Below, one piece after another: positions 1 to 60,919 of a stretch of DNA of 60,919 bases. The translations under genes and the position numbers were made by a program. The stretch covers positions 1 through 60,919 of the forward strand of contig JAIORV010000038.1 in the NCBI GenBank assembly GCA_021107945.1, in the 5' to 3' direction. The stretch's first letter is position 1. Each line of letters starts with the position of its first letter. The notes under the pieces were generated by a model that was given only the letters and a program-made list of their open reading frames with translations, did no database searches and was not told the origin of the DNA. This DNA is from Vulcanimicrobiota bacterium. Lineage in GTDB: Bacteria > Vulcanimicrobiota > JAJTBE01.

Positions 1-2624
1 GCCGCCGCAAATGTGCCGTCGCCGTTTCCAAGAAGCACAGAAACATTGTTATCGTTATCATTGGCGACTGCAATGTCAGAATCGCCGTCGCGGTTAAAAT
101 CGCTTATCGCTAAGTTCCGAGGGTCGTCTCCCGCGGCATAATTTACCGCTGCCTGAAATGTGCCGTCACCGTTTCCAAGAAGCACAGAAACATTGTTATC
201 GTTTTCATTGGCGGTTGCAATGTCGAGGTCGCCGTTTCCGTTAAAATCGCTTAATGCTACAGCCTTAACCCCGTCCCCCACGGCATAATTTACCGCCGCC
301 TGGAATGTACCGTCGCCGTTTCCAAGAAGCACAGAAATATTGTCGGTGTCATTATTAGCGGCTACAATGTCAGGGTTGCCATCGCCGTTAAGGTCGCCTG
401 TCGCCACGCAGTAAGCCTGTTCTCCCACTGCATAATTGACCGCCACCTGGAATGTACCATCGCCGTTTCCAAGAAGCATAGTAACATTGTTATTGATACG
501 ATTAGCTACTGCGATATCTTGCTTGCCGTCGCCGCTAAAATCGGCTGTCGTTATGCCATAAGGACCGTCTCCCGTGACATAATTTACTGCCGCCCCAAAT
601 GTGCCGTCGCCGTTTCCAAGAAGAATAGAAGCATTGTCAGAATCATAATTTGAAGTTGCAATGTCAGTGTCGCCGTCGCCGTTAAAGTCGCCTGCTGTCA
701 TGTTGCGAGGTCCTTCTCCTACAGCATAATTTACCGCCGCCTGGAAAGTGCCGTCACCGTTTCCGAGAAGCACAGAAACATTGTCAGATTCATCATTAGA
801 GGCTGCAATGTCAGCGTTGCCGTTGCCGTTAAAATCGCCTGTCGTCACGCTATAAGTTCCGTCTCCCGCGGCATAATTTACCGCTGCCTGGAATGTGCCA
901 TCGCCGTTTCCAAGAAGAATAGAAACATTGTCAGAATTATAATTTGCAGTTGCAAGGTCAGGGTCGCCGTCGCCGTTAAAATCGCCCGTCGTCACGCCAC
1001 GAGGCATGTCTCCCGTGGCATAATTTACCGCTGCCTGAAATGTGCCGTCACCGTTTCCAAGAAGCACAGAAACATTGTCAGAATTCCTATTAGCGACTGC
1101 CATGTCAGTGTCGCCGTCACCGTTAAAATCGCTTGCCGCTATGCTTCGAGGCTCGTCTCCCGCGGCATAATTTACCGCCGCCTGGAATGTGCCATCGCCG
1201 TTTCCAAGAAGAATAGAAACATTGTCAGAGCTTAAATTAGCGACTGCAATGTCAGTGTCGCCATCGCCGTTAAAATCGCTTACTCCCACGCCGCGAGGAC
1301 TGTCTCCCGCGGCATAATTTACCGCAACCTGGAATGTACCGTCGCCTTTTCCAAGAAGCACAGAAATATTGTCAGATTCACGATTGGTTATTGCAAGGTC
1401 AAGGACGCCGTCGCCATTAAAGTCATCTGCCGCTATGCTATAAGGGGTATCTCCTGCCTGGAATTGCTGGGCGGCAATAAAACCCCTGAATCTCGGAGGA
1501 TTGGGTCCTGGTGTAAATGTCGGACTGGGTGAAGGTGAAGATGTAGGAGAAGGTGTGGGAGATGAAGTGGGTGTTGGTGTTGGTATTGGTGTGTATGTGG
1601 GTGATGTGGTGGGAGAAGGTGTGGGTGATGGATCTCCTCCTGTTGTAGTAGTCAGAATTATTCCTCCTGCCCCTGAGATGTACCCGCTATTTTGATTGTA
1701 GAAATGAACACCCCTGAGGATTCTGTTTGTATTTGAATTCTGAGCCGCCCAATTTCCCTTTCCGGTAGTGGTGCGAAGAATAATACCGCCGTCTCCGACT
1801 GACCATCCGTTCAGGGAATTCACGAAGCATATTCCATAAAGATTACTTTGAATTCCTGAAACCTGGGCAGTCCAGGTTGTCCCGCCGTCGGAAGTATGTA
1901 TGATTGCGCCTCCCGCGCCCGATGCCCAGCCTGTCAACGAATCGACAAAAGAGACACTGTAAAGATCCCCGTTGACTCCAGGATTTTGCTGGCCCCATGT
2001 TGTTCCACCGTCGGCGGTGTATAGCGCAACGCCGCTTCCTCCAACAATCCATCCAGTGTTTGAATCGACAAAACATATATCATACAAAGTTGTTGTTACG
2101 CCTGATGTTTGTGAAGACCATATAGCGCCGGAATCGGCGGAATAAAGTATAACTCCGCCGTCTCCAACCGCCCACATATTAGCCCCGACAGCAAAGACGC
2201 TGTGCAGGTTCGAAGATACCTGCCGGGAACTGCCTTCCTTCTCAGACCAGGTTGCGCCGCCGTCTGTGGTGGTAAGAATAGATCCAGAATCTCCCACCGC
2301 GATACCTGTATTAATATCTGTGAAACAAACTCCATTCAGGTTATTTGAGGTTCCGGATGTCTGGGACGCCCAACTGGAACCGGCCTCCGTAGTCTTCAGG
2401 ATAATCCCTTCGTTCCCCACGGTCCATCCTGTATTTTCGCTTGCAAAAAAGACATCGTTAAGATCCTGTGTCGTCCCGGTATTCTGTGATGTCCATCCTG
2501 ACGAAGTGGGTGTAGGAGTAACATCCCCTCCATCGCTACCGCCGCCGCCGCATCCTGCCATAATGGCGATAAGCCAGGTGAAGATGACTACAAAACTCAA
2601 TAATACCCTGAATCTTTTATTCAC
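1..2624 (-). CDS. Lipoprotein with Ycf48-like and FG-GAP (VCBS) repeats, C-terminus beyond window
   Basis: Partial gene reading off the left edge; the frame is consistent from the GTG at 2624 to base 3, where it still reads as FG-GAP repeat (LLGNGDGTF). The GTG follows a GGAGGGTAATATT ribosome site. The N-terminus has a signal peptide ending in a lipobox (MAGC) and then a Gly-rich stretch, so it is predicted to be lipid-anchored and exported. Next come about seven Ycf48/BNR-like propeller repeats (NTGW..G..GTIL.TTDGG), a Pro/Thr/Ser linker, and at least nine FG-GAP repeats with Ca-binding-type DFNGDGD loops, each 49 residues (147 bp). It is a paralogue of the next gene (3087-6140), in the same orientation. 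Probably a surface protein; ligand unknown. Confidence 0.85.
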   Translation of the reverse strand, partial: MNKRFRVLLSFVVIFTWLIAIMAGCGGGGSDGGDVTPTPTSSGWTSQNTGTTQDLNDVFFASENTGWTVGNEGIILKTTEAGSSWASQTSGTSNNLNGVCFTDINTGIAVGDSGSILTTTDGGATWSEKEGSSRQVSSNLHSVFAVGANMWAVGDGGVILYSADSGAIWSSQTSGVTTTLYDICFVDSNTGWIVGGSGVALYTADGGTTWGQQNPGVNGDLYSVSFVDSLTGWASGAGGAIIHTSDGGTTWTAQVSGIQSNLYGICFVNSLNGWSVGDGGIILRTTTGKGNWAAQNSNTNRILRGVHFYNQNSGYISGAGGIILTTTTGGDPSPTPSPTTSPTYTPIPTPTPTSSPTPSPTSSPSPSPTFTPGPNPPRFRGFIAAQQFQAGDTPYSIAADDFNGDGVLDLAITNRESDNISVLLGKGDGTFQVAVNYAAGDSPRGVGVSDFNGDGDTDIAVANLSSDNVSILLGNGDGTFQAAVNYAAGDEPRSIAASDFNGDGDTDMAVANRNSDNVSVLLGNGDGTFQAAVNYATGDMPRGVTTGDFNGDGDPDLATANYNSDNVSILLGNGDGTFQAAVNYAAGDGTYSVTTGDFNGNGNADIAASNDESDNVSVLLGNGDGTFQAAVNYAVGEGPRNMTAGDFNGDGDTDIATSNYDSDNASILLGNGDGTFGAAVNYVTGDGPYGITTADFSGDGKQDIAVANRINNNVTMLLGNGDGTFQVAVNYAVGEQAYCVATGDLNGDGNPDIVAANNDTDNISVLLGNGDGTFQAAVNYAVGDGVKAVALSDFNGNGDLDIATANENDNNVSVLLGNGDGTFQAAVNYAAGDDPRNLAISDFNRDGDSDIAVANDNDNNVSVLLGNGDGTFAA

Positions 2625-3086
2625 AATATTACCCTCCCAGAATTATTTTAATAAAATTAGTAGCATTTAAATTTTAGTTAATTCGTATTAATTCAGACCA
2701 CCCCGGGATTTGGGTGGAGGTTGGTCCCCTGACCAGTCTTGTTATGTTATAAAATCGAGGCTGGAAGCCTCTCCTACAGTTAGAGGTCTGAATAGTTATG
2801 TTATCCTTTTTGATCTGCGGCGAGACGCCGCAACCACCAATCCATATTAACCGGTAGGGGTGGCGTCCCGCCGCCCAAATAACAAGACATTATTTTCGAG
2901 AAATAACCTATATTCATTTTCACCGGCTATCCTCTGCGGACTGCGCGCCTGCCCTGAATTCTGGCTTTCGTCGGGGCAGGGCTTGTTTCAGGGAACTCTG
3001 CGTTAAAAAGCTCTGACATCCGTTATCCGCATATCGGGACTACAGATTCGGGCTCCCTTATCATTTTCCCACTTATTTTTGTGAAA
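2625..3086. repeat. Intergenic repeat mosaic between the two lipoprotein genes
   Basis: No gene is seen. The gap holds a GAGGCTGGAAGCCTC hairpin with CTCCTACAG (about 2757-2780). It also holds a GC-rich R3 element (2815-2876) and a CCTGCCCTGAA...TTTCAGG repeat (about 2950-2990) of a type that also occurs near 18330 and 45630. Confidence 0.6.
2815..2876. repeat. R3 GC-rich inverted-repeat element, copy 1
   Basis: The left arm CTGCGGCGAGACGCCGCA is itself a hairpin. It is followed by CCACC and, after about 20 bp, GGGGTGGCGTCCCGCCGCCC. Full copies lie at 26245-26324 and 35944-36005, and a partial one at 13219-13237. Confidence 0.75.
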
Positions 3087-6000
3087 TCACCGCGCCAGAA
3101 GGATGGTCACATTGTCAGAGTTCTTATTTGCAACTGCAATCTCAGGTTTGCCGTCGCCGTTAAAATCGCTTGCTATCACGCCACTAGGAGCCCCTCCCGT
3201 GAAGTAATCTGCCGTCGCCTGGAATGTGCCGTCACCGTTTCCAATAAGCACAGAAACATTGACAGAGCCAGTATTGGCGACTGCAAGGTCAATGTCGCCG
3301 TCGCCGTTAAAATCGCTTACCGCCACGCAGGCAGTCCCGTTTCCTGCAGCATAATTTACCGCCGCCTGGAATGTGCCGTCGCCGTTTCCAAGAAGCACAG
3401 AAACATTGTCAGAGCTAGCATTGGCGACTGCAAGGTCAGTGTCGCCGTCGCCGTTAAAATCGCTTACCGTAATTCCCATAGGCCCATCTCCCGCGTCATA
3501 ATTTACCGCCGCCTGGAATGTGCCGTCGCCGTTTCCAAGAAGCACAGAAACATTGTCAGAGCTAGCATTGGCGATTGAAAGGTCGGTGTCGCCGTCACCG
3601 TTAAAATCGTCTGTCGCTACACTATAAGGCTGGTCTCCAGCGTCATAATTTACCGCCGCCACAAATGTGCCGTCGCCGTTTCCAACAAGCACCGATACAT
3701 TGTCAGAGAATCTATTTGCAATTGCAAGGTCAGGATCGCCGTCGCCGTTAAAGTCGGCGGACGCTACGCTCAACGGCCCGTCTCCCGCGGCATAATTTAC
3801 CGGCGCCTGGAATGTGGCGTCACCATTTCCAAGAAGAACAGAAACATTGTCAGGGCCAAAATTAGCGGTTGCAATGTCAATATCGCCGTCGCCGTTAAAA
3901 TCGGCAGACGCCACGCTACAAGCCTCGTCTCCCGCGGCATAATTTACCGCCGCCTGGAATGTGCCGTCGCCGTTTCCAAGAAGCACCGATACATTTTTAT
4001 TCAGCTTGTTTGCGGTTGCAAGGTCAAGGTTGCCATCGCCGTTAAAATCAACTGCCACAACGCTCGAAGGCGTGTCTCCCGCGTTATAATTTAACGGCGC
4101 CTGGAATGTGCCGTCACCGTTTCCAACAAGCACCGATACATTGTCAGAGTTATAATTTGCGGTTGCAATGTCAGGGTCGCCATCGCCGTTAAAATCGCCC
4201 GTCGCCACACACTGGGGAGCGTCTCCTGCGTCATAATTTACCGCGTCCTGGAATGTGCCGTCGCCATTTCCAATAAGCACAGAAACGTTGTCAGAAGTAG
4301 AATTGGCAGATGTAATGTCGGTGTCGCCATCGCCGTTAAAATCGGCAGTAGCCAGGCTGTAAGATACGCCTCCCACGTCATAATCTACCGCCGCCTGGAA
4401 TGTGCCGTCCCCGTTTCCAATAAGCACAGAAACATCGGTAGAGTTATAGTTTGCGGTTGCAATATCCGTGTCGCCGTCGCCGTTAAAGTCGGCTACAGTT
4501 GCGCTCATGGGCATGTCTCCCGCGGCATAATTTACCGGCGCCTGGAATGTGCCGTCGCCGTTTCCAATAAGCACAGAAACGTTGTCAGAGCCATAATTGG
4601 CAGATGTAATGTCGGTGTCGCCGTCGCCGTTAAAATCGCCTGTCGTCACGCCACGAGGCTTGTCTCCCGCTGCATAATTTACTGCCGCCTGAAATGTGCC
4701 ATCTCCGTTTCCAAGAAGTACAGAAACATTGTCATCGTTATAATTAGCGACTGCAACATCAGGATCGCCGTCGCCATTAAAGTCGCCTGTCGTTGCCCCC
4801 ATGGGACCGTCTCCCACGGCATAATTTACCGCCGGCTGGAATGTGCCGTTACCGTTTCCAATAAACACAGAAACACTGCCAGAGCTACTGTTAGCGGTTG
4901 CAATGTCATATTCGCCGTCGTCGTTAAAATCGCCTGTAACTGCATCTATAGGGCCATATCCCGTCGTCTGGAATTGCTGAGCGGCAATAAAGCCCGCAAA
5001 TCCCTGTGGTGGAGGCGGAGGATTTGGGCCCGGTGTGTATGTCGGACTGGGTGAAGGCGAAGATGTAGGAGAAGGTGTGGGAGATGAAGTGGGTGTTGGT
5101 GTTGGTGTGTATGTGGGTGATGTGGTGGGAGAAGGTGTGGGCGTTGGGTCTCCACCTGTTGTGGTAGTCAACATCATTCCTCCTGCCCCTGAGATGTACC
5201 CGCTGTTTTGATTGTAGAAGTGAACACCTCTGAGGACTCTGTTGGTATTTGAATTCTGAGTCGCCCAATTTCCTTTTCCGATAGTGGTGCGAAGAATAAC
5301 GCCGCTGTCTCCAACTGCCCATCCGTTCAGGGAATCCACAAAGCAGATTCCATAAAGAGTACTTTGAATTCCTGAAACCTGGGCAGTCCATGTCGTTCCA
5401 CCGTCGGAAGTATGTATGATTGCGCCTCCCGCGCCCGATGCCCAACCGGTCAACGTATCGACAAAAGAGACACTGTAAAGATTCCCGTTGACTCCCGGAC
5501 TCTGATGGCTCCAGGTTGTCCCACCGTCGGCAGTGTATAATGCAATGCCGCTTCCTCCGACAATCCATCCGGTGTTTGCGTTTACAAAACATACATCATA
5601 TAAAGTTGTTGACACGCCTGATGTTTGTGAAGACCATGTGGCGCCGGAATCTGCAGAATAGAGTATAGCTCCGCCGTCTCCAACCGCCCACATATTAGCC
5701 CCGACAGCAAAGACGCTGTGCAGGTTCGAAGATACCTGCCGGGAACTGCCTTCCTTCTCAGACCAGGTTGCGCCGCCGTCTGTGGTGGTAAGAATAGATC
5801 CAGAATCTCCCACCGCGATACCTGTATTAATATCTGTGAAACAAACTCCATTCAGGTTATTTGAGGTTCCGGATGTCTGGGACGCCCAACCGGAACCCGC
5901 ATCCGTAGTCTTCAGGATAGTCCCCTCATTCCCGACGGTCCATCCTGTGTTCTCACTTGCAAAAAAGACATCATTCAGATCCTGCGTTGTACCTGTATTC

Positions 6001-6140
6001 TGTGATGTCCATCCCGAGGAAGTAGGTGTGGGGGTTACATCCCCTCCACCGCTACCGCCGCCGCCGCATCCTGCCATAATGGCGATAAGCCAAATGAATA
6101 TGACTACAAAACTCAATAATACCCTGAATTTCTTGTTCAC
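3087..6140 (-). CDS. Lipoprotein with Ycf48-like propeller and 13 FG-GAP (VCBS) repeats
   Basis: 1017 aa, complete. The start is GTG at 6140, preceded by GGAGGGTGATATT. Residues 1-25 form a signal peptide with lipobox MAGC, then a Gly/Ser and Thr/Pro spacer. Residues about 40-330 carry Ycf48/BNR-like repeats. Residues about 330-375 are a PT/PS-rich linker ending in a proline run. From about 385 to the end there are twelve full and one partial FG-GAP repeats of exactly 49 aa (DFNGDGD, NVSVLxGNGDGTFQ). Such repeats form Ca-binding beta-propellers; the protein is probably displayed on the cell surface. No C-terminal sorting signal is seen. It is closely related to the truncated gene before it, with a 222-bp stretch identical between the two. 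Confidence 0.9.
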   Translation of the reverse strand: MNKKFRVLLSFVVIFIWLIAIMAGCGGGGSGGGDVTPTPTSSGWTSQNTGTTQDLNDVFFASENTGWTVGNEGTILKTTDAGSGWASQTSGTSNNLNGVCFTDINTGIAVGDSGSILTTTDGGATWSEKEGSSRQVSSNLHSVFAVGANMWAVGDGGAILYSADSGATWSSQTSGVSTTLYDVCFVNANTGWIVGGSGIALYTADGGTTWSHQSPGVNGNLYSVSFVDTLTGWASGAGGAIIHTSDGGTTWTAQVSGIQSTLYGICFVDSLNGWAVGDSGVILRTTIGKGNWATQNSNTNRVLRGVHFYNQNSGYISGAGGMMLTTTTGGDPTPTPSPTTSPTYTPTPTPTSSPTPSPTSSPSPSPTYTPGPNPPPPPQGFAGFIAAQQFQTTGYGPIDAVTGDFNDDGEYDIATANSSSGSVSVFIGNGNGTFQPAVNYAVGDGPMGATTGDFNGDGDPDVAVANYNDDNVSVLLGNGDGTFQAAVNYAAGDKPRGVTTGDFNGDGDTDITSANYGSDNVSVLIGNGDGTFQAPVNYAAGDMPMSATVADFNGDGDTDIATANYNSTDVSVLIGNGDGTFQAAVDYDVGGVSYSLATADFNGDGDTDITSANSTSDNVSVLIGNGDGTFQDAVNYDAGDAPQCVATGDFNGDGDPDIATANYNSDNVSVLVGNGDGTFQAPLNYNAGDTPSSVVAVDFNGDGNLDLATANKLNKNVSVLLGNGDGTFQAAVNYAAGDEACSVASADFNGDGDIDIATANFGPDNVSVLLGNGDATFQAPVNYAAGDGPLSVASADFNGDGDPDLAIANRFSDNVSVLVGNGDGTFVAAVNYDAGDQPYSVATDDFNGDGDTDLSIANASSDNVSVLLGNGDGTFQAAVNYDAGDGPMGITVSDFNGDGDTDLAVANASSDNVSVLLGNGDGTFQAAVNYAAGNGTACVAVSDFNGDGDIDLAVANTGSVNVSVLIGNGDGTFQATADYFTGGAPSGVIASDFNGDGKPEIAVANKNSDNVTILLAR

Positions 6141-6274
6141 AATATCACCCTCCAGAATTATTTTGATAAATAGTAACAGTTAAACTTATACCCATTTTCA
6201 CAGGTTATCCTCTACTGACTCCTCGACCCCTGAATTTATTTCAGTGTTCTCTGTGGTGAAGAAACAAATCCATT

Positions 6275-6301
6275 ATCGGGACGGGGACGTCCCTCCTACA
6301 G
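6275..6301 (-). repeat. R2 repeat (CTGTAGGAGGGACGTCCC type)
   Basis: Reads on the minus strand as CTGTAGGAGGGACGTCCCCGTCCCGAT. It lies in the short gap between the lipoprotein and the PilB-like gene. Other copies are at 14428, 17150, 19837, 28130 and 47088, with variants inside 31779-31878 and 32883-32984. Confidence 0.8.
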
Positions 6302-6336
6302 ATCCGACCTCCGACCTCTGACCTCCGGACTTACTC

Positions 6337-8139
6337 TTAGTATGCACCCTCGAGTAAAGTTACTCTCCACACTTCTTCTTCCGTGGTTATACTGTGGGCG
6401 ACCTTTGTCAGAGCATCTTCAAGCAGAGACTGCATTCCGCTTTTTCTTGCAAGCTCGAAAAGCTCTTCCTCTGTGCCGTCTCTTAATATCAATTCTTTTA
6501 CATCATATGTCATAGGGAGCATTTCGAATACGCCTATTCTTCCGTGATACCCGGTCTGGTTGCACTCCTTGCATCCGGCTCCTTTCACAAGCTTGCGGGG
6601 ATTATACTTTATATTATATGTATCAAAAGCATTGTATAATTTAGTGGAAAACATGTATGGCCTCTTACAGGCTTGGCAGACCCTTCGCACGAGTCTTTGC
6701 CCCAGCGTGGCGATACATGTTGCTGTAATAAGGCGGGTATCAACTCCCAGATCTTTCAACCTCATAACTGTAGAAACCGCGTTGTTCGCGTGCACGCTGG
6801 ACAGGACAATATGCCCCGTGAGCGCCGCCTCCATTGCCATTTTTGCAGTGGTAACATCTCTAATCTCTCCCACCATAATTATATCAGGATCATGTCTTAA
6901 AAAAGATCTGAGGGCGGCGTCAAAGCCAAAATCTTTTGCCGGATTAATTTGAGCCTGATTCGCCCCGGGGATGGAGTATTCCACCGGATCTTCAATTGTC
7001 ATGGTCTTTTTCGAGGGATTGTTTAATATCTGTAGTATGCTGTAGATCGTTGTAGTTTTGCCCGAACCCGTGGGTCCCGCTATAAAAATGATTCCATAAG
7101 GCTGTTCAATAACTTTCTGGAATTTTTTAAACACCCTTGGTTCAAACCCCAGTCTATTCAGCGTGAACTGGCCTATCTCCCTGTAATGGATCCTGATGAC
7201 AACACTTTCTCCAAGGATTGTGGGAACAACGGAAACACGGAGATCCAGATCAACCTCGGGTATATATATGCGGCCGTCCTGCGCCTTTCCCGTTTCATCA
7301 AGACGCATCGTTTTTCCCGATTCACCGGAGCGGTTCTTTATTATGTTAACGATTGTGTCATGCAGTTTCTTGTTTTTTCCGTGTTGCTCAAGGATCTTGT
7401 CAATCTTATCGTCGGTTATCAATACCCCGTCAATCCTGTAACGAATAAGCATTTCCTTACGAGTCGGCTCAATGTGAATATCCGATGCTCCCCGCAGGAG
7501 TCCCTGTTTGATAATGGCATCGACAATGGGGCGCATGCCTACGAATTCCCCGGTAAGCTCATCGCCGCCAAGGGTGAACTCCTCAATGCTCATCACTCCC
7601 ACACCGGGAGGCTTACCATAGACCTCCTCGCCGTTATCGTTCTCCTCTTTCTCCTGGCGGATTTTCTCCCTTATTTTCCTGTCATCAAGCTCTTTAAGAA
7701 GTTGTCGAATATCATCCATCAGGGTGATATATTGTTCCTTAATCGTTTTACCTGTGAGATCCTCAACGAATTTAAAAGCACTTTCATCCGCAGGATCAAC
7801 CATCGCCACAACCAACTGCTCCTCATTCCTGTTTATGCAGATAATTTTATTCTTCAACATCTGATCCCGGGTGAGCAGGTTGACAGTTCCTTCATCGATG
7901 AGATCGATCTTCTCCAGAATATCAATCGTCTGATACTTGTTATCAAAAAGCATAGCTTTCGCAAGTAATACCTTATCGCGGCCTATGAACCTGAATAATA
8001 TGTCTTCAACTTCAAGCTCCGTGTTCTCCATAAGCCATTCTATTTCTTTTATCTGGCTTTTTTTAAGAAATCCTCCCGACAGGAGCAAATCAAAGATTGG
8101 AGGTTTTTTGTTTTTTTTGGATCGGAGAAAAAAGTTCAT
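6337..8139 (-). CDS. Type IV pilus / type II secretion assembly ATPase, PilB/GspE family
   Basis: 600 aa cytoplasmic hexameric ATPase that would power pilin or pseudopilin assembly. An MshEN-like N-domain covers about 1-150, followed by a charged linker. The GspE/PilB core has Walker A GPTGSGKT (355-362), an Asp-box-like TIEDPVEY, Walker B HDPDIIMVGEIRD (416-428), and the zinc-binding tetracysteine C488/C491/C523/C526 typical of extension ATPases. The ATG follows AAAGGAATATAAA. No pilin, PilC, PilM or secretin gene is in the window, so pilus versus secretion role cannot be decided. It lies 116 bp downstream of the PEGA protein gene, possibly in the same transcript. Confidence 0.92.
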   Translation of the reverse strand: MNFFLRSKKNKKPPIFDLLLSGGFLKKSQIKEIEWLMENTELEVEDILFRFIGRDKVLLAKAMLFDNKYQTIDILEKIDLIDEGTVNLLTRDQMLKNKIICINRNEEQLVVAMVDPADESAFKFVEDLTGKTIKEQYITLMDDIRQLLKELDDRKIREKIRQEKEENDNGEEVYGKPPGVGVMSIEEFTLGGDELTGEFVGMRPIVDAIIKQGLLRGASDIHIEPTRKEMLIRYRIDGVLITDDKIDKILEQHGKNKKLHDTIVNIIKNRSGESGKTMRLDETGKAQDGRIYIPEVDLDLRVSVVPTILGESVVIRIHYREIGQFTLNRLGFEPRVFKKFQKVIEQPYGIIFIAGPTGSGKTTTIYSILQILNNPSKKTMTIEDPVEYSIPGANQAQINPAKDFGFDAALRSFLRHDPDIIMVGEIRDVTTAKMAMEAALTGHIVLSSVHANNAVSTVMRLKDLGVDTRLITATCIATLGQRLVRRVCQACKRPYMFSTKLYNAFDTYNIKYNPRKLVKGAGCKECNQTGYHGRIGVFEMLPMTYDVKELILRDGTEEELFELARKSGMQSLLEDALTKVAHSITTEEEVWRVTLLEGAY

Positions 8140-8255
8140 TTTATATTCCTTTCTATGTCAATGGGATTAAGATTTATATCTTTCCATTACGACATAACAG
8201 GTTGAATCCCGACTGAATCAATTCCGGTCAAAAAAAGACAATAGTTTTAAATGTC

Positions 8256-9539
8256 TCATTTTTTGGAAATATACTTCAGTATTATTTGATTCAATACAGG
8301 CAGGAATTTATTATTAAAAAGCCTTGCGGCCTCCAGTGCAAGTTTTTCTTCATCAGATGACGGGCGGGAAATTGTCCTTTTTCTTTCAAAGATCTTTCTT
8401 CCGTTTTTATTGTTGTATATTGTCATTTTCCCTTCGATGGGCGATTTTGGCCAGGCCTCATATATAATATACAAATCCGATTGCCCTTTTGCCGAAACAA
8501 ACTCTATCAACTCCTGCCGCTCCAATATTCCCTTTATTTTCCTTGAAAGGTTCGCAGGGTCAATTGCAAATGTCTTTGTGGCAAAGCTTCTGGGTCCCAT
8601 CCTGACACGCTCTTTTACATAGTAGCCCTTGACTTCAAGATAACATTTCACCTTATTGGCTTCGAGCTTGAAATTCCTGACAACTTTACCCGTCCCTTCA
8701 ATGGTAACGCTTTCCTGTTGATACTTGTATCCTTTTTTCTTGATGCCTACCTGGTATTCACCGGGTGCAAGCTCAATTTTTGTCGGGGTCGTACCTTTCA
8801 CCTCGCCATTAATTTCTACCTGCGCCCCCGAAGGTGATGTTGCGACTTCAAGCGTACCTCTTGCAAGCTGGAGATCGCAATTTAATTCATTGAAATCCCC
8901 GGCGTTCAGATTGATCATTTCCTCATAATCTTCATATTTTTCTTTTTTTATTTTAATACTATGCTCTCCCGGCACAAGAAGAATCTTCATCGAGACCGGC
9001 GATTTTCCCATGAACTTATTATCTATATAGACATTGGCATCCCCGGGGGTTGTCTTTATTCCGGTAAAACCGGTAATACGCGAAACAAAGGAGGCTCTGC
9101 GCGATTCCGGGAGCGTTTCCCTGTATGCTCCCATCACCCTTTCCGCGCCTTGTCGTGCATTGTTGACATTATTCATTTTACTTCCCGGAAAAAACCCTCC
9201 GAAGGAGCCTCCGGGACCCATTTTTCCAAGTGCAACTAAAGGAGTTTTACTTTTTGAAATTTTCAAAACCTGTGTGATATATGGAGAATGCCCTGACCTG
9301 TTGAAGTCATAATAAAAAATTGTCAGTGTTTTTTTGCTAATATTGTTTATTTTCCTGAGCGAGATTATATATTGATCGATTCTTTTTCCTATGGCACCCT
9401 TTTCCGGATTGCCCGAGTCGGTAACAATAATAACCCCGTAATTATCAGCGGCGTATAAGTTGGTAATACATGTAAAAAGGAGAAGTGATGTTAAAATGAG
9501 TACCTGGAGAATTCTCCTGTTAGATTTCTGAATTTCCAA
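8256..9539 (-). CDS. PEGA-domain exported protein
   Basis: 427 aa. The likely start is TTG at 9539, preceded by AAAGGA at suitable spacing. A hydrophobic segment (about 11-30) ending in a YAADN-type cleavage site suggests export to the periplasm. Residues about 30-155 are an unrecognised N-domain with a Gly/Phe-rich stretch (GPGGSFGGFFPG). Two tandem PEGA domains follow, about 158-226 and 227-295, with TPGDANVYIDN and SPSGAQVEING signatures. The C-terminal domain of about 130 residues is unrecognised. PEGA domains are usually found on surface or periplasmic proteins; the role is unknown. It precedes the PilB-like gene on the same strand. Confidence 0.75.
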   Translation of the reverse strand: MEIQKSNRRILQVLILTSLLLFTCITNLYAADNYGVIIVTDSGNPEKGAIGKRIDQYIISLRKINNISKKTLTIFYYDFNRSGHSPYITQVLKISKSKTPLVALGKMGPGGSFGGFFPGSKMNNVNNARQGAERVMGAYRETLPESRRASFVSRITGFTGIKTTPGDANVYIDNKFMGKSPVSMKILLVPGEHSIKIKKEKYEDYEEMINLNAGDFNELNCDLQLARGTLEVATSPSGAQVEINGEVKGTTPTKIELAPGEYQVGIKKKGYKYQQESVTIEGTGKVVRNFKLEANKVKCYLEVKGYYVKERVRMGPRSFATKTFAIDPANLSRKIKGILERQELIEFVSAKGQSDLYIIYEAWPKSPIEGKMTIYNNKNGRKIFERKRTISRPSSDEEKLALEAARLFNNKFLPVLNQIILKYISKK

Positions 9540-9997
9540 AATTTTTTCCTTTCAATATAAGCTGTCTTCAGGAAATATTGTCTTGTTATTGGGAGGCGAA
9601 ACGCCCCCCCTACCGGTGGATGCAGCGTCTCCCCGCATAAAAAACGGACTTCATTAATTATAAACAACATAAAACATGACACAAAGTTATCCTCAGTGCT
9701 GAAATCAATTTCGATAAATTGTCGAAGAACCCTTTCTCCCTGGAAATGAGAAGTGAGGGTATCGAAAAACCTAAAAATCTCGTTTGTTGATGGTTGTTAT
9801 TTTACCACAGAGGACAGAGGGCGGTTGCCCTCCGCGGCTCGTATCGGACATTATTTTTTCGATTTACTATAAGCGATAAAGAACGTAGCGCGGGTTTTTA
9901 AACCCGCTAATAATCCCGGACATACCAAAAATACTTTTTAAATATATATACGTCATTGTTTGGGTTGTTGAACGGCAAACAAGTTCGCAAACCTAAA

Positions 9998-10033
9998 GGT
10001 TTGAGCTACGAGGTTTGAGCTACGGGGTTTGAG
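9998..10033 (+). repeat. 14-bp tandem repeat
   Basis: Two full copies of GGTTTGAGCTACGA/G at 9998-10011 and 10012-10025, plus a partial third to 10033. Confidence 0.8.
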
Positions 10034-10234
10034 TAAAAACAACTTCTCCATGTCTTCGTGGTAAAATATTATCTCTCATTTCCTGTTTTTCACCTCTCCC
10101 GTTTCTCCCATGATATATTTATGAGATGTTTATAACAAATTAATCGAATTAAGGAGGATTATTTGTTATTCTATTGAACAAAAAATAATCTTACTACGTA
10201 TATAACCCGGAAGAACGGCAGACTGGCAATTACA

Positions 10235-10274
10235 AGCGAAACAACGAGAAAACATTGTCCACTCGGGTTTCGCT
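10235..10274 (+). promoter_or_regulatory. Inverted repeat in the porin 5' leader
   Basis: AGCGAAAC (10235-10242) pairs with GTTTCGCT (10267-10274) across a 24-nt loop, ending about 50 nt before the porin start. It could be a stabilising 5' stem on an abundant outer-membrane protein mRNA. Inference only. Confidence 0.35.
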
Positions 10275-10326
10275 ATGTCGGTCATAGTCTGTTTCTTCCA
10301 AAAATAAAAAGGAGGAAAAAACTACT

Positions 10327-12882
10327 ATGAAACGACTGACATGGCTTGTGGCAATTGCGTTTGTTATTGTTATGATAGCACCCGTATTTGCCGCACCGCT
10401 GTTCCCCGACGTGCCTGAGAATCACTGGGCAAGGGATGCAGTGGCAGACTTGGCGGCCAAGGGAATAATCGAAGGTTATCCCGACGGCACATTCAAAGGC
10501 GACAGAGCAGCCACAAGGTGGGAAATGGCGATGGCACTGCAAAGATTCCTGGCTAAAATGGAAGCTGAGCATGCAAAATTCGCAACCAAAGCAGACCTTG
10601 AAGCTCTCAGAGCCCTTGTAAACAACTTGAAAGACGAGTTGGACGCTCTCGGAGTCAGAGTAAAGAATCTTGAAGAGAACGTGAGCGCTCTGGACAAGAG
10701 AGTTACCGAGCTCGAAAGAATCACATTCGAGGGTGACTTCACAACCCGCTTTGTTACAATCGGAATCCGCAACTCCGGACGTACAGGCACCGCCTGGAAT
10801 ACCGATGTTGGTGGAATAAACGCCGTCAACCCGGCTTCAATCGGCAAGATTGGAACAGTTGACCTGTTCAGCGGTCGTCCGTATGTCAACGGAGCAGGAT
10901 TCACCGCAAGAGCAAGACTGGGTGTAAAGGTAAAAGTTTCCAAAGATATGAATGCGGGAATTCGCTTTGCGGCATTCACTTCTATGGGAGACCGTTACAT
11001 CGACGCCTACTGGGGAGTTTCAGCACCTTCTCTCTCAAATGTATTCGCTGGCAATTCCGTAGGCTCCGCCCAGGATATTAACAACAGCCCCTGGACGAGA
11101 ATGACTCTCGACAACTTCTGGATAGAGCACAAACCCAGCAAGACCAATCTGATGGTTGGTTCTATCAACAAGACCAATATGGATGACTGTGTTCTCCAGA
11201 GAATTCCCAACCCGGGAATCGATGGTAGAGATGTCACCAAATATGCTGAGATGGAAGTCGGCGAGGTAAAGAAGGGTCGAGTTTCCACCCTGAAATATTG
11301 GGAAGATGACGACTCATACATTCCGTTCTACGGCATAAGAGTGAACGGTAAGACCAAGGTATTCACCAATATGGCATGGGAAGTCATGTACTCAAAGCTT
11401 CCCGATGATCCCACAGGAGTAAACAGGATTTTCGTCAATATGGCAGGAGTACAGAATGTCTCATCACTTGACAATCTTACAGCCCCCTATATGTTTGGCC
11501 TCAATCTTGATTGGAAGATAAAGGATAAAGGAAACATCAAACTCAATTTCATGAGAGTATCCGAGAACCTGAATAACGGGCAGTCAACAAACTCATTCGC
11601 AGGAGTACCCAACTTCCAGGATCTCAACGGCGACGGCAATACCGACTTTATAGCAATGAACGGCCGTGGAAATCTGTGGGCATGGACGGATCCCTGGAGC
11701 TACCGTAACACCGCCCGCAACAAGAGACCGATGAGATCCAATACAGATGTTGCTGCTACAATAGATCAGTTCATTTATCCATATATCAGTCAGCAGGGAC
11801 AGACCTCTTTTGGAATAAGTGTAAACTACAGATTTGACCCCAGTAATATCCGCGTTTCCGCCGCTTATGCAGGATCACAGTATAAGCCCAGCTTGGAATC
11901 AGGATTCACCGCCGATGGAAACCACTTCAGACTCGGCGTTGGCTGGACCAATAAAAAGAATAACCTGGATCTCGACCTGGAATATATAGCGACAGATCCT
12001 TACTACGATTCCTTCCAGCTTTATTATCCAAATGTTGGAAATATGGTCGAGGGTGGACTTCCCAATTGTATCGCCCTTTACGGAACTGCCTCTTCATCGC
12101 TTGAACTTCCGGTGTCATTTGCACCTATGTCAGGCAACTCATATCCAGGCATTGCATACCAACTTCACGATAGCTCGCTCTATCCCAACAACAGGAATGG
12201 CCTCCGCTTCGGTGGAGAGTTCCGCTTCCCCAATGGAAACGGCAGAATCAATCTCAGACTTGCATTCCTGGAGCAGAACCTGGCAACCGAACAGCACAGA
12301 GATGTCACAGGGCAGTACTTCGGTATGCAGCCCGGATTCATTGACTCAATGTTCGGTCGTCTCGCTGCCGATGCAAATACTGGCGCATACGAGACACCAA
12401 AGGGAAAGACATCCCATATCGGTGGTGGAATCGAGTATAAATTCGCTCCCAGCGCATTCAGTGCAGGAGTACAGTATGATAGCTACCATTATGGCAGAGA
12501 CTCCGGCTGGGCAAGCAATACTACCGTTGCAAGGACCAACGAAGTTGACCTTAGATACGACGTATTCAAGCTCGGACTGGCATACAAGATCTCCAGCAAG
12601 TTCACCCTAAACGGTGGATATGACTATGGAAGTATGACCGGTTACCACTCAGTGTTCGCCTGGGATTTCCCCGCTTACAACGCTGGCGACACCGTGGTTG
12701 ATACATACCAGTCAGTGCCTCACATCGGATTTGACTATGATCTGACGAAAGATACGACCTGGAATTTTGACACCAGATTCATAAACACAACCGACAAGCT
12801 GAGTGGCAATCGCACTGGAAACAATTCACCCCAGTCATATAACGGTCTTCAGCTAACAACAACATTCAAGTTGAAGTTCTAA
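10327..12882 (+). CDS. S-layer-homology (SLH) domain outer-membrane porin
   Basis: 851 aa. The ATG follows AAGGAGG. A Sec signal peptide (about 1-23, ending VFAAP) leads to one SLH domain (about 24-75: FPDVPENHWA, GIIEGYPDGTFKGDR, TRWEMA). A charged coiled-coil stalk (about 75-132) follows, then a long beta-barrel with alternating aromatic strands that ends in the terminal Phe typical of outer-membrane proteins (KLKF). SLH-porins of this type (OmpM/SlpA-like) attach the outer membrane to peptidoglycan-linked polymer and form diffusion channels. It is monocistronic: long gaps lie on both sides and a strong terminator follows. Clean codon use and strong expression signals suggest an abundant protein. 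Confidence 0.9.
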   Translation: MKRLTWLVAIAFVIVMIAPVFAAPLFPDVPENHWARDAVADLAAKGIIEGYPDGTFKGDRAATRWEMAMALQRFLAKMEAEHAKFATKADLEALRALVNNLKDELDALGVRVKNLEENVSALDKRVTELERITFEGDFTTRFVTIGIRNSGRTGTAWNTDVGGINAVNPASIGKIGTVDLFSGRPYVNGAGFTARARLGVKVKVSKDMNAGIRFAAFTSMGDRYIDAYWGVSAPSLSNVFAGNSVGSAQDINNSPWTRMTLDNFWIEHKPSKTNLMVGSINKTNMDDCVLQRIPNPGIDGRDVTKYAEMEVGEVKKGRVSTLKYWEDDDSYIPFYGIRVNGKTKVFTNMAWEVMYSKLPDDPTGVNRIFVNMAGVQNVSSLDNLTAPYMFGLNLDWKIKDKGNIKLNFMRVSENLNNGQSTNSFAGVPNFQDLNGDGNTDFIAMNGRGNLWAWTDPWSYRNTARNKRPMRSNTDVAATIDQFIYPYISQQGQTSFGISVNYRFDPSNIRVSAAYAGSQYKPSLESGFTADGNHFRLGVGWTNKKNNLDLDLEYIATDPYYDSFQLYYPNVGNMVEGGLPNCIALYGTASSSLELPVSFAPMSGNSYPGIAYQLHDSSLYPNNRNGLRFGGEFRFPNGNGRINLRLAFLEQNLATEQHRDVTGQYFGMQPGFIDSMFGRLAADANTGAYETPKGKTSHIGGGIEYKFAPSAFSAGVQYDSYHYGRDSGWASNTTVARTNEVDLRYDVFKLGLAYKISSKFTLNGGYDYGSMTGYHSVFAWDFPAYNAGDTVVDTYQSVPHIGFDYDLTKDTTWNFDTRFINTTDKLSGNRTGNNSPQSYNGLQLTTTFKLKF

Positions 12883-12974
12883 ACTAACTACGACTGGATT
12901 GGCGATATAATCAATCAGGGAATATAGCAAGGTCGCTCCTGAACGATTGTGTCCAGAGACTAACATAAAACACA

Positions 12975-13003
12975 AAGCCCCCGGGGAATCTCGGGGGCTT
13001 TTT
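12975..13003 (+). terminator. Rho-independent terminator of the porin gene
   Basis: Perfect 9-bp stem AAGCCCCCG (12975-12983) / CGGGGGCTT (12992-13000) with an 8-nt loop, running into a five-T tract. It lies about 95 bp after the porin stop. Confidence 0.9.
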
Positions 13004-13009
13004 ACGTCA

Positions 13010-13590
13010 AAAGATATAAAATATCATAATCCCGGATAATGCTTTTGAACTCAACGCAGAGATCGCGGAGGTCGCAGAGAGCTTGTAATGTCGAGGGGAC
13101 ATTGTTAATTAATCGCATGGATATTCAGGCATTCTCCGATATAATTTTAGATTGGCGAGAAATGGATTCTATTATTGGCAAAAAGCTTAAGCTATTTCTC
13201 CAAATAGTGTTGTTATTTGGGTGGCGGGACGCCGCAGATCAAGAAGGCTAATACTTATTAGAGATAGCTTAAACCTTTTATTAGAATAAACCCCCGGTTT
13301 GTCCCATTAGAATACCCCAGAATACCTCTCAGTTTGTCCCATTAGAATACCCCCCGGTTTGTCCCATTAGATTAACCCCCGGTTTTAACCGGGGGAAAGA
13401 AAGGAATCCCACCCCTTTTACATTTTTAGCCACTTCAGTGGCTTCCCTTATAAGGAATGCAGGCTTGTTTAAGTATGACATTTTACAAGGCCGTCTTCCA
13501 ATAAGGAAGGGCATCTTCCATTAAAATAGAACATCAAGATCAAGGCCGAATAATAACTGTGAAAACTTTGAAGAAAAAGAGCAACAAGCT
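13010..13590. repeat. Repeat-rich gap between the porin and the first U32 gene
   Basis: No gene is seen. It holds an R1 repeat (CAACGCAGAGATCGCGGAG, about 13051) and a partial R3 element (13219-13237). It also holds a short array with GTTTGTCCCATTAGAATAC-type units at about 13297, 13332 and 13357, and a perfect palindrome CCCCCGGTT/AACCGGGGG (13376-13395). A paired AAGGAAGGGCATCTTCCATT motif (about 13502) recurs near 15638. Confidence 0.6.
13291..13373 (+). repeat. Short array of GTTTGTCCCATTAGA units
   Basis: Three copies of a roughly 24-34 bp unit containing GGTTTGTCCCATTAGAATACC or a close variant, at about 13291, 13327 and 13351. Spacing is irregular and there is no spacer diversity, so this is not CRISPR. 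Confidence 0.7.
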
Positions 13591-14415
13591 ATGAAATATA
13601 ATAATCTTGTCATATCCACCAGAATAAACGACCGGGTGCTTGTGAGCTTCGCGGCAAACAGGAGAGAGGTAAACGGCATAATAATTGGAGATCCCTTCTG
13701 CCTTGCCCGGGCAAGAATAAAGCTTTTTGACATACCCCGACTTGCAGGCGAGGCAAAGAGAGCAAACCTGCTTGTATCTTACCGGACGCCGGTATATCTG
13801 ACCTCCCGGAATCTCGACAACACGGTGTCTCTTATAGAAAGCATGGTCAGGGATAGTGTTGTGGATGAAGTCAGGATCCAGGACATTGGACTTTTACATC
13901 GTCTTCAAAAAATTTCCCGGTCAAAAATAAAGCTCACCTGGAGCATTTATGGTAGTCAGAGGGAGTTCCCCGGTATGGATATCCCCATAAACCAGGCTCA
14001 GGTCGATTTCCTCAAATCAAAGGGAATCCAAAGCTTCGAGGTAACATCGGCTGTCGCATACAGCATACTTACAAACAAGTATCCGCTTGACTTCAATATG
14101 CAGGTATATCATTATAAGTATGACCCCGTATCTTTTTCCCGACGATGTTATACGGAAGAATATGCGGGGCATTGCAGAAGGGAATTCGATGACGCCGACA
14201 CGAACCTCCCTTGCGACGAGGTATATTATCTCCAGGACGAGGAGAAAAAGGGAATGAAGTATGTTATGGAGGGGCACAGGATACTGGAGTTTCCCGATCC
14301 GGAAGAATTCAGGGAATTGATTGACTCGAACATGGAAATAGATACTCTTGTTCTCGAAGGGAATGAAATAGGGGAGATAAATGATATGATAGGGATGCTG
14401 ACGGATAACGGGTAG
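13591..14415 (+). CDS. U32-family protein, UbiV-like
   Basis: 274 aa, no signal peptide. The U32 (TIM-barrel-like) fold is suggested by the order of motifs shared with UbiV of O2-independent ubiquinone synthesis. GDPFC (Cys37) aligns with the LGEAVC motif of UbiV. A Tyr/Arg-rich SRRCYTEEYAGHC segment (Cys186, Cys195) and NLPC (Cys208) match the position of UbiV's other cluster ligands. Four cysteines would bind a [4Fe-4S] cluster. U32 proteins act in tRNA/rRNA or quinone hydroxylation using prephenate or unknown donors; the substrate here is unknown. A second U32 gene lies 2.9 kb downstream (17277). The last codons sit in an ACGGATAACGG repeat. Confidence 0.7.
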   Translation: MKYNNLVISTRINDRVLVSFAANRREVNGIIIGDPFCLARARIKLFDIPRLAGEAKRANLLVSYRTPVYLTSRNLDNTVSLIESMVRDSVVDEVRIQDIGLLHRLQKISRSKIKLTWSIYGSQREFPGMDIPINQAQVDFLKSKGIQSFEVTSAVAYSILTNKYPLDFNMQVYHYKYDPVSFSRRCYTEEYAGHCRREFDDADTNLPCDEVYYLQDEEKKGMKYVMEGHRILEFPDPEEFRELIDSNMEIDTLVLEGNEIGEINDMIGMLTDNG

Positions 14416-14427
14416 CGGAGGCCGGAT

Positions 14428-14454
14428 CTGTAGGAGGGACGTCCCCGTCCCGAT
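14428..14454 (+). repeat. R2 repeat
   Basis: CTGTAGGAGGGACGTCCC core, starting 12 bp after the U32 gene stop. Confidence 0.8.
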
Positions 14455-14507
14455 ATATGGATTACGGAAGTCGGAGGTGAAGGTATCGAGAAACCTCAAC
14501 ATTCCGG

Positions 14508-14993
14508 TTATTTCCCATTTTCCTTTTCATGTTTTACAGTTCTTGCTTTTAAAAATATAATTACATCTTTCATATAGAGCTTCAGGAAATTCGGCGGTAC
14601 AGGCTCAAAATTTGATGTTATATAGTCCATCTGCTTGCTATCAAGAGTCTTCTCAATTTTTTGCGAGGTCTTACCGGTCAATTTTTCCATCTTCTCACGG
14701 TCATCAAGATGCTCCTTGATCAAGACCAAATGAGATAAAATCTTTCTTGCCTGTTCAGGTGAAATCGCAAGTTGGCTGTTTTCATCCATCCTCATTATTC
14801 CGTCGAGCAATTCGCCGAGGGTTAGCTTTCTGTAGGCATTGGTATCCCTGAATGTTATTGTCTTTTTGATTCTTGATATTCCAAACATAGTAATAGAAAT
14901 AACAAAAATCGAAATTAAAACAACATACAGAGTAGGAAATTTCCTGACTTGTTTTTTGGTTCTTCTCTTTTTTGCAGGTGTTTTCTTCATCAT
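14508..14993 (-). CDS. Small single-pass membrane protein of unknown function
   Basis: About 161 aa from the ATG at 14993 (a second ATG follows at once). The open frame extends further upstream to 15077, but that part is poorly supported. It has a Lys/Arg-rich N-terminus (KKTPAKKRRTKK), one hydrophobic segment (about residues 20-40 from this start), and a soluble helical C-domain of about 115 residues, with positive residues inside and the soluble part probably outside. I recognise no family. It is transcribed convergently towards the first U32 gene. Confidence 0.55.
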   Translation of the reverse strand: MMKKTPAKKRRTKKQVRKFPTLYVVLISIFVISITMFGISRIKKTITFRDTNAYRKLTLGELLDGIMRMDENSQLAISPEQARKILSHLVLIKEHLDDREKMEKLTGKTSQKIEKTLDSKQMDYITSNFEPVPPNFLKLYMKDVIIFLKARTVKHEKENGK

Positions 14994-15348
14994 AGTATTA
15001 CCATGTATTAACGTTTTTATTAACCACAGAGTTCGTCTGATAGAAGAGGGAGAATGGGATCCGGCTCTGCAATCCATAATTCATCTTCAGTTCTTCATTA
15101 CCCTTTATGTCCTTTGCAGATTTGGGGTGAGAAACCAAATCCACATTCCGCCCTCCGCTTTCCTGATTTCCTGATTTCCTTAGAGGTAAAGTTTATTATT
15201 TCCTTATCGGGAAGCCACTGAAGTGGCTACGGATTTGAAATCGAGACAGGGAGATTGGGATTCCTTTTATCCCCCCGGATAAAATCCCTAATCTTTATAT
15301 ACAATTTTTGGGATGGAGTGAATTGGCCGATAATCATATCAATTTTTG

Positions 15349-15447
15349 TGTCATCCTGAGCGGAATACGATCTTTTCCTTTCCCGGATAAAACATGGCAA
15401 GAACAGACATATACTTGCCTCCGATTTATCCCACAGCGAAGGATCTC
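15349..15447 (+). repeat. 99-bp dispersed element, copy A
   Basis: Begins TGTCATCCTGAGCGGAATAC and ends CCCACAGCGAAGGATCTC; 99 bp. Copies of the same length lie at 15517-15615 (-), 40875-40973 (+), 60263-60361 (+) and 60743-60840 (-). Confidence 0.85.
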
Positions 15448-15516
15448 ATCCCCGGGGATCTACTTCAGAATAATCCTCTTTTTTATCAAGACCTGCTCCA
15501 TTAAACAATCAGGGCC

Positions 15517-15615
15517 GAGATTCTTCGCTGTGTCAATCACGAGCATCAAGAAAATTTTATCTTTAAGAAAATCATCGGATTAAAGCAACTCATTCTTGAT
15601 CCGCTCAGAATGACA
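15517..15615 (-). repeat. 99-bp dispersed element, copy E
   Basis: On the minus strand it begins TGTCATTCTGAGCGGATC and ends CACAGCGAAGAATCTC; 99 bp. It is inverted relative to copy A, 69 bp away. Confidence 0.8.
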
Positions 15616-15862
15616 ATTTGCAAGGCTTTTTTCAATAAGGAAGGACATCTTCCATTGGAATAGAGCATCAAAATCAAGGCTGAAAGGTCATCAAGATGAA
15701 GGCAGAATAAATGTCATCAAAGATTAGATAAAATCCGGGGGTTAATCTCATGGGATGAACTGTAGGGTAGATCTCATGAAAACATATCCTGTATTCCACA
15801 TTCCGCCCTCCGCTTTCCTGATTTCCTAATTTCCTAAGAGGTAAACTTCGCGCTTTCCTCAT

Positions 15863-15890
15863 TGGACAAATGCGGAATTATTACTATAAT
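15863..15890 (+). promoter_or_regulatory. Sigma70-type promoter for the PQQ-propeller gene
   Basis: -35 TGGACA (15863-15868, five of six) and -10 TATAAT (15885-15890, six of six) with a 16-bp spacer. The expected start is near 15897, about 50 nt before the gene's ATG. Confidence 0.65.
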
Positions 15891-15947
15891 ATAAATAACA
15901 GTATTTAACAGAGAAATAAAAGGTTACTTCATCAACCGGAGTTTGTT

Positions 15948-17108
15948 ATGAAAATTACGGATAAGCGACAAAAATTTGTGAAAATTGCAATAGCTCTCGC
16001 AATTATATTTGTTATTCTGCTTGCAATCGATATGCTGCGAAGAATGGAGTATAACCCTTTTTTCAGGAATAAATCTCCCATTCCGTGGTCATCTTTCAGG
16101 AAAGATCACAACCGCAGGGGTTACTCCAACACAGTACAATTAAGGGAAATGACCTTGCAATGGAAATTCAGCGGTGATCATGAGTTCCTTTCCTCGCCCG
16201 CGATAGGACCCGACGGGGTTATATATATCGGTTGTGATGACGATCATTTGTATGCCATATACCCCACCGGCGCGTTGAAGTGGAGAGTCAAAGTCGGTGA
16301 CAATTTAATTTCTTCCCCGGCTGTTGACATCCGGGGAAATGTCTTCATTGGAAGTGAGGACGGCAATATATATGCCGTGTCAAAAGACGGGGAGATTTTG
16401 TGGAAATTCAAAACCGGGGGATATGTGCATTCTTCTCCGATAATTTACAAAGGCACGATATATGTCGGCTCCAATGATGGTTTTTTGTACGCCCTTGATC
16501 AGAACGGCAAGCTGAAATGGAAATTCCAGGGGAAAGGTAAGATTTACTCATCGCCCTCTGTTGACAGGAAGAACAGGATATATTTTGCCGACACATCGGG
16601 ATTTCTCTACTCGGTCAACAGGAGTGGAAACCTTATGTGGAAATATGACCTGGGACATCCCGTGTATTCATCCCCTGCCATCACACACTGGAACGATATC
16701 GTAATAGGATGCGATGATGGCAAGGTCTATCGATTCTCCGGCAGCGGGAAGCTTCTCTGGACATTTCAGACTCAGGGAGTCATAAGATCTTCCCCGGCAA
16801 TAGACGGAGCGGGGAATATCTACGTAGGCTCATATGACCGTTCTTTTTACGCAATCGACCGAAAGGGGAAACTTCTCTGGAAAACCAAAACCGACGGGGA
16901 GGTCGAATCCTCCGCGGCAATAACAGGCGACAGGACAATAATATTCGGTTGCAACGACGGGACACTGTATGGCCTGGATCATGAGGGAAACACCTTGTGG
17001 GAATTTTCTGCGCTTTCGGATATTACATCATCTCCGGCGTTGGGAGATCAGTTTGTCGTGGTGGGATGCGAGGACAACAGCGTGTATTGTTTTCACAAGG
17101 TGAAGTGA
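15948..17108 (+). CDS. Membrane-anchored PQQ-like beta-propeller protein
   Basis: 386 aa. The ATG follows CCGGAG. One N-terminal transmembrane segment (about 11-30, IAIALAIIFVILLAI) anchors a propeller of about eight PQQ/BamB-type repeats. The repeats have the pattern SSPAI...G.IYIG..DG.LYAI...G.L.WK, with Trp-docking residues regularly spaced, and start at about residue 60. The repeat pattern is complete through the C-terminus. Such proteins sit on the outer face of the inner membrane and act as scaffolds or, rarely, quinoprotein enzymes. No quinoprotein catalytic motif is recognisable, so a structural or binding role is more likely. It has its own promoter and lies between the two U32 genes. 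Confidence 0.8.
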   Translation: MKITDKRQKFVKIAIALAIIFVILLAIDMLRRMEYNPFFRNKSPIPWSSFRKDHNRRGYSNTVQLREMTLQWKFSGDHEFLSSPAIGPDGVIYIGCDDDHLYAIYPTGALKWRVKVGDNLISSPAVDIRGNVFIGSEDGNIYAVSKDGEILWKFKTGGYVHSSPIIYKGTIYVGSNDGFLYALDQNGKLKWKFQGKGKIYSSPSVDRKNRIYFADTSGFLYSVNRSGNLMWKYDLGHPVYSSPAITHWNDIVIGCDDGKVYRFSGSGKLLWTFQTQGVIRSSPAIDGAGNIYVGSYDRSFYAIDRKGKLLWKTKTDGEVESSAAITGDRTIIFGCNDGTLYGLDHEGNTLWEFSALSDITSSPALGDQFVVVGCEDNSVYCFHKVK

Positions 17109-17149
17109 GGGCTCGGAAGTCGGAATCCCATTCACCACAGAGGTCGGAT

Positions 17150-17176
17150 CTGTAGGAGGGACGTCCCCGTCCCGAT
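17150..17176 (+). repeat. R2 repeat
   Basis: CTGTAGGAGGGACGTCCC core, 42 bp after the propeller gene stop, preceded by CCACAGAGGTCGGAT. Confidence 0.8.
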
Positions 17177-17276
17177 AAGGAAATCAGGATAACGCAGGCC
17201 TGATGTGTTTATTCATCGTAGTGAAATCGAAAAATCTATACGATTGAAAAACAAAAATAATTATACAGGTGATAAT

Positions 17277-18302
17277 ATGAAACTGATAGTCGGATCCCGC
17301 GGCAACCTTAACAGCACACGGGCGATAATTGAGGGAACCGGTGGAAAAATTGATGAGGTTTATCTGTCGGTAAAAAATTCAAGGTTTGGATCGGGCAGAA
17401 ATTACGTTCACGAGGTTGATATTTCCGAGATTGCCCGGCAGGTTGAAATTGCAAGGAAACACGATGTTCACATTTCCCCTGCGTTCAATACTGTATGCTT
17501 CGGGGTGCAGAAATTTAACGATAGTTTTCGAAATGAATTTGCAAATCTCATCAGCGACCTCCGGGAAGTCGGCATTGACAGGATTATCATCTCGGATCCT
17601 TATTTAATGGAGATTGTCCGGGATAAATTTCCCGATATAAAAATAATAGTCTCGGTATTTTCCGAGGTTGACTCCATAAACAGGCTGAAATTCTATAACG
17701 ATTTGGGTGTTGACAGAATTGTTATTCCTCACGAGTTAAATCGAAATTTGGAAAAACTAAAAAGATTTGTTGAAGTGTCAAAATGTGACCTGGAACTTCT
17801 CCTGAACCTGGGTTGCTCCCACTATTGCGCCCGGGGCGACACGCACTCCATGTTCACGGGGCATTATGTGGGCGAGATGAGGAAAAAGGTGATGGGGGAC
17901 TGTTACAATGCATATTGCAGCCGTTATAAGCTCAACCACCCGTCCGATTTCCTTTCCCAGGACTGGATTCGTCCCGAGGACATTTACCGTTACGAGGAAA
18001 TCGGGATAGAATATTTCAAGATTGCAGGAAGAGCGACATCCACATCCCGGGTTATTAAAACGACAAATGCATACCTTGACAGGAGTTATGAAGGTAATAT
18101 TTTCGAGCTGATATCAACATATTACCCATTTACAGACAGAGTAGAAGAACAGAGAAACCCAAACCCCGATTCGAAGAAAGGCAACCCCCTATACATCCCA
18201 AACAAAAAACTCGATGAGATAATGGATATATTATATGAATGCGGACACAGGTGCGACGAATGCAACAGGTGCGAGTCTTTGTTCAATTCTCTTATATCGT
18301 GA
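17277..18302 (+). CDS. U32-family protein, UbiU-like
   Basis: 341 aa from the ATG at 17277, chosen over an in-frame ATG at 17205 because AGGTGAT precedes it and MKLIVGSRGN begins the typical U32 first strand. Conserved features: an early strand (VYLSVKNSRFG), a middle IIISDPYLMEIV segment where UbiU has ILADLAMLEY, and a cysteine set in NLGCSHYCARGD and GDCYNAYC that fits a [4Fe-4S] site. The C-terminal tail has a further C-x3-C-x2-C-x2-C run (CGHRCDECNRC), which suggests a second metal site. The substrate is unknown. With the UbiV-like gene at 13591 it could form a two-subunit U32 hydroxylase; RNA modification is an alternative. Confidence 0.7.
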   Translation: MKLIVGSRGNLNSTRAIIEGTGGKIDEVYLSVKNSRFGSGRNYVHEVDISEIARQVEIARKHDVHISPAFNTVCFGVQKFNDSFRNEFANLISDLREVGIDRIIISDPYLMEIVRDKFPDIKIIVSVFSEVDSINRLKFYNDLGVDRIVIPHELNRNLEKLKRFVEVSKCDLELLLNLGCSHYCARGDTHSMFTGHYVGEMRKKVMGDCYNAYCSRYKLNHPSDFLSQDWIRPEDIYRYEEIGIEYFKIAGRATSTSRVIKTTNAYLDRSYEGNIFELISTYYPFTDRVEEQRNPNPDSKKGNPLYIPNKKLDEIMDILYECGHRCDECNRCESLFNSLIS

Positions 18303-18420
18303 TTGTATTTTATTCAACGCAGAAGCCTGCCCTGCCTGCTCTGAATTTATTTCAGGCAACTCGTTTCAGGACGGGTTCAGGATGACTGGAAGAGGTCTGA
18401 ATAGTTTCGTTTAGATTATA

Positions 18421-19659
18421 TTATTCACTCCCACCAAATGTTTTTACAAAAAACTCCCTTTTCTTCTCCGGTCCGTCCCATTTTTCAATAATTTCCTGGA
18501 ATTCCTTCGCTTTTTTCTTGGCCTCTTCATCTCCGAGGAGCTTGTCAACCGCATCCAGGATCTTCCCGGGAGTCACGCGGAGTTTTTTTATCCTTATGGC
18601 AAAGCCCTTGCGGACGAGACATTCTATATTCGCCTCCTGCTCAGGTTGCATTCCCACGCCGACGACGGGAGTTCCGGAAAGGCAGGCTGTCATTACCGTG
18701 CCTATTCCGCCGTGAATCACCGATATGTCCGCCATGGGATTGACTTTATGAGCGGGGATCCACCCCGTTGCAATAACGTTCTCGGGAATCTTCACATCCA
18801 TCTTCTCAAGCAGTCCCTTCACGGGGGCGATTACGGTGTATGGTCTCTCTCCGAATCCCTCGATAATCTTCGCAACGATTTCCGGAGTGCCGGAGCTTCC
18901 CATTGCAAAGTAAATGACAGGCTTGTCTTTGGGCATATTCAGGATCTCTTCCGGTATGTCATAACTCAACTTCCCCAGGAGAGGCCCTATAAAATGATAA
19001 TTGGGCGGAAAATCGGTCAAATCTGAAAATTCCGGAGGTTCTGCCATAAGGGTGTAGTCTCCCTCCCAGAGACCTCTCATATTCCTGAAAGGTTTAACAC
19101 CGAATTTTCTTGCGGCCTTGTTAAAGGGACCTGTCATGAATCCCACTATCATATTCATTATACCGCTGCTGAGCTTGTCCATTATCTTTTCGGGTATCCA
19201 CCTTAATATGGGAAAATCGAACATATCGGGATAAGTGCCGAGTCCTGAACGGTAATATACTTCCGTCCAGGTAGATTGTATGACCCAGAGAAGCGGCACT
19301 TTAGCCACCCTGCATGAGATTGAAGCACTGAAACAGAATCCCGTCACAACCGCAACGGGATCAACTTCCTTATATAAAGCCAATTCATTTTCCACTCTCT
19401 CGATAAGCTCCTCCGCACTGAAGAAATCGCCAAACTCCTCGCCCTTGTCAATCTTGTAAAGACGCTCTATCTTCTCCGGTGTCATTCGCGGGTACATCTT
19501 CTTCATTTCGAAGCCTTCCTCGGTAATGACCTTTTCGAATTCTCCCCCATAGCTCATAAAAAGAACGTCAAAATCATCCTTGCAGGCTTTTGCTATTTGA
19601 ATCATTCTTGTGGTTTCCGCCAGGTTACAGGTTTCCGGCGCCAGGATAAGTGTTTTCAT
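18421..19659 (-). CDS. GT1/MGT-like glycosyltransferase
   Basis: 412 aa. The ATG follows GAGGTGG. The N-domain (about 1-220) has a Rossmann start (MKTLILAPET). The C-domain has VIYFAMGSSG and the donor-binding block GWIPAHKVNPMADISVIHGGIGTVMTACLSGTPVVGVGMQPEQ (quoted here only as a region, about residues 315-360). That block corresponds to the HGG..T..EAL..G.P.......DQ motif of the UGT/YjiC family, here with PEQE in place of the usual DQ. The donor would be a nucleotide-sugar and the acceptor a lipid or natural product; neither can be named. It is monocistronic on the minus strand, downstream of the FlhA-like gene. Confidence 0.8.
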   Translation of the reverse strand: MKTLILAPETCNLAETTRMIQIAKACKDDFDVLFMSYGGEFEKVITEEGFEMKKMYPRMTPEKIERLYKIDKGEEFGDFFSAEELIERVENELALYKEVDPVAVVTGFCFSASISCRVAKVPLLWVIQSTWTEVYYRSGLGTYPDMFDFPILRWIPEKIMDKLSSGIMNMIVGFMTGPFNKAARKFGVKPFRNMRGLWEGDYTLMAEPPEFSDLTDFPPNYHFIGPLLGKLSYDIPEEILNMPKDKPVIYFAMGSSGTPEIVAKIIEGFGERPYTVIAPVKGLLEKMDVKIPENVIATGWIPAHKVNPMADISVIHGGIGTVMTACLSGTPVVGVGMQPEQEANIECLVRKGFAIRIKKLRVTPGKILDAVDKLLGDEEAKKKAKEFQEIIEKWDGPEKKREFFVKTFGGSE

Positions 19660-19762
19660 ATTATTTCCACCTCATTTTTGTCTAAACCACGAAGTCACGG
19701 AGAGCACGGAGGGCACAAAGTTTTTAATTTAATTCTTCGCGTCCTTCGTGGCTAAGGGGAAT

Positions 19763-19858
19763 GGGAAAGGGGACGTGGGAAACGAGATCCATTACCCGTC
19801 ATCCATTATCCATTATCCGTTTTCCATTATCCGTTTATCGGGACGGGGACGTCCCTCC
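19763..19858. repeat. About 96-bp repeat shared with 28056-28150
   Basis: GGGAAAGGGGACGTGGGAAACGAGATCC followed by CCATTATCC-type units and then an R2 repeat. The order is the same at 28056-28150, with high identity. Here it abuts the 3' end of the FlhA-like gene. Confidence 0.8.
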
Positions 19859-19863
19859 TACAG
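19837..19863 (-). repeat. R2 repeat providing a stop codon
   Basis: On the minus strand CTGTAGGAGGGACGTCCC. Its CTG TAG is the last codon and stop of the FlhA-like gene. Confidence 0.85.
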
Positions 19864-21336
19864 ATTTGACACCTGTTCTCCGATTTCTGAGATTATTCCA
19901 AAGTTTACCAGGTTCGTGCCTGGTGGTATTTCATTCCAGGATAGAACGGAAAGGACGGGGAAGGCATGTTGTGTAATATTTCGTATTGCCGTTCTGATTT
20001 GTGGGGCAACCAGCAAGACAGGTTCCAGGTTGTTTTTCATCATTTCCATGACTTTTACTCCAAGTTCCTCAAGAATTACTTGTCCCTTTTCAGGTTCAAG
20101 AGTGAGAATGGATCCTGTTTCGGTCTTGACAATAGAATCGATGATACATCGTTCTACCTGAGGATCAAATGATATAACCTTTATCTGTCCTTCCTCGCTA
20201 ATAAACTTGCTGCATATTGCCCTTGAGAGGGCGTATCTGACGCATTCGGTGAGTATCTCCACGTCCCTGGTAAGCTCAATATTATCGGCTATTGTTTCCA
20301 TTATAGTGACAAGATCCCTTATTGAGACCCTTTCCCGGAGTAGGTTTTTCAGAATCTTTTGAATACTGCCGGGGCTTATATTATAGTTTTCAAGATCCTT
20401 TACAACGGCCGGGTAAGATTCTTCAAGGTTATCAATCAGCATTTGTACGTCCTGCCGTCCCAGAAGGTCGGGTGCATAGGAGCGAATAACTTCTTTCAAC
20501 TGGACTGTGATAACGCTCAGTTCGTCGAATATCATGCATCCAATCTGCTCGGCCTTTTCACACATTTTGCGGGAAATCCAGATGCCGGGAAGGCCAAATG
20601 TGGGATCAATCACTTGTTTACCCACCAGTTCTTTCAATTTATCATCAGATCCGATTGCAAAGAAGTAACCGGGGATTGTCTCACCCCTTGCAATCTTTAC
20701 GCCTTTTATTTTTATCTCATAGACCGTGGGGGCAAGCTTGCGATTTTCTATGACATTGACTCCGGGAATCAGCAGTCCCAATTCCATGGCGATTTCTTTT
20801 CGAATTGAAGCTATCCTCTCAAGCAGACCGCCTCCCCGTCCGGGATCTGCAATATTGATAAGCTCCTTTCCAATCTCAATTAAGAGTGGATCAACAAGCA
20901 TATCCTTGAGGATATGCATTCTTCTGCGATCAATCTCTCTGAGGTGAAGTTCTCTGCGCCCGTCGGTTCCCGCTTCATCTGCGGGTTTATGCTTTTTCCT
21001 GTGCTGCGGGGGGATCGTTTCCTTGTTTATATTCCGCAATATGAGATCCATGTGACATACGCGGTCAAAATCCCCCAGGATTCGTCCCCGATACTCCTCT
21101 ATCGCCTCGGTGGCTTTATCTCCGCCGATTAATCCCAGGGACTCAAGGGTGGCGTGATGAATTTTTTCATCGGGACTTTCCAGGAATTTCTTTATAAGAT
21201 CAATGTTTTCAGTTTTGCCGGGTTCTCCCATCTCTTTCAATGTAACAACAAGATCACCTGAACCCATCTTTGAAATATCATCTTTTATATTCTCGCTTGT
21301 TTTTTTTCTCTTCCTGACGCTCTTTTTTTCTTTCAT
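19858..21336 (-). CDS. Soluble FlhA/FHIPEP C-terminal-domain-like protein with HEAT-like N-terminus
   Basis: 492 aa, no transmembrane segment. The ATG follows GGAGGG. Residues 1-25 are Lys-rich; about 25-95 look like HEAT/PBS repeats (IKKFLESPDEKIHHATLESLG). Residues about 135-460 match the cytoplasmic domain of FlhA/SctV export-gate proteins. Recognisable pieces are DPLLIEIGKELI, ERIASIRKEIAMELGLLIPGV, YEIKIKGVKIARGE, FGLPGIWI, LLGRQDVQMLIDNL, NLLRERVSIRDL and YALSRAICSKF. In FlhA this domain forms the nonameric ring that docks chaperone-substrate complexes, normally fused to eight membrane helices that are absent here. No flagellar or type III gene is nearby. The stop codon is supplied by an R2 repeat. 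Confidence 0.8.
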   Translation of the reverse strand: MKEKKSVRKRKKTSENIKDDISKMGSGDLVVTLKEMGEPGKTENIDLIKKFLESPDEKIHHATLESLGLIGGDKATEAIEEYRGRILGDFDRVCHMDLILRNINKETIPPQHRKKHKPADEAGTDGRRELHLREIDRRRMHILKDMLVDPLLIEIGKELINIADPGRGGGLLERIASIRKEIAMELGLLIPGVNVIENRKLAPTVYEIKIKGVKIARGETIPGYFFAIGSDDKLKELVGKQVIDPTFGLPGIWISRKMCEKAEQIGCMIFDELSVITVQLKEVIRSYAPDLLGRQDVQMLIDNLEESYPAVVKDLENYNISPGSIQKILKNLLRERVSIRDLVTIMETIADNIELTRDVEILTECVRYALSRAICSKFISEEGQIKVISFDPQVERCIIDSIVKTETGSILTLEPEKGQVILEELGVKVMEMMKNNLEPVLLVAPQIRTAIRNITQHAFPVLSVLSWNEIPPGTNLVNFGIISEIGEQVSNL

Positions 21337-21851
21337 GGTTTCAGTCCCTCCTAATTTAGTATCTATTCACCGCAAAGACCACAAAGACCACAAAGATTTT
21401 TTGTAGGAGTGATGTCCCTACCCCGATAATATCCCTTTGCACCTTCTTTGCGTCCTTTACTTCTTTGTTGTTTATTTTAAATTCCTTTTTATGGAATGAA
21501 AAGCTTTCCAGAAGGTGAATAGTAACACTATTTATACTCCTATACTCCCGTGAATTTCCTTGACATAATTAATAATCCTCACCGGGGCGATTACCCCGGG
21601 GCACCCATTAAGTTTTTTTCTGGAAGAATATATATTGATACTTATGCAAGAGATGGTGGAAAACCTGTTTGATTTGCAGGAAAAAAAAGGAAATCAAAGA
21701 ACACAAACCAGGAAATTTTATGATTATCCGTTTCAACCGGTAGCGGGGGTTTCTAAACCTCCCGTTGTATCAGGAAACCTGAAGGTTTCCGCTACCGGAT
21801 TTTTTCTCCATTAATCATATGATCAAACTTGAATCAAAGAAGGTGACTAAA
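21337..21851. other. Gap and leader upstream of leuC
   Basis: No gene is seen. It contains an R1 repeat (CACCGCAAAGACCACAAAGACC, about 21369) and an R2-like remnant (about 21403). It also has a CCGGGG/CCCCGG hairpin (21582-21599) and the two competing hairpins described at 21737-21798. Confidence 0.5.
21737..21804 (+). promoter_or_regulatory. Mutually exclusive hairpins before leuC
   Basis: A long-range stem CCGGTAGCGG (21737-21746) / CCGCTACCGG (21789-21798) is followed by ATTTTTTC. It overlaps an inner perfect hairpin GGAAACCT/AGGTTTCC (21773-21790). The outer stem resembles a terminator about 50 nt before the leuC start. The geometry would suit attenuation, but similar TAGCGGGGGTTTCTAAACC repeats occur elsewhere as plain repeats. 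Confidence 0.35.
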
Positions 21852-23111
21852 ATGGGAAAGACAATTATTGAAAAGATACTACAGAATCATACTGAAGACA
21901 GGGTCGAGCCGGGCAAAATTGTCTGGATCGAGTTGGATGTCCGCTCTGCGAGGGATTTTGCCGGAGCGAACGTCGTCAAGAATTTCGAGAAGCATTTCCC
22001 CGGTGAGAAAGTGGAGAATCCCGACAAGACATTCTTCACATTCGACTGCAATGTTCCGGCGAATACAATCGCATACGCCGAGAACCAGCACCTGTGCCGT
22101 CTTTTTGCAAGAAAACAGGGGATCCAGGTGTATGACGTCGACGCGGGAATCGGCTCCCATGTTATGTTGTACGAGGGACTTGCGTTACCCGGGGGAACCG
22201 TTGTGGGAACCGACAGTCACTTGAACATAATGGGCGCAATTGGATGTTTTGGTCAGGGAATGGGCGATTCTGACATTGCGTTTGCATTTAAAACCGGGAA
22301 GACCTGGTTTGAAGTTCCGGAGACAATCAAAATTACAATCAATGGCACTTATGATTATCCAACAACGGGAAAGGATCTCATTCTTTTCATTCTTGGAAAG
22401 ATGGGAGCGGCAGGCGCATTGGGCAAGTGTGTTGAGTTATATGGTGAGATGGTTGATCGTCTCGACCTGGAGGATCGCATCACAGTTGCAAGTATGGGCA
22501 CGGAGATGGGAGCTATTTCCATTGTAATCCCGCCTTCCGATGAAATAATAAAGTTCTACAGGGATATGGGCAAGAAGTTCAATCCGGTATTTGCCGATCC
22601 CGACGCAAAATACTCTCAGGAGCTTGAATTCGATATCCAGGGATTGAGACCCCACATCGCAAAGCCTCCACATCCCGATGATACCGTTCCCGTGGATGAG
22701 CTTGACGAGATAAAGGTTGATTCGGTTTTCATAGGATCATGCACAAACGGAACATACAAGGATATCAAGATCGCCGCCGATATACTCAAGGGCAAAAAAG
22801 TCGCTCCGGGCGTAATGGTGAAGGTTGTTCCGGCAACAAGAGAAACTTATGGAAGGCTTCTGGAGGACGGAATTATCCAGGTATTATTTGAAAGCGGCGT
22901 TATTGTGAGCAACCCCGGCTGTGGCGGTTGTGCCCAGGGACAGATTGGAATGACCGGCAAGGGCGAGGTTCAAATCAGCACATCAAACCGTAACTTCAAG
23001 GGCAAACAGGGAAGCGGGTTCACATACCTTGCAAGCACGGTCACAGCGTCTGCATCGGCGATAACGGGTAAAATCGCAACATTGCCTGCAAGAGTTATTG
23101 TAAGAAAATAA
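21852..23111 (+). CDS. leuC: 3-isopropylmalate dehydratase / homoaconitase-family large subunit
   Basis: 419 aa from the ATG at 21852 (AAGGTGA seven bases upstream), preferred over an ATG at 21819. An aconitase-superfamily [4Fe-4S] hydro-lyase isomerising 2- and 3-isopropylmalate in leucine synthesis. Seen: GTDSHLNIMGAIGCFGQGMGDSD, with the usual His of the GTDSH motif, then FIGSCTNG and NPGCGGC, which supply the three cluster cysteines. Length matches the shorter archaeal/HACN type (about 420 aa) rather than the 465-aa proteobacterial form, so homoaconitase or dimethylmalate dehydratase activity is possible. The small subunit follows 219 bp downstream, separated by paired R1 repeats. Confidence 0.88.
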   Translation: MGKTIIEKILQNHTEDRVEPGKIVWIELDVRSARDFAGANVVKNFEKHFPGEKVENPDKTFFTFDCNVPANTIAYAENQHLCRLFARKQGIQVYDVDAGIGSHVMLYEGLALPGGTVVGTDSHLNIMGAIGCFGQGMGDSDIAFAFKTGKTWFEVPETIKITINGTYDYPTTGKDLILFILGKMGAAGALGKCVELYGEMVDRLDLEDRITVASMGTEMGAISIVIPPSDEIIKFYRDMGKKFNPVFADPDAKYSQELEFDIQGLRPHIAKPPHPDDTVPVDELDEIKVDSVFIGSCTNGTYKDIKIAADILKGKKVAPGVMVKVVPATRETYGRLLEDGIIQVLFESGVIVSNPGCGGCAQGQIGMTGKGEVQISTSNRNFKGKQGSGFTYLASTVTASASAITGKIATLPARVIVRK

Positions 23112-23330
23112 CTTTTGTTTGTATCTATTCAACGCAGAGATCGCAAAGAGCGCGGAGATAAGAAAAAGAGAACTTTCAGATAATTTAATTTTATACTCGA
23201 AAATCGGTATTCAGAATTTAGTGAATAGCAGACAATGCTTCTAATCCTCTGCGTCCTCAGCGTACTTTGCGGTGAAAATCGATAGAGGTTGAACAGTTAC
23301 TTTTGTTTTATTATAAGGAGTTGATCAAAT
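23112..23330. repeat. Inverted R1 repeat pair between leuC and leuD
   Basis: CAACGCAGAGATCGCAAAGAGCGCGGAG (about 23130) and its inverted relative CTCTGCGTCCTCAGCGTACTTTGCGG (about 23247) lie in opposite orientation about 90 bp apart. They can fold into a hairpin inside the presumed operon. Confidence 0.65.
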
Positions 23331-23864
23331 ATGAAACCGGGAATATTAAAAGGACGAATATGGGTAATAACAGATCCCGACACGGATAAATTAATAAATA
23401 ACATTGACACCGATATGATATATCACAACGCACATCTGGCGGTTACCGAGATAGAAAAGATGGGACAATATGCATTCGGCAACCTGACAGGATGGAAAGA
23501 TTTCCCCAAAAAAGCCGGTGAGGGTGATATAGTTGTATGCGGGACGAACTTCGGCTCAGGATCATCCAGACAACACGCAGTTGATTGCTTCCGGGCGCTG
23601 GGAGTTCAGCTCATAATCGCAGGATCCTTCGGAGCGATTTACAAGCGTAACGCCATAAACTCCGGCATGCCTATCCTCACATACCCCGACGTGGACGACG
23701 CCAAAATAAAATCCGGTGATGAGGTAGAGGTTGACCTGGAGAAAGGAAAGCTCAAGAATATCACAACCGGTGAGTATCTTCCGAATGCGGATCCTTTCTC
23801 AATAGTTCAGATGGATATTTATCGAGCCGGTGATCTTTTTGAATACGCTAAAGCTTTGGGTTAA
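23331..23864 (+). CDS. leuD: 3-isopropylmalate dehydratase-family small subunit
   Basis: 177 aa aconitase swivel domain, partner of the leuC product. The ATG follows AAGGAGTTGATCAAAT. Signature residues: an IDTDMIYH substrate-contact loop, CGTNFGSGSSRQHAVD (the SR/H motif), and the IIAGSFGAIYKRNAINSGMPIL segment. Length is slightly above archaeal LeuD (about 165 aa), with an N-terminal extension of about 20 residues. Substrate assignment depends on the loop and remains 3-isopropylmalate or a homologue. Confidence 0.88.
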   Translation: MKPGILKGRIWVITDPDTDKLINNIDTDMIYHNAHLAVTEIEKMGQYAFGNLTGWKDFPKKAGEGDIVVCGTNFGSGSSRQHAVDCFRALGVQLIIAGSFGAIYKRNAINSGMPILTYPDVDDAKIKSGDEVEVDLEKGKLKNITTGEYLPNADPFSIVQMDIYRAGDLFEYAKALG

Positions 23865-23941
23865 TTATTTACCGCAGAGATCGCGGAGTTCGCAGAGGAT
23901 AACCGGAGAAAAAATATTGAGTAGCAAGGGGGTTGCATTTA

Positions 23942-24406
23942 ATGAAAGTCAAGGATTATATGACAGGGAATGTAATAACGGTACGGGAAGAGGACTCGTT
24001 ACTTCAGGCAAGGAATTCGATGAAAAAAAATCAAATCCGTCATTTGCCTGTTCTGAATGACGAGGGTAAACTCGTGGGTATTATCACTTTTTCCAATATA
24101 ATGGGATATACTCCAACACAAGCGATTTCAATGAATTTCTGGGAGATGATGGATATAATATCCCGTAAAAAGGTGAAAGACGCAATGACGGTAGCGCCCG
24201 CCACGGCTACCCCCGACATGCCCATAGAAGATGTGGCGACACTTTTCAGGGAAGAAAAAGTGGGAATATTGCCTGTGATAGAGGAAAATCATCTTATAGG
24301 CATTATTACCGACACAGATGTTCTCAATGCATTTACGGACCTGATGAGAATGCTCAGGAAAGAAAAGTATGATTTCTCGAAGATTCACAGGGTGAGCAAG
24401 GTTTAA
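23942..24406 (+). CDS. Tandem CBS-domain protein
   Basis: 154 aa from the ATG at 23942; an upstream TTG in frame is less likely because AAGGGGG lies directly against it. Two CBS domains (about 1-60 and 80-145): MKVKDYMTGNVITV...HLPVLNDEGKLVGIIT and VKDAMTVAPATATPDM...GILPVIEENHLIGIIT. Paired CBS domains bind adenosine nucleotides and regulate other proteins. AcuB-like stand-alone proteins have this layout. It lies 77 bp after leuD on the same strand and may be co-transcribed; the partner is unknown. Confidence 0.85.
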   Translation: MKVKDYMTGNVITVREEDSLLQARNSMKKNQIRHLPVLNDEGKLVGIITFSNIMGYTPTQAISMNFWEMMDIISRKKVKDAMTVAPATATPDMPIEDVATLFREEKVGILPVIEENHLIGIITDTDVLNAFTDLMRMLRKEKYDFSKIHRVSKV

Positions 24407-24546
24407 TGTCCGGGATTTAACATTATTTTAACAATCAATTATTGATATGCCGGGGTTTTTCATGCTAATATTGATATGTAGAGCTTCGGCTTTTTAATTA
24501 ACTGTGAACTTTTCTCTAACATTCCAAAAAGAAACGGAGAATTTAT

Positions 24547-26100
24547 ATGGATATAAGACCCACACAATCCAACCAGACTGAAACCAACCAGACCCCTTAC
24601 AAGTTTCATGATAATAAGCAAAAAAATGTGGATGTTCATCCGGATCATTACAAAGTCGCGGCGAAGATTGATGTTGATAAGGATCATAATCTCTCCGATA
24701 AAGAGATCAAGTCTTATCTTAGAAAAGAAGATATACTCAGAGATCCCGCGATTGCGCAGACAGACGAAAAATTAATATTAAGAGATTACAAACGAACTCT
24801 TCAAAATCAGCCCATCGAGCAGACACCCTCATATCATTCGTATGAAGAGCTTACAAATGAACTCCATGCGCTGGTTGAGAAATTTCCCGATACAGCGGAA
24901 CTGATTTCTCTTACAAAGTCGAGCGAGGGAAGAGATGTGTGGGCATTAAAAATAACGAAGAAACCTGAACCAGATCCGCAAGATCCGGAGAATCCGGAAA
25001 ATCCCGGGGACGGACAGACACCACCCCCGCAACAGCCGGCGGAACCCGGTGAATCACGCTGGATTCTCTCGGATGAAAACAATCAGAATCCACCGGCACA
25101 GGAACCGGGGCAGGAGCCTGGACAGGAGCCCCCCGATAACGGAGAACCGCAGGAACCCAGGAAGCCTGGGATTTTGATCACCGGCGAGCACCATGCAAGA
25201 GAATGGATATCGCTCGAAGTGCCGCTTTTCGCCGCAAAACAGATCCTGGAAAATTACGAAACAGATCCCAAGATGAAGGAGAGAGTTGATAAATCCGTTA
25301 TATGGGTTGTCCCTCTTGTAAATCCCGACGGTTATGAATATACCAGGAATGAGAGCTTCTGGTGGAGGAAAAACCGCCAACCCATAACCGAGACGGCTTG
25401 TGACATCGAAGAACAGCCCCCCGGGAACCTGTGCAATCTCCCCGGTGGCGTGGGTACATCGAAAAGAAGTGATGACGAGATTCTTGGCTATGGAATTGAT
25501 CCCAACCGTAATTATGTCGATGATAATCCCGATAATTATAATATGTACCGTCCCGAGGGCGACACTGCCTGCTCCACATGGGATGACGAAGGCGCATCGG
25601 ACAGAATTTCCAGTAGTACATACCGTGGACCCGCTGGCGGATATGCCCCGGAAGTGAAGGCATTGATGGATCTCCAGGAGAGCGGGCAAATTGACGCGGC
25701 AATCGATTTTCATTCATATGGTCGTATGATACTTTATCCAATCGGTCACAGTTACGATGAGCATGCCGAAAATGAGGAAGAATACAAGCAGGTTGCCCAG
25801 AATATGTCTCAGATCATTCATGACGCCGATGAGGAGGGAGTTACATACAGGCCGATGAAAAGCACGGATCTCTATCCCGCCTGTGGAACATCGGAAGATT
25901 TCCAGTATGCAAACAAGATTCTGGGTTTCACGGTAGAACTTGCCAGGAGTTATGCCCCCGACGAGGAGGATATAGAGCCCATCCGCAAGAGACTTCTGGG
26001 AGCGCAATTATACCTGATAGATTATGCGATAAACAAGCCTCCTGAGCCCGAGCCGGAACCCCAGCCCATTCCCCAACCACAAAACCCTGCGACCTCATAA
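24547..26100 (+). CDS. M14-family zinc carboxypeptidase with EF-hand and Pro-rich insert
   Basis: 517 aa, no obvious signal peptide. The ATG follows ACGGAG. A canonical EF-hand loop lies at 42-53 (D42, D44, D46, N48, S50, E53). The carboxypeptidase domain begins about residue 95 (SYEELTNELHALVEKFP). It is interrupted by an acidic Pro/Glu/Gln-rich insert at about 139-207, after which the zinc motif H216-x-x-E219 (GEHHAREW) appears. Also seen are NPDGYEY, the DPNRNY Arg motif, DFHSYG (third zinc ligand) and VELARSY (catalytic Glu). The C-tail is Pro/Glu-rich. It would cleave C-terminal residues from peptides. Without a signal peptide the location is unclear. It converges with the decarboxylase gene. 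Confidence 0.85.
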   Translation: MDIRPTQSNQTETNQTPYKFHDNKQKNVDVHPDHYKVAAKIDVDKDHNLSDKEIKSYLRKEDILRDPAIAQTDEKLILRDYKRTLQNQPIEQTPSYHSYEELTNELHALVEKFPDTAELISLTKSSEGRDVWALKITKKPEPDPQDPENPENPGDGQTPPPQQPAEPGESRWILSDENNQNPPAQEPGQEPGQEPPDNGEPQEPRKPGILITGEHHAREWISLEVPLFAAKQILENYETDPKMKERVDKSVIWVVPLVNPDGYEYTRNESFWWRKNRQPITETACDIEEQPPGNLCNLPGGVGTSKRSDDEILGYGIDPNRNYVDDNPDNYNMYRPEGDTACSTWDDEGASDRISSSTYRGPAGGYAPEVKALMDLQESGQIDAAIDFHSYGRMILYPIGHSYDEHAENEEEYKQVAQNMSQIIHDADEEGVTYRPMKSTDLYPACGTSEDFQYANKILGFTVELARSYAPDEEDIEPIRKRLLGAQLYLIDYAINKPPEPEPEPQPIPQPQNPATS

Positions 26101-26109
26101 TATTTATAT

Positions 26110-26139
26110 ATATCAGACTTAATAAATTTTGTCTGATAT
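26110..26139 (+). terminator. Hairpin after the carboxypeptidase gene
   Basis: Perfect 9-bp stem ATATCAGAC (26110-26118) / GTCTGATAT (26131-26139), followed by CTTTCTTC. Weak terminator character on the plus strand. Confidence 0.45.
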
Positions 26140-26147
26140 CTTTCTTC

Positions 26148-26183
26148 AAAAAATGCGGAGGGCAATCGCCTTCCGCATTTCAA
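26148..26183 (-). terminator. Bidirectional-type terminator between convergent genes
   Basis: A 13-bp stem (26151-26163 / 26168-26180; one G.U) with loop AATC. The minus strand leaves it into a run of six T residues, so it can terminate the decarboxylase transcript. The plus strand leaves it into TTT. Confidence 0.7.
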
Positions 26184-26244
26184 TTCGGACATTTATTATT
26201 AGAAATACTACAAGCTGTTTCTAATAAGTATTACCTTTTTTGCT

Positions 26245-26324
26245 CTGCGGCGAAACACCGCAGCCACCGACATTATTATAATGGTGGATGTTGGAGTGAG
26301 GGTGGGGTCGGCGTCCCGCCGCCC
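26245..26324. repeat. R3 GC-rich inverted-repeat element, copy 2
   Basis: CTGCGGCGAAACACCGCAGCCACC, then a GGTGG block, then GGCGTCCCGCCGCCC. The 34 bp before it (TTCTAATAAGTATTACC) also match the partial copy at 13219-13250 in inverted orientation. Confidence 0.75.
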
Positions 26325-26390
26325 ATATGACGAATCCCTTTGTGGTCTTTGCGGTGATAAAATATTATCAATAACTGGAAATAGCTTAAA

Positions 26391-27920
26391 TCATTTAACC
26401 ACTCTTATGGTCTTCAATGTTGGGTCCTGTGGGCCTTGTATGTGTACGCCGGCTTCCATCTCCAGGATTATATGATCGACCACTTCCACCGTGATTTCAT
26501 CTCCCGGTCTGAGCATCGGGATGCCCGGTGGATATGGAGTTATCATCTCATTACAGATCCTGCCGATCGATTCCCGGAAAGAAACAACCTCAAAGGGAGC
26601 AACAAAAGCTTCCCTCGGCGTCATCAATTGCCGGGGCCAGTCGGGAAGCTCAAGGGGGCGATCTTTCCTTTTATAGAACAGCTTGATTTTCGAGAGCATT
26701 GCATGTTCGCGGTTCCAATTTTTTACATCCTTGCAAGCAGATACAATCTTTCGGACATCCTCTTTTGTATGTCCTATTGTAATCAGGGCGACGCAATTGA
26801 AAAGCTCGGACATTTCTATCTGTAGGTTGTATTGATTTCGTAAAATCTGCTCTACCTCATATCCCGTGTAACCCAGTTCTCTTGCCGTTATCGTGAGGCG
26901 GGTTCCGTCAAAACCGTAAACCCCGGGTCTTCCGACAAGCTCGTATCCGAATGTCCTCAAGCCCTTTACTTGATTTATTTCATCTCTGGCATAATTTGTA
27001 ATCTCAAGTGTATTATCGAGGAGTTCAAAGCCCCTCGTCGCGAGGTTCATCCTGGCCATATCAAGACTTGCGACCATCAGGCACGAGGGACTGGTGGAAA
27101 GAAAAAGTCTGATTGCGGACTCAAGTCTTCCCCGATCAATCCTGTCACCTTTCACGTGCACCATAGATGCCTGACACATGCTTCCACCCAGCTTATGCGT
27201 GCTGTTGATACACATATCCGCTCCGGCATCAAGGGCCGACATGGGGAGATCGGGATGGAAATGAAAATGCGGACCCCAGGCGGCATCCACGAGAGTGGGT
27301 TTATCGTAGCGATGGGCTATTCCAACTATTTCCTTCAGGTTACATGCCGCCCCGTAATATGTGGGTGAGAGTATATAAACCGCCTTTGCGTCGGGATTCT
27401 CTTTTAATGTTTTCTCGACGGTTTCAGGGGTTACGGTATGGTCAACCTGCATTTCATAATCATATTCGGGTTCCATATAAACGGGGACTGCACCGCTGAG
27501 AATGAGCGCTCCTGTTGTGGAGCGATGCACATTGCGGGGAAGCAGGATTTTGTCGCCGGGGTTCAAGATAGAAAGGATCATTGCATGGTTCCCCGACGAG
27601 GAGCCGTTTATCATAAAATATGTATGATCTGCGTTGTAAGCAAGTGCCGCCAATTCCTGAGCTTCCCTGACAACGGAACTGGGCTGATTAATATCATCGA
27701 GTCCCAGAACCTGGCTCACATCGGCCTCAAGACCATATTTCTTTACAAACTCCCGAAATCTCTCATGCGCTCCCTTTCCCTGCTGGTGTCCCGGCACATG
27801 AAATGTGGTTATGTTTGAATCAATGTAATTTTCCAGAGCTTCAAAATATGGCGTTCTGGATTGGTCTATATTCTTTTTTTTATCTGTCGTATGATTATTG
27901 TTGACAAGTGGTATTATCAT
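26391..27920 (-). CDS. Orn/Lys/Arg decarboxylase, PLP-dependent (fold type I)
   Basis: 509 aa cytoplasmic enzyme. Seen: a Rossmann-like large domain with FMINGSSSGNHAMI (phosphate-binding loop), LLPRNVHRS, LVDAAWGPHFHF (Asp-Ala contact to the PLP ring), and INSTHKLGGSMCQAS with the Schiff-base lysine. The C-terminal Orn/Arg_deC_C domain follows (LLTP-like PREAFVAPFE, then GRICNEMITPYPPGIPMLRPGDE). It decarboxylates arginine, lysine or ornithine towards polyamines. Length matches the Bacillus SpeA/YaaO group (about 490 aa) and lacks the 120-residue wing domain of the inducible enterobacterial enzymes. I cannot assign the substrate. It is followed by a strong terminator at 26148-26183. Confidence 0.9.
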   Translation of the reverse strand: MIIPLVNNNHTTDKKKNIDQSRTPYFEALENYIDSNITTFHVPGHQQGKGAHERFREFVKKYGLEADVSQVLGLDDINQPSSVVREAQELAALAYNADHTYFMINGSSSGNHAMILSILNPGDKILLPRNVHRSTTGALILSGAVPVYMEPEYDYEMQVDHTVTPETVEKTLKENPDAKAVYILSPTYYGAACNLKEIVGIAHRYDKPTLVDAAWGPHFHFHPDLPMSALDAGADMCINSTHKLGGSMCQASMVHVKGDRIDRGRLESAIRLFLSTSPSCLMVASLDMARMNLATRGFELLDNTLEITNYARDEINQVKGLRTFGYELVGRPGVYGFDGTRLTITARELGYTGYEVEQILRNQYNLQIEMSELFNCVALITIGHTKEDVRKIVSACKDVKNWNREHAMLSKIKLFYKRKDRPLELPDWPRQLMTPREAFVAPFEVVSFRESIGRICNEMITPYPPGIPMLRPGDEITVEVVDHIILEMEAGVHIQGPQDPTLKTIRVVK

Positions 27921-28252
27921 TTTGATACTTCCAATTTTTAACTTCTAACTTCCAACCTGAGACTATCGAATAATTAATTTTTTCACCGCAGAGATCGCAG
28001 AGGATTAATAAAGAAGAATGGCGACATCTCTGTGTCCTCTGTGGTTGATGGAAGTGGGAAAGGGGACGTGGGAAACGAGATCCATTACCCGTCATCCATT
28101 TTCCATTTTCCAATATCCATTATCCGTTTATCGGGATGGGGACATCCCTCCTATAAGGGAAAAGGGAAAGGGGAAAGGGGAAAGGGGAAAGGGGAGCCGT
28201 TCTCCGTCTTCCATTCTCCATCATCCATTTTCCATCTTCCGACATCCGACCT
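27921..28252. repeat. Repeat gap with GGGGAAA microsatellite
   Basis: No gene. It contains R1 (CACCGCAGAGATCGCAGAGG, about 27984), the repeat shared with 19763 (28056-28150), an R2 variant (28130-28155), and a G-rich microsatellite (28157-28194). Confidence 0.6.
28157..28194 (+). repeat. GGGGAAA microsatellite / possible G-quadruplex
   Basis: Six GGG or GGGG tracts separated by three or four A residues on the plus strand. This is enough for an intramolecular G-quadruplex. Confidence 0.8.
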
Positions 28253-29068
28253 CTATTTGCGGACTGCCTCTATCTGGGCAATCTTTCGTTTTATATTTGT
28301 CATCAACTTGTCTTTGGGAAACTTTTTCTTGAATTCCTTTGCGTATTTCATTGATATTTCCCTGGCCTTTGGATCTTTTGATAAATAATACCACATATAT
28401 CCTGACTCTACCAGTTTGAAATAAAACTTGGAGGTTTTTGGGGAAATCTTAACTGCCTTTTCAAAATTCTCCACCGATTTCTTATAACTTTCAACCCGTT
28501 CATCCCTGTCTGTATTGCTATGACCCTGGAAGAAATAGGTCTCGCCAAGAGCGGAAAAGCCCTGGGACATCTTAGGTTGAACCTGCGTCAGCTTATTATA
28601 TGACTCAATGGCGGAGTCATAATCTTTTATTGTCAGATAAACCTTGCCCAATCCATAGTAGCCATTTGCATTTTTCGGGTCAAGTTCTATTGCATTCTCG
28701 TATGCCTCAATAGCGGCGTTTTGCATTCCCTGCCTGCGAGCAAGCCTGCCCTTGATTTCATATGCTTCCAGATTATTGGGATCAATCAATATTACCTTCT
28801 CAAGGATATCGATAGCTTTAAAATTCTTATTCTTGCCTTCCAGTTTCTTTGCCTCGTCAAGAAGCTTCTTTACTGTTTTTTTCTGATCGTCAGTCAGATT
28901 TACAACAGGTCTGGGCTTTTTTGTCTTGCTCGGCTTTGCTGTGGGTTTTATAGATTTGTCGGGTGCGGGAGTCTTTTCTTTGTCATCCTTTTTCTGACAC
29001 CCCACCACGAGAATAAAAGACAGCAACAATAAAACAACGAAAACTTTTGTCCATGATTTTCTAATCAA
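28253..29068 (-). CDS. TPR-repeat lipoprotein
   Basis: 271 aa. The start is TTG at 29068, preceded by CAGGAGTGATC. The lipoprotein signal peptide ends VVGC (Cys24). A Lys/Pro-rich spacer (about 25-58) leads to four or so TPR motifs (about 60-215) of the form A...Y..AI.LDP..A..Y..LG.... The C-terminus is charged. A periplasmic or outer-membrane scaffold is likely. It lies immediately downstream of the large TPR protein on the same strand (77 bp), with a possible terminator between. The stop codon TAG abuts an AGGTCGGATG repeat. Confidence 0.8.
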   Translation of the reverse strand: MIRKSWTKVFVVLLLLSFILVVGCQKKDDKEKTPAPDKSIKPTAKPSKTKKPRPVVNLTDDQKKTVKKLLDEAKKLEGKNKNFKAIDILEKVILIDPNNLEAYEIKGRLARRQGMQNAAIEAYENAIELDPKNANGYYGLGKVYLTIKDYDSAIESYNKLTQVQPKMSQGFSALGETYFFQGHSNTDRDERVESYKKSVENFEKAVKISPKTSKFYFKLVESGYMWYYLSKDPKAREISMKYAKEFKKKFPKDKLMTNIKRKIAQIEAVRK

Positions 29069-29115
29069 AAAAGATCACTCCTGAAAACATATATTACTAC
29101 AGTATAATATTTCAC

Positions 29116-29160
29116 AAAAAACCCGAGCTTCCCTTTTTTCTCCTGCTAATCCCGGGTTTT
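29116..29160 (-). terminator. Terminator-like stem at the end of the large TPR gene
   Basis: On the minus strand AAAACCCG (29153-29160) pairs with CGGGTTTT (29118-29125) and runs into six T residues. The loop is long (27 nt) and the left arm lies inside the coding end, so strength is uncertain. Confidence 0.5.
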
Positions 29161-31302
29161 CTTTTTCGACTTAGCGGCCTTTTTCTTTAAAGGTTTTAGC
29201 AATTCTCCGGCAAGCTTGATAAATTCCCCTCCGGGCTGTTTTTTTATATACTCCCTCAAATGCTTGTTGGACTGTCTTTTTTTGCCCATTTTTCGCAAAA
29301 CAATCCCAAGTTGAAAGTGAACATCATTATTATCCCTGTCAAGCTCAAGAGATTTATTGAAGTATTCACATGACTTTTCCAAACTATCTTCTTTTAATGC
29401 AATCGTACCGAGAAAATAATATGAAACCGCCGAGTGATGCTTCTCTTCATCCAGCTTCGTGGCAAGCTCCAACTTGGACTTCGCTTTGGAGATTTCTCCT
29501 TGTTGCAAATAAATTATTCCAATATTGTTGTGGATGAATGGATTGTCAGGATCAAGCTTCAATGCCTTCAAATAATATTCCAATGCCTTGTCGAAATTCT
29601 TGACGGTCTTATAAAACCAGCCCAGGCTATTGAGCAGTCCGGTATTATCGGGTTGTAATTCCAGGGCTTTCTCGAAAAGAACCATTGCCTCGTCGAACTT
29701 TTCCTTCTTGGCATACATCCATGCAAGGTTGGAATATGCTTCCACTGATTCGGGATCAAGCTGAATTGCCTTCTTGTACATTTCCACAGCTAACTCAGGC
29801 TCTCCCAGGTTTTCGTTGGCCCAACCCAGGTTAAAGCATGTGTGAGCGGAATTGGGATTAAGGTTCAGGGTTTTGCGGAGGTATTCAGATGATTTCTTCC
29901 ATTCCTTCATGTGGGCATAAATTTCACCCATCAACTGATAGACTTCCGGATCATCGGGTTCTTCCTTTAATGATGAGTTACATTTTTCCATCGCCTCATC
30001 AAACATCTCGAGCTGAGTATAAGCTACCGCAAGGTTCTTGTGAACTTCCGGGTTTATGTTGGAGTCAAGCTCTATTGCCTTTTTCAGGGAATCCACACTT
30101 TCCTGGAAAAATCCAAGACGCAGAGAGATCAATCCGAGATGGTAATATGCCTCGGAATGATTCGATTTCAACTCGATTACTTTCTTCAACTCATTATAAG
30201 CATCATTATAATCTTCCCTGGCAAGGAATGTGTGAGCGAGACTGTAGTGTGCATTCAATATATATTGGGGATCGTCCGAGATACTCAGCACCCACGAATA
30301 TTCCGATATGGCGGCTTCATAGTCGCTCATCAGGTAGTATGTCCATCCCAGCTTTAAATGTGGGGCGGTATAATCGGGATAAAGTTCGATAGCCGTTTCG
30401 AATTCCACCGCCGCTTCCTCAAGCATCCCCTTTTCCTGATAGACGCATCCCAACCCGTTGTGCGGGAAAGGCATGTCAGGGTCCAGGGATATTGCCTGCT
30501 CGAAGGACCTGGTGGAAAGTTCATATTTTTCCGATTGAAAGAAAACCCAGGCAAGATTATTATAAATTATGGGCACGTCCGGATCAAGCTCAATCGCAAT
30601 CTTGTAATGCGCAATGGCACTTTCATAATCATGTGTTTTTTGATACATATTTGCAAGAAAAAAATGGGTAGCGCCCGATCCCCGGTCGAGTTCCAACGCC
30701 CTTTTTAAATGCTTTATAGCTTTTTCCGTATTCTCCAACATATCATGAACCAGTCCCAGGTGGTGATTCGCCTCAAAATTCTCATGATCATCAACAAGAA
30801 CTTTTTCAAGTTGTCGCTTGGCGTCTTCGGGCATCTTCAACTGGTAAAAAGCAATGCCTGATCGCAAGTTGCGCCAGAGATTGTAAGCTGCGAGGTCACG
30901 CTCGTCAAGATGGTTGGAGAGTTTCCTGAATCCAAATGATCTCTTTGCCATGATCTGTTCCATCTCAGCCGAGGTGAGGTCATCAATAATCGGGGTGTTG
31001 TGATCCACAAATCCTTCAACATCCAACTCCGACTCCTCAACCCTATACTCGACTTCTCTTTCCCGGAGGTGCTCCTGGATTTCCAGGGTTGCTTTCTTTA
31101 CCTCTTCAGGACTGCCGAACACACCAATTCCAGACGGGCCGTCTTCATTCTTTTCATTAAGAAGAGGAAACAGTCTGAGCTTTGGGTTATGCTGAGAGCT
31201 GAGAAAAAGAATCAGGTTATATATGCCCCTGCTATTTTTTAAGGGATCCTGGTTCAGTAGAAAGAATATCTTTGTGCTTCTCAATAATATCAATCCCTGC
31301 AA
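29146..31302 (-). CDS. Large TPR-repeat protein
   Basis: 718 aa, no signal peptide or membrane segment. The start is probably TTG at 31302, with weak GGAAAATAAGA upstream, so the N-terminus is uncertain. Residues 1-130 are an unrecognised domain (LILLRSTKIFFLLNQDP, then an alpha/beta-looking stretch). From about 130 to 690 the protein is nearly continuous TPR: about 16 copies of 34 residues with W-L-G-Y-A-F-A-P spacing (for example NNLAWVFFQ..KYE.S). The Lys-rich tail ends the chain. It acts as a protein-binding solenoid; partners are unknown. It precedes the TPR lipoprotein gene. Confidence 0.8.
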   Translation of the reverse strand: MQGLILLRSTKIFFLLNQDPLKNSRGIYNLILFLSSQHNPKLRLFPLLNEKNEDGPSGIGVFGSPEEVKKATLEIQEHLREREVEYRVEESELDVEGFVDHNTPIIDDLTSAEMEQIMAKRSFGFRKLSNHLDERDLAAYNLWRNLRSGIAFYQLKMPEDAKRQLEKVLVDDHENFEANHHLGLVHDMLENTEKAIKHLKRALELDRGSGATHFFLANMYQKTHDYESAIAHYKIAIELDPDVPIIYNNLAWVFFQSEKYELSTRSFEQAISLDPDMPFPHNGLGCVYQEKGMLEEAAVEFETAIELYPDYTAPHLKLGWTYYLMSDYEAAISEYSWVLSISDDPQYILNAHYSLAHTFLAREDYNDAYNELKKVIELKSNHSEAYYHLGLISLRLGFFQESVDSLKKAIELDSNINPEVHKNLAVAYTQLEMFDEAMEKCNSSLKEEPDDPEVYQLMGEIYAHMKEWKKSSEYLRKTLNLNPNSAHTCFNLGWANENLGEPELAVEMYKKAIQLDPESVEAYSNLAWMYAKKEKFDEAMVLFEKALELQPDNTGLLNSLGWFYKTVKNFDKALEYYLKALKLDPDNPFIHNNIGIIYLQQGEISKAKSKLELATKLDEEKHHSAVSYYFLGTIALKEDSLEKSCEYFNKSLELDRDNNDVHFQLGIVLRKMGKKRQSNKHLREYIKKQPGGEFIKLAGELLKPLKKKAAKSKKKTRD

Positions 31303-31938
31303 TCTTATTTTCCAATGATAATTAGATTAAACCAAAAGGAAATTTTTGTCAAGATATTGCTATCCTATACATTCCCTTTTCAGAACCGGGATATACAACG
31401 CTCACCACCTTATTTTCCTGTCCCGCGATTTGGATGGCGGATGGTCGGGAGACCGGTAGTGCCCAAAGAACTTATTTAATATGATTTAAAAGAAAGAATA
31501 ATGAAGAAAAAGGGAACTGATGATAAACCGCAAAGAAACAAAGGGCGCAAAGATTCCCGTAAAGAAATTTTACAAACTATACTTAACCGATGAGGGCGAT
31601 TGCCGACCACCCGGATAATATTATTTTATTATGGGGAGTATTATAAACATGAGGTGTAAACGAGGTACATTGTCTGCAATCGGAAATACTACCGTTGGTC
31701 TATCAATCCCTTGAATCCTCTGTGGTCTTTGCGGTCTTTGCGGTGATAAAACAAATTCCTCATCCATCCCTTGCGATACGTTTATCGGGATGAGGACATC
31801 CCTCCTACAGATTCGGGCTGCTTTATTCGTTTTCCGAATTCCTCTGTGGTCTTTGCGGTAAAAAATGTCATCAAAGATTAGACCCAAATCGGGGGGTGCC
31901 TGAATAAATACTACAAAAAAGCTTAACAGGAGAATAAA
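31303..31938. repeat. Repeat gap upstream of psuG
   Basis: No gene is supported. It contains an R1 repeat (ACCGCAAAGAAACAAAGGGCGC, about 31528), a GAGGGCGATTGCCGACC repeat (31593), and the left copy of the psuG-flanking repeat (31779-31878). Confidence 0.6.
31779..31878 (+). repeat. psuG-flanking direct repeat, left copy
   Basis: 100 bp that begin CGTTTATCGGGATGAGGAC and end ATGTCATCAAAGAT. Nearly identical to 32883-32984, differing by a few substitutions and a length change in an A run. Contains R2- and R1-type segments. Confidence 0.9.
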
Positions 31939-32847
31939 ATGCTTGAATATTTTGAAATACATCCTGATGTACAGGAGGCAATGCGTGAGTCGATCCCCGT
32001 GGTTGTCATGGAATCAACAATATGGGCGCAGGGACTTCCCACAAAAGAAGCAATCAATGCACTGATGGAATGTTGCCATATTATAAGGGAAGAGGACGCA
32101 TTACCCGTTCTTGTCGCCCTTTCCGGGGGAAAGATACGCGTCGGGATCAGAATGGATGAGTTCAGTGAAATGCTGGACAGGGGTAAGGTACAAAAGGTAA
32201 ATCTGAGGGATATTCCCACTTGCATACAAAGACATGGGGATGGGACAACAACGGTATCCGCAACAGTGTTCATAGCTCACAGCCTGGGATTGCCGGTTGT
32301 TGCAACAGGTGGAATCGGCGGGGTTCATCGAAACGCCGACAAGACATTCGATGTATCCGCCGACCTGCATACCCTTGCCAATTACCCGATTGCAGTGGTG
32401 GCATCGGGAGTAAAATCGATCCTGAACATAGGCGCAACACTTGAAATGATGGAAACCCTGGGAATACCGGTAATAGCGTACGGAACCGATCTTTTTCCAT
32501 CTTTTTATTGCAGAACTTCTCAATTCCCCGCACCGGAGAGAATGGACGACCTGGAAGAAATCGCCGGTGTGGTCAGAATAAGAAACAGACTTGGAATGAA
32601 ATCCGGGGTGCTTATCGCCAATCCCATCCCGAAGGATTATTCCCTGAGCGAGAACCTTATGGATGAGGTTGTTGAAAAATCTCTTCTTGAAGCGACTGAC
32701 CTGGGAATCACAGGAAAAGGTGTCACTCCTTATCTCCTGGAAAGAATCCATGAGATGACCGGGGGAGCTACGGTGAAGGCAAACATCGCATTGATAAAAG
32801 AAAACTCGCGCATCGGAGCGAAACTCTCAAGGATGGTTTACTACTAA
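31939..32847 (+). CDS. psuG: Pseudouridine-5'-phosphate glycosidase
   Basis: 302 aa. The ATG follows ACAGGAGAATAAA. It cleaves pseudouridine 5'-phosphate to uracil and ribose 5-phosphate through a Lys adduct. Family motifs are present: VVMESTIWAQGLP (Glu of the active site), VALSGGKIRVG, GDGTTTVSATVFIA, VVATGGIGGVHR (glycine-rich phosphate site), DVSADL, GVKSILNIGATLE (catalytic Lys), LIANPIP and a TPYLLERI...T.G..V.ANIAL ending. The length is typical. The usual partner kinase (PsuK, PfkB family) is not adjacent, so supply of the phosphorylated substrate must come from elsewhere. The gene sits between two 100-bp direct repeats. Confidence 0.92.
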   Translation: MLEYFEIHPDVQEAMRESIPVVVMESTIWAQGLPTKEAINALMECCHIIREEDALPVLVALSGGKIRVGIRMDEFSEMLDRGKVQKVNLRDIPTCIQRHGDGTTTVSATVFIAHSLGLPVVATGGIGGVHRNADKTFDVSADLHTLANYPIAVVASGVKSILNIGATLEMMETLGIPVIAYGTDLFPSFYCRTSQFPAPERMDDLEEIAGVVRIRNRLGMKSGVLIANPIPKDYSLSENLMDEVVEKSLLEATDLGITGKGVTPYLLERIHEMTGGATVKANIALIKENSRIGAKLSRMVYY

Positions 32848-32882
32848 ATTATCAGATGTTCAGTCCACCTTTTACAGGAGTC

Positions 32883-32984
32883 CGTTTATCGGGATGAGGA
32901 CATCCCTCCTACAGATTCGGGCTGCTTTATTCGTTTTCCGAATCCCTTTGTGGTCTTTGCGGTAAAAAAAATGTCATCAAAGAT
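32883..32984 (+). repeat. psuG-flanking direct repeat, right copy
   Basis: Near-identical to 31779-31878 and in the same orientation, 36 bp after the psuG stop. Confidence 0.9.
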
Positions 32985-33014
32985 CAACCTGCAGTGTGGG
33001 ATCTGAATAGTTTC

Positions 33015-34169
33015 TTAAATTATCAACATGCAATCGCCGAAGCTGAAAAAACGGTAACGCAGAGAAACTGCCTCCTGGTAAGCTTCCAGTGTGAAATCCC
33101 TCCCGGCAAGCGCCGACACAAGCATTATCAGGGTGGAGCGGGGGAGATGGAAGTTGGTTATAAGAGCGTCGGCCATTCTGAATTGATAACCGGGATATAG
33201 AAATAGATCCGTCCATCCCTCAATAAATGCCAGGGTTCCCGTATCATCATATATATACTCGGGATCTCGTGTGGGTCTCCATATATCTGAATCATCTTTC
33301 CCGCACTGCTTCTCTACTTCTTCAAAATCCGACTTCTTAATATTCCCGCAAACACCTCCTGGCTCAAATATCCCGAATAAAGATAATGATTCAAGCGTTC
33401 TTGCGGCGGTTGTGCCAACGGGAATTATTCTTCCACCCTCCTGTTTTGCTTTTGCAATTTTACACAGGCTTTCCCCGGATACACGGTAAAATTCACTGTG
33501 CATATCATGATCCTGAATCCTGTCCGACTTCACCGGTCTGAATGTCCCGGGACCGATGTGCAGAGTTATATAAGTCTTGCCGATTCCTTTATCTTTCAAT
33601 TGTGAAAATATCTCATCGGTGAAATGCAGCCCGGCCGTCGGAGCGGCGGATGATCCGTCATTTTGTGCGAATATGGTCTGATACCTGTCCCTGTCCTCAA
33701 TCGGTTTCTTTATATATGGAGGAAGTGGAACCTCCCCCATTTGAATAAGATCTTCCATGAAATGGTCACTCTGAAAATGTATGACCCTTGTCCCCTGATC
33801 TGTCCTGTCAATCACTTCCCCACTCAATCTTCCATCGGCGAAAATCAATCTATGCCCAGGCTTCACTCTCTTTCCCGGTTTCACAAGAGCTTCCCAGGTA
33901 TTTTCACCGATCTGACTTACAAGAAGAATCTCGACTTTTCCGCCGGTCTTCTCCTTCACACCAAAAAGACGGGCAGGGATAACCCTCGTGTCGTTAAAAA
34001 CGAGAAAATCATCGGGTCTCAGATACTCCAGAAGATCAGGAAACACCCGGTGATGAATGGAACGGGTTTTTCTATCCAGTACCAACAGGCGGGAGTCCGT
34101 TCTCCCCGGAGGAGGCTCCTGGGCTATTAATTCCACCGGCAGTTCATAATCAAAATCTTCCAGTCTCAA
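33015..34169 (-). CDS. queA: S-adenosylmethionine:tRNA ribosyltransferase-isomerase
   Basis: 384 aa. It makes epoxyqueuosine in tRNA from 7-aminomethyl-7-deazaguanine using SAM as the ribosyl donor. Motifs: DFDYELPVELIAQEP at the N-terminus, FNDTRVIPARLFG, PPYIKKP, SSAAPTAGLHFT, LHIGPGTFRPV, and ITNFHLPRSTLIMLVSAL near the end. The start is TTG overlapping the TGA stop of the upstream DD-carboxypeptidase gene (4-bp overlap). This fits the family N-terminus exactly and suggests translational coupling. It is about 40 residues longer than usual, mostly an insert after TLESLSLFG that contains two Cys. Confidence 0.92.
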   Translation of the reverse strand: MRLEDFDYELPVELIAQEPPPGRTDSRLLVLDRKTRSIHHRVFPDLLEYLRPDDFLVFNDTRVIPARLFGVKEKTGGKVEILLVSQIGENTWEALVKPGKRVKPGHRLIFADGRLSGEVIDRTDQGTRVIHFQSDHFMEDLIQMGEVPLPPYIKKPIEDRDRYQTIFAQNDGSSAAPTAGLHFTDEIFSQLKDKGIGKTYITLHIGPGTFRPVKSDRIQDHDMHSEFYRVSGESLCKIAKAKQEGGRIIPVGTTAARTLESLSLFGIFEPGGVCGNIKKSDFEEVEKQCGKDDSDIWRPTRDPEYIYDDTGTLAFIEGWTDLFLYPGYQFRMADALITNFHLPRSTLIMLVSALAGRDFTLEAYQEAVSLRYRFFSFGDCMLII

Positions 34170-35872
34170 AGCTTACCCCCGAATGATGCGATAATTTTAA
34201 CGAGCTGATCCTCATTATACCTGATCCTGCCACTCGAATAACGGTGGTAGTTGGTCATTATGGAAAACACCAGCATCTGTCCTGCATTTGTCCGGACATA
34301 ACCGGAAAGAGCGATGTGACCCTTCAGACTGCCTGTCTTTGCATACACGGGTAATCCCCTCATCCGATACGCCAGCGTACCGTCCTTACCCGCAACAGGG
34401 AGAGACTTGAAGAAAGGCTTCTTTTGGGGATGTTTGTACATATATGCAAGCAGTTGACAGAATTGAACAGGTGTAACCCTGCTATACTCCGACAATCCAC
34501 TTCCATCGGCCATGATCAGTCCTGATGCATTGACGCCTGCTTCTTCAAGAAACTCCCGGACGGCCTCATTTGAATTGTTGCAAGTACCCTTGCCCTTCAC
34601 ATAATATCCGATTGCCTTAAAAAGATGCTGGGCGCAGACGTTGTCCGACTCCTTGTTTGTCTCACGGACAATCTTATAAAGAGGAACCGAGTGATGTGAA
34701 AAGAGTTTAACCCTGTTCGAGGTGTAATCTTTTTCATCGTTCCGGATAAGCCTGACCTTGCCGGTGATTTTTATTCCGTTCTTTTTTAACAACCTTCCGA
34801 ATGCGGAGGTTGTAAGCTTCGAAGGATTGTTGACGGTAAGTCCCCTTCCGACTCTTCCGCCTTTGTAGCCATATATGTAAACATTATCGGTTCCCAATTT
34901 CCTGATGATATATGTCCGCCCAGATTTTGACTTTTTTCTGGATACATTCATATGTCCATTGTCAGGATACATAATAACTTTGCCGTTTCTGATTCCCACG
35001 TCGATATAATTGGCATTGATGGAAAGCGCTCCCGCAGGTGCGGCATAATCGTCAAGAAGGTATCGAGGCTTCCATCCTCTTCCAAGGAATTCGCGATCAA
35101 ATGCGGAATCGTCGCCCACAAGGTCGCCGTTTATCATCCTGATACCTTTCTTTTTTAGATCCTGTACCGCTTTCCTGAACACAGCCATGGGATCCTTTGT
35201 GAACGGTGTCATAAAAGTGGGATCCCCGGTTCCCCTGAGATAGAGATTGCCCTCCATTACACCCGTCAATTTATCGGCAGGCTCTCCCCAGACGGATGTC
35301 TCGAATTTAAACCCGGGTCCAAGCTGTGCAATAGCCGCCGCTGTTGTTAATATTTTTAGATTTGAAGCGGGAATCATTGGCAGGTTCCCGTTCTTGCTAT
35401 AAACAACATCCCTGGTATCAAGCACCGCAACACATATTCCCACTTTTGAAGTCTTCCATGCAGGCTCGTTTCTTACCAGATTCCCGATTCTTTTTTTGAG
35501 GATCTCCCTGTTTCTCTTCCTTGCCCGTGCCTCATCCGGTGAAAGTTCCGGTTTTCTTGTCATATAAGGAGACGGAGTCGGCGCAGGAGTGAGCGCGGGC
35601 GACCTCTGCGGCGTTGAGTCCGGCTCAATCTGTGGAATGGGAGCAGTCAATGTGGGACGAGGAGTTTCAGATGGAGACGGCTCGACTTGCGGTATGGGCG
35701 GGGTCTTTTCCGGTGTTTTTGTTGATTCATCGTCATCTTTTCGATATACAAGGGGCAGTTTTTGCAAGGCCTCTCCATATACGGATATATTGCTAAAACC
35801 GACCGACAAAAGGAATGTCAGTATTATGAAGATCAATAGCGCAATAAGGATTGGTCTGTTATTATTTCTCAT
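34166..35872 (-). CDS. D-alanyl-D-alanine carboxypeptidase/endopeptidase, PBP4 (S13) family
   Basis: 568 aa. One N-terminal membrane segment (about 7-27) anchors or exports the protein. A long Pro/Thr/Ser linker (about 45-110) is followed by the S13 catalytic fold. The Ser of PASNLKIL (SxxK), ESDN (SxN, in ETNKESDNVCA) and AKTGSL (KTG) are all present. A large insert between SxxK and SxN is normal for PBP4. It trims or cleaves cross-links in periplasmic peptidoglycan. The next gene, queA, overlaps its stop. Confidence 0.9.
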   Translation of the reverse strand: MRNNNRPILIALLIFIILTFLLSVGFSNISVYGEALQKLPLVYRKDDDESTKTPEKTPPIPQVEPSPSETPRPTLTAPIPQIEPDSTPQRSPALTPAPTPSPYMTRKPELSPDEARARKRNREILKKRIGNLVRNEPAWKTSKVGICVAVLDTRDVVYSKNGNLPMIPASNLKILTTAAAIAQLGPGFKFETSVWGEPADKLTGVMEGNLYLRGTGDPTFMTPFTKDPMAVFRKAVQDLKKKGIRMINGDLVGDDSAFDREFLGRGWKPRYLLDDYAAPAGALSINANYIDVGIRNGKVIMYPDNGHMNVSRKKSKSGRTYIIRKLGTDNVYIYGYKGGRVGRGLTVNNPSKLTTSAFGRLLKKNGIKITGKVRLIRNDEKDYTSNRVKLFSHHSVPLYKIVRETNKESDNVCAQHLFKAIGYYVKGKGTCNNSNEAVREFLEEAGVNASGLIMADGSGLSEYSRVTPVQFCQLLAYMYKHPQKKPFFKSLPVAGKDGTLAYRMRGLPVYAKTGSLKGHIALSGYVRTNAGQMLVFSIMTNYHRYSSGRIRYNEDQLVKIIASFGGKL

Positions 35873-36497
35873 CGGGAACCTCCGGAATTAATCTTGATTT
35901 ATAATTAATGAAGTCCGTTTTTTCTGCGTCAGCAGGGCTTTTTCTGCGGCGAGACGCCGCAGCCACCAGCTTTGTTATGATGGTGGGGACGGCGTTCCGC
36001 CGCCCAAAAGCCTCTCGTCTTCCAATGACTCAGATCTATAAGTTATAGACAGTTCTTTTGATACCCTCTTTGAGCTTCATAATTTTCATATTAATCCTGT
36101 ATATCCTTTAGTTTTTCGAAGTCTTTGTTTTTTTTGCGGTGAAGAGATATCATTTTCTCACAGACAAAATTCCTAATTTCCTAATTTCCTAAGCGGCAAA
36201 TCCTCTCATTTCCTGAGCGAAATAATCCCTGCCTTCCTTATTGAACATTAGTATCCATACCATGCTCTCATATATTGAATAATAATACCCTTTATTTCAA
36301 GATTCAAAACCATCTCACATTTTGATAAAATTTTGGAATCAAAAGAAAAATTCTTTTAGGTCAATGGGGTAATTTTTTCAATATCGCAAATATTGTATGA
36401 TTTTATTGGAAGGAGGTTCATTCCCGATGAGTAGTTGAACCGGACTGAACGGATTTAACCTACCCCAATCATTATCTTCGGAAGGCTGTGAATAACA
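35873..36497. repeat. Repeat-rich gap upstream of the 94-aa gene
   Basis: No gene. It holds an R3 element (35944-36005), a GATCTATAAGTTATAGACAG repeat shared with 50266-50300, TTCCTAATTTCCTAA repeats, and a strong GGAAGGAGG at 36408 followed by the three-codon frame ATG AGT AGT TGA (36427). Confidence 0.55.
35944..36005. repeat. R3 GC-rich inverted-repeat element, copy 3
   Basis: CTGCGGCGAGACGCCGCAGCCACC, GGTGGGG, GGCGTTCCGCCGCCC. Confidence 0.75.
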
Positions 36498-36782
36498 ATG
36501 CAAAACGAAAAACTTAAAAAACTTCGTGCCGGGATATGCGCCGGGTCTTTAAGGCACAAAAGGGAATTTTTAAAAAGTCTTGAGCCGTTAATCAAGAAAG
36601 TTGTCGGGAAGTTAAACCCGGAATTCAGCTTGAGAAAACGCCGCGAAAAACTAATCAAGCAGATTTCTCTCGATATTTTGTATTCGGGAAATTATTCTGC
36701 AAATACTCAGTTGGAGAAATACCTTAAAGATTTGTTTTCGGAAATCTTTCACTCATATGGACCGGATGGCAAAAAGGAGTAG
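36498..36782 (+). CDS. Small basic hypothetical protein
   Basis: 94 aa, Lys/Arg/Leu-rich and predicted helical, with no signal peptide or membrane segment. The ATG at 36498 has GGAAGG about 15 bases upstream, a weak arrangement. No family recognised. It faces a convergent 151-aa gene of unknown function 25 bp away. Confidence 0.45.
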   Translation: MQNEKLKKLRAGICAGSLRHKREFLKSLEPLIKKVVGKLNPEFSLRKRREKLIKQISLDILYSGNYSANTQLEKYLKDLFSEIFHSYGPDGKKE

Positions 36783-36807
36783 CTGAAAGTGAAATTTACC
36801 GGGCTAT

Positions 36808-37263
36808 TTATATCTCCCCGGTAAGCTTGCCCATCGGCTCCCCTGTTTCCTTATCAAAGTACAATCCCAGACCTGTTCCCGCAAGGGTTATCTTGCAATA
36901 TCCCTGGCAAGGCAATCCACCTCTTAAAAAGCTCATTACCTTACCCTTTGCTTTTTTGCCATATGCGCTAATCAGGTTATCTGTTATGCCTTTGAGAGCT
37001 TTATTCTTCACGGGTAACCTCTCATGCGGACACCTGGGAATATTTGAATCGTCTTTAATCAGCATAAAGCCTTTATATTCCCATCCTCCCCCACTCTGGA
37101 AAGTTTTTATCACAATGGAAGTAGCTTCAAGTTCTTTTTCCTTCAACCCATCCAGTGAAAACTTAAGCTCACCCAGAGTCTCCCCAAGGCTCATTTCAGA
37201 CCCGGCTCTTGACACCCCGGGACCTGACACTTCACCGGTACTTCCGGCTCTATTAAGTTGCAT
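36808..37263 (-). CDS. Hypothetical protein with Cys/His pairs
   Basis: 151 aa. The ATG follows GAGGAGTGATCTT, a good ribosome site. There is a Gly/Ser-rich start, a middle with RCPHERLP and a C-terminal part with GLPCQGYCK. The four Cys/His could bind a metal. There is no signal peptide or membrane segment. No family recognised. It converges on the 94-aa gene. Confidence 0.55.
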   Translation of the reverse strand: MQLNRAGSTGEVSGPGVSRAGSEMSLGETLGELKFSLDGLKEKELEATSIVIKTFQSGGGWEYKGFMLIKDDSNIPRCPHERLPVKNKALKGITDNLISAYGKKAKGKVMSFLRGGLPCQGYCKITLAGTGLGLYFDKETGEPMGKLTGEI

Positions 37264-37967
37264 AAGATCACTCCTCTTTATATAACTAAATTAGTATTTA
37301 TTCAGACCCATCACTGTAGGAGAGCCTTCCAGGCTCGATTGTCGTGGCAAGATGCCACTCCTACAGGGTAGGCTGAATGCTTACCTAAATTATTTCTATA
37401 ATACATGACCAACTCTTGTTGGTGAGGTTTTCCTATAATAATATAATTCCTTCTAATTTTACAAAATCTTTACATTCGCTTCGTGGTCTTTGCTTCTTTG
37501 CGGTGAAAAATACATCCGTTATCTATTTCTCGGGATGATGTCTGCCCTGAACTTGTTTCTTATCTTTGATGACATTTTTAAGACAACACCCGATTTTAAT
37601 CGGGTGGTAGGCCAAAGCCCTAAACACTGGGTGTTTAACCGTTTTAACGGTTTACCGGTTCTTTCTCATCCACAGTTTTATACCGCCTTTTTAATAATTT
37701 GAATGAAGCTTTTCCTGTTTATTCTTATTCCCGATACACCTTAACCTTCAGAATTTGGAAGCCTCTGAAGAGGCTGAGACGGCGTGGTTAAACCATTCTC
37801 TCTCCACCACAATGAATTGTGGTGTTGTTCTAATAATCAATTATTGCCTTATTGTCAATGCACTCTAAATATCTCATCCATTTCCATAGAAATGTATATA
37901 AGGATTAGAATTTGTTTCAGAGACATCCCTCCTGCAATTTCGTTATCCGGACTCTGTTACTACCCGA
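37264..37967. repeat. Repeat-rich gap
   Basis: No gene. It holds TGTAGGAGAGCC...GCCACTCCTACAG (37317-37370, inverted ends), an R1 half (about 37480), CCACTGGGTG/AACCGTTTTAACGGTT palindromes, and a perfect hairpin CACCACAAT/ATTGTGGTG (37805-37824). Confidence 0.5.
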
Positions 37968-38645
37968 TCATGGGGCATGGAACACAATATCCTGACCCAT
38001 CATCACATCTCTGAGTTTTTTGAAATCATTCTCCCTTGTAAACGTAATGACAAGGTCGTTTTCTTTTAACTCCAGGTCAGGTTGAGGGCTTAATATTTCT
38101 CCTCCCCTGATCACCGCACCGATCATACATTTTTTCGGGAGTTTTAGTTTTTCGATTTTTTGATCCACTGCCGGGGACTCGCTTGTAAGCCTAGTTTCAA
38201 CTATTTCGATATCTCCTTCCTTTGCAAGAGATATCATAACCCCCTTGTGAGCGACCCGCTGTTCGATTTTGGAAAGTATCGCCTGTATGGAGCTTACCGT
38301 GGCGGCTATGCCAAGCTTTCTGAATATTTCCTCGTTTTTTGGATTGTTCACCCTTGCTATCGCCGATGGAACCCTGAATTTTTTCCGGGCTATCTGGCAT
38401 ATAACCAGGTTATTTTCATCATCACCCGTGTTGGCGATGATCATCTCGGCTCTCTGGATCCCGGCTTTTTCAAGCACAACCGGGTCGCAGGCATCTCCTG
38501 TTACGACTAGGTTTCCCAGTTCCTCAATAATATGGGCGCTTCTCTTATGATCAAGCTCAACAAGAATAACTTCCTCACCTTTATGAAGAAGCTCCTTTAG
38601 CAGGTAATAACCCAGTCTTCCTCCGCCGGCGATTACAATAAACAT
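37968..38645 (-). CDS. TrkA-type RCK potassium-channel/transporter regulator, second copy
   Basis: 225 aa. An N-terminal Rossmann RCK_N domain (MFIVIAGGGRLGYYL; Asp/Glu at the strand end; GDACDP) binds NAD(H) or ATP. The C-terminal RCK_C/TrkA_C domain (about 140-220) binds a regulator. Single RCK units assemble as tetramers on a TrkH/Ktr-type membrane subunit, which is not in this window. The ATG shares one base with the stop of the preceding gene (TAATG), so the two are an operon. Role: gating of K+ uptake, by homology. Confidence 0.85.
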   Translation of the reverse strand: MFIVIAGGGRLGYYLLKELLHKGEEVILVELDHKRSAHIIEELGNLVVTGDACDPVVLEKAGIQRAEMIIANTGDDENNLVICQIARKKFRVPSAIARVNNPKNEEIFRKLGIAATVSSIQAILSKIEQRVAHKGVMISLAKEGDIEIVETRLTSESPAVDQKIEKLKLPKKCMIGAVIRGGEILSPQPDLELKENDLVITFTRENDFKKLRDVMMGQDIVFHAP

Positions 38646-39346
38646 TATTCTGCTCCCCCGATGGTGGAAATTTCTCCCTTTAATTCTTTCCTGTTTTTAA
38701 TTTTAATACCCACCTTCTTTTCAAGATCTATTATTCTGTCTGTGAGAACAACGCCGAATATATGATCATCCGCCTTCAATGTAAAGTCATTATCCGGGAT
38801 TATAACTTTCAGTCCCCTTATAACCGAGGCAATTTTAAACCCTCCTTCAAGCTCAAGATCGGTTATCTTCTTGCCATCCAGTTCCTTGCCGATTTTTATT
38901 TCCAGAGCGACTCCAGATCCGTCTCCAAGCTGATATTTCTTGACGGTTTTTGATTCCATAAGCGAATTGGCTATAAGGTTTGCCCCCACCGTGGTAATGC
39001 AAACGGTATCCAGCCCCAGGTCAGAATAAATTGAGGCGCGTCGTGGGTCATGCACAATGCAGGCAACCCGCTTCACCCCGAATATTCCCTTTGCAATCTG
39101 TGCGGCCATCAGGTTCGTATTTTCCCTGTTAGTGACGGCAGCGAAAATGTCTGCGTCCTCGATTTTCGCCGCTCGCAGAACATCAATATCAACACCGTTT
39201 CCAAGTATGGCCTTGCCCTTGAAATCCTTGAGATTGGAAAGCAAATCGGGATTCCCGTCAATTATTACGACATTTATGCCCTCGTCTTCCATTTTCCGTG
39301 CAAGCAGAGCGCCTATACGTCCACAACCTAATATTATAGCGTTCAT
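38645..39346 (-). CDS. TrkA-type RCK regulator, first copy
   Basis: 233 aa. It begins MNAIILGCGRIGALLA (dinucleotide-binding GxGxxG), has GNGVDIDVL, and a C-terminal TrkA_C domain (IIPDNDFTLKADDHIF). It is upstream of, and overlapping by one base with, the second TrkA-like gene. Two adjacent single-copy RCK proteins resemble the split form of the two-domain TrkA and could form heteromers. No TrkH-like transporter is seen in the window. Confidence 0.85.
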   Translation of the reverse strand: MNAIILGCGRIGALLARKMEDEGINVVIIDGNPDLLSNLKDFKGKAILGNGVDIDVLRAAKIEDADIFAAVTNRENTNLMAAQIAKGIFGVKRVACIVHDPRRASIYSDLGLDTVCITTVGANLIANSLMESKTVKKYQLGDGSGVALEIKIGKELDGKKITDLELEGGFKIASVIRGLKVIIPDNDFTLKADDHIFGVVLTDRIIDLEKKVGIKIKNRKELKGEISTIGGAE

Positions 39347-39608
39347 ATTTCTTAATTTTTACAATCCCCGCCATGATCCCTTCTTCAAACATCAAGCTCA
39401 CCATTGTCGAAGACCTTTTTTCACCGCAGAGGACGCAGAGGACGCAGAGATATCAATGTTTTTTCTTTGAATTTCCTCAGCGGCGTCAACGAACCCTGCG
39501 GTGAGAAACCATTTATTCGACAGTCTCACATCTGGGCTCCAATCAATAATGGAAGGTAAATATAAGATTACCTGGAAATATTAATAAAAATAATTGGAGC
39601 GTTGAAAT

Positions 39609-40718
39609 ATGAAAGACGAATTAGTCAAATTCATTGACAGGCTCAAGGGTGAGAATGATGCTATCCTCAAATATAGCGAGGAAAGCACGAAACAGGGAAT
39701 TATATTGCCTCTTTTGCAACACCTGGGATGGAACCCGTTCGATACTGCAACGATTTTCCCGGAATACCCCGTGGGAAGCGGAAAAGTTGATTATTCGATA
39801 AGGGACGGCGGGAAGAATAAAGTTTTCATAGAGGCCAAAAAGGTATCGGAGGATCTCGATAAGCACTACAAACAACTTCTACAATACTCATTCGAGGAAA
39901 GCGTGCAAACGGCTATACTTACAAACGGGATCACGTGGTTGTTTTATCTTCCCCTGAAAGTGGATGTGAAATGGGAGCAAAGGAAATTTTTTACCATAAA
40001 TATATTCGATCAGACGTCGGATATGGTGGCACGGGCATTAATCGATTACCTTTCGATGGAAAATGTGATATCGGGAAAGCATGTCGAAAATGCGGAGAAT
40101 GTACTCATAAACGAGCAGACCCGAAAGCTCATATTAAAAACACTTCCCGACGTGTGGGAGAAGATCCTGACAGATCCCCACCATAGACTTATCGATCTTA
40201 TTTCCGATGAAACAGAAAAAAAATGCGGACACAGACCTGCTGGGGAAGTTGTGGGACATTTTATATATCGGAATATTCTGGGGAGGAAGGATATGCCTGT
40301 GATAAAAACCTTCAAACCCCATGAGAAGGATGAGATTGGATCGGCAAAAGAACAGCCCGAAAAATACAAGACCAATAAAATAAAAAAGAACAAGTACTCT
40401 TATTCCGGGAAAAAGCCAAAAGCTTTTATTTTTGATGGCAAGAGGTTTGAAGTAAAAAACTGGCGTGATCTGTTCAGGAAATTTGTAAATGCCGTGAGGG
40501 ACGAAGACAAGAATGATTTTATCAAAATACTCAATGTCAAAGGAAGAAAGGCACCCTATTTTACAAGAAACCCAGAGGAGCTGAGAGATGCAAAGAAAAT
40601 CAATGAATCTGATTTCTATATGGAAACGAACTTGTCAGCAAATAATTCAATAAAGATAGTCGGGAAAATTATCGAGGAATTCGGATTTTCCAGTGATATA
40701 TTTCAAGTGGAATTATAG
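39609..40718 (+). CDS. HSDR_N-like nuclease (type I/IV restriction-type), orphan
   Basis: 369 aa. The ATG follows GGAGCG. The N-terminal PD-(D/E)xK-like nuclease domain covers about 1-160: ESTKQGIILPLLQHLGW, D61 in GKVDYSI, E75-x-K77 in FIEAKK, and a following KQLLQY (QxxxY-like). This matches the HSDR_N domain of type I R subunits and stand-alone predicted type IV restriction enzymes. A linker (about 235-265) leads to a C-terminal domain (about 265-369) with GKRFEVKNWRDLFRKF and GRKAPYFTRNPEELR. It probably cuts DNA in a defence role. No methylase, specificity subunit or ATPase is adjacent, so it would act alone or on modified DNA. Confidence 0.75.
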   Translation: MKDELVKFIDRLKGENDAILKYSEESTKQGIILPLLQHLGWNPFDTATIFPEYPVGSGKVDYSIRDGGKNKVFIEAKKVSEDLDKHYKQLLQYSFEESVQTAILTNGITWLFYLPLKVDVKWEQRKFFTINIFDQTSDMVARALIDYLSMENVISGKHVENAENVLINEQTRKLILKTLPDVWEKILTDPHHRLIDLISDETEKKCGHRPAGEVVGHFIYRNILGRKDMPVIKTFKPHEKDEIGSAKEQPEKYKTNKIKKNKYSYSGKKPKAFIFDGKRFEVKNWRDLFRKFVNAVRDEDKNDFIKILNVKGRKAPYFTRNPEELRDAKKINESDFYMETNLSANNSIKIVGKIIEEFGFSSDIFQVEL

Positions 40719-41162
40719 AAGATATTCAATGCTTCGCCCCTGGAAAATTCCCAAAATGAAATACACGACTGCACTCAATCATTTCCAGGAAAGAAATGCG
40801 TCAAACGGTCATTTCTTCACAGAGTCTGCTGTCGAGCGGAGCGAAAGATCTCCTCAAAGACGATCCCCGCAGGGTGTCATCCTGAACGGAATACGATCCT
40901 TTTTCTTTGCTTGATCAGCCCTGGCAAGGAAAACTATATCTTACTTCCGATGTTTTCCACAGTGAAGGATCTCCTCTCCGGGGTTCTCCTTCAAAATAAT
41001 CTTCCTTCTGTAAATGCTCAGCCCCCTTATGATTTTTTAGGCGGCAAGGGGTAACCGTTTTTATTGTGTTGTGGGTGGTTGCCTTGGGTTGCCCGGACTG
41101 ATTGCTTACAAAAATTTGTTTTTTTTACAGGAAAGACAGATAATATATAAAAAAGATACATT
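40719..41162. repeat. Gap with a 99-bp element
   Basis: No gene. It contains element copy B (40875-40973) and a partial GAGCGGAGCGAAAGATCTCC just before it (about 40837). Confidence 0.6.
40875..40973 (+). repeat. 99-bp dispersed element, copy B
   Basis: Begins TGTCATCCTGAACGGAATAC and ends CCACAGTGAAGGATCTC. Confidence 0.85.
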
Positions 41163-42122
41163 ATGGATGAGGAATTTGTAGCAAAATTGGAAGCCGGCGT
41201 CCCGGACGACTTTTTAACCTCGCTTTATGAGCAGGTTCTTCAGTTGCAGGGAGAAAAAACCAAGGAAAAAATAGAAATAATCCTTGCCACTGCTCTGTCT
41301 TCCCGGGACAGGAAAATCATTACTCTCATTGATACAAAAGAAAACAACTGCAAGGGGTTTGCAATTTTTGACGGGAATTTTATCCGTTTCTTTTATTTAT
41401 CTCCCTCAATTCCGGCAAAAAAGTACGCCTCATTTGTATTAACTGAAGCTGTTGTTAAAGAAATGCGTGAGCAGGGAGCCCAATACATCATTTCATATTT
41501 TCCCCGGCTTGAGAAATATTTTGAAGAAGAAGACTTGTCCCCCAGTCTCCAGTTGATGGATTTCTCCGGCTTTATGAGGATCGATTCGAGATCCAACACA
41601 GGCAGACTTCTCCATATATCAAGAAACCATGAGCAAATTTACGAGCAAATTTCCTTTTACTCATATGTTCCCGAAGAACATAAAGAATCGGTACTCCAGT
41701 TAATGGTCGAAACCGGAGACAACCTCATTGACAGCCTTTTCCACTTTAAAAAAACCGCCGGGATTGTTGAAGATTTATTCCGGAAAACCGTTTTTCTTGA
41801 TGAGTCCGGTAGCGATGTGGAATTTTCGTCGGACTGCTCCACGGTAGCATTTGATAACTCCGGCAAGCTGGCGGGATTCCTGCTGTGCAGGTCCGACGGC
41901 GTGATATGCGACTTCAGGCTTCCAAATATAAAAGGAATCAAGCCGGGAGATGTCTTGTATCTGATGGTGGAGAGAGCCGCCCAGAAACTTAATTATGATG
42001 GGAAAAAGTGGTTGGCAATATCGTATTATGATAAAAACCGGCAAAAAATAAAAACAATTAATAGAATGGGATTTCGTGAAATAAATGAATATATGGTTTG
42101 GGGTTGGAGTGAGCTAAAATAA
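41163..42122 (+). CDS. Double-GNAT-like acetyltransferase
   Basis: 319 aa with no signal peptide. Two GNAT-like halves are apparent: about 20-145 and 165-319. Each has beta strands then a helix, with C-terminal-half features such as NSGKLAGFLLCR, VLYLMVERAAQKL and MGFREINEYMVWGW. The classical Q/RxxGxG/A pyrophosphate loop is not obvious, so activity is uncertain. The ribosome site is weak (AAAAAAGAT). Family assignment is inference from fold pattern only. Confidence 0.45.
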   Translation: MDEEFVAKLEAGVPDDFLTSLYEQVLQLQGEKTKEKIEIILATALSSRDRKIITLIDTKENNCKGFAIFDGNFIRFFYLSPSIPAKKYASFVLTEAVVKEMREQGAQYIISYFPRLEKYFEEEDLSPSLQLMDFSGFMRIDSRSNTGRLLHISRNHEQIYEQISFYSYVPEEHKESVLQLMVETGDNLIDSLFHFKKTAGIVEDLFRKTVFLDESGSDVEFSSDCSTVAFDNSGKLAGFLLCRSDGVICDFRLPNIKGIKPGDVLYLMVERAAQKLNYDGKKWLAISYYDKNRQKIKTINRMGFREINEYMVWGWSELK

Positions 42123-42300
42123 TCATTTAATCGTAAGCACCGGACCTCCTTTGCACTCAAGGATATCGGGGTTCGAAGCTTCTTCTGCAGTGGGGGATCG
42201 AATAGTTTTATTCCATCAGTTTCTCATGATATTCCTCATAATAATTTAACTTTTTGGATCTATCAGGAGGAATCCATGGAAAATCCAAGAATACAAGCCC

Positions 42301-42329
42301 TTGATTTATAGGTAGGAAGTGTTTATAAT
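42301..42329 (+). promoter_or_regulatory. Sigma70-type promoter of rpsB-tsf-pyrH-frr
   Basis: -35 TTGATT (42301-42306), 17-bp spacer, -10 TATAAT (42324-42329, perfect). The start would lie near 42336, giving a leader of about 128 nt. Confidence 0.7.
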
Positions 42330-42375
42330 GATATCTGTAAATCAAATCCAATACTATCACTCAGCGTCGCGGATT

Positions 42376-42411
42376 CTTCTCCTGGGTGCCCGGTTTGCCG
42401 GGTGTGAGAAG
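42376..42411 (+). promoter_or_regulatory. Hairpin in the rpsB leader
   Basis: CTTCTC (42376-42381) pairs with GAGAAG (42406-42411), enclosing CCCGG/CCGGG (42389-42402). The position suits an autogenous ribosomal-protein S2 leader, as known for rpsB in several phyla. This is a proposal from structure only. Confidence 0.4.
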
Positions 42412-42463
42412 ATATGAAACGGCGTGAGGAAAAAACCCGTCAAGGGGAGGAGGTGAAATTAAT

Positions 42464-43498
42464 ATGTCAATAGTTACAATGAAGCAATTGTTGGAAGCAG
42501 GCGTCCATTTCGGTCATCAGACCCGCCGCTGGAATCCAAAGATGCAGAAATACATCTTCACCGAGAGGAATGGTATCTACATTGTAGATCTCCAGAAAAC
42601 GGTCCAGAAGATGAGAGAAGCATATGAATTTGTCAAAGAGGTAGTCAAGGCCGGAGAGTCAATTTTGTTTGTTGGCACTAAAAAGCAGGCGCAGGAATCG
42701 GTCAGAGAAGAGACCGAGAGATGCGGAATGTTTTATGTTACACAGAGATGGCTCGGAGGTATGCTTACAAATTACAAGACAATTCGTAAGAGAATCCAGA
42801 GACTCAAAGAGCTCGAGGCAATGAAGGCCGAGGGAATATTTGAACTCCGCCCCAAAAAGGAAGCTAAAAAGCTCGGTGACGAGCTTAAGAAACTGGAGCG
42901 TTTTCTAGGTGGGATCAAGGATATGCCGGGAGTACCCGGTGCTGTATTCATCATAGATCCTCGCAAGGAAAGAATCGCAGTTCTCGAGGCAAAGAAATTG
43001 GGAGTGCCTATTGTCGCAATAGTCGATACTAACTGTGATCCTGATGAGATAGATTATCCCATTCCAGGAAATGATGACGCAATCCGCGCGGTAAGACTCA
43101 TCACTTCTCGTATGGCCGATGCAGTTATAGAGGCGAAAACGGAATTGGAGAGCGAAGCCGCCGAGGCACTCGGACTGGATGAAAAGGAAGAGGGAATTGA
43201 AATTGTGATTGAAGAAAAGGTCGTCATAATGCCTTCAGGACCGATGACGAAAGCCGTCAGTAAAGAAGGTGAGACTCTTCTCGCAGGAATCCAGGGAAAA
43301 CCGGTGGAGCCTCTGTTGCCAGGTAAGGGACCTTCTACCCGCACCATATCCAGAGGTAATACAACAAAACAGGCCGTTTCAGTCGGAGGATGGAGCAGAA
43401 AAAAACGTCAAGCTCCTCAAGAAGCTGAAGTGAAAAAGGAAGAGGAAACAAAAACCGTAAAAACGGAAACACCGGAAAAGTCAGGAAAAGCTGAATAA
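42464..43498 (+). CDS. rpsB: 30S ribosomal protein S2
   Basis: 344 aa; the ATG follows GGGGAGGAGGTG. Residues 1-230 are typical S2 ([62 protein letters not shown]). A C-terminal extension of about 110 residues (from about 235) is acidic, then Lys/Glu/Thr-rich and low in complexity. Common S2 length is 230-260 aa, so this one is long. First gene of the conserved rpsB-tsf-pyrH-frr block. Confidence 0.97.
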
Positions 43499-43561
43499 TT
43501 ACGGTGTCATGGGTTTTATACCCATACCGTTTTCCTCTTTTGAGCTTTTGATAAATGGAAA

Positions 43562-43585
43562 GCCGGGGGTTTTTTAACCCCCGGC
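43562..43585 (+). promoter_or_regulatory. Strong hairpin between rpsB and tsf
   Basis: GCCGGGGGTT (43562-43571) / AACCCCCGGC (43576-43585), perfect 10-bp stem with a TTTT loop and no following T tract. It could stabilise or process the mRNA or attenuate tsf. Similar GGGGTTTTTTAACCCC palindromes occur as repeats elsewhere in the window. Confidence 0.6.
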
Positions 43586-43660
43586 AATATTAAATAAATA
43601 CTAAAGTCCGTGATCGGAAATTTTTTTTTAAATATTCACTTGAACAGGAGAGATCATAAG

Positions 43661-44254
43661 ATGCAGATTACAGCTAAACAAGTTAAAGAGTTGAGAGACG
43701 AAACCGGCGCAGGAATGATGGATTGCAAGAAAGCCCTCAAGAAGGCCGAGGGAGATCTGGAAAAAGCCAAGAAAGTTCTTCGCGAAGATGGTATAGCCAA
43801 AGCGGAGAAGAAAACCGACCGTGCCACGAATAACGGAAGAATTGAGTCCTATATTCATATGGGCGGAAGAATCGGCGTTTTAATCCAGTTAAATTGTGAG
43901 ACAGATTTCGTTGCAGGAACCGACGATTTCAAAAATTTGGTAAAAGAATTAGCCATGCAGGTAGCAGCTTCAAGTCCCGATTATGTTTCATCTGAGGATA
44001 TCCCGACGGAAGTTGTCGAGAAAGAGCGCGAAATTCTCAAAAACATGACACTAAAAGAGGGAAAACCCGAGAAGATAGTTGACAAAATAGTTGACGGCAG
44101 GATAAATAAGTTTTTCGAGCAAATTTGTCTGTTAGAGCAGCCATACATCCGGGATGACAAGCAAACTGTCAGAGAACTTGTAAAACAGGTTGTTGCAAAA
44201 GTGGGCGAGAATATTAAAGTAGTCCGGTTTGCTCGTTTCTCCCTTGGAGACTGA
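43661..44254 (+). CDS. tsf: Elongation factor Ts
   Basis: 198 aa from the ATG at 43661 (ACAGGAGAGATC upstream), preferred over an in-frame ATG at 43610. A guanine-nucleotide exchange factor for EF-Tu. MQITAKQVKELRDETGAGMMDCKKAL is the conserved UBA-like N-domain (region only), and CETDFV lies in the core contact region. The length matches the short form (Thermus, about 196 aa) rather than the 280-aa E. coli form, which has a duplicated core. Confidence 0.96.
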   Translation: MQITAKQVKELRDETGAGMMDCKKALKKAEGDLEKAKKVLREDGIAKAEKKTDRATNNGRIESYIHMGGRIGVLIQLNCETDFVAGTDDFKNLVKELAMQVAASSPDYVSSEDIPTEVVEKEREILKNMTLKEGKPEKIVDKIVDGRINKFFEQICLLEQPYIRDDKQTVRELVKQVVAKVGENIKVVRFARFSLGD

Positions 44255-44282
44255 TATTTGAACAACAAAGAGGAGGGTTCCC

Positions 44283-44990
44283 GTGGCTAAATATTCAAGG
44301 ATACTTCTAAAGCTGAGTGGTGAAGCTTTTTCCGGTGGAAAGGGCTTTGGTATTGATATTGATACGGTCAGGGGATATGCCCAGGAGATCAGGGAGATTC
44401 ATGATGAAGGTATTCAGATGGCCATAGTTGTCGGGGGAGGGAATTTCTGGAGAGGAAGGTCCGCCCCCCATATGGATCGGGCGACAGCTGATCAAATGGG
44501 AATGATGGCAACAGTGGTAAACGCCCTTGGTCTTCGTGACGCCATTGAAAAAGAAGGCGTCCAGGCCCGTGTGCAAACTGCAATTGAAATCAAGGATGTT
44601 GCTGAGCCTTTTATTCGCCTCAGGGCGATCAGGCACCTGGAAAAAGGCAGGATAGTAATTTTCGCCGCAGGAACCGGCAATCCGTATTTCTCCACCGACA
44701 CAGCCGCCGCGCTGAGGGGACTGGAGATAGAGGCTGACGCTATTCTGAAAGCGACAAAAGTTGATGGAGTTTATGACAAGGATCCTGTAAAACACGAGGA
44801 CGCCCATTTCTTCCATGAACTCGCATATATAAAGGTGTTGAATATGGGGCTGAAAGTCATGGATTCAACAGCGATTTCATTATGCATGGACAACAAGCTC
44901 CCGATACTGGTATTCAACCTTTCAAAAAGAGGGAATCTCCTCAAGGCTGTCAGAGGAGAAAAAATCGGAACTATTGTTAAGGAGAGTTGA
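44283..44990 (+). CDS. pyrH: UMP kinase
   Basis: 235 aa. The start is GTG after GAGGAGGGTTCCC. Amino-acid-kinase fold: [58 protein letters not shown], and VDGVYDKDP. It phosphorylates UMP with ATP and is allosterically regulated by GTP/UTP in the family. It lies 28 bp after tsf and 3 bp before frr. Confidence 0.96.
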
Positions 44991-44993
44991 ACA

Positions 44994-45554
44994 ATGGTTG
45001 ATCAGGAATTATACGACGATTCAAAAGATCGAATGAAAAAGTCAATCGAGTCAATGAGAAAAGATTTTATGGCTATAAGGACGGGCAGAGCGACACCGGC
45101 CGTTCTGGAGCCTATAAAAGTCTCAGCTTACGGGCAAGAGATGCCAATAAAGCAGTTGGCAAGTATTTCCATCCCGGAACCCAGGATGATTGTAATTCAG
45201 CCCTGGGATAAAAGTGTGCTGGAAGTTATTGAAAAAACAATCCAGAAATCGGAATTGGGAATAAATCCTGTAAATGATGGAAAACTTTTGCGCCTTATTT
45301 TTCCTCCACTTACCGAGGAGCGAAGAAAAGAACTTGTAAAACAAGTGAAAAAGAGAGCAGAAGAGGGCAAAGTAGCCGTCAGAAACATCAGGCGTGATGC
45401 AATGGAAATGCTCAAACTTATGGAAAAAGACGGCGATATCTCCGAAGATGATCAGCGTCGGGGACAGGATGAAATCGATGATCTTACAAAAGATATCATA
45501 AAAGAGATTGACAAGGTTCTCGAAGGGAAAGAAAAAGAGATTCTGGAGATTTAA
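44994..45554 (+). CDS. frr: Ribosome recycling factor
   Basis: 186 aa. The ATG follows AGGAGAGTTGAACA. Conserved RRF features: MKKSIESMRKDFMAIRTGRA (region), PIKQLASISIPEPR, EVIEKTIQKSELGINPVNDG, and a helical C-terminus with a GQDEIDDLTKDII segment. With EF-G it splits post-termination ribosomes. The usual next genes in many genomes (uppS, cdsA) are not present here. Confidence 0.96.
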   Translation: MVDQELYDDSKDRMKKSIESMRKDFMAIRTGRATPAVLEPIKVSAYGQEMPIKQLASISIPEPRMIVIQPWDKSVLEVIEKTIQKSELGINPVNDGKLLRLIFPPLTEERRKELVKQVKKRAEEGKVAVRNIRRDAMEMLKLMEKDGDISEDDQRRGQDEIDDLTKDIIKEIDKVLEGKEKEILEI

Positions 45555-45722
45555 CTATCAGAACCTTCTCACCCGTTTACGGACGGGTATATTAAAAATC
45601 TCTGTACCTGCACTGAAGACGTCTCCTGAACTTGCCTGTCCTGAACTTGTTTCAGGGTTTCAGGGTTGTTTTAGTACCATCTGCGTCTTGCGCTATAAAT
45701 AATAATTTTACCGTCATATAAA

Positions 45723-47093
45723 ATGAAAAATGACAAAATAAAAAAATATATATTTATTGTATTAATTTTATTTCTGATCATATTTCTTTTTTTTTACAGG
45801 GGAAAATGTTACCTGGATTTATGGGGCGGACTTGGTGAGAAGCCGCATTTTGGACACGATTTCCTGAAAAATCATTACTTTTATGGCACACTGCTTAAAA
45901 ATGGATATACCGATATTTATGCCGATAATATCCCGCCGCAAATCATAGAAAAAACCGGGTTTAAAAGCTTTTTTCCGCCATATTACCCGCCACTCGTTTA
46001 TGCCGCCCATATTCCATTTTCATATATGTCACGAGGGGCGGCGGTCAATCTTTATTTCATGCTGAATCACATCTGGCTGTTCCTGACTGTCTTTATTGTG
46101 ATCACAATCATACAATCCCGCAATGGACCAACAGATCCCGACCGGAAATATGGCACTTATCATCTTATTAAGAAAATTGGACTCGCCCTTGCGCTTACAA
46201 TTGTCTTTCTTCTCTTTTCACCGGTAATCGATAACCTCTTCGCTGGACAGATAAATATCTTCCTTACATTTGTAATTTCATTATTTGTTTATCTGTATTT
46301 AAAGGAAAGATACATCCTCTGCGCCCTTGTTCTGGCGGTTGCAATCAATATAAAAATATTTCCCGTGTTTTTCCTGTTTCTCTTTATACTTTACAAACAA
46401 TGGAAAAACGTCGGGTTTACTCTTCTTTTTACCCTGGGCTTGAACCTGCCGTTCGTTTTTATCATGAGCCCCGTTAAGTTTTATGGGGGTCTTTTTAAAT
46501 GGATTTCGACTCCGGACTGGGGGAGAATGGATCATACACGGCAGACAATACATTTCACAATTGTGAGGATTCTGAACATACAGGCACCCGATTCTTCAGC
46601 ATTTAAATGGGTGGTATCGTTAATTACAATTGGAATTATATTGCTTATTATCTATACAATCCATAAGAATTTGACTTGCAGAGATAAAATTGAAAAATTC
46701 TTCCTGATATGCCTCATACCGTTTATCTATTTGCTTGGATCGGTGTATGTCACCGCAACACATCACATCCTCCTGTTAATACTCCTTGCCGGGACTCTTG
46801 TTTATTTCATTCCGAGATGGAGAGAGTATCCCGACATCGCACTCCTCACACTTCTCCTGTCATTTCTCATTGCCTGCTTTGACGGCGAGGTTACAAACAG
46901 GCTTAACGATGCAATATTCAGGTTCTTTATATTATCCGAGAGTTTTGGTTTTTATCTCGCCCTGCTTGCTTTTTTCCTGAATATATATATACTGAAGAAA
47001 AAAGCACCAAAATTACCGGAGAGTTTTCACCACGAAGCCACGGAGTTCACGAAGAAGAATACGGATGACGGAAAATGGAGGGCGGAACTGTAG
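45723..47093 (+). CDS. GT87-like (DUF2029) membrane glycosyltransferase
   Basis: 456 aa polytopic membrane protein with about ten hydrophobic helices. Family features: an early FGHDFLKNHYFYGTLLKNG loop, FFPPYYPPLVYAAHIPF, AGQINIFLTFVISLFVYLYLKERY, and AINIKIFPVF, where K and P of the KxxP pattern lie in the family position. GT87 enzymes use polyprenyl-phosphate sugars (mannosyl in actinobacteria). No clear ribosome site precedes the ATG. The last 20 residues are encoded by repeats: a HHEATEFTKK stretch from an R1 repeat, then the stop TAG in an R2 repeat (CTG TAG). Confidence 0.7.
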   Translation: MKNDKIKKYIFIVLILFLIIFLFFYRGKCYLDLWGGLGEKPHFGHDFLKNHYFYGTLLKNGYTDIYADNIPPQIIEKTGFKSFFPPYYPPLVYAAHIPFSYMSRGAAVNLYFMLNHIWLFLTVFIVITIIQSRNGPTDPDRKYGTYHLIKKIGLALALTIVFLLFSPVIDNLFAGQINIFLTFVISLFVYLYLKERYILCALVLAVAINIKIFPVFFLFLFILYKQWKNVGFTLLFTLGLNLPFVFIMSPVKFYGGLFKWISTPDWGRMDHTRQTIHFTIVRILNIQAPDSSAFKWVVSLITIGIILLIIYTIHKNLTCRDKIEKFFLICLIPFIYLLGSVYVTATHHILLLILLAGTLVYFIPRWREYPDIALLTLLLSFLIACFDGEVTNRLNDAIFRFFILSESFGFYLALLAFFLNIYILKKKAPKLPESFHHEATEFTKKNTDDGKWRAEL

Positions 47094-47114
47094 GAGGGAT
47101 GTCCCCATCCCGAT
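47029..47114 (+). repeat. R1 plus R2 repeats overlapping the end of the GT87 gene
   Basis: TTTCACCACGAAGCCACGGAGTTCACG (47029 onwards) is R1-like; CTGTAGGAGGGATGTCCCC begins at 47088 and is R2. Confidence 0.8.
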
Positions 47115-47273
47115 AAACGGAGAATGGGGGGCGGAGGAGAGGGTGTTGAAAAACCTCAAAACCCCATTCATTGAAAGTCCCTATTCAACCACAGAGATAT
47201 GAACGTTTTAATTGGTTGTCCTCTGCGCTCTCTGCGAACTCTGCGTTGAAAAAACCATTTATGGAAAAACAAT

Positions 47274-48185
47274 ATGAATGACAAAGAAAATCAAAAAACC
47301 AATAATGAAGAAATTACCCCGGAAGAAGATTCCACCGACAAGAAAAAAATGACCCGGCGGCAATTCATCAAGAACGCCTTAAGGATTGGAATTTACACCT
47401 CAGTCGTTGGGTTGGGGCTCTATTCGTTTTTATATGAGCCCGGCCATATAACTATGGAAAGACTTGAACTGCCTGTCCATAACCTCCCGCCATATTGGGA
47501 AGGAAAAAAGATTGTGCTGGTGTCCGATATCCACAGGTCGGAAGTTGTGAGTACGGATTTCCTCTCGAAAGCATTCCAGAAAATAAACGCGGAGAAACCC
47601 GATGTCATATTTCTTACGGGGGATTATGTGACGGGATCCAGGGAATATATTGATTCATTGAAGTCTCTGCTTTTAAAGCTGAAGACAAAAACAGGGGATG
47701 GGGGTAAAATCGCCGTCCTTGGAAATCACGACTACTGGACCGATGCTGATTATATAAAAAAGAGATTAACACAAGGCGGATTCCAGATTCTTGTAAACGA
47801 AAAGAAAGATATCGGTCCAACGGGAGCGAAACTGAGAATCCTGGGAGCTGATGACCTCTGGTGTGGAGTGAAGGATATCAAAAGACTTCTCGGCATGGTT
47901 AACCCGGACAGGGATGCGGTAATTCTCCTCTCGCATAATCCCGACATATTCCTTGATAAAGAATTCGGAAAAATTCCGGTTACAGTCCTGGCAGGGCATA
48001 CTCACGGGGGGCAGGTCAATCTGCCGATAATCGGGGCTCCAATTGTACCGGCAAAATTCGTGAGGGGTTTTTATAAAAAAGGTGAAAGCCTGATGTATGT
48101 AAACAGAGGATTGGGGCTTATCGCACCACCGATAAGATTTAACTGCCCGCCGGAGATTACGGTGTTTAAACTCGTTAAGGAGTAA
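47274..48185 (+). CDS. Metallophosphoesterase with Tat-like signal
   Basis: 303 aa. A charged N-terminus, then KMTRRQFIKNA (twin-arginine motif) and one hydrophobic segment (about 36-52), suggest Tat export or a membrane anchor. The calcineurin-like fold has SDIH, GDYV, GNHDYW, SHNPD and GHTHGGQ metal motifs in order. YkuE-like enzymes release UDP-sugar or other phosphoesters, sometimes acting on lipid II-type substrates. The substrate is unknown. It lies 13 bp before the methyltransferase gene. The start is uncertain: an R1 repeat ends just upstream and no clear ribosome site is seen. Confidence 0.82.
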   Translation: MNDKENQKTNNEEITPEEDSTDKKKMTRRQFIKNALRIGIYTSVVGLGLYSFLYEPGHITMERLELPVHNLPPYWEGKKIVLVSDIHRSEVVSTDFLSKAFQKINAEKPDVIFLTGDYVTGSREYIDSLKSLLLKLKTKTGDGGKIAVLGNHDYWTDADYIKKRLTQGGFQILVNEKKDIGPTGAKLRILGADDLWCGVKDIKRLLGMVNPDRDAVILLSHNPDIFLDKEFGKIPVTVLAGHTHGGQVNLPIIGAPIVPAKFVRGFYKKGESLMYVNRGLGLIAPPIRFNCPPEITVFKLVKE

Positions 48186-48198
48186 TACATATTAAAAT

Positions 48199-48846
48199 AT
48201 GTCGAAACTGGATGATGCAATAGAAATACTGATTTTGATGAGCTTTCGTGAATGGAGGGAAGTTCATCGCGTTCCGGGCATGGGGAAAGTTGATTTTCTC
48301 CTGTTTTTGAATTATTTCTGGAGATTCCCCTCCATATACATTTTCCGCGAGAGAAAGGGACTGGGATATCCGTACAACAACTTTCTTTACGGCGAGACTC
48401 CCTATTACACAGTGAGGGAAATCATCGAGACGGCAGAGATCAATGAAAACGATGTCGTCTATGATCTGGGATGTGGCAGAGGGAAGTTTCTTTTTTTTAC
48501 AAGGTTATACACGGGGGCGAGGTGCATCGGGGTTGACCTGATCTCCACATATATAAAAATAGCGCAAAATATAACGGAGAAAGCGGAAATCAGAAATCTT
48601 GATTTTTTTGAAGAGGATATATTAAATGTGGGACTTTCGACGGCAACAGTCGTATTTGTGAATGGCACATATTTTTCGCCGGAAACTCACGAGGGGATTT
48701 CGTTGAATATCGGAAAAATGAAACCCGGGACAAGGTTTATTTCTTCGTCAGTGGAGTATGACAATCCGGGACTTGAGCATTTCGCCACGAGGGATCTTAT
48801 TTTTAGTTGGGCAAGAACTCCGGTATATTTTTACAGGGTTAAATGA
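48199..48846 (+). CDS. SAM-dependent methyltransferase, class I
   Basis: 215 aa. Rossmann motif I is VYDLGCGRGKFLFF (region about residue 92), followed by an acidic motif II in CIGVDLI, a DFFEEDIL loop, and a FVNGTYF post-motif. This segment resembles SAM-dependent methyltransferases of the DOT1-like type, but I would not name a subfamily. A hydrophobic/aromatic N-terminal 70 residues may be a membrane-associated region. The preceding metallophosphoesterase gene is 13 bp away; the stop codon abuts that of a convergent gene. Confidence 0.75.
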   Translation: MSKLDDAIEILILMSFREWREVHRVPGMGKVDFLLFLNYFWRFPSIYIFRERKGLGYPYNNFLYGETPYYTVREIIETAEINENDVVYDLGCGRGKFLFFTRLYTGARCIGVDLISTYIKIAQNITEKAEIRNLDFFEEDILNVGLSTATVVFVNGTYFSPETHEGISLNIGKMKPGTRFISSSVEYDNPGLEHFATRDLIFSWARTPVYFYRVK

Positions 48847-50241
48847 TCAGATTTTTCTCTTCTTCTTCTCATCCTCAATCTCAAGAAAACATGCCGGGTC
48901 TATTTGATTCACATCGCCCTCGAACTGCGCTCTTGCACGGCAACCGCCCCTGCAAAACTCAAAATATTTACATTCCCTGCATACCTCATTCCCGGATATT
49001 GCACGGAATAACTGGAGGTTTGCCGAATAAATCCAGATGTCTCTGAGACTATGGTTTCGGATATTTCCTGCATGGAAAGAATCCTTGAGGAAAGAACAAG
49101 GAAAAACGTTACCCTGGGCATCAATCCAGCAATTCAGATTTCCCCCGACGCATCCGAACCCGCTATATATCTTCTTTCCCCTGGACTGGTACGGGAATGA
49201 ATTAATCTTGATTGATGTTGAGGAGTATTTCTGCACTTTTACTATTGTGCGAAAAGCATCCCGCATCTGTTCCGGTGTTAGCAGAACGTGCTTATTTCCC
49301 TTTGCCTGTCCCACCGGTTTAATAAAATCCACACTCCAGTGATTGCACCTGAATTTTTGAACGGCCTTGATAAACGAAAGAACCTCCATATGATTTGTGT
49401 CCATCAATACCGTGTGCAAAGATATGGGGCAATTGAACAGTTCTCTCATGGTCTTTATTGACCTGACAAGTCTTCTGTATGTGCCTTTGCCCCTCTGGTA
49501 ATCGAAGGATTTCTCCGTCGATCCGTCAAAGCTGATGCGAATCCCTTTTATGGGATAGTCGGCCAATTTCTTGGCAAGGACTCTGCCTATGAATAACCCG
49601 GTTGTTGAGAGATATACGCTGACGCCTTTTTCCGATGCGTATTTTATAACTTTCAGAATATCCTTTTCACGACAGAAAGGGTCTCCTCCCCCAAGTGTAA
49701 GTTCAAAAGTACCTATGGCAACCATCTCGTCTATGAGTTTATATATATCTTTCAGGCTCAATTCGTTTTCAAGGGGACCCCGCGTTTCCTGGGAGCAATG
49801 GCGGCAGTTGAGATCGCATTTATTTGTCAATTGAAGGTGAACCCGCAGGGGAGCGGAAATTCTTCCTTTCACCGGCATGTATGGCAGGAGTTCTCCAGCA
49901 AGTTTGGATTCGCTATTAAATAATTCGATGGATTTACATAATTGAATAAATGTAAGGAAGCTTTCTTTTGATATTCTTTTTTTTACTTTCTCCGCTATTT
50001 CGTCCAGATTATTCTTCGAACTCAACTCAAAAATATAAGTAGCATCCCAATCAAAAGGGATGTAATCCCCCTTTTGGAAATCGTAAAAAAGGGAGCCGAA
50101 ATATTCCCTTCTACCCACGAAATGATGCTCTGTCACTAAAGTTCTACCTTTCTTTTTCTCGTACTTCATTAGTTTAATATCAAAGGCTATAAATCCTGCG
50201 AAATAAGAAAAATCGAGGATAAAGAATTTATATTTTCTCAC
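48847..50241 (-). CDS. Radical SAM/SPASM protein with PqqD-like N-terminus
   Basis: 464 aa from the GTG at 50241; the true start may be ATG at 50169 (440 aa). The GTG lies in an R1 repeat, and neither has a good ribosome site. Residues about 30-110 look like the PqqD/RRE fold (FVGRREYFGSLFYDFQKGDYIPFDWDATYIF, about 41-71). Radical SAM ligands are C142-x3-C146-x2-C149, then GGGDPF and SFDG. The SPASM-type C-terminus has CWIDAQGNVFPCSF and CRECKYFEFCRGGCRARA, binding further Fe-S clusters. This architecture is typical of maturases of ribosomal peptides, of sactipeptide/quinohemoprotein type. The substrate is not identified. Confidence 0.85.
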   Translation of the reverse strand: MRKYKFFILDFSYFAGFIAFDIKLMKYEKKKGRTLVTEHHFVGRREYFGSLFYDFQKGDYIPFDWDATYIFELSSKNNLDEIAEKVKKRISKESFLTFIQLCKSIELFNSESKLAGELLPYMPVKGRISAPLRVHLQLTNKCDLNCRHCSQETRGPLENELSLKDIYKLIDEMVAIGTFELTLGGGDPFCREKDILKVIKYASEKGVSVYLSTTGLFIGRVLAKKLADYPIKGIRISFDGSTEKSFDYQRGKGTYRRLVRSIKTMRELFNCPISLHTVLMDTNHMEVLSFIKAVQKFRCNHWSVDFIKPVGQAKGNKHVLLTPEQMRDAFRTIVKVQKYSSTSIKINSFPYQSRGKKIYSGFGCVGGNLNCWIDAQGNVFPCSFLKDSFHAGNIRNHSLRDIWIYSANLQLFRAISGNEVCRECKYFEFCRGGCRARAQFEGDVNQIDPACFLEIEDEKKKRKI

Positions 50242-50554
50242 CGCAAAGAACGCAAAGACTGTAAAGTCTATAAATTATAGACAATTCTTTTGATACTCCC
50301 AAGAAGAGATTCTTCGCTTTCGAGAAGTGAGAAAAGAAATTCCCACCTCTCACTTCCCACCTCCCATTTCCCATTTCCCATCTCACACATCTCGTTTCTC
50401 ATTTAATATGAATGACTTAGATAGGAAAAAGAGATACAACATAGAAGGTAATATACAAAATGTCCGGTAATAATTATTATATACACCTATTTTTTTTTGT
50501 TATATCAACATGGGGGAGAATTTTATCAAGATGTAAGGAGGCTTCGAATATAAT
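50242..50554. other. Gap upstream of clpC
   Basis: No clear gene. It has an R1 end, a GTCTATAA-A-TTATAGAC palindrome (50266-50282) shared with 36033, and TTCCCA/CTCCCATT repeats. A TTGTTA (50498) with TTTTAT 17 bp later is a weak promoter candidate. A 20-codon frame (50408-50470) is discussed under rejected items. Confidence 0.4.
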
Positions 50555-53176
50555 ATGTGGGAACCTTTTACAGAGAGGGCAAGGAAAGCAATTGTGCTTG
50601 CCCAGGAAGAGGCATCTCGCCTCGGCAATAATTACATCGGAACCGAGCACCTGCTTCTCGGAATAATAAGCGAGGGCGAATCGGTTGCCGCCAAGGTTCT
50701 GGAGAACCTGGGAGTCAGTCTGCAGAAAGTTCGTTCGGAAGTGGAAGCGATTGTGGGAAAAGGAAGCAAACCCACGAACCAGGAGATTGTCTTCACTCCA
50801 CGGGCAAAGAGGGTTATTGAGCTCGCATTCGAGGAAGCAAGGAATCTTGCTCATAATTATATCGGCACCGAACACCTTCTCCTGGGACTGGTCAAGGAAG
50901 GCGAAGGTGTGGCGGCAAGGGTTCTGTCCAACCTCGGGGTCGATCCCGGCAAGATCCGCGCCGAGATCACAAAACTGCTCGGAGTAGAGACATCCCCCGC
51001 GCCCCCAAGGGAGAAGACAAAAACTCCCACGCTGGATCAGTACGGCAGGGATCTCACGAAAATGGCGATAGAAAACAAACTCGACCCGGTAATCGGAAGA
51101 CACATCGAGATAGAGAGAGTCATCCAGATACTCTCGCGAAGAACCAAGAATAACCCGGCGTTGCTGGGTGAGCCTGGAGTCGGTAAAACCGCCATCGTCG
51201 AGGGACTGGCGCAAAGAATAGCGCGTAATGAAGTCCCCGAGCTTCTCGCAGACAAGAGGGTTATATCTCTTGACCTTGCGGGACTTGTTGCAGGCACGAA
51301 GTATCGCGGCGAATTCGAGGAGCGATTGAAAAGAGTCATGGATGAGATATACCAGGCCGCCGGTGAAGTTGTCCTGTTTATAGATGAACTTCACACTATC
51401 GTGGGAGCCGGAGCGGCGGAAGGAGCAATTGACGCATCCAACATACTCAAACCCCCTCTTTCAAGGGGAGAGTTACAGTGTATAGGTGCGACGACACTTG
51501 ACGAATATCGAAAATACATTGAAAAAGACGCCGCACTTGAAAGGCGGTTTCAACCCATCATTGTAGATGAACCTACAGTGGAGGAGACTATTGATATATT
51601 AAAGGGTCTCAGGGATCGCTACGAGGCGCATCACAAAGTACGAATAACGGACGAGTCCCTCGTTTTATCCACAAAACTTGCATCCCGATACATCACCGAC
51701 AGATTCCTGCCGGACAAGGCAATCGATGTTATGGACGAAGCCGCTTCAAGGGTGAGATTACAGGCCACGATGCCGCCTCCGGAACTTCGCGATGTGGAAT
51801 CAAAACTCAGAATGGTTCAACAGGAAAAAGATGCGGTTATACAGATGCAGGAATATGAAAAAGCTGTTCAACTTCGCGAAAAAGAGGAGAAGCTCAGAAG
51901 AGAAAAGGAGAAACTGGAGCGAAAGTGGGAGGAGAAAAAAGCCAACAGAGGAGAATCCCTCAATACAGTTACGATTGAAGATATTGCACACATCGTCTCC
52001 ACCTGGACGAAAATCCCCGTTTCCAAGCTTGCCGCGGAAGAAAGCAAGAAGCTTCTGAATATGGAGAACGAGCTTCACAAGAGAATCATCGGACAGGACG
52101 AAGCCGTCAAGATTGTTACAAGAGCGATACGCCGTGCAAGAGCAGGATTGAAAGACCCCAAGAGACCCACGGGAATCTTCATCTTCCTCGGACCCACCGG
52201 TGTCGGAAAAACCGAACTTGCAAGAGCGTTAGCGGAATTCCTGTTCGGAGATGAGGATACACTGATAAGAATTGATATGTCCGAATATATGGAAAAATTC
52301 GCCGTCTCCCGCCTGGTCGGAGCGCCTCCCGGATACGTCGGATTCGAAGAGGGTGGACAGATAACGGAAGTTGTGAGAAGAAAGCCCTACTCGGTTATTC
52401 TCCTTGATGAGATTGAAAAGGCGCACCCCGATGTCTTCAACATACTTCTACAGGTCTTTGAGGACGGGCGAATTACCGATTCACAGGGCAGAGTCATAAA
52501 TTTCAAAAATACGATAATAATCATGACCTCGAACATCGGAGTCAGGGATATTGAGGACAAGGCAGAACTTGGATTCAGGATGACAAAAGATTCCGGAACA
52601 ACAGAAGTCCGGTACGAAAGAATGAAAAGGAAAATTCTCGATAAGACAAAGAAGCTTTTTAAACCCGAATTCATTAACCGTATTGACGAGACTGTCGTCT
52701 TCACCAGGCTCAACAGGGACGAAATCAAGGCTATCGTTGACCTCATGATGAGCAGGGTCAGGGAAGAGGTCGAGGCGCAGGACAGGAAAATGGAATATAC
52801 CGATGAGGCGAAAGACAGAATCGCAATAGCCGGGTATGATCCAAATTACGGCGCAAGACCCATACGAAGAGCCATCCAGAGAATGGTCGAGGATCCTCTT
52901 GCGGAGGATTTCATCAGGGGAACATTCATCGAAGGCGACACGGTTATAGTCGATGCCGATCCTGATGAAGAAGAAAAGTTGATGTTCTACAAAAAAGGAG
53001 AGGACCCTCCCAAAAAGAAGAAACCCTCCAAGGAAAAGGATGATAAATCCGGTGAAGAAAAAACGAAAAAGTCCGTCGAAGTAAAAAAGGATAAGACTGT
53101 CGATAAAAAAGCGGATAAGTCCGTCAATGTAAATCCGGAAAAGGGTAAAAAGCAGCAGGAGAAAAAAACAAAATAG
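50555..53176 (+). CDS. clpC: ClpC-family AAA+ chaperone
   Basis: 873 aa. The ATG follows AAGGAGG. Two Clp_N repeats ([16 protein letters not shown] and [16 protein letters not shown]), AAA1 with Walker A GEPGVGKT and Walker B VLFIDELH, a middle coiled coil with [18 protein letters not shown] (UvrB/UVR-like), and AAA2 with [23 protein letters not shown] and TSNIG. C-terminal D2-small domain residues continue to about 815. Then comes a Lys-rich tail of about 60 residues ([21 protein letters not shown]). It unfolds proteins for a ClpP-type protease, which is not in this window. No McsA/McsB/CtsR neighbours are seen. Confidence 0.95.
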
Positions 53177-53220
53177 AAAGAAAATACTCCAGCGAGTAAA
53201 TTCTTGTTTTATATATTCAG

Positions 53221-53247
53221 GGCGGGTTTAACACCCGCCTTTTTGTT
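53221..53247 (+). terminator. Rho-independent terminator of clpC
   Basis: GGCGGGT (53221-53227) / ACCCGCC (53233-53239), five-nt loop TTAAC, then TTTTTGTTT. 44 bp after the clpC stop. Confidence 0.88.
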
Positions 53248-53751
53248 TAAAAATATTAATTTTTCATAATAAGCATTGAAATTCAGTTTTGTTGGGTATA
53301 TACTGTATCCTGGAGAAAAAAGAAAGGTAAAAGTTAACTTATACCATTTTTCATTCTTTTTTCTGTAGGAGGGATTTTTCAACCCCGACAAACAGGGGAA
53401 ATGCTCAACCCCAAAAAGACATGTTGAGCGAAAATTGGAATTAAACGAAAATGAGATTAAAAATAAAAGAGGAAAATATATAAAACCGCCGGGTGAATCT
53501 GTGGATTCGCTCATCGTGAATATGATGCGTTTAATGTGGATATTGGATTATACCCAATAACCATTTATGTTAAACGCTGATAAATCCGGTTTTATATGGA
53601 TTTCCTCTTTTTTTCATTTTCGTTTTTTTTATTATAGAATTGGTTTTCTGACTTTCACAGTTGCCCCCATTCCCGGCAAGCAGATGAGGAGGCAATTTCT
53701 CCCCTTGAGGGTGGATGAAAGGGGGAACCAAAAAGAAAAAGGGGTGATATT
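53248..53751. other. Leader region upstream of the ABC-F gene
   Basis: No gene is strongly supported. A 62-codon frame (53567-53755) has its stop overlapping the ABC-F start (ATGA) but no ribosome site. Its end contains GAGGAGGCAATTTC and CCCTTGAGGGTGGATGAAAGGGGG, which look like repeat sequence. A short frame ATG ATG CGT TTA ATG... (53528) is also present. Confidence 0.4.
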
Positions 53752-55401
53752 ATGAACCAAACTCTGGTTGAAACAAGAAATCTGACAAAAACATTTTGCG
53801 ATCGAACTCTTTTTGATGATATATCCTTTACCATAGCAACAGGTGAAAAAGTTGGACTCGTGGGACTCAACGGGTCGGGAAAAACAACTCTTTTTAATGT
53901 GATTATGGGAAATGAGGAATATGATTCAGGGATTATTCGAAAAATACCAAAAAAAATAAAAATCGGACATCTCCCCCAGTGGATTGAATTTGTGGATAAA
54001 TCTGTGGGAGAGGTTCTTTACAACTCCACCATGGAGGCGAATATCACCGAGGAATGGCAATACAGGAAGGTCCTGGAAAATATTATGGAAGAGATGAATC
54101 TTGATAATATACCCCTGGATCTCCCCACTTCCCGGTTATCAGGAGGAGAGAGAGTCAGACTTCACCTTGCGGGGCTCTTGATGATGGATCCCGACTTTTT
54201 GATTCTTGACGAGCCTACAAACTTTCTGGATATAAAAGGATTGAGCTGGATGGAGAGTTTCATCAGGAAAAGCAACAGGGGAATTTTACTTGTTTCCCAT
54301 GACAGGTATTTTCTTGACAATGTGGTTGATCGGATAATTGAGATTGACAACGGCTCTATGTTTGAATACGCAGGCAATTATTCGTTTTACAGGTTGGAAA
54401 AAGTGAAGAGAATCGAACTGCAGTGGAAAAAATTCAGGGAGCAGAAAAGGGAGGTGCGCAGGCTCAAATATCTAATTCAGCGTGAGAATCAGTTCGCCCT
54501 GAAGGCGCAAAAAGGTCCCGTGAGAACTGACAATTCCGGCATTGACTGGGGTTTCGTGGGAAGGAGGGCGGCAAAGCATAATAAAAAGGCAAAATCACTG
54601 GAAAAACGTATCGAAAGAATGGATAACGTAGAAAAGCCCCGGAAAAATTACTTTGCTGACATCAGATTCGAGGGAGAGTCCTCTTCCAATGTTGTAGCCA
54701 GGGCAGAGGGACTTTGCAAGCGATTTGGAGATAATCTTCTCTATGAAAATGTCAATTTCACTGTAAGCGCAGGCGATAAGGTGGGAATTCTGGGTGAGAA
54801 TGGCTCCGGAAAAACGACCTTGCTGGAAATATTGCAGGGAGTTGAGCCGCCTACGGAAGGGAAGACATACCTCGTGGAGTCGGATCGTATCGGCTATTTC
54901 TCACAGATATTCAAGGATATGGATGATGATATTATTGTCCTTGACCAGGTGATTGAAAAATCCGGGTTAGATATGCCGTCAGCGCGAAATTTGCTGGCAT
55001 CATTTCTTTTCATAGGCAGGGACGTTTTCAAAAGAACAGGCGATCTCTCAATAGGCGAGAGAAGCAGGCTTGTACTTGCCTGCATCAAGGCAAAAGAACC
55101 TGAAGTTCTGATACTCGATGAGCCGACGAATCACCTGGATGTTGACACCACGGAGATAATGGAGAACGCTCTGGATCAGTTTTCCGGAACGATTATCATT
55201 ATCAGCCACGATCGCTGCCTTCTGGATAACCTTGTTAACCGTCTCCTCGTTATTGAAAAGGGCACGGCAACCATGTACCCGGGAAATTATTCCTATTATG
55301 CATCAAAAAGCCGGTTAGAGCCGGTGGAATATATCGAAGATGAGAAAAAAAGGATGATAAAGCTTCTCCGGGACTGCAAGGCCGTTGAGGAAGAAACATA
55401 A
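53752..55401 (+). CDS. ABC-F ATPase
   Basis: 549 aa, two ABC cassettes and no transmembrane segment. The ATG follows AAAGGGGTGATATT. NBD1: GLNGSGKTT, SGGERVR, LILDEPTNFLD. The inter-domain linker (P-site tRNA interaction motif) is about 230-290 and rich in Lys/Arg (FREQKREVRRLKYLIQRE). NBD2: GENGSGKTT, SIGERSR, LILDEPTNHLDVDTTE, ISHDRC. Family members act on the ribosome as translation factors or antibiotic-resistance proteins (EttA, Uup, ARE type). I cannot assign a subgroup; the long leader would fit a regulated ARE protein but is not proof. Confidence 0.9.
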   Translation: MNQTLVETRNLTKTFCDRTLFDDISFTIATGEKVGLVGLNGSGKTTLFNVIMGNEEYDSGIIRKIPKKIKIGHLPQWIEFVDKSVGEVLYNSTMEANITEEWQYRKVLENIMEEMNLDNIPLDLPTSRLSGGERVRLHLAGLLMMDPDFLILDEPTNFLDIKGLSWMESFIRKSNRGILLVSHDRYFLDNVVDRIIEIDNGSMFEYAGNYSFYRLEKVKRIELQWKKFREQKREVRRLKYLIQRENQFALKAQKGPVRTDNSGIDWGFVGRRAAKHNKKAKSLEKRIERMDNVEKPRKNYFADIRFEGESSSNVVARAEGLCKRFGDNLLYENVNFTVSAGDKVGILGENGSGKTTLLEILQGVEPPTEGKTYLVESDRIGYFSQIFKDMDDDIIVLDQVIEKSGLDMPSARNLLASFLFIGRDVFKRTGDLSIGERSRLVLACIKAKEPEVLILDEPTNHLDVDTTEIMENALDQFSGTIIIISHDRCLLDNLVNRLLVIEKGTATMYPGNYSYYASKSRLEPVEYIEDEKKRMIKLLRDCKAVEEET

Positions 55402-55529
55402 TTAAGTATTGCGCCGGGGGCGATTGCCCTCGGCTGCCTGTAATGAATACTTATTTTTCTACAAGGAGAATCGGGGCAATTAAAAAACATTACCATAAAT
55501 CAGAATAGAATAAAAGCGGGAGAAATGCA

Positions 55530-58208
55530 ATGAGTTACAATCACTATTTATTCGGTGAATTCAGGGAAAGTCAAGTTCCTCTTTCTATCAGTGATCTCAA
55601 GGATATTACAGCAAGTGCCGAGCGGCAACTGGGGCGGATTCAGGACGTCCCCATTGAAAAAATTGTGGAAATACTCGACCTTCTTGCGGAGAATTGGCTT
55701 GATCCCGAATATAAATACAGGATTCTCGCCCTGGAAAAAATGCCCGAAATTGTGGGACTTTCCAGACAGATGACAACTATCGCCATTGACTCGCTTTTCG
55801 ACAATATGAGAAGGCAGAGTCTCCAGAAAATTCTCCGGGGACATCTGGGAAAATTCTCCTTCCTGGACAAGTTCGAATATAATCCCACTTATGACGGCTA
55901 CTTCAAGGCTCAACCCCTGGGAATCGTTTTGCACGTCAGCCCGGGGAATGTCTTTGTGGGAGGTCCCGACAGCCTGATGTATGGATTCCTTTCCAAAAAT
56001 GTCAACCTTCTGAAGATATCCAGTAGAGACACTTTTTTCCCGTTCCTGTTTGCAAAAAGCTTGCAGGAGATTGATGAGGGCAAATATCTATGCAACTCGT
56101 TTTCAATATTACAGTACTCCGGCGGTGATGAGGATATCGAGAGGGAGATGAAGAAATTTTGTGACGGTATTGTAGTGATAGGCGGAGAAGAGGCGGTGAA
56201 AAGCTATCGCAGGGATCTACCCCTGGGGACAAAATTGATAGAATACGGTCCCAAGTATAGCTTCTCCATAATAACCGCCGAAGGCTTCAATGAAACGGAT
56301 GAAGAGGAGATTTACAAGCGATGCGCCGTGGACGTCGCGATGTGGGAACAAAAAGCATGCTCCTCTCCACAGACTATATATGTTGAAAAGTCCGTGATTG
56401 GCAGGTTTATGGAGGGCTTTCCCCGCTACATGGAGCTTGTGGGAGACAAGCTGCCCCGGGGAGATATTTCATTTGACGAAAGAGTCGAGATTCTCAGGGC
56501 AAGAGAGTTGGCAAAAGCAGACGAGGCGGAAGGAGTCGCCGCGCTCCATCAATCTCCCCAAAGTACCCGGTGGACGGTGATATACGAAGATTCACCGGAG
56601 TTCAAGCTCTCACCGCTGAATCGTACAATATATGTAAAGCCCTTTGCAAGCTGGGCGGAGATTCTCCGGGAAACCGTCATGCTCAAGGATTACCTCCAAT
56701 CTGTGGGAATCCTCTCCACATCGTCACAATTGAAGCTCCTCTCCAAGGCGTTAGCGCGTCTCGGTGTTTCACGCATAACCCGAATCGGGACAATGTGGAA
56801 AGGAAAATCCGGAGCGCCTCACGATTTCGATTTCCCGCTCAGAAAACTCATCAGATGGGTCAGCATTGACTGGATTGACAAACGGTTCGACCTTGGAGAT
56901 ACCGTCGCCCCGGCAAAACCCGCACTCTCCCGCTGGGACAGGCTTCATAACATGGTCAGGTTTGCAAGGACACATTCCGATTTCTACAGGAAACAACTGG
57001 CGGGAATCGGGGAGATTCACAATTACGAGGATTTTCAAAAAGTCCCGCTTCTTACGAAGCACCATATATATAAAAATACTCCTCCCACGGGTGAGGGAAT
57101 GCTGACGACGCACCTTTCAAAAGCATACATTTTTGCAAGCGGAGGATCGACGGGTGAGCCTAAATTCAACTATTACAGTTTCAGGGAGTTGGACAGGGTT
57201 TCGTCGATTCTTGCCGATATATATCAGATTGCGGGGATCACAAGAGACGACACCGTAGCGAACCTTTTCATGGCAGGCTTTTTATGGACATCGTTTATCG
57301 TTGTGAACGACGCCCTTGAAAAGATAGGCTGTGTTTCACTTCCCATTGCCGGAAATGCAGAGATTAACCTAATCCTGCGATATATGGAGTTGTTCAAGCC
57401 CAACGCAGTCGTGGGACTTCCATCGATGATAATTCAACTTGCCGAGGAGATCGAAAGGCGCGGGCTGGATATAAAAATCGAAAAAATCCTGTACGGTGGA
57501 GAACATTTGAGCCCTGAGGCGATAAAATACCTGAAAGAGACTGTTGGGGCAAGAGTTATCCAGTCGGCGGGATATGCGTCGGTTGACGCAGGACCCATAG
57601 GCTACCAATGCCCCGAATGCAGGGGAGGCGTTCACCATCTCCTTTATGGGCATATGTTTATCGAGACGATAGATTCCGAGTCGGAAAGATCCGTGGAGAT
57701 TGACGAAGTCGGCGAAATCGTTGTGACAAACTTCCACAGGAGACTAATGCCTATAATAAGATATCGCACCGGAGACCTGGGCAGGATTCTTTCCCGCTCA
57801 TGCACTTGTATCCACCAGACACCGTTATTTGAATTGCTGGGAAGATGCGACGATATTCTCAGGGTGGGAGCAATGTCCATTTACCCAAACATGATAAGCG
57901 AAGCACTGGGAAAGGTAAGTGAATTAAGCACTACATTTCAACTGGAGGCGGATTACCGGGGTGTAAAGGATATTCTCACCGTGAGAGTGGAAGTAAAAAA
58001 AGAGGGTGGGGATTCCAAAAAGCTTGCGGACATAACAAGACGAACACTTCTGGAGCATGATGAGGAGCTTGATCTTGTCGTTCGCGAAGGATGGCTTGCT
58101 GAACTAAACATCGAGATTCTGCCCCCCGGCGGAATAAAAAGAAACCCCAGGACGGGTAAAATAAAAAGGGTCTTGGATAAACGGAGACAGGGGACGGAGA
58201 ACGGATGA
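55530..58208 (+). CDS. LuxC-like acyl-CoA reductase fused to PaaK-like adenylate-forming ligase
   Basis: 892 aa. Residues 1-455 are LuxC/acyl-CoA-reductase family: GIVLHVSPGNVFVGGPDSL (131-149), Cys277 in MWEQKACSSPQ (nucleophile of the thioester), then the typical C-half. Residues about 465-892 are phenylacetate-CoA-ligase-like: FASGGSTGEPK (535-545, nucleotide loop), VVGLPSMIIQLAEEI, RYRTGDLG and RTGKIKRV near the end. A predicted one-chain route: activate a carboxylate with ATP and reduce the intermediate with NADPH to an aldehyde, equivalent to LuxE + LuxC. No CoA/ACP carrier domain is seen. The last residues (KRRQGTENG) are repeat-derived. Confidence 0.85.
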   Translation: MSYNHYLFGEFRESQVPLSISDLKDITASAERQLGRIQDVPIEKIVEILDLLAENWLDPEYKYRILALEKMPEIVGLSRQMTTIAIDSLFDNMRRQSLQKILRGHLGKFSFLDKFEYNPTYDGYFKAQPLGIVLHVSPGNVFVGGPDSLMYGFLSKNVNLLKISSRDTFFPFLFAKSLQEIDEGKYLCNSFSILQYSGGDEDIEREMKKFCDGIVVIGGEEAVKSYRRDLPLGTKLIEYGPKYSFSIITAEGFNETDEEEIYKRCAVDVAMWEQKACSSPQTIYVEKSVIGRFMEGFPRYMELVGDKLPRGDISFDERVEILRARELAKADEAEGVAALHQSPQSTRWTVIYEDSPEFKLSPLNRTIYVKPFASWAEILRETVMLKDYLQSVGILSTSSQLKLLSKALARLGVSRITRIGTMWKGKSGAPHDFDFPLRKLIRWVSIDWIDKRFDLGDTVAPAKPALSRWDRLHNMVRFARTHSDFYRKQLAGIGEIHNYEDFQKVPLLTKHHIYKNTPPTGEGMLTTHLSKAYIFASGGSTGEPKFNYYSFRELDRVSSILADIYQIAGITRDDTVANLFMAGFLWTSFIVVNDALEKIGCVSLPIAGNAEINLILRYMELFKPNAVVGLPSMIIQLAEEIERRGLDIKIEKILYGGEHLSPEAIKYLKETVGARVIQSAGYASVDAGPIGYQCPECRGGVHHLLYGHMFIETIDSESERSVEIDEVGEIVVTNFHRRLMPIIRYRTGDLGRILSRSCTCIHQTPLFELLGRCDDILRVGAMSIYPNMISEALGKVSELSTTFQLEADYRGVKDILTVRVEVKKEGGDSKKLADITRRTLLEHDEELDLVVREGWLAELNIEILPPGGIKRNPRTGKIKRVLDKRRQGTENG

Positions 58209-58550
58209 CGGATCTATTTTTCACCGCAGAGATCGCAGAGGACGCAGAGGGGTTCGGAGAATGGATAACGGATTTATTTTTCACCTCTTTCTTTTTTCTC
58301 ATTTCCCGTTTCACTTTTCTCGTTCCACTTTTCCCATTTCCCATTTCCCATTCACCACAGAGGACACAGAGGACACAGAGAGAAATAGGAAATATAAGAT
58401 AGACAGATGACGGATGTGATTATTCACCACGGAGCCACGAAGCTCATGAAGAAAATCATTTTAAAGACTCCGTGTTCTTCGTGACTTCGTGGTAGAGAAT
58501 GGATCTCGTATCCCGCCTCTCATTTCCCGTTTTGGAGGTAATTAATACAA
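58209..58550. repeat. R1 repeat cluster
   Basis: No gene. It holds at least three R1 repeats: CACCGCAGAGATCGCAGAGG (about 58221), CACCACAGAGGACACAGAGG (about 58353) and CACCACGGAGCCACGAAGC (about 58426). It also holds TTTCCCATTTCCC tracts. Confidence 0.65.
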
Positions 58551-60098
58551 ATGTTCTGTCCCGATTGTGGATTACAAAATAGAGATGGAGCCAAATTTTG
58601 CGCTACATGCGGCCGGTCGTTAAAAGATTTGCCGGCCTATAAACCTGTTCCAAAGAAAAAAAGAAAAACAAAAAAGAAAGCCGCCGGGAAATCCCAAAGT
58701 AATACCCCGGTAAAAAGAACCACTCCACCGCAAACCTCAACACCACCTCCCCCGCCGCCTCAGATACAGATCACAACCACTCCCCCTTTGATGACAAGCT
58801 CCGGACTTCTCAAGGTGGGAACCATAATAGACAGGAGATACGAGGTTACATCACATATTGCGACCGGTGGAATGGGAGCGATTTACAAGGCGGAAGACAC
58901 CAGGCTTAAAACCGTCGTTGTCATAAAAGAGATGCTGGATTTCTTCCACTCTCACGATGAAAGGAAATATGCCATACAGAGATTCAGGGAAGAGGCCTTG
59001 TTGCTTGCAGATCTAAGGCATCCCAATGTCCCCAGGGTAACGGATAACTTCATCGAGAACAACAGGTATTATCTGATAATGGATTTTGTCGAGGGCAAGA
59101 ACACCGACAGGTTACTTCGCGACAACAGGGGATACGGTTTGCCCGAGGATCGTATAGTCAGGTGGGCGGTGCAGGTCTGTGATGTGCTTGATTATCTGCA
59201 TACAAGAGTGCCTCCCATAATATACAGGGATATGAAGCCCTCGAATATAATGATTTGCGATAATGATCATGTAATGCTGGTGGATTTCGGGATAGCCCGC
59301 CATTTCACACCCAGAAGACCCGGCACAATGATAGGAACTCAGGGATACGCTCCACCGGAGCAATACAAGGGAAACACGGAACCACGCTCGGATCTCTACG
59401 CCCTGGCGGCAACACTTCACAATCTATTATCCGCAAATGATCCCACTCAAGGAGTACCGTTTAATTTCAAACCCATAAGATACTGGCGAAAAGATGTAAG
59501 TGCGGATATGGAGAGGATCCTCTCGAAGGCTCTTAATAACAGGGTTGAGTTGAGATATGCAAATGCGGCGGAGATGAAAAAAGAATTCGTTGCACTTGAG
59601 AAGAAGCTTGAATCATCTCCCCGACATTCCAGTTCGCCTCCTTCGCGACCGTCAGCTTCAAGAGTCGCCCGGACGGCAGGTAAGCCTATGAGACCCCACA
59701 TTATTCACAATAGTCGGCAGAAATCAAGTATTGATGCACAGAATTACTTCGTCAGGGGGAAAAACTATACAGAGGCCGGAGATCTTAGAAGGGCGAAAAG
59801 AGAGCTTGAGAAGGCGATAAAACTGAGCCCTGATTATCCTGAAGCCCATAGCCTGCTGGGATATATTTTAGCCCGACAGGGAAGGACGGTGGATGCCGCA
59901 AAACACCTGCGAAAGGCAACCGCAGGGGCATCGGCAAGCGCCACGGCTCACCTGTATATAGGAAAAGCTTACGCCCGGATGGGGAGAATTGCCGATTCAC
60001 AGAAAGAATACGAGATAGCGAAGCGACTTGATCCTAATATATTCAGCAAGAAAAACCAGGGGTTCCTCGAGAAGCTTATCAGGTCACTTCTACCATAA
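58551..60098 (+). CDS. Zinc-ribbon Ser/Thr protein kinase with C-terminal TPRs
   Basis: 515 aa; the ATG follows TTGGAGGTAATT. An N-terminal zinc ribbon (C3-x2-C6 ... C17-x2-C20), a basic/Pro linker (30-85), then a Hanks-type kinase (about 95-345). The kinase has the Gly loop IATGGMGA, K126 in VVVIKEM, YRDMKPSN (225-232; Tyr replaces the usual His of HRD), DFG (245-247) and APPE. A Ser/Pro/Arg linker leads to about three TPRs (about 395-500). Cytoplasmic, with no transmembrane segment. It is a signalling kinase, and the TPRs probably recruit substrates. Partner unknown. Confidence 0.9.
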   Translation: MFCPDCGLQNRDGAKFCATCGRSLKDLPAYKPVPKKKRKTKKKAAGKSQSNTPVKRTTPPQTSTPPPPPPQIQITTTPPLMTSSGLLKVGTIIDRRYEVTSHIATGGMGAIYKAEDTRLKTVVVIKEMLDFFHSHDERKYAIQRFREEALLLADLRHPNVPRVTDNFIENNRYYLIMDFVEGKNTDRLLRDNRGYGLPEDRIVRWAVQVCDVLDYLHTRVPPIIYRDMKPSNIMICDNDHVMLVDFGIARHFTPRRPGTMIGTQGYAPPEQYKGNTEPRSDLYALAATLHNLLSANDPTQGVPFNFKPIRYWRKDVSADMERILSKALNNRVELRYANAAEMKKEFVALEKKLESSPRHSSSPPSRPSASRVARTAGKPMRPHIIHNSRQKSSIDAQNYFVRGKNYTEAGDLRRAKRELEKAIKLSPDYPEAHSLLGYILARQGRTVDAAKHLRKATAGASASATAHLYIGKAYARMGRIADSQKEYEIAKRLDPNIFSKKNQGFLEKLIRSLLP

Positions 60099-60262
60099 TG
60101 GGAAATGAGAAACGGGAAATGGGAAGCGGGAAATGGGACGAAAGAGTATGTTCCCCTGTCAAATTGTTCGCAATTATTCAGCCCTCCGGAACTTTTTGTC
60201 ATTCTTATTACGCGAATTGTCATTCTGAGCATGTGCTTCCTTATAAAAGAAAGCCTTGAGCT

Positions 60263-60361
60263 TGTCATTCTGAGCGATACAAGAAAGAATAACTTTACTC
60301 CGACGACTTCCTCAAGACGGGGCTTACTTGATGTTCATAGATTATCACAGCGAAGAATCTC
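60263..60361 (+). repeat. 99-bp dispersed element, copy D
   Basis: Begins TGTCATTCTGAGCGATAC and ends ATCACAGCGAAGAATCTC; 99 bp. Confidence 0.8.
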
Positions 60362-60419
60362 AACCCTGATGGTATAGAGGAGCAAGTCTCAATTATAAAT
60401 AACAGGAGTTACGCATTTT

Positions 60420-60501
60420 GTCATTGCGAGGAGCGCAGCGACGAAGCAATCTCAACGATCTTTGGCAATTTTGGAGATTGCTTCGCTTCGCTCGCAATGA
60501 C
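60420..60501. repeat. 82-bp inverted-repeat element
   Basis: GTCATTGCGAGGAGCGCAGC...GAAGCAATCTC (60420-60453) faces GAGATTGCTTCGCTTCGCTCGCAATGAC (60474-60501) across a 20-bp centre. Elements of this general sequence are widespread in bacterial genomes. Confidence 0.9.
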
Positions 60502-60742
60502 AACATTCCCACAATTTTTTTGCGTAAGTCCTGAAAGAATATTATTTGTAACTATTCAGCCCCTTTTTGCGGGGGATTTCTAAACCTTGATTTCACAACG
60601 TTTTAGACTGGTCAGGAGACCAGCCTCCACTCAAATATCACGGAATTAATAATGGCTAAAAGTGTTAACTTTATTTAAAATTCTGCGTCCTCCGCGTCCT
60701 ATGCGGTGAACAGTTACTATTATTTTAAGGAGAACCCGGGAA

Positions 60743-60840
60743 GAGATCCTTCGCTGATTAATATATCGGAGGTAAGTAAAACCCGTTCTTGCCGAGGTTT
60801 ATCCAGGAAAGTGAAAGATCATATTCTGCTCAGGATGACA
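60743..60840 (-). repeat. 99-bp dispersed element, copy C
   Basis: On the minus strand begins TGTCATCCTGAGCAGAATATG and ends TCAGCGAAGGATCTC; 98 bp. Confidence 0.85.
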
Positions 60841-60919
60841 TAATGGCGGGATCTGAATAGTAAAACTCGACTTTCCGAGAATAATCATTCGAATCCCCTC
60901 GAGTGCGCATTGCTACTGG

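Follow-up and report, generated by a model that had tools for sequence, protein, structure and literature searches.

The window, as we call the whole 60,919-nucleotide stretch of DNA analysed here, encodes a soluble FlhA paralogue: a duplicate of the cytoplasmic domain (FlhA-C) of a full-length FlhA of this lineage that lacks the membrane channel and has a HEAT-like N-terminal arm in its place. To our knowledge, the docking ring of every known FlhA is tied to a membrane channel, and no description of free FlhA-C paralogues was found in the literature searched. The window protein belongs to a large, repeatedly evolved and apparently undescribed set of channel-less FlhA-C proteins in one poorly known phylum.

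A complete gene and its surroundings

The gene and the parts of its product, with the evidence for each in brackets, are as follows.

19858..21336, minus strand: complete gene of a channel-less FlhA-C protein, 492 aa (open reading frame and codon bias; PF00771, 313 bits)
21346..21352, minus strand: ribosome-binding site AGGAGGG, 9 bases 5' of the ATG (sequence)
20935..21336, minus strand: N-terminal region, residues 1-134, with a Lys/Arg-rich start, HEAT-like helices (about residues 33-106) and a linker (sub-threshold PF13646; low-pLDDT helices; weak same-genome match)
19918..20958, minus strand: FlhA cytoplasmic domain (linker end and D1-D4), residues 127-473 (PF00771; pLDDT; Foldseek 6ch1)
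20524..20667, minus strand: D2 part, residues 224-271, in which I228, D244, F247 and L249 correspond to I440, D456, F459 and L461 of Salmonella FlhA (mapping on Salmonella FlhA; D2 conservation)

The gene starts at an ATG with a strong Shine-Dalgarno site (AGGAGGGACTGAAACCATG), and both its N-terminal and its C-terminal part share the codon preference of other window genes, which the other two frames of the same strand do not. No same-strand open frame that would fit a lost channel part occurs in the 480 bp between the start of the gene and the divergent aconitase gene upstream of it; with no upstream coding frame and no transmembrane segment, a frameshifted or missing channel part is ruled out. 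A decayed pseudogene, against which the earlier note had argued, is unlikely given the intact frame, the ribosome site and the coding codon bias. The neighbouring genes, of glycosyltransferase and aconitase type, include no operon partner, and no type III export or flagellar genes lie near the window gene, in agreement with the earlier note. A simple consensus search saw no sigma-28-like promoter at the window gene; the flagellin gene of the same genome has one.

Several other features of this DNA were seen along the way. Short intergenic repeats ('accgcaaagaccacaaagacc' / 'cacgaagtcacggagagcacggagg') recur near genes of this genome, in the window at about 21363-21395 and 19680-19720 and also upstream of flagellin (L009). 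Judged by eye, the window contains what look like two U32-peptidase-type (UbiU/UbiV-like) genes (13591-14415 and 17205-18302) and a lipoprotein-like ORF of 1017 aa with many near-identical FNGDGxxD repeats of FG-GAP/VCBS-like type (3087-6140).

Domains and fold of the window protein

The identification of the protein as an FlhA/SctV cytoplasmic domain, made in the earlier note by reading the sequence, is borne out by profile search, where PF00771 (FHIPEP) scores 313.3 bits on residues 127-473 (cut-off 29.1; E 4.6e-93); all four sequence motifs quoted in that note are present. The match covers positions 321-655 of the 657 of the profile, i.e., the cytoplasmic domain only, and channel positions 1 to about 320 are absent. 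Of the NCBI models, TIGR01398 (FlhA) scores 313.6 against a cut-off of 772.1, with only the C-terminal half of the model matched, and TIGR01399 (SctV) scores 181.9 against 692.25, so that the protein reaches the equivalog level of neither. It has no transmembrane helices, as the note had also claimed: no 19-residue segment attains a mean hydropathy of 1.6 (the maximum is 1.11), whereas the two full-length FlhA proteins of the same genome have 9 and 8 such segments. The AlphaFold2 model has a pLDDT of about 90 over residues 150-480, and Foldseek aligns it with the solved FlhA-C structure 6ch1 (E 1.2e-32, TM 0.93 on the target).

The N-terminal region is less clear. Its Lys-rich start was described correctly (10 K/R among the first 30 residues). 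A HEAT-like character is plausible and weakly supported: HEAT_2 (PF13646) gives a signal at about residues 33-81 that stays below the Pfam threshold (17.7 bits versus a cut-off of 27.7, E 0.0044), and residues 32-102 match, at 28%, a further HEAT_2-like protein encoded in this genome. Helices 42-52, 73-85 and 90-106 are modelled at pLDDT below 50; the first 128 residues are poorly modelled because this part has no known relatives. The same N-terminus was found in no other gene among the 22 genomes searched, so HEAT-FHIPEP, for which the earlier note had proposed a survey of homologues, is not a widespread architecture, and a search of genome contigs returned no orthologue with exactly this arrangement.

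The chaperone-binding pocket

The Salmonella chaperones FliS and FliT bind FlhA in its D1-D2 cleft, where D456 hydrogen-bonds a tyrosine of either chaperone and I440, F459 and L461 are needed too (PMC5932034). When Salmonella numbering is transferred to the window protein through the PDB alignment, these four positions (I440, D456, F459 and L461) are occupied by I, D, F and L. Of the other residues, A489 is replaced by T and the pocket-lining T490 by V, the latter at a position that holds T or S in all 42 full-length FlhA sequences. Of the positions invariant among 38 full-length FlhA proteins (several of the source genomes are closely related), the window protein keeps 10 of 11 in D2, 17 of 20 in D3, 13 of 18 in D4 and 15 of 24 in D1, the domain boundaries being approximate; D2, where the key chaperone contacts lie, is thus its best-kept domain and D1, with nine of 24 invariant positions changed, the least conserved. 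The FliS of the same genome contains SIKGYQKV, with FlhA-binding residues in the same order (cf. Ile7, Tyr10, Val13).

Channel-less relatives in the same genome and across the phylum

The genome of the window (G000; 5.56 Mb, 98.6% complete) encodes two full-length FlhA proteins, both in the company of flagellar or export genes: one on contig C107 with FlhB, FliS, FliD and flagellin, the other on C83, where it stands in line with the genes of FlhB, FliP, the export ATPase and a hook/rod protein. The window protein is 51% identical to the C83 FlhA. Besides it, the genome has four channel-less FHIPEP proteins.

C165: 490 aa, with a conserved N-domain of ~95 aa
C44, L013:5833-7614: 593 aa, FlhB-C lacking the NPTH cleavage site, then FlhA-C lacking a recognisable D2
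C76: 745 aa, FlhA-C, then a FliG_N match
C44, L012:7163-8164: 333 aa, GGDEF diguanylate cyclase, ribbon-helix-helix (RHH) and a FlhA D1 fragment

The D1 fragment of the last protein sits at the family cut-off (29.2 versus 29.1 bits); its gene adjoins a repetitive Gln/Ser/Asn-rich ORF of 2333 aa (L012:2-7003). Short free FlhB-C matches are also present in the genomes that carry channel-less FHIPEP proteins.

Across the phylum, four kinds of channel-less protein can be distinguished. Class A, the ~95-aa N-domain followed by FlhA-C, is monophyletic (UFBoot 100), and its gene often lies beside that of RNase PH (several genomes), with no export genes adjoining. The N-domain is predicted to be beta-beta-alpha-beta; a derivation from a duplicated section of FlhA-C found no support (hhalign probability 0.7%), and the best 50 Foldseek matches of the class A protein are to FlhA/SctV-C only. 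The class A pocket is of the type E-P-x-Y-x-M, and such variants also occur in full-length FlhA of the phylum. Class B joins FlhB-C to FlhA-C without D2, so that a single soluble protein combines docking domains of two gate proteins; further genes of this type, likewise without the NPTH autocleavage site, are L109:3537-4823 (minus strand) and L111:6093-7379 (plus strand), and the class is related to a D2-less FlhA-C with FliG_N in genomes G006 and G009 (support 86). In class C, FlhA-C is fused to FliG_N, TPR repeats or ankyrin repeats, FliG_N being a recurrent partner at either end (L075, L077, L098, L100, L105, L107, L108, L014). Class D comprises short forms of about 350-390 aa, some of them in tandem.

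Of 38 genomes surveyed, placed in kinship groups f1-f16 and counted from profile matches rather than by reading every locus, 25 lie outside families f9, f14 and f16, and 23 of these have at least one clear channel-less copy, the two exceptions being a 67% complete genome (G013) and one with broken pieces (G005). None of the 13 genomes of these three families has a clear channel-less copy; one f14 genome (G045) has a 528-aa candidate frame. A single genome can contain as many as 19 FHIPEP matches, and nearly all genomes with channel-less copies also carry full-length FlhA. The named relatives of class A are UBP9 and Eremiobacterota MAGs and a few MAGs under other labels, and from these names and the kinship labels the window probably belongs to Eremiobacterota/UBP9; class A matches in Bacillota, Spirochaetes and Desulfobulbaceae concern the FlhA-C part only, and five genomes checked from these groups have one full-length FlhA each. 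In 79 Desulfobacterota and 101 Bacillota control genomes, 131 of these 180 with FHIPEP, no clear channel-less protein was found, and partial matches resembled contig ends or genes split on one contig. Three Desulfobacterota frames of 430-590 aa have weak, sub-threshold PF00771 C-terminal matches (G181:C162:71323-71778, G201:C133:72284-72751, G163:C45:55980-56342) and are possible distant channel-less relatives beyond the phylum, judging from sequence.

Repeated origin

Channel-less forms arose several times, and the window protein recently from full-length FlhA. It lies within the clade of full-length FlhA of its own kind (UFBoot 97), beside one full-length FlhA (93); L074 (G009) falls inside a different full-length clade (UFBoot 100), and L096, L098 and L100 group with a third (92). 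Together with class A, these separate positions imply at least four origins. In a first tree that included very divergent members, the window protein stood near the base of the FlhA clade, and their removal gave the supported position. The expansion in G003 has no supported placement (UFBoot 23-50).

Possible functions

The earlier note suggested an adaptor or a decoy. Both may apply, but the former is favoured by the retention of most of the chaperone pocket and by the recurrence of fusions to interaction repeats. We therefore put forward, with a little less than even confidence, that the window protein is a cytosolic adaptor for export chaperone-cargo complexes. The domain content, the missing channel, the origins and the pocket residues are shown by the analysis, whereas its binding, its partners and its effect on export are what we infer in this outline: the D1-D2 cleft would take up export chaperones, FliS among them, by their FlhA-binding helix and together with their cargo, the N-terminal arm would bind a second partner, and in this way late export cargo might be held, sorted or withheld at a distance from the gate, or else delivered to it. 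Fusions of FlhA-C to TPR, ankyrin, FliG_N and FlhB-C across the phylum are as expected of adaptors. The replacement of T490 by V counts against this role because T or S is universal there in full-length FlhA, and the location of the gene away from flagellar genes, with no sigma-28-like promoter by simple consensus, weakens it as well. Since class B lacks D2, not every member can work by docking chaperones; class B must serve another purpose, perhaps through ring or FlhB-type contacts.

The main rival, which we consider somewhat unlikely, is a repurposing of FlhA-C as a general protein-binding module that plays no part in export. The lack of export genes beside the window gene and beside class A, the latter often next to RNase PH, the GGDEF-RHH protein with its D1 fragment only, and the large lineage-specific expansions would all fit such repurposing, but the window protein keeps export-specific pocket residues, as class A does for the most part, channel-less copies co-occur with full-length FlhA, and the fusion partners include the flagellar modules FliG_N and FlhB-C. 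It is improbable, to a greater degree, that the free domain is a regulator or decoy that joins or caps the FlhA-C nonamer and so blocks or tunes the gate: the whole ring-forming domain D1-D4 is present, the protein derives from a co-occurring kind of FlhA, and the free FlhB-C of Helicobacter, reportedly a 'spare part', is a precedent (Wand 2006, cited in PMC3040844), but the poor conservation of D1 and the rebuilt linker speak against this reading. Very improbable, finally, is a non-functional remnant of gene duplication; the exact architecture has no orthologue, but the signs of an intact coding gene set out above are joined by a conserved core and by the conservation of channel-less paralogues across the lineage.

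Returning to the adaptor, the whole set suggests that parts of the export gate have been put to new use in this phylum as free adaptors. Speculating further, there could be a second, soluble layer of type III export, consisting of cytosolic proteins that arose by the shuffling of FlhA-C and FlhB-C with FliG_N, TPR, ankyrin and HEAT modules and that, at a distance from the membrane gate, would sort cargo or give a readout of export; this idea we hold only tentatively. A lineage that repeatedly frees the docking domain, keeps the cargo pocket in some proteins, has lost the cargo domain from others and fuses the docking domain with FlhB-C offers a natural dissection of a channel-free docking platform. 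For annotation, a PF00771 match alone does not mean an export gate.

Comparison with known systems

The window protein shares with FlhA (TIGR01398) and SctV (TIGR01399) the D1-D4 cytoplasmic domain and most of the chaperone-pocket residues but differs from them in having no channel and a new N-terminal region. Another close parallel is the HP1575-type free FlhB-C, likewise a soluble gate-protein domain encoded apart from its channel, to which NCBI model TIGR00789 (flhB_rel) is related; a free FlhB C-terminal homologue in Helicobacter reportedly acts as a 'spare part'. That case concerns a different gate protein, however, and the FlhA-C forms of the phylum are larger, multiplied and fused to many modules. 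HEAT, TPR and ankyrin scaffolds similarly join a helical-repeat or ankyrin part to a binding domain, but here FlhA-C takes the place of the partner domain, and in the window protein the HEAT part stays below the threshold.

Follow-up and report, generated by a model that had tools for sequence, protein, structure and literature searches.

The window, that is the whole analysed stretch of 60,919 nucleotides, has among its genes one for a protein of 892 amino acids in which a LuxC-like reductase and a PaaK-like adenylate-forming ligase are joined (Table 1). The gene is one ATG-to-stop open reading frame without internal stops, as the original prediction of a one-chain LuxC plus ligase had it. 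Thirteen further genomes from the phylum (Vulcanimicrobiota) have a full-length fusion with 43–49% identity, which makes 14 genomes when the window's own is counted in. The AlphaFold model of the whole fusion chain, built on 43 homologues, reached a pLDDT of 90.7 and a pTM of 0.82. A frame error joining two genes was ruled out by the full-length fusion in the 13 other genomes together with this model, and since the fusion is conserved at full length in relatives, neither a frame error nor chance accounts for it.

Table 1. Features of the LuxC-PaaK fusion gene in the window
Feature	Position	Strand	Basis
LuxC-PaaK fusion gene, 892 aa, LeupB-like	55530..58208	+	intact single ORF; full length kept in relatives
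LuxC acyl-thioester reductase half, residues 39-443	55644..56858	+	PF05893; aligns with LuxC of the 7xc6 LuxC-LuxE complex
Cys277 codon, predicted nucleophile taking the acyl group from LuxE	56358..56360	+	invariant; on QAC cysteine of solved LuxC
Linker between halves, about residues 447-467	56868..56930	+	pLDDT dip, no regular secondary structure
PaaK-like adenylate-forming half, residues 470-885, predicted amide ligase	56937..58184	+	PF00501, PF14535, TIGR02155, Foldseek
Nucleotide loop FASGGSTGEPKF, residues 535-546	57132..57167	+	S537, G538, G539, G542 invariant in 43 fusions
A5-like motif YASVD, residues 682-686	57573..57587	+	Asp686 at position where PaaK has Glu
AMP-binding C-terminal subdomain with A10 Lys877 (codon 58158-58160)	57876..58184	+	PF14535 783-885

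The N-terminal half belongs to the LuxC family (PF05893), with 299 bits against a cut-off of 21 and an E-value of 6.5e-89. The solved LuxC from Photobacterium (7xc6_A) aligns to it at E 6e-34, and a Foldseek search with the model of the fusion also matched LuxC of 7xc6. The nucleophilic cysteine that had been proposed at position 277 falls on the QAC cysteine of 7xc6_A and is invariant in 43/43 fusions. A lack of LuxC similarity and a hidden frame error had been named as the two grounds for giving up the fusion; the PF05893 match and the conservation of the fusion show that neither holds.

Profile searches with PaaK families, suggested along with PF05893, matched PF00501 (residues 532–733), PF14535 and TIGR02155 in the C-terminal half. 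TIGR02155 (PaaK) covers this half with an E-value of 5.9e-50, but its 170 bits lie far below the equivalog cut-off of 646.3, so that the half is PaaK-like and not a phenylacetate-CoA ligase. PF04443 (LuxE) was not found here in the Pfam scan, which returned PF00501 and PF14535 only. Foldseek related the model to the PaaK structures 2y27/2y4n (TMt about 0.85) and to the family members NatL2 (6siw) and ClxA (9s3l), which were crystallised with salicylate-type substrates. NatL2 and ClxA, with their amide and ester chemistry, show that CoA ligation is not all that the PaaK family does. The nucleotide loop noticed at the outset is retained, with its four invariant residues (Table 1). Residue 686 is Asp in 41 of the 43 fusions and Glu in the other two, and Asp in 42/42 free PaaK relatives from the same operons; the A10 lysine is invariant in 43/43 fusions. 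With the SGG loop, the A5 Asp and the A10 Lys retained, fused and free PaaK units form one subfamily by motif. The proposed absence of a carrier domain between the halves was confirmed, as no phosphopantetheine carrier family appeared in the Pfam scan of the fusion and the linker comprises about 20 residues; over the blocks that include residues 451–470, the pLDDT falls to 77 and 68.

Other genes of the window were also inspected. Directly upstream of the fusion (53752–55401) lies a gene for an ABC-F protein, which with 456 bits exceeds the NCBIfam ribosomal-protection-like cut-off of 380 bits; loci of Bacteriovoracaceae also have ABC-F-like genes within a few kb of the fusion, perhaps by coincidence. 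Downstream (58551–60098), a Ser/Thr kinase with an N-terminal zinc ribbon and C-terminal TPRs is encoded, and a zinc-ribbon protein adjoins the fusion in one further locus (L016). On the reverse strand (48847–50241), a Radical SAM/SPASM protein, extended by 120 residues at its N-terminus, is akin to peptide maturases and NirJ-type enzymes, scoring under the cut-offs of the families shown.

No luciferase (luxA/luxB) lies near the fusion, as had been stated. The wider statement that no lux gene is near is true within the window but misleading for the genome, as its only LuxE (PF04443) is encoded on another contig (C44, 37140–38294). An absence of LuxE from the genome was thereby ruled out. The fusion gene is the one strong LuxC of this genome, the sole other match being weak (31 bits, contig C4). 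A GNAT gene lies directly 5' of LuxE on contig C44, and LuxE is followed after 3 nt by a small unannotated membrane protein (L050:10799–11425), possibly a membrane partner. In UBP9 relatives, a protein with weak similarity to it (E 5e-5 to 3e-6) is encoded between LuxE and the fusion. Both LuxE and GNAT of C44 are homologous to operon members in relatives, the partners to be looked for with a LeupB-type enzyme (see below). The acyl-carrying residue of LuxE, Cys370, does not vary among 27 LuxEs, and in the alignment with LuxE of 7xc6 it falls on the KGC cysteine. Across the phylum, a LuxE above 100 bits occurs in all 14 genomes that have a full-length fusion and in 0/44 other listed genomes; several of these 44 have weaker LuxE matches beside a stand-alone LuxC. 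Distance matrices of LuxE and the fusion agree (Mantel r 0.87, 0/2000 permutations as high; Spearman 0.71 for the own row), as would be expected of a relocated partner rather than of an unrelated LuxE. Since LuxE is present and Cys370 of LuxE and Cys277 of LuxC are both kept, the LuxE-to-LuxC transfer route looks intact, and the PaaK half looks like an addition to this route, not a substitute for LuxE.

A public genome collection was scanned with two peptide patterns and 80 loci were kept; taxonomic counts are lower bounds and biased by the patterns. Among the matches listed, 78/80 loci encode the fusion, which sets, together with the 14 genomes of the phylum, a lower bound for the number of homologues that share it. 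LuxE adjoins the fusion in 74 of these 78 (once as a fused LuxE domain), with a median gap of 73 nt between the domains, and in related loci the LuxE gene (PF04443) lies directly upstream of the fusion. The remaining four comprise two loci that start at a contig end and two with LuxE farther off. Of the 78 fusion loci among the matches listed, 60 encode a GNAT, 46 a free PaaK and 34 an MFS transporter; the GNAT and MFS counts rest on profiles built in this analysis, and loci near contig ends undercount. In a single case, an Armatimonadetes MAG (L051:7069–11013), LuxE, LuxC and PaaK form one frame of 1314 amino acids. The fusion recurs across many phyla, and the core of LuxE and LuxC-PaaK is present in at least Armatimonadota-like lineages, Elusimicrobiota, Riflebacteria, Bacteroidota, Bdellovibrionota, Thermodesulfobacteriota, Bacillota, Actinomycetota, Pseudomonadota and one archaeal MAG.

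Some of these loci show particular surroundings. In Bacteroidota, the cassette (L061:6965–9942, L065:12673–14145) stands beside genes for a SpoIIE phosphatase, an anti-sigma-type HATPase and probably STAS-type proteins, as if governed by a partner-switching module. A protein of about 450 amino acids lies beside the cassette in nine loci (L082:6185–7549 as well as L059, L061, L062, L065, L066, L069, L071 and L097); the one member scanned gave no Pfam match, its start looks PaaK- or LuxE-like, and it may be another, diverged ligase. Two conjugative Salmonella enterica plasmids (L134:10704–16462, L141:2872–7749) bear a leup-type operon of LuxE, LuxC-PaaK and PaaK, with GNAT in one of the two, amid recombinase and toxin-antitoxin genes, so that the pathway is mobile. 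No near match of the Salmonella operon was found in the E. coli genomes searched.

Gene order gave the first pointer to a known pathway. An annotated Streptomyces plasmid has in a row PaaK, MFS, GNAT, acyl-protein synthase (LuxE) and acyl-CoA reductase (the fusion), and the order on a Salmonella plasmid is LuxE, fusion, PaaK, GNAT, from which the leupeptin pathway was suspected. A literature search for a LuxC-PaaK fusion as such returned nothing relevant. The operon leupABCD is known from Xenorhabdus, Photorhabdus and Klebsiella (Li et al. 2020, as cited in passages of PMC8283571, PMC11480411 and PMC11212599), and a passage of PMC11212599, citing Li et al. 2020, attributes leupeptin of X. bovienii to separate AMP-dependent ligases for the amide bonds and a reductase for the aldehyde. 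Typing primers (leupA_f and leupB_r, 1235-bp product) have been published for leupABCD, which spans 5.83 kb with a transporter adjacent (PMC8283571). A sample of 392 genomes from the Xenorhabdus family gave no leup primer sites. The genus Klebsiella was then located by another primer from the same source (PMC8283571) before leup primer sites were searched there. Among the 20 Klebsiella-genus genomes searched, leupA_f matched exactly, once, and the same genome has an exact leupB_r site in the right orientation, with a predicted amplicon of 1235 bp, equal to the published one. As both sites are exact and 1235 bp apart, this operon is leupABCD. Its four genes encode LuxE (378 aa), LuxC-PaaK (802 aa), PaaK (446 aa) and GNAT (305 aa), and an MFS gene lies immediately upstream of them. 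LeupB is thus, by its domains, the same kind of LuxC-PaaK fusion. The same four genes lie within 5.77 kb in a locus of X. bovienii (L117).

The fusion of the window shares 26% identity with Klebsiella LeupB. In a maximum-likelihood tree of the fusions, a firmly supported branch (100/100) separates a leup side, with Enterobacterales, Actinomycetota, Massilia and others and a free PaaK in 12/12, from a second side, on which the window protein falls into a clade of seven rows (100/99) that has no free PaaK. No LeupC-type free PaaK was found in the loci of this clade, the other PaaK-like genes of the window's genome reached just 74–78 bits, and no MFS gene was seen adjoining the pathway genes in this genome. 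With the genes on two contigs, no free PaaK of the subfamily and no adjacent MFS, leupeptin itself is an unlikely product. On this sequence evidence, the window fusion is a distant relative of LeupB, the key enzyme of leupeptin synthesis; it is LeupB-like by architecture and partners. The LuxC-PaaK architecture, the LuxE partner gene and GNAT, the A5 Asp and the SGG loop are shared with LeupB, whereas the low identity, the separate clade, the lack of a free LeupC-type PaaK and of an adjacent MFS, and the split of LuxE/GNAT and fusion over two contigs set it apart from leupABCD.

Like the LuxC-LuxE fatty acid reductase of luminous bacteria (7xc6), the window protein has the LuxC fold with a nucleophilic Cys and a separate LuxE with an acyl-carrying Cys, but it has an extra PaaK-like half, no luciferase near it and probably an amino acid derivative as substrate. 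The ligase half shares the fold, the AMP-binding motifs and the A10 Lys with PaaK-family ligases (PaaK1 2y27/2y4n, NatL2 6siw, ClxA 9s3l), yet differs by its fusion to LuxC, by Asp in place of the PaaK Glu in A5 and by its score far below the equivalog cut-off. Carboxylic acid reductases (CAR) likewise combine adenylate-forming and reductase domains in one chain with an aldehyde expected, but here the carrier domain is missing, the reductase is of the LuxC kind and a separate LuxE is kept.

Leupeptin is acetyl-Leu-Leu-argininal; to make it, two amide bonds have to be formed, besides one acetylation and one reduction. As the leup operon provides one GNAT, two PaaK-type units, LuxE and LuxC, the simplest assignment, which we infer, is that the PaaK units make the amides and LuxE loads LuxC. 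No assignment of ligases to bonds was found in the secondary literature searched, and no assays of enzymes from the window's clade were found in the texts searched. The window protein is probably a distant LeupB-type enzyme in a leupeptin-type, NRPS-free route that would yield a small amino or peptide aldehyde with an N-acyl group. The original prediction had likewise expected an aldehyde from the LuxC reductase and the PaaK-like ligase. For substrates, step order, division of labour between the ligases and product, we infer the following course. The GNAT encoded upstream of LuxE on C44 would N-acylate an amino acid, and the fused PaaK half would adenylate the acyl-amino acid and join a second amino acid via an amide bond. 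The free LuxE would then adenylate the new C-terminal carboxylate and hold it as a thioester on Cys370, from which the acyl group would move to Cys277 of the LuxC half to be reduced with NAD(P)H to the aldehyde. As only the fused PaaK unit is found in the window's clade, an N-acyl amino or dipeptide aldehyde is predicted, not leupeptin.

The fusion had first been read as a carboxylate reductase in its own right, i.e. a self-contained, carrier-less carboxylic acid reductase whose PaaK half activates the acid (as AMP ester or CoA thioester) and passes it to Cys277. The catalytic residues kept in both halves fit this, as does the fact that PaaK enzymes normally form CoA thioesters and that LuxC is also annotated as acyl-CoA reductase. 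However, LuxE, the usual loader of LuxC, is kept beside the fusion in 74/78 loci among the matches listed and in all 14 fusion genomes of the phylum, one MAG has it in the same chain, and the activating enzymes of the operon match what leupeptin needs (two amide bonds and one reduction), which makes a self-contained reductase unlikely. A fused ligase that stands in for LuxE as acid activator is equally not supported, given the perfect co-occurrence of LuxE and fusion in the phylum and the genome's own LuxE with its nucleophilic Cys. A destination of the aldehyde in lipids, wax or a surface glycan, with LuxE/LuxC reducing fatty acids and the PaaK half as an extra acyl-CoA ligase, finds a parallel in LuxE/LuxC pairs of flagellar glycosylation islands with fatty-acid genes (PMC7874193). 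It is rather improbable here, as the neighbour clusters listed show no recurring fatty-acid or glycan gene next to the fusion, whereas GNAT, free PaaK and MFS do recur, and as the operon architecture equals leupABCD, the maker of a small peptide aldehyde. A chance or assembly artefact joining two neighbouring genes, conceivable because the window is a contig of a draft genome with 215 contigs, can be dismissed in view of the stop-free frame and of the same full-length fusion in 13 other genomes of the phylum and in 78/80 loci of an independent collection (among the matches listed).

Leupeptin and other peptide aldehydes find wide use as inhibitors of proteases, and in Klebsiella they are precursors of signals (PMC11480411). 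It can tentatively be put forward, as a serious possibility, that the clade represents unrecognised minimal pathways (GNAT, LuxE and LuxC-PaaK) spread over several phyla, through which uncultured bacteria and perhaps an archaeon would make N-acyl amino or dipeptide aldehydes other than leupeptin that act as signals or inhibit proteases. How LuxE and the fused ligase share the work can now be tested directly, and the core of LuxE and LuxC-PaaK offers a ready genome-mining handle for NRPS-free peptide aldehydes. The production of small secreted aldehydes of the leupeptin type may extend to many phyla of uncultured bacteria.
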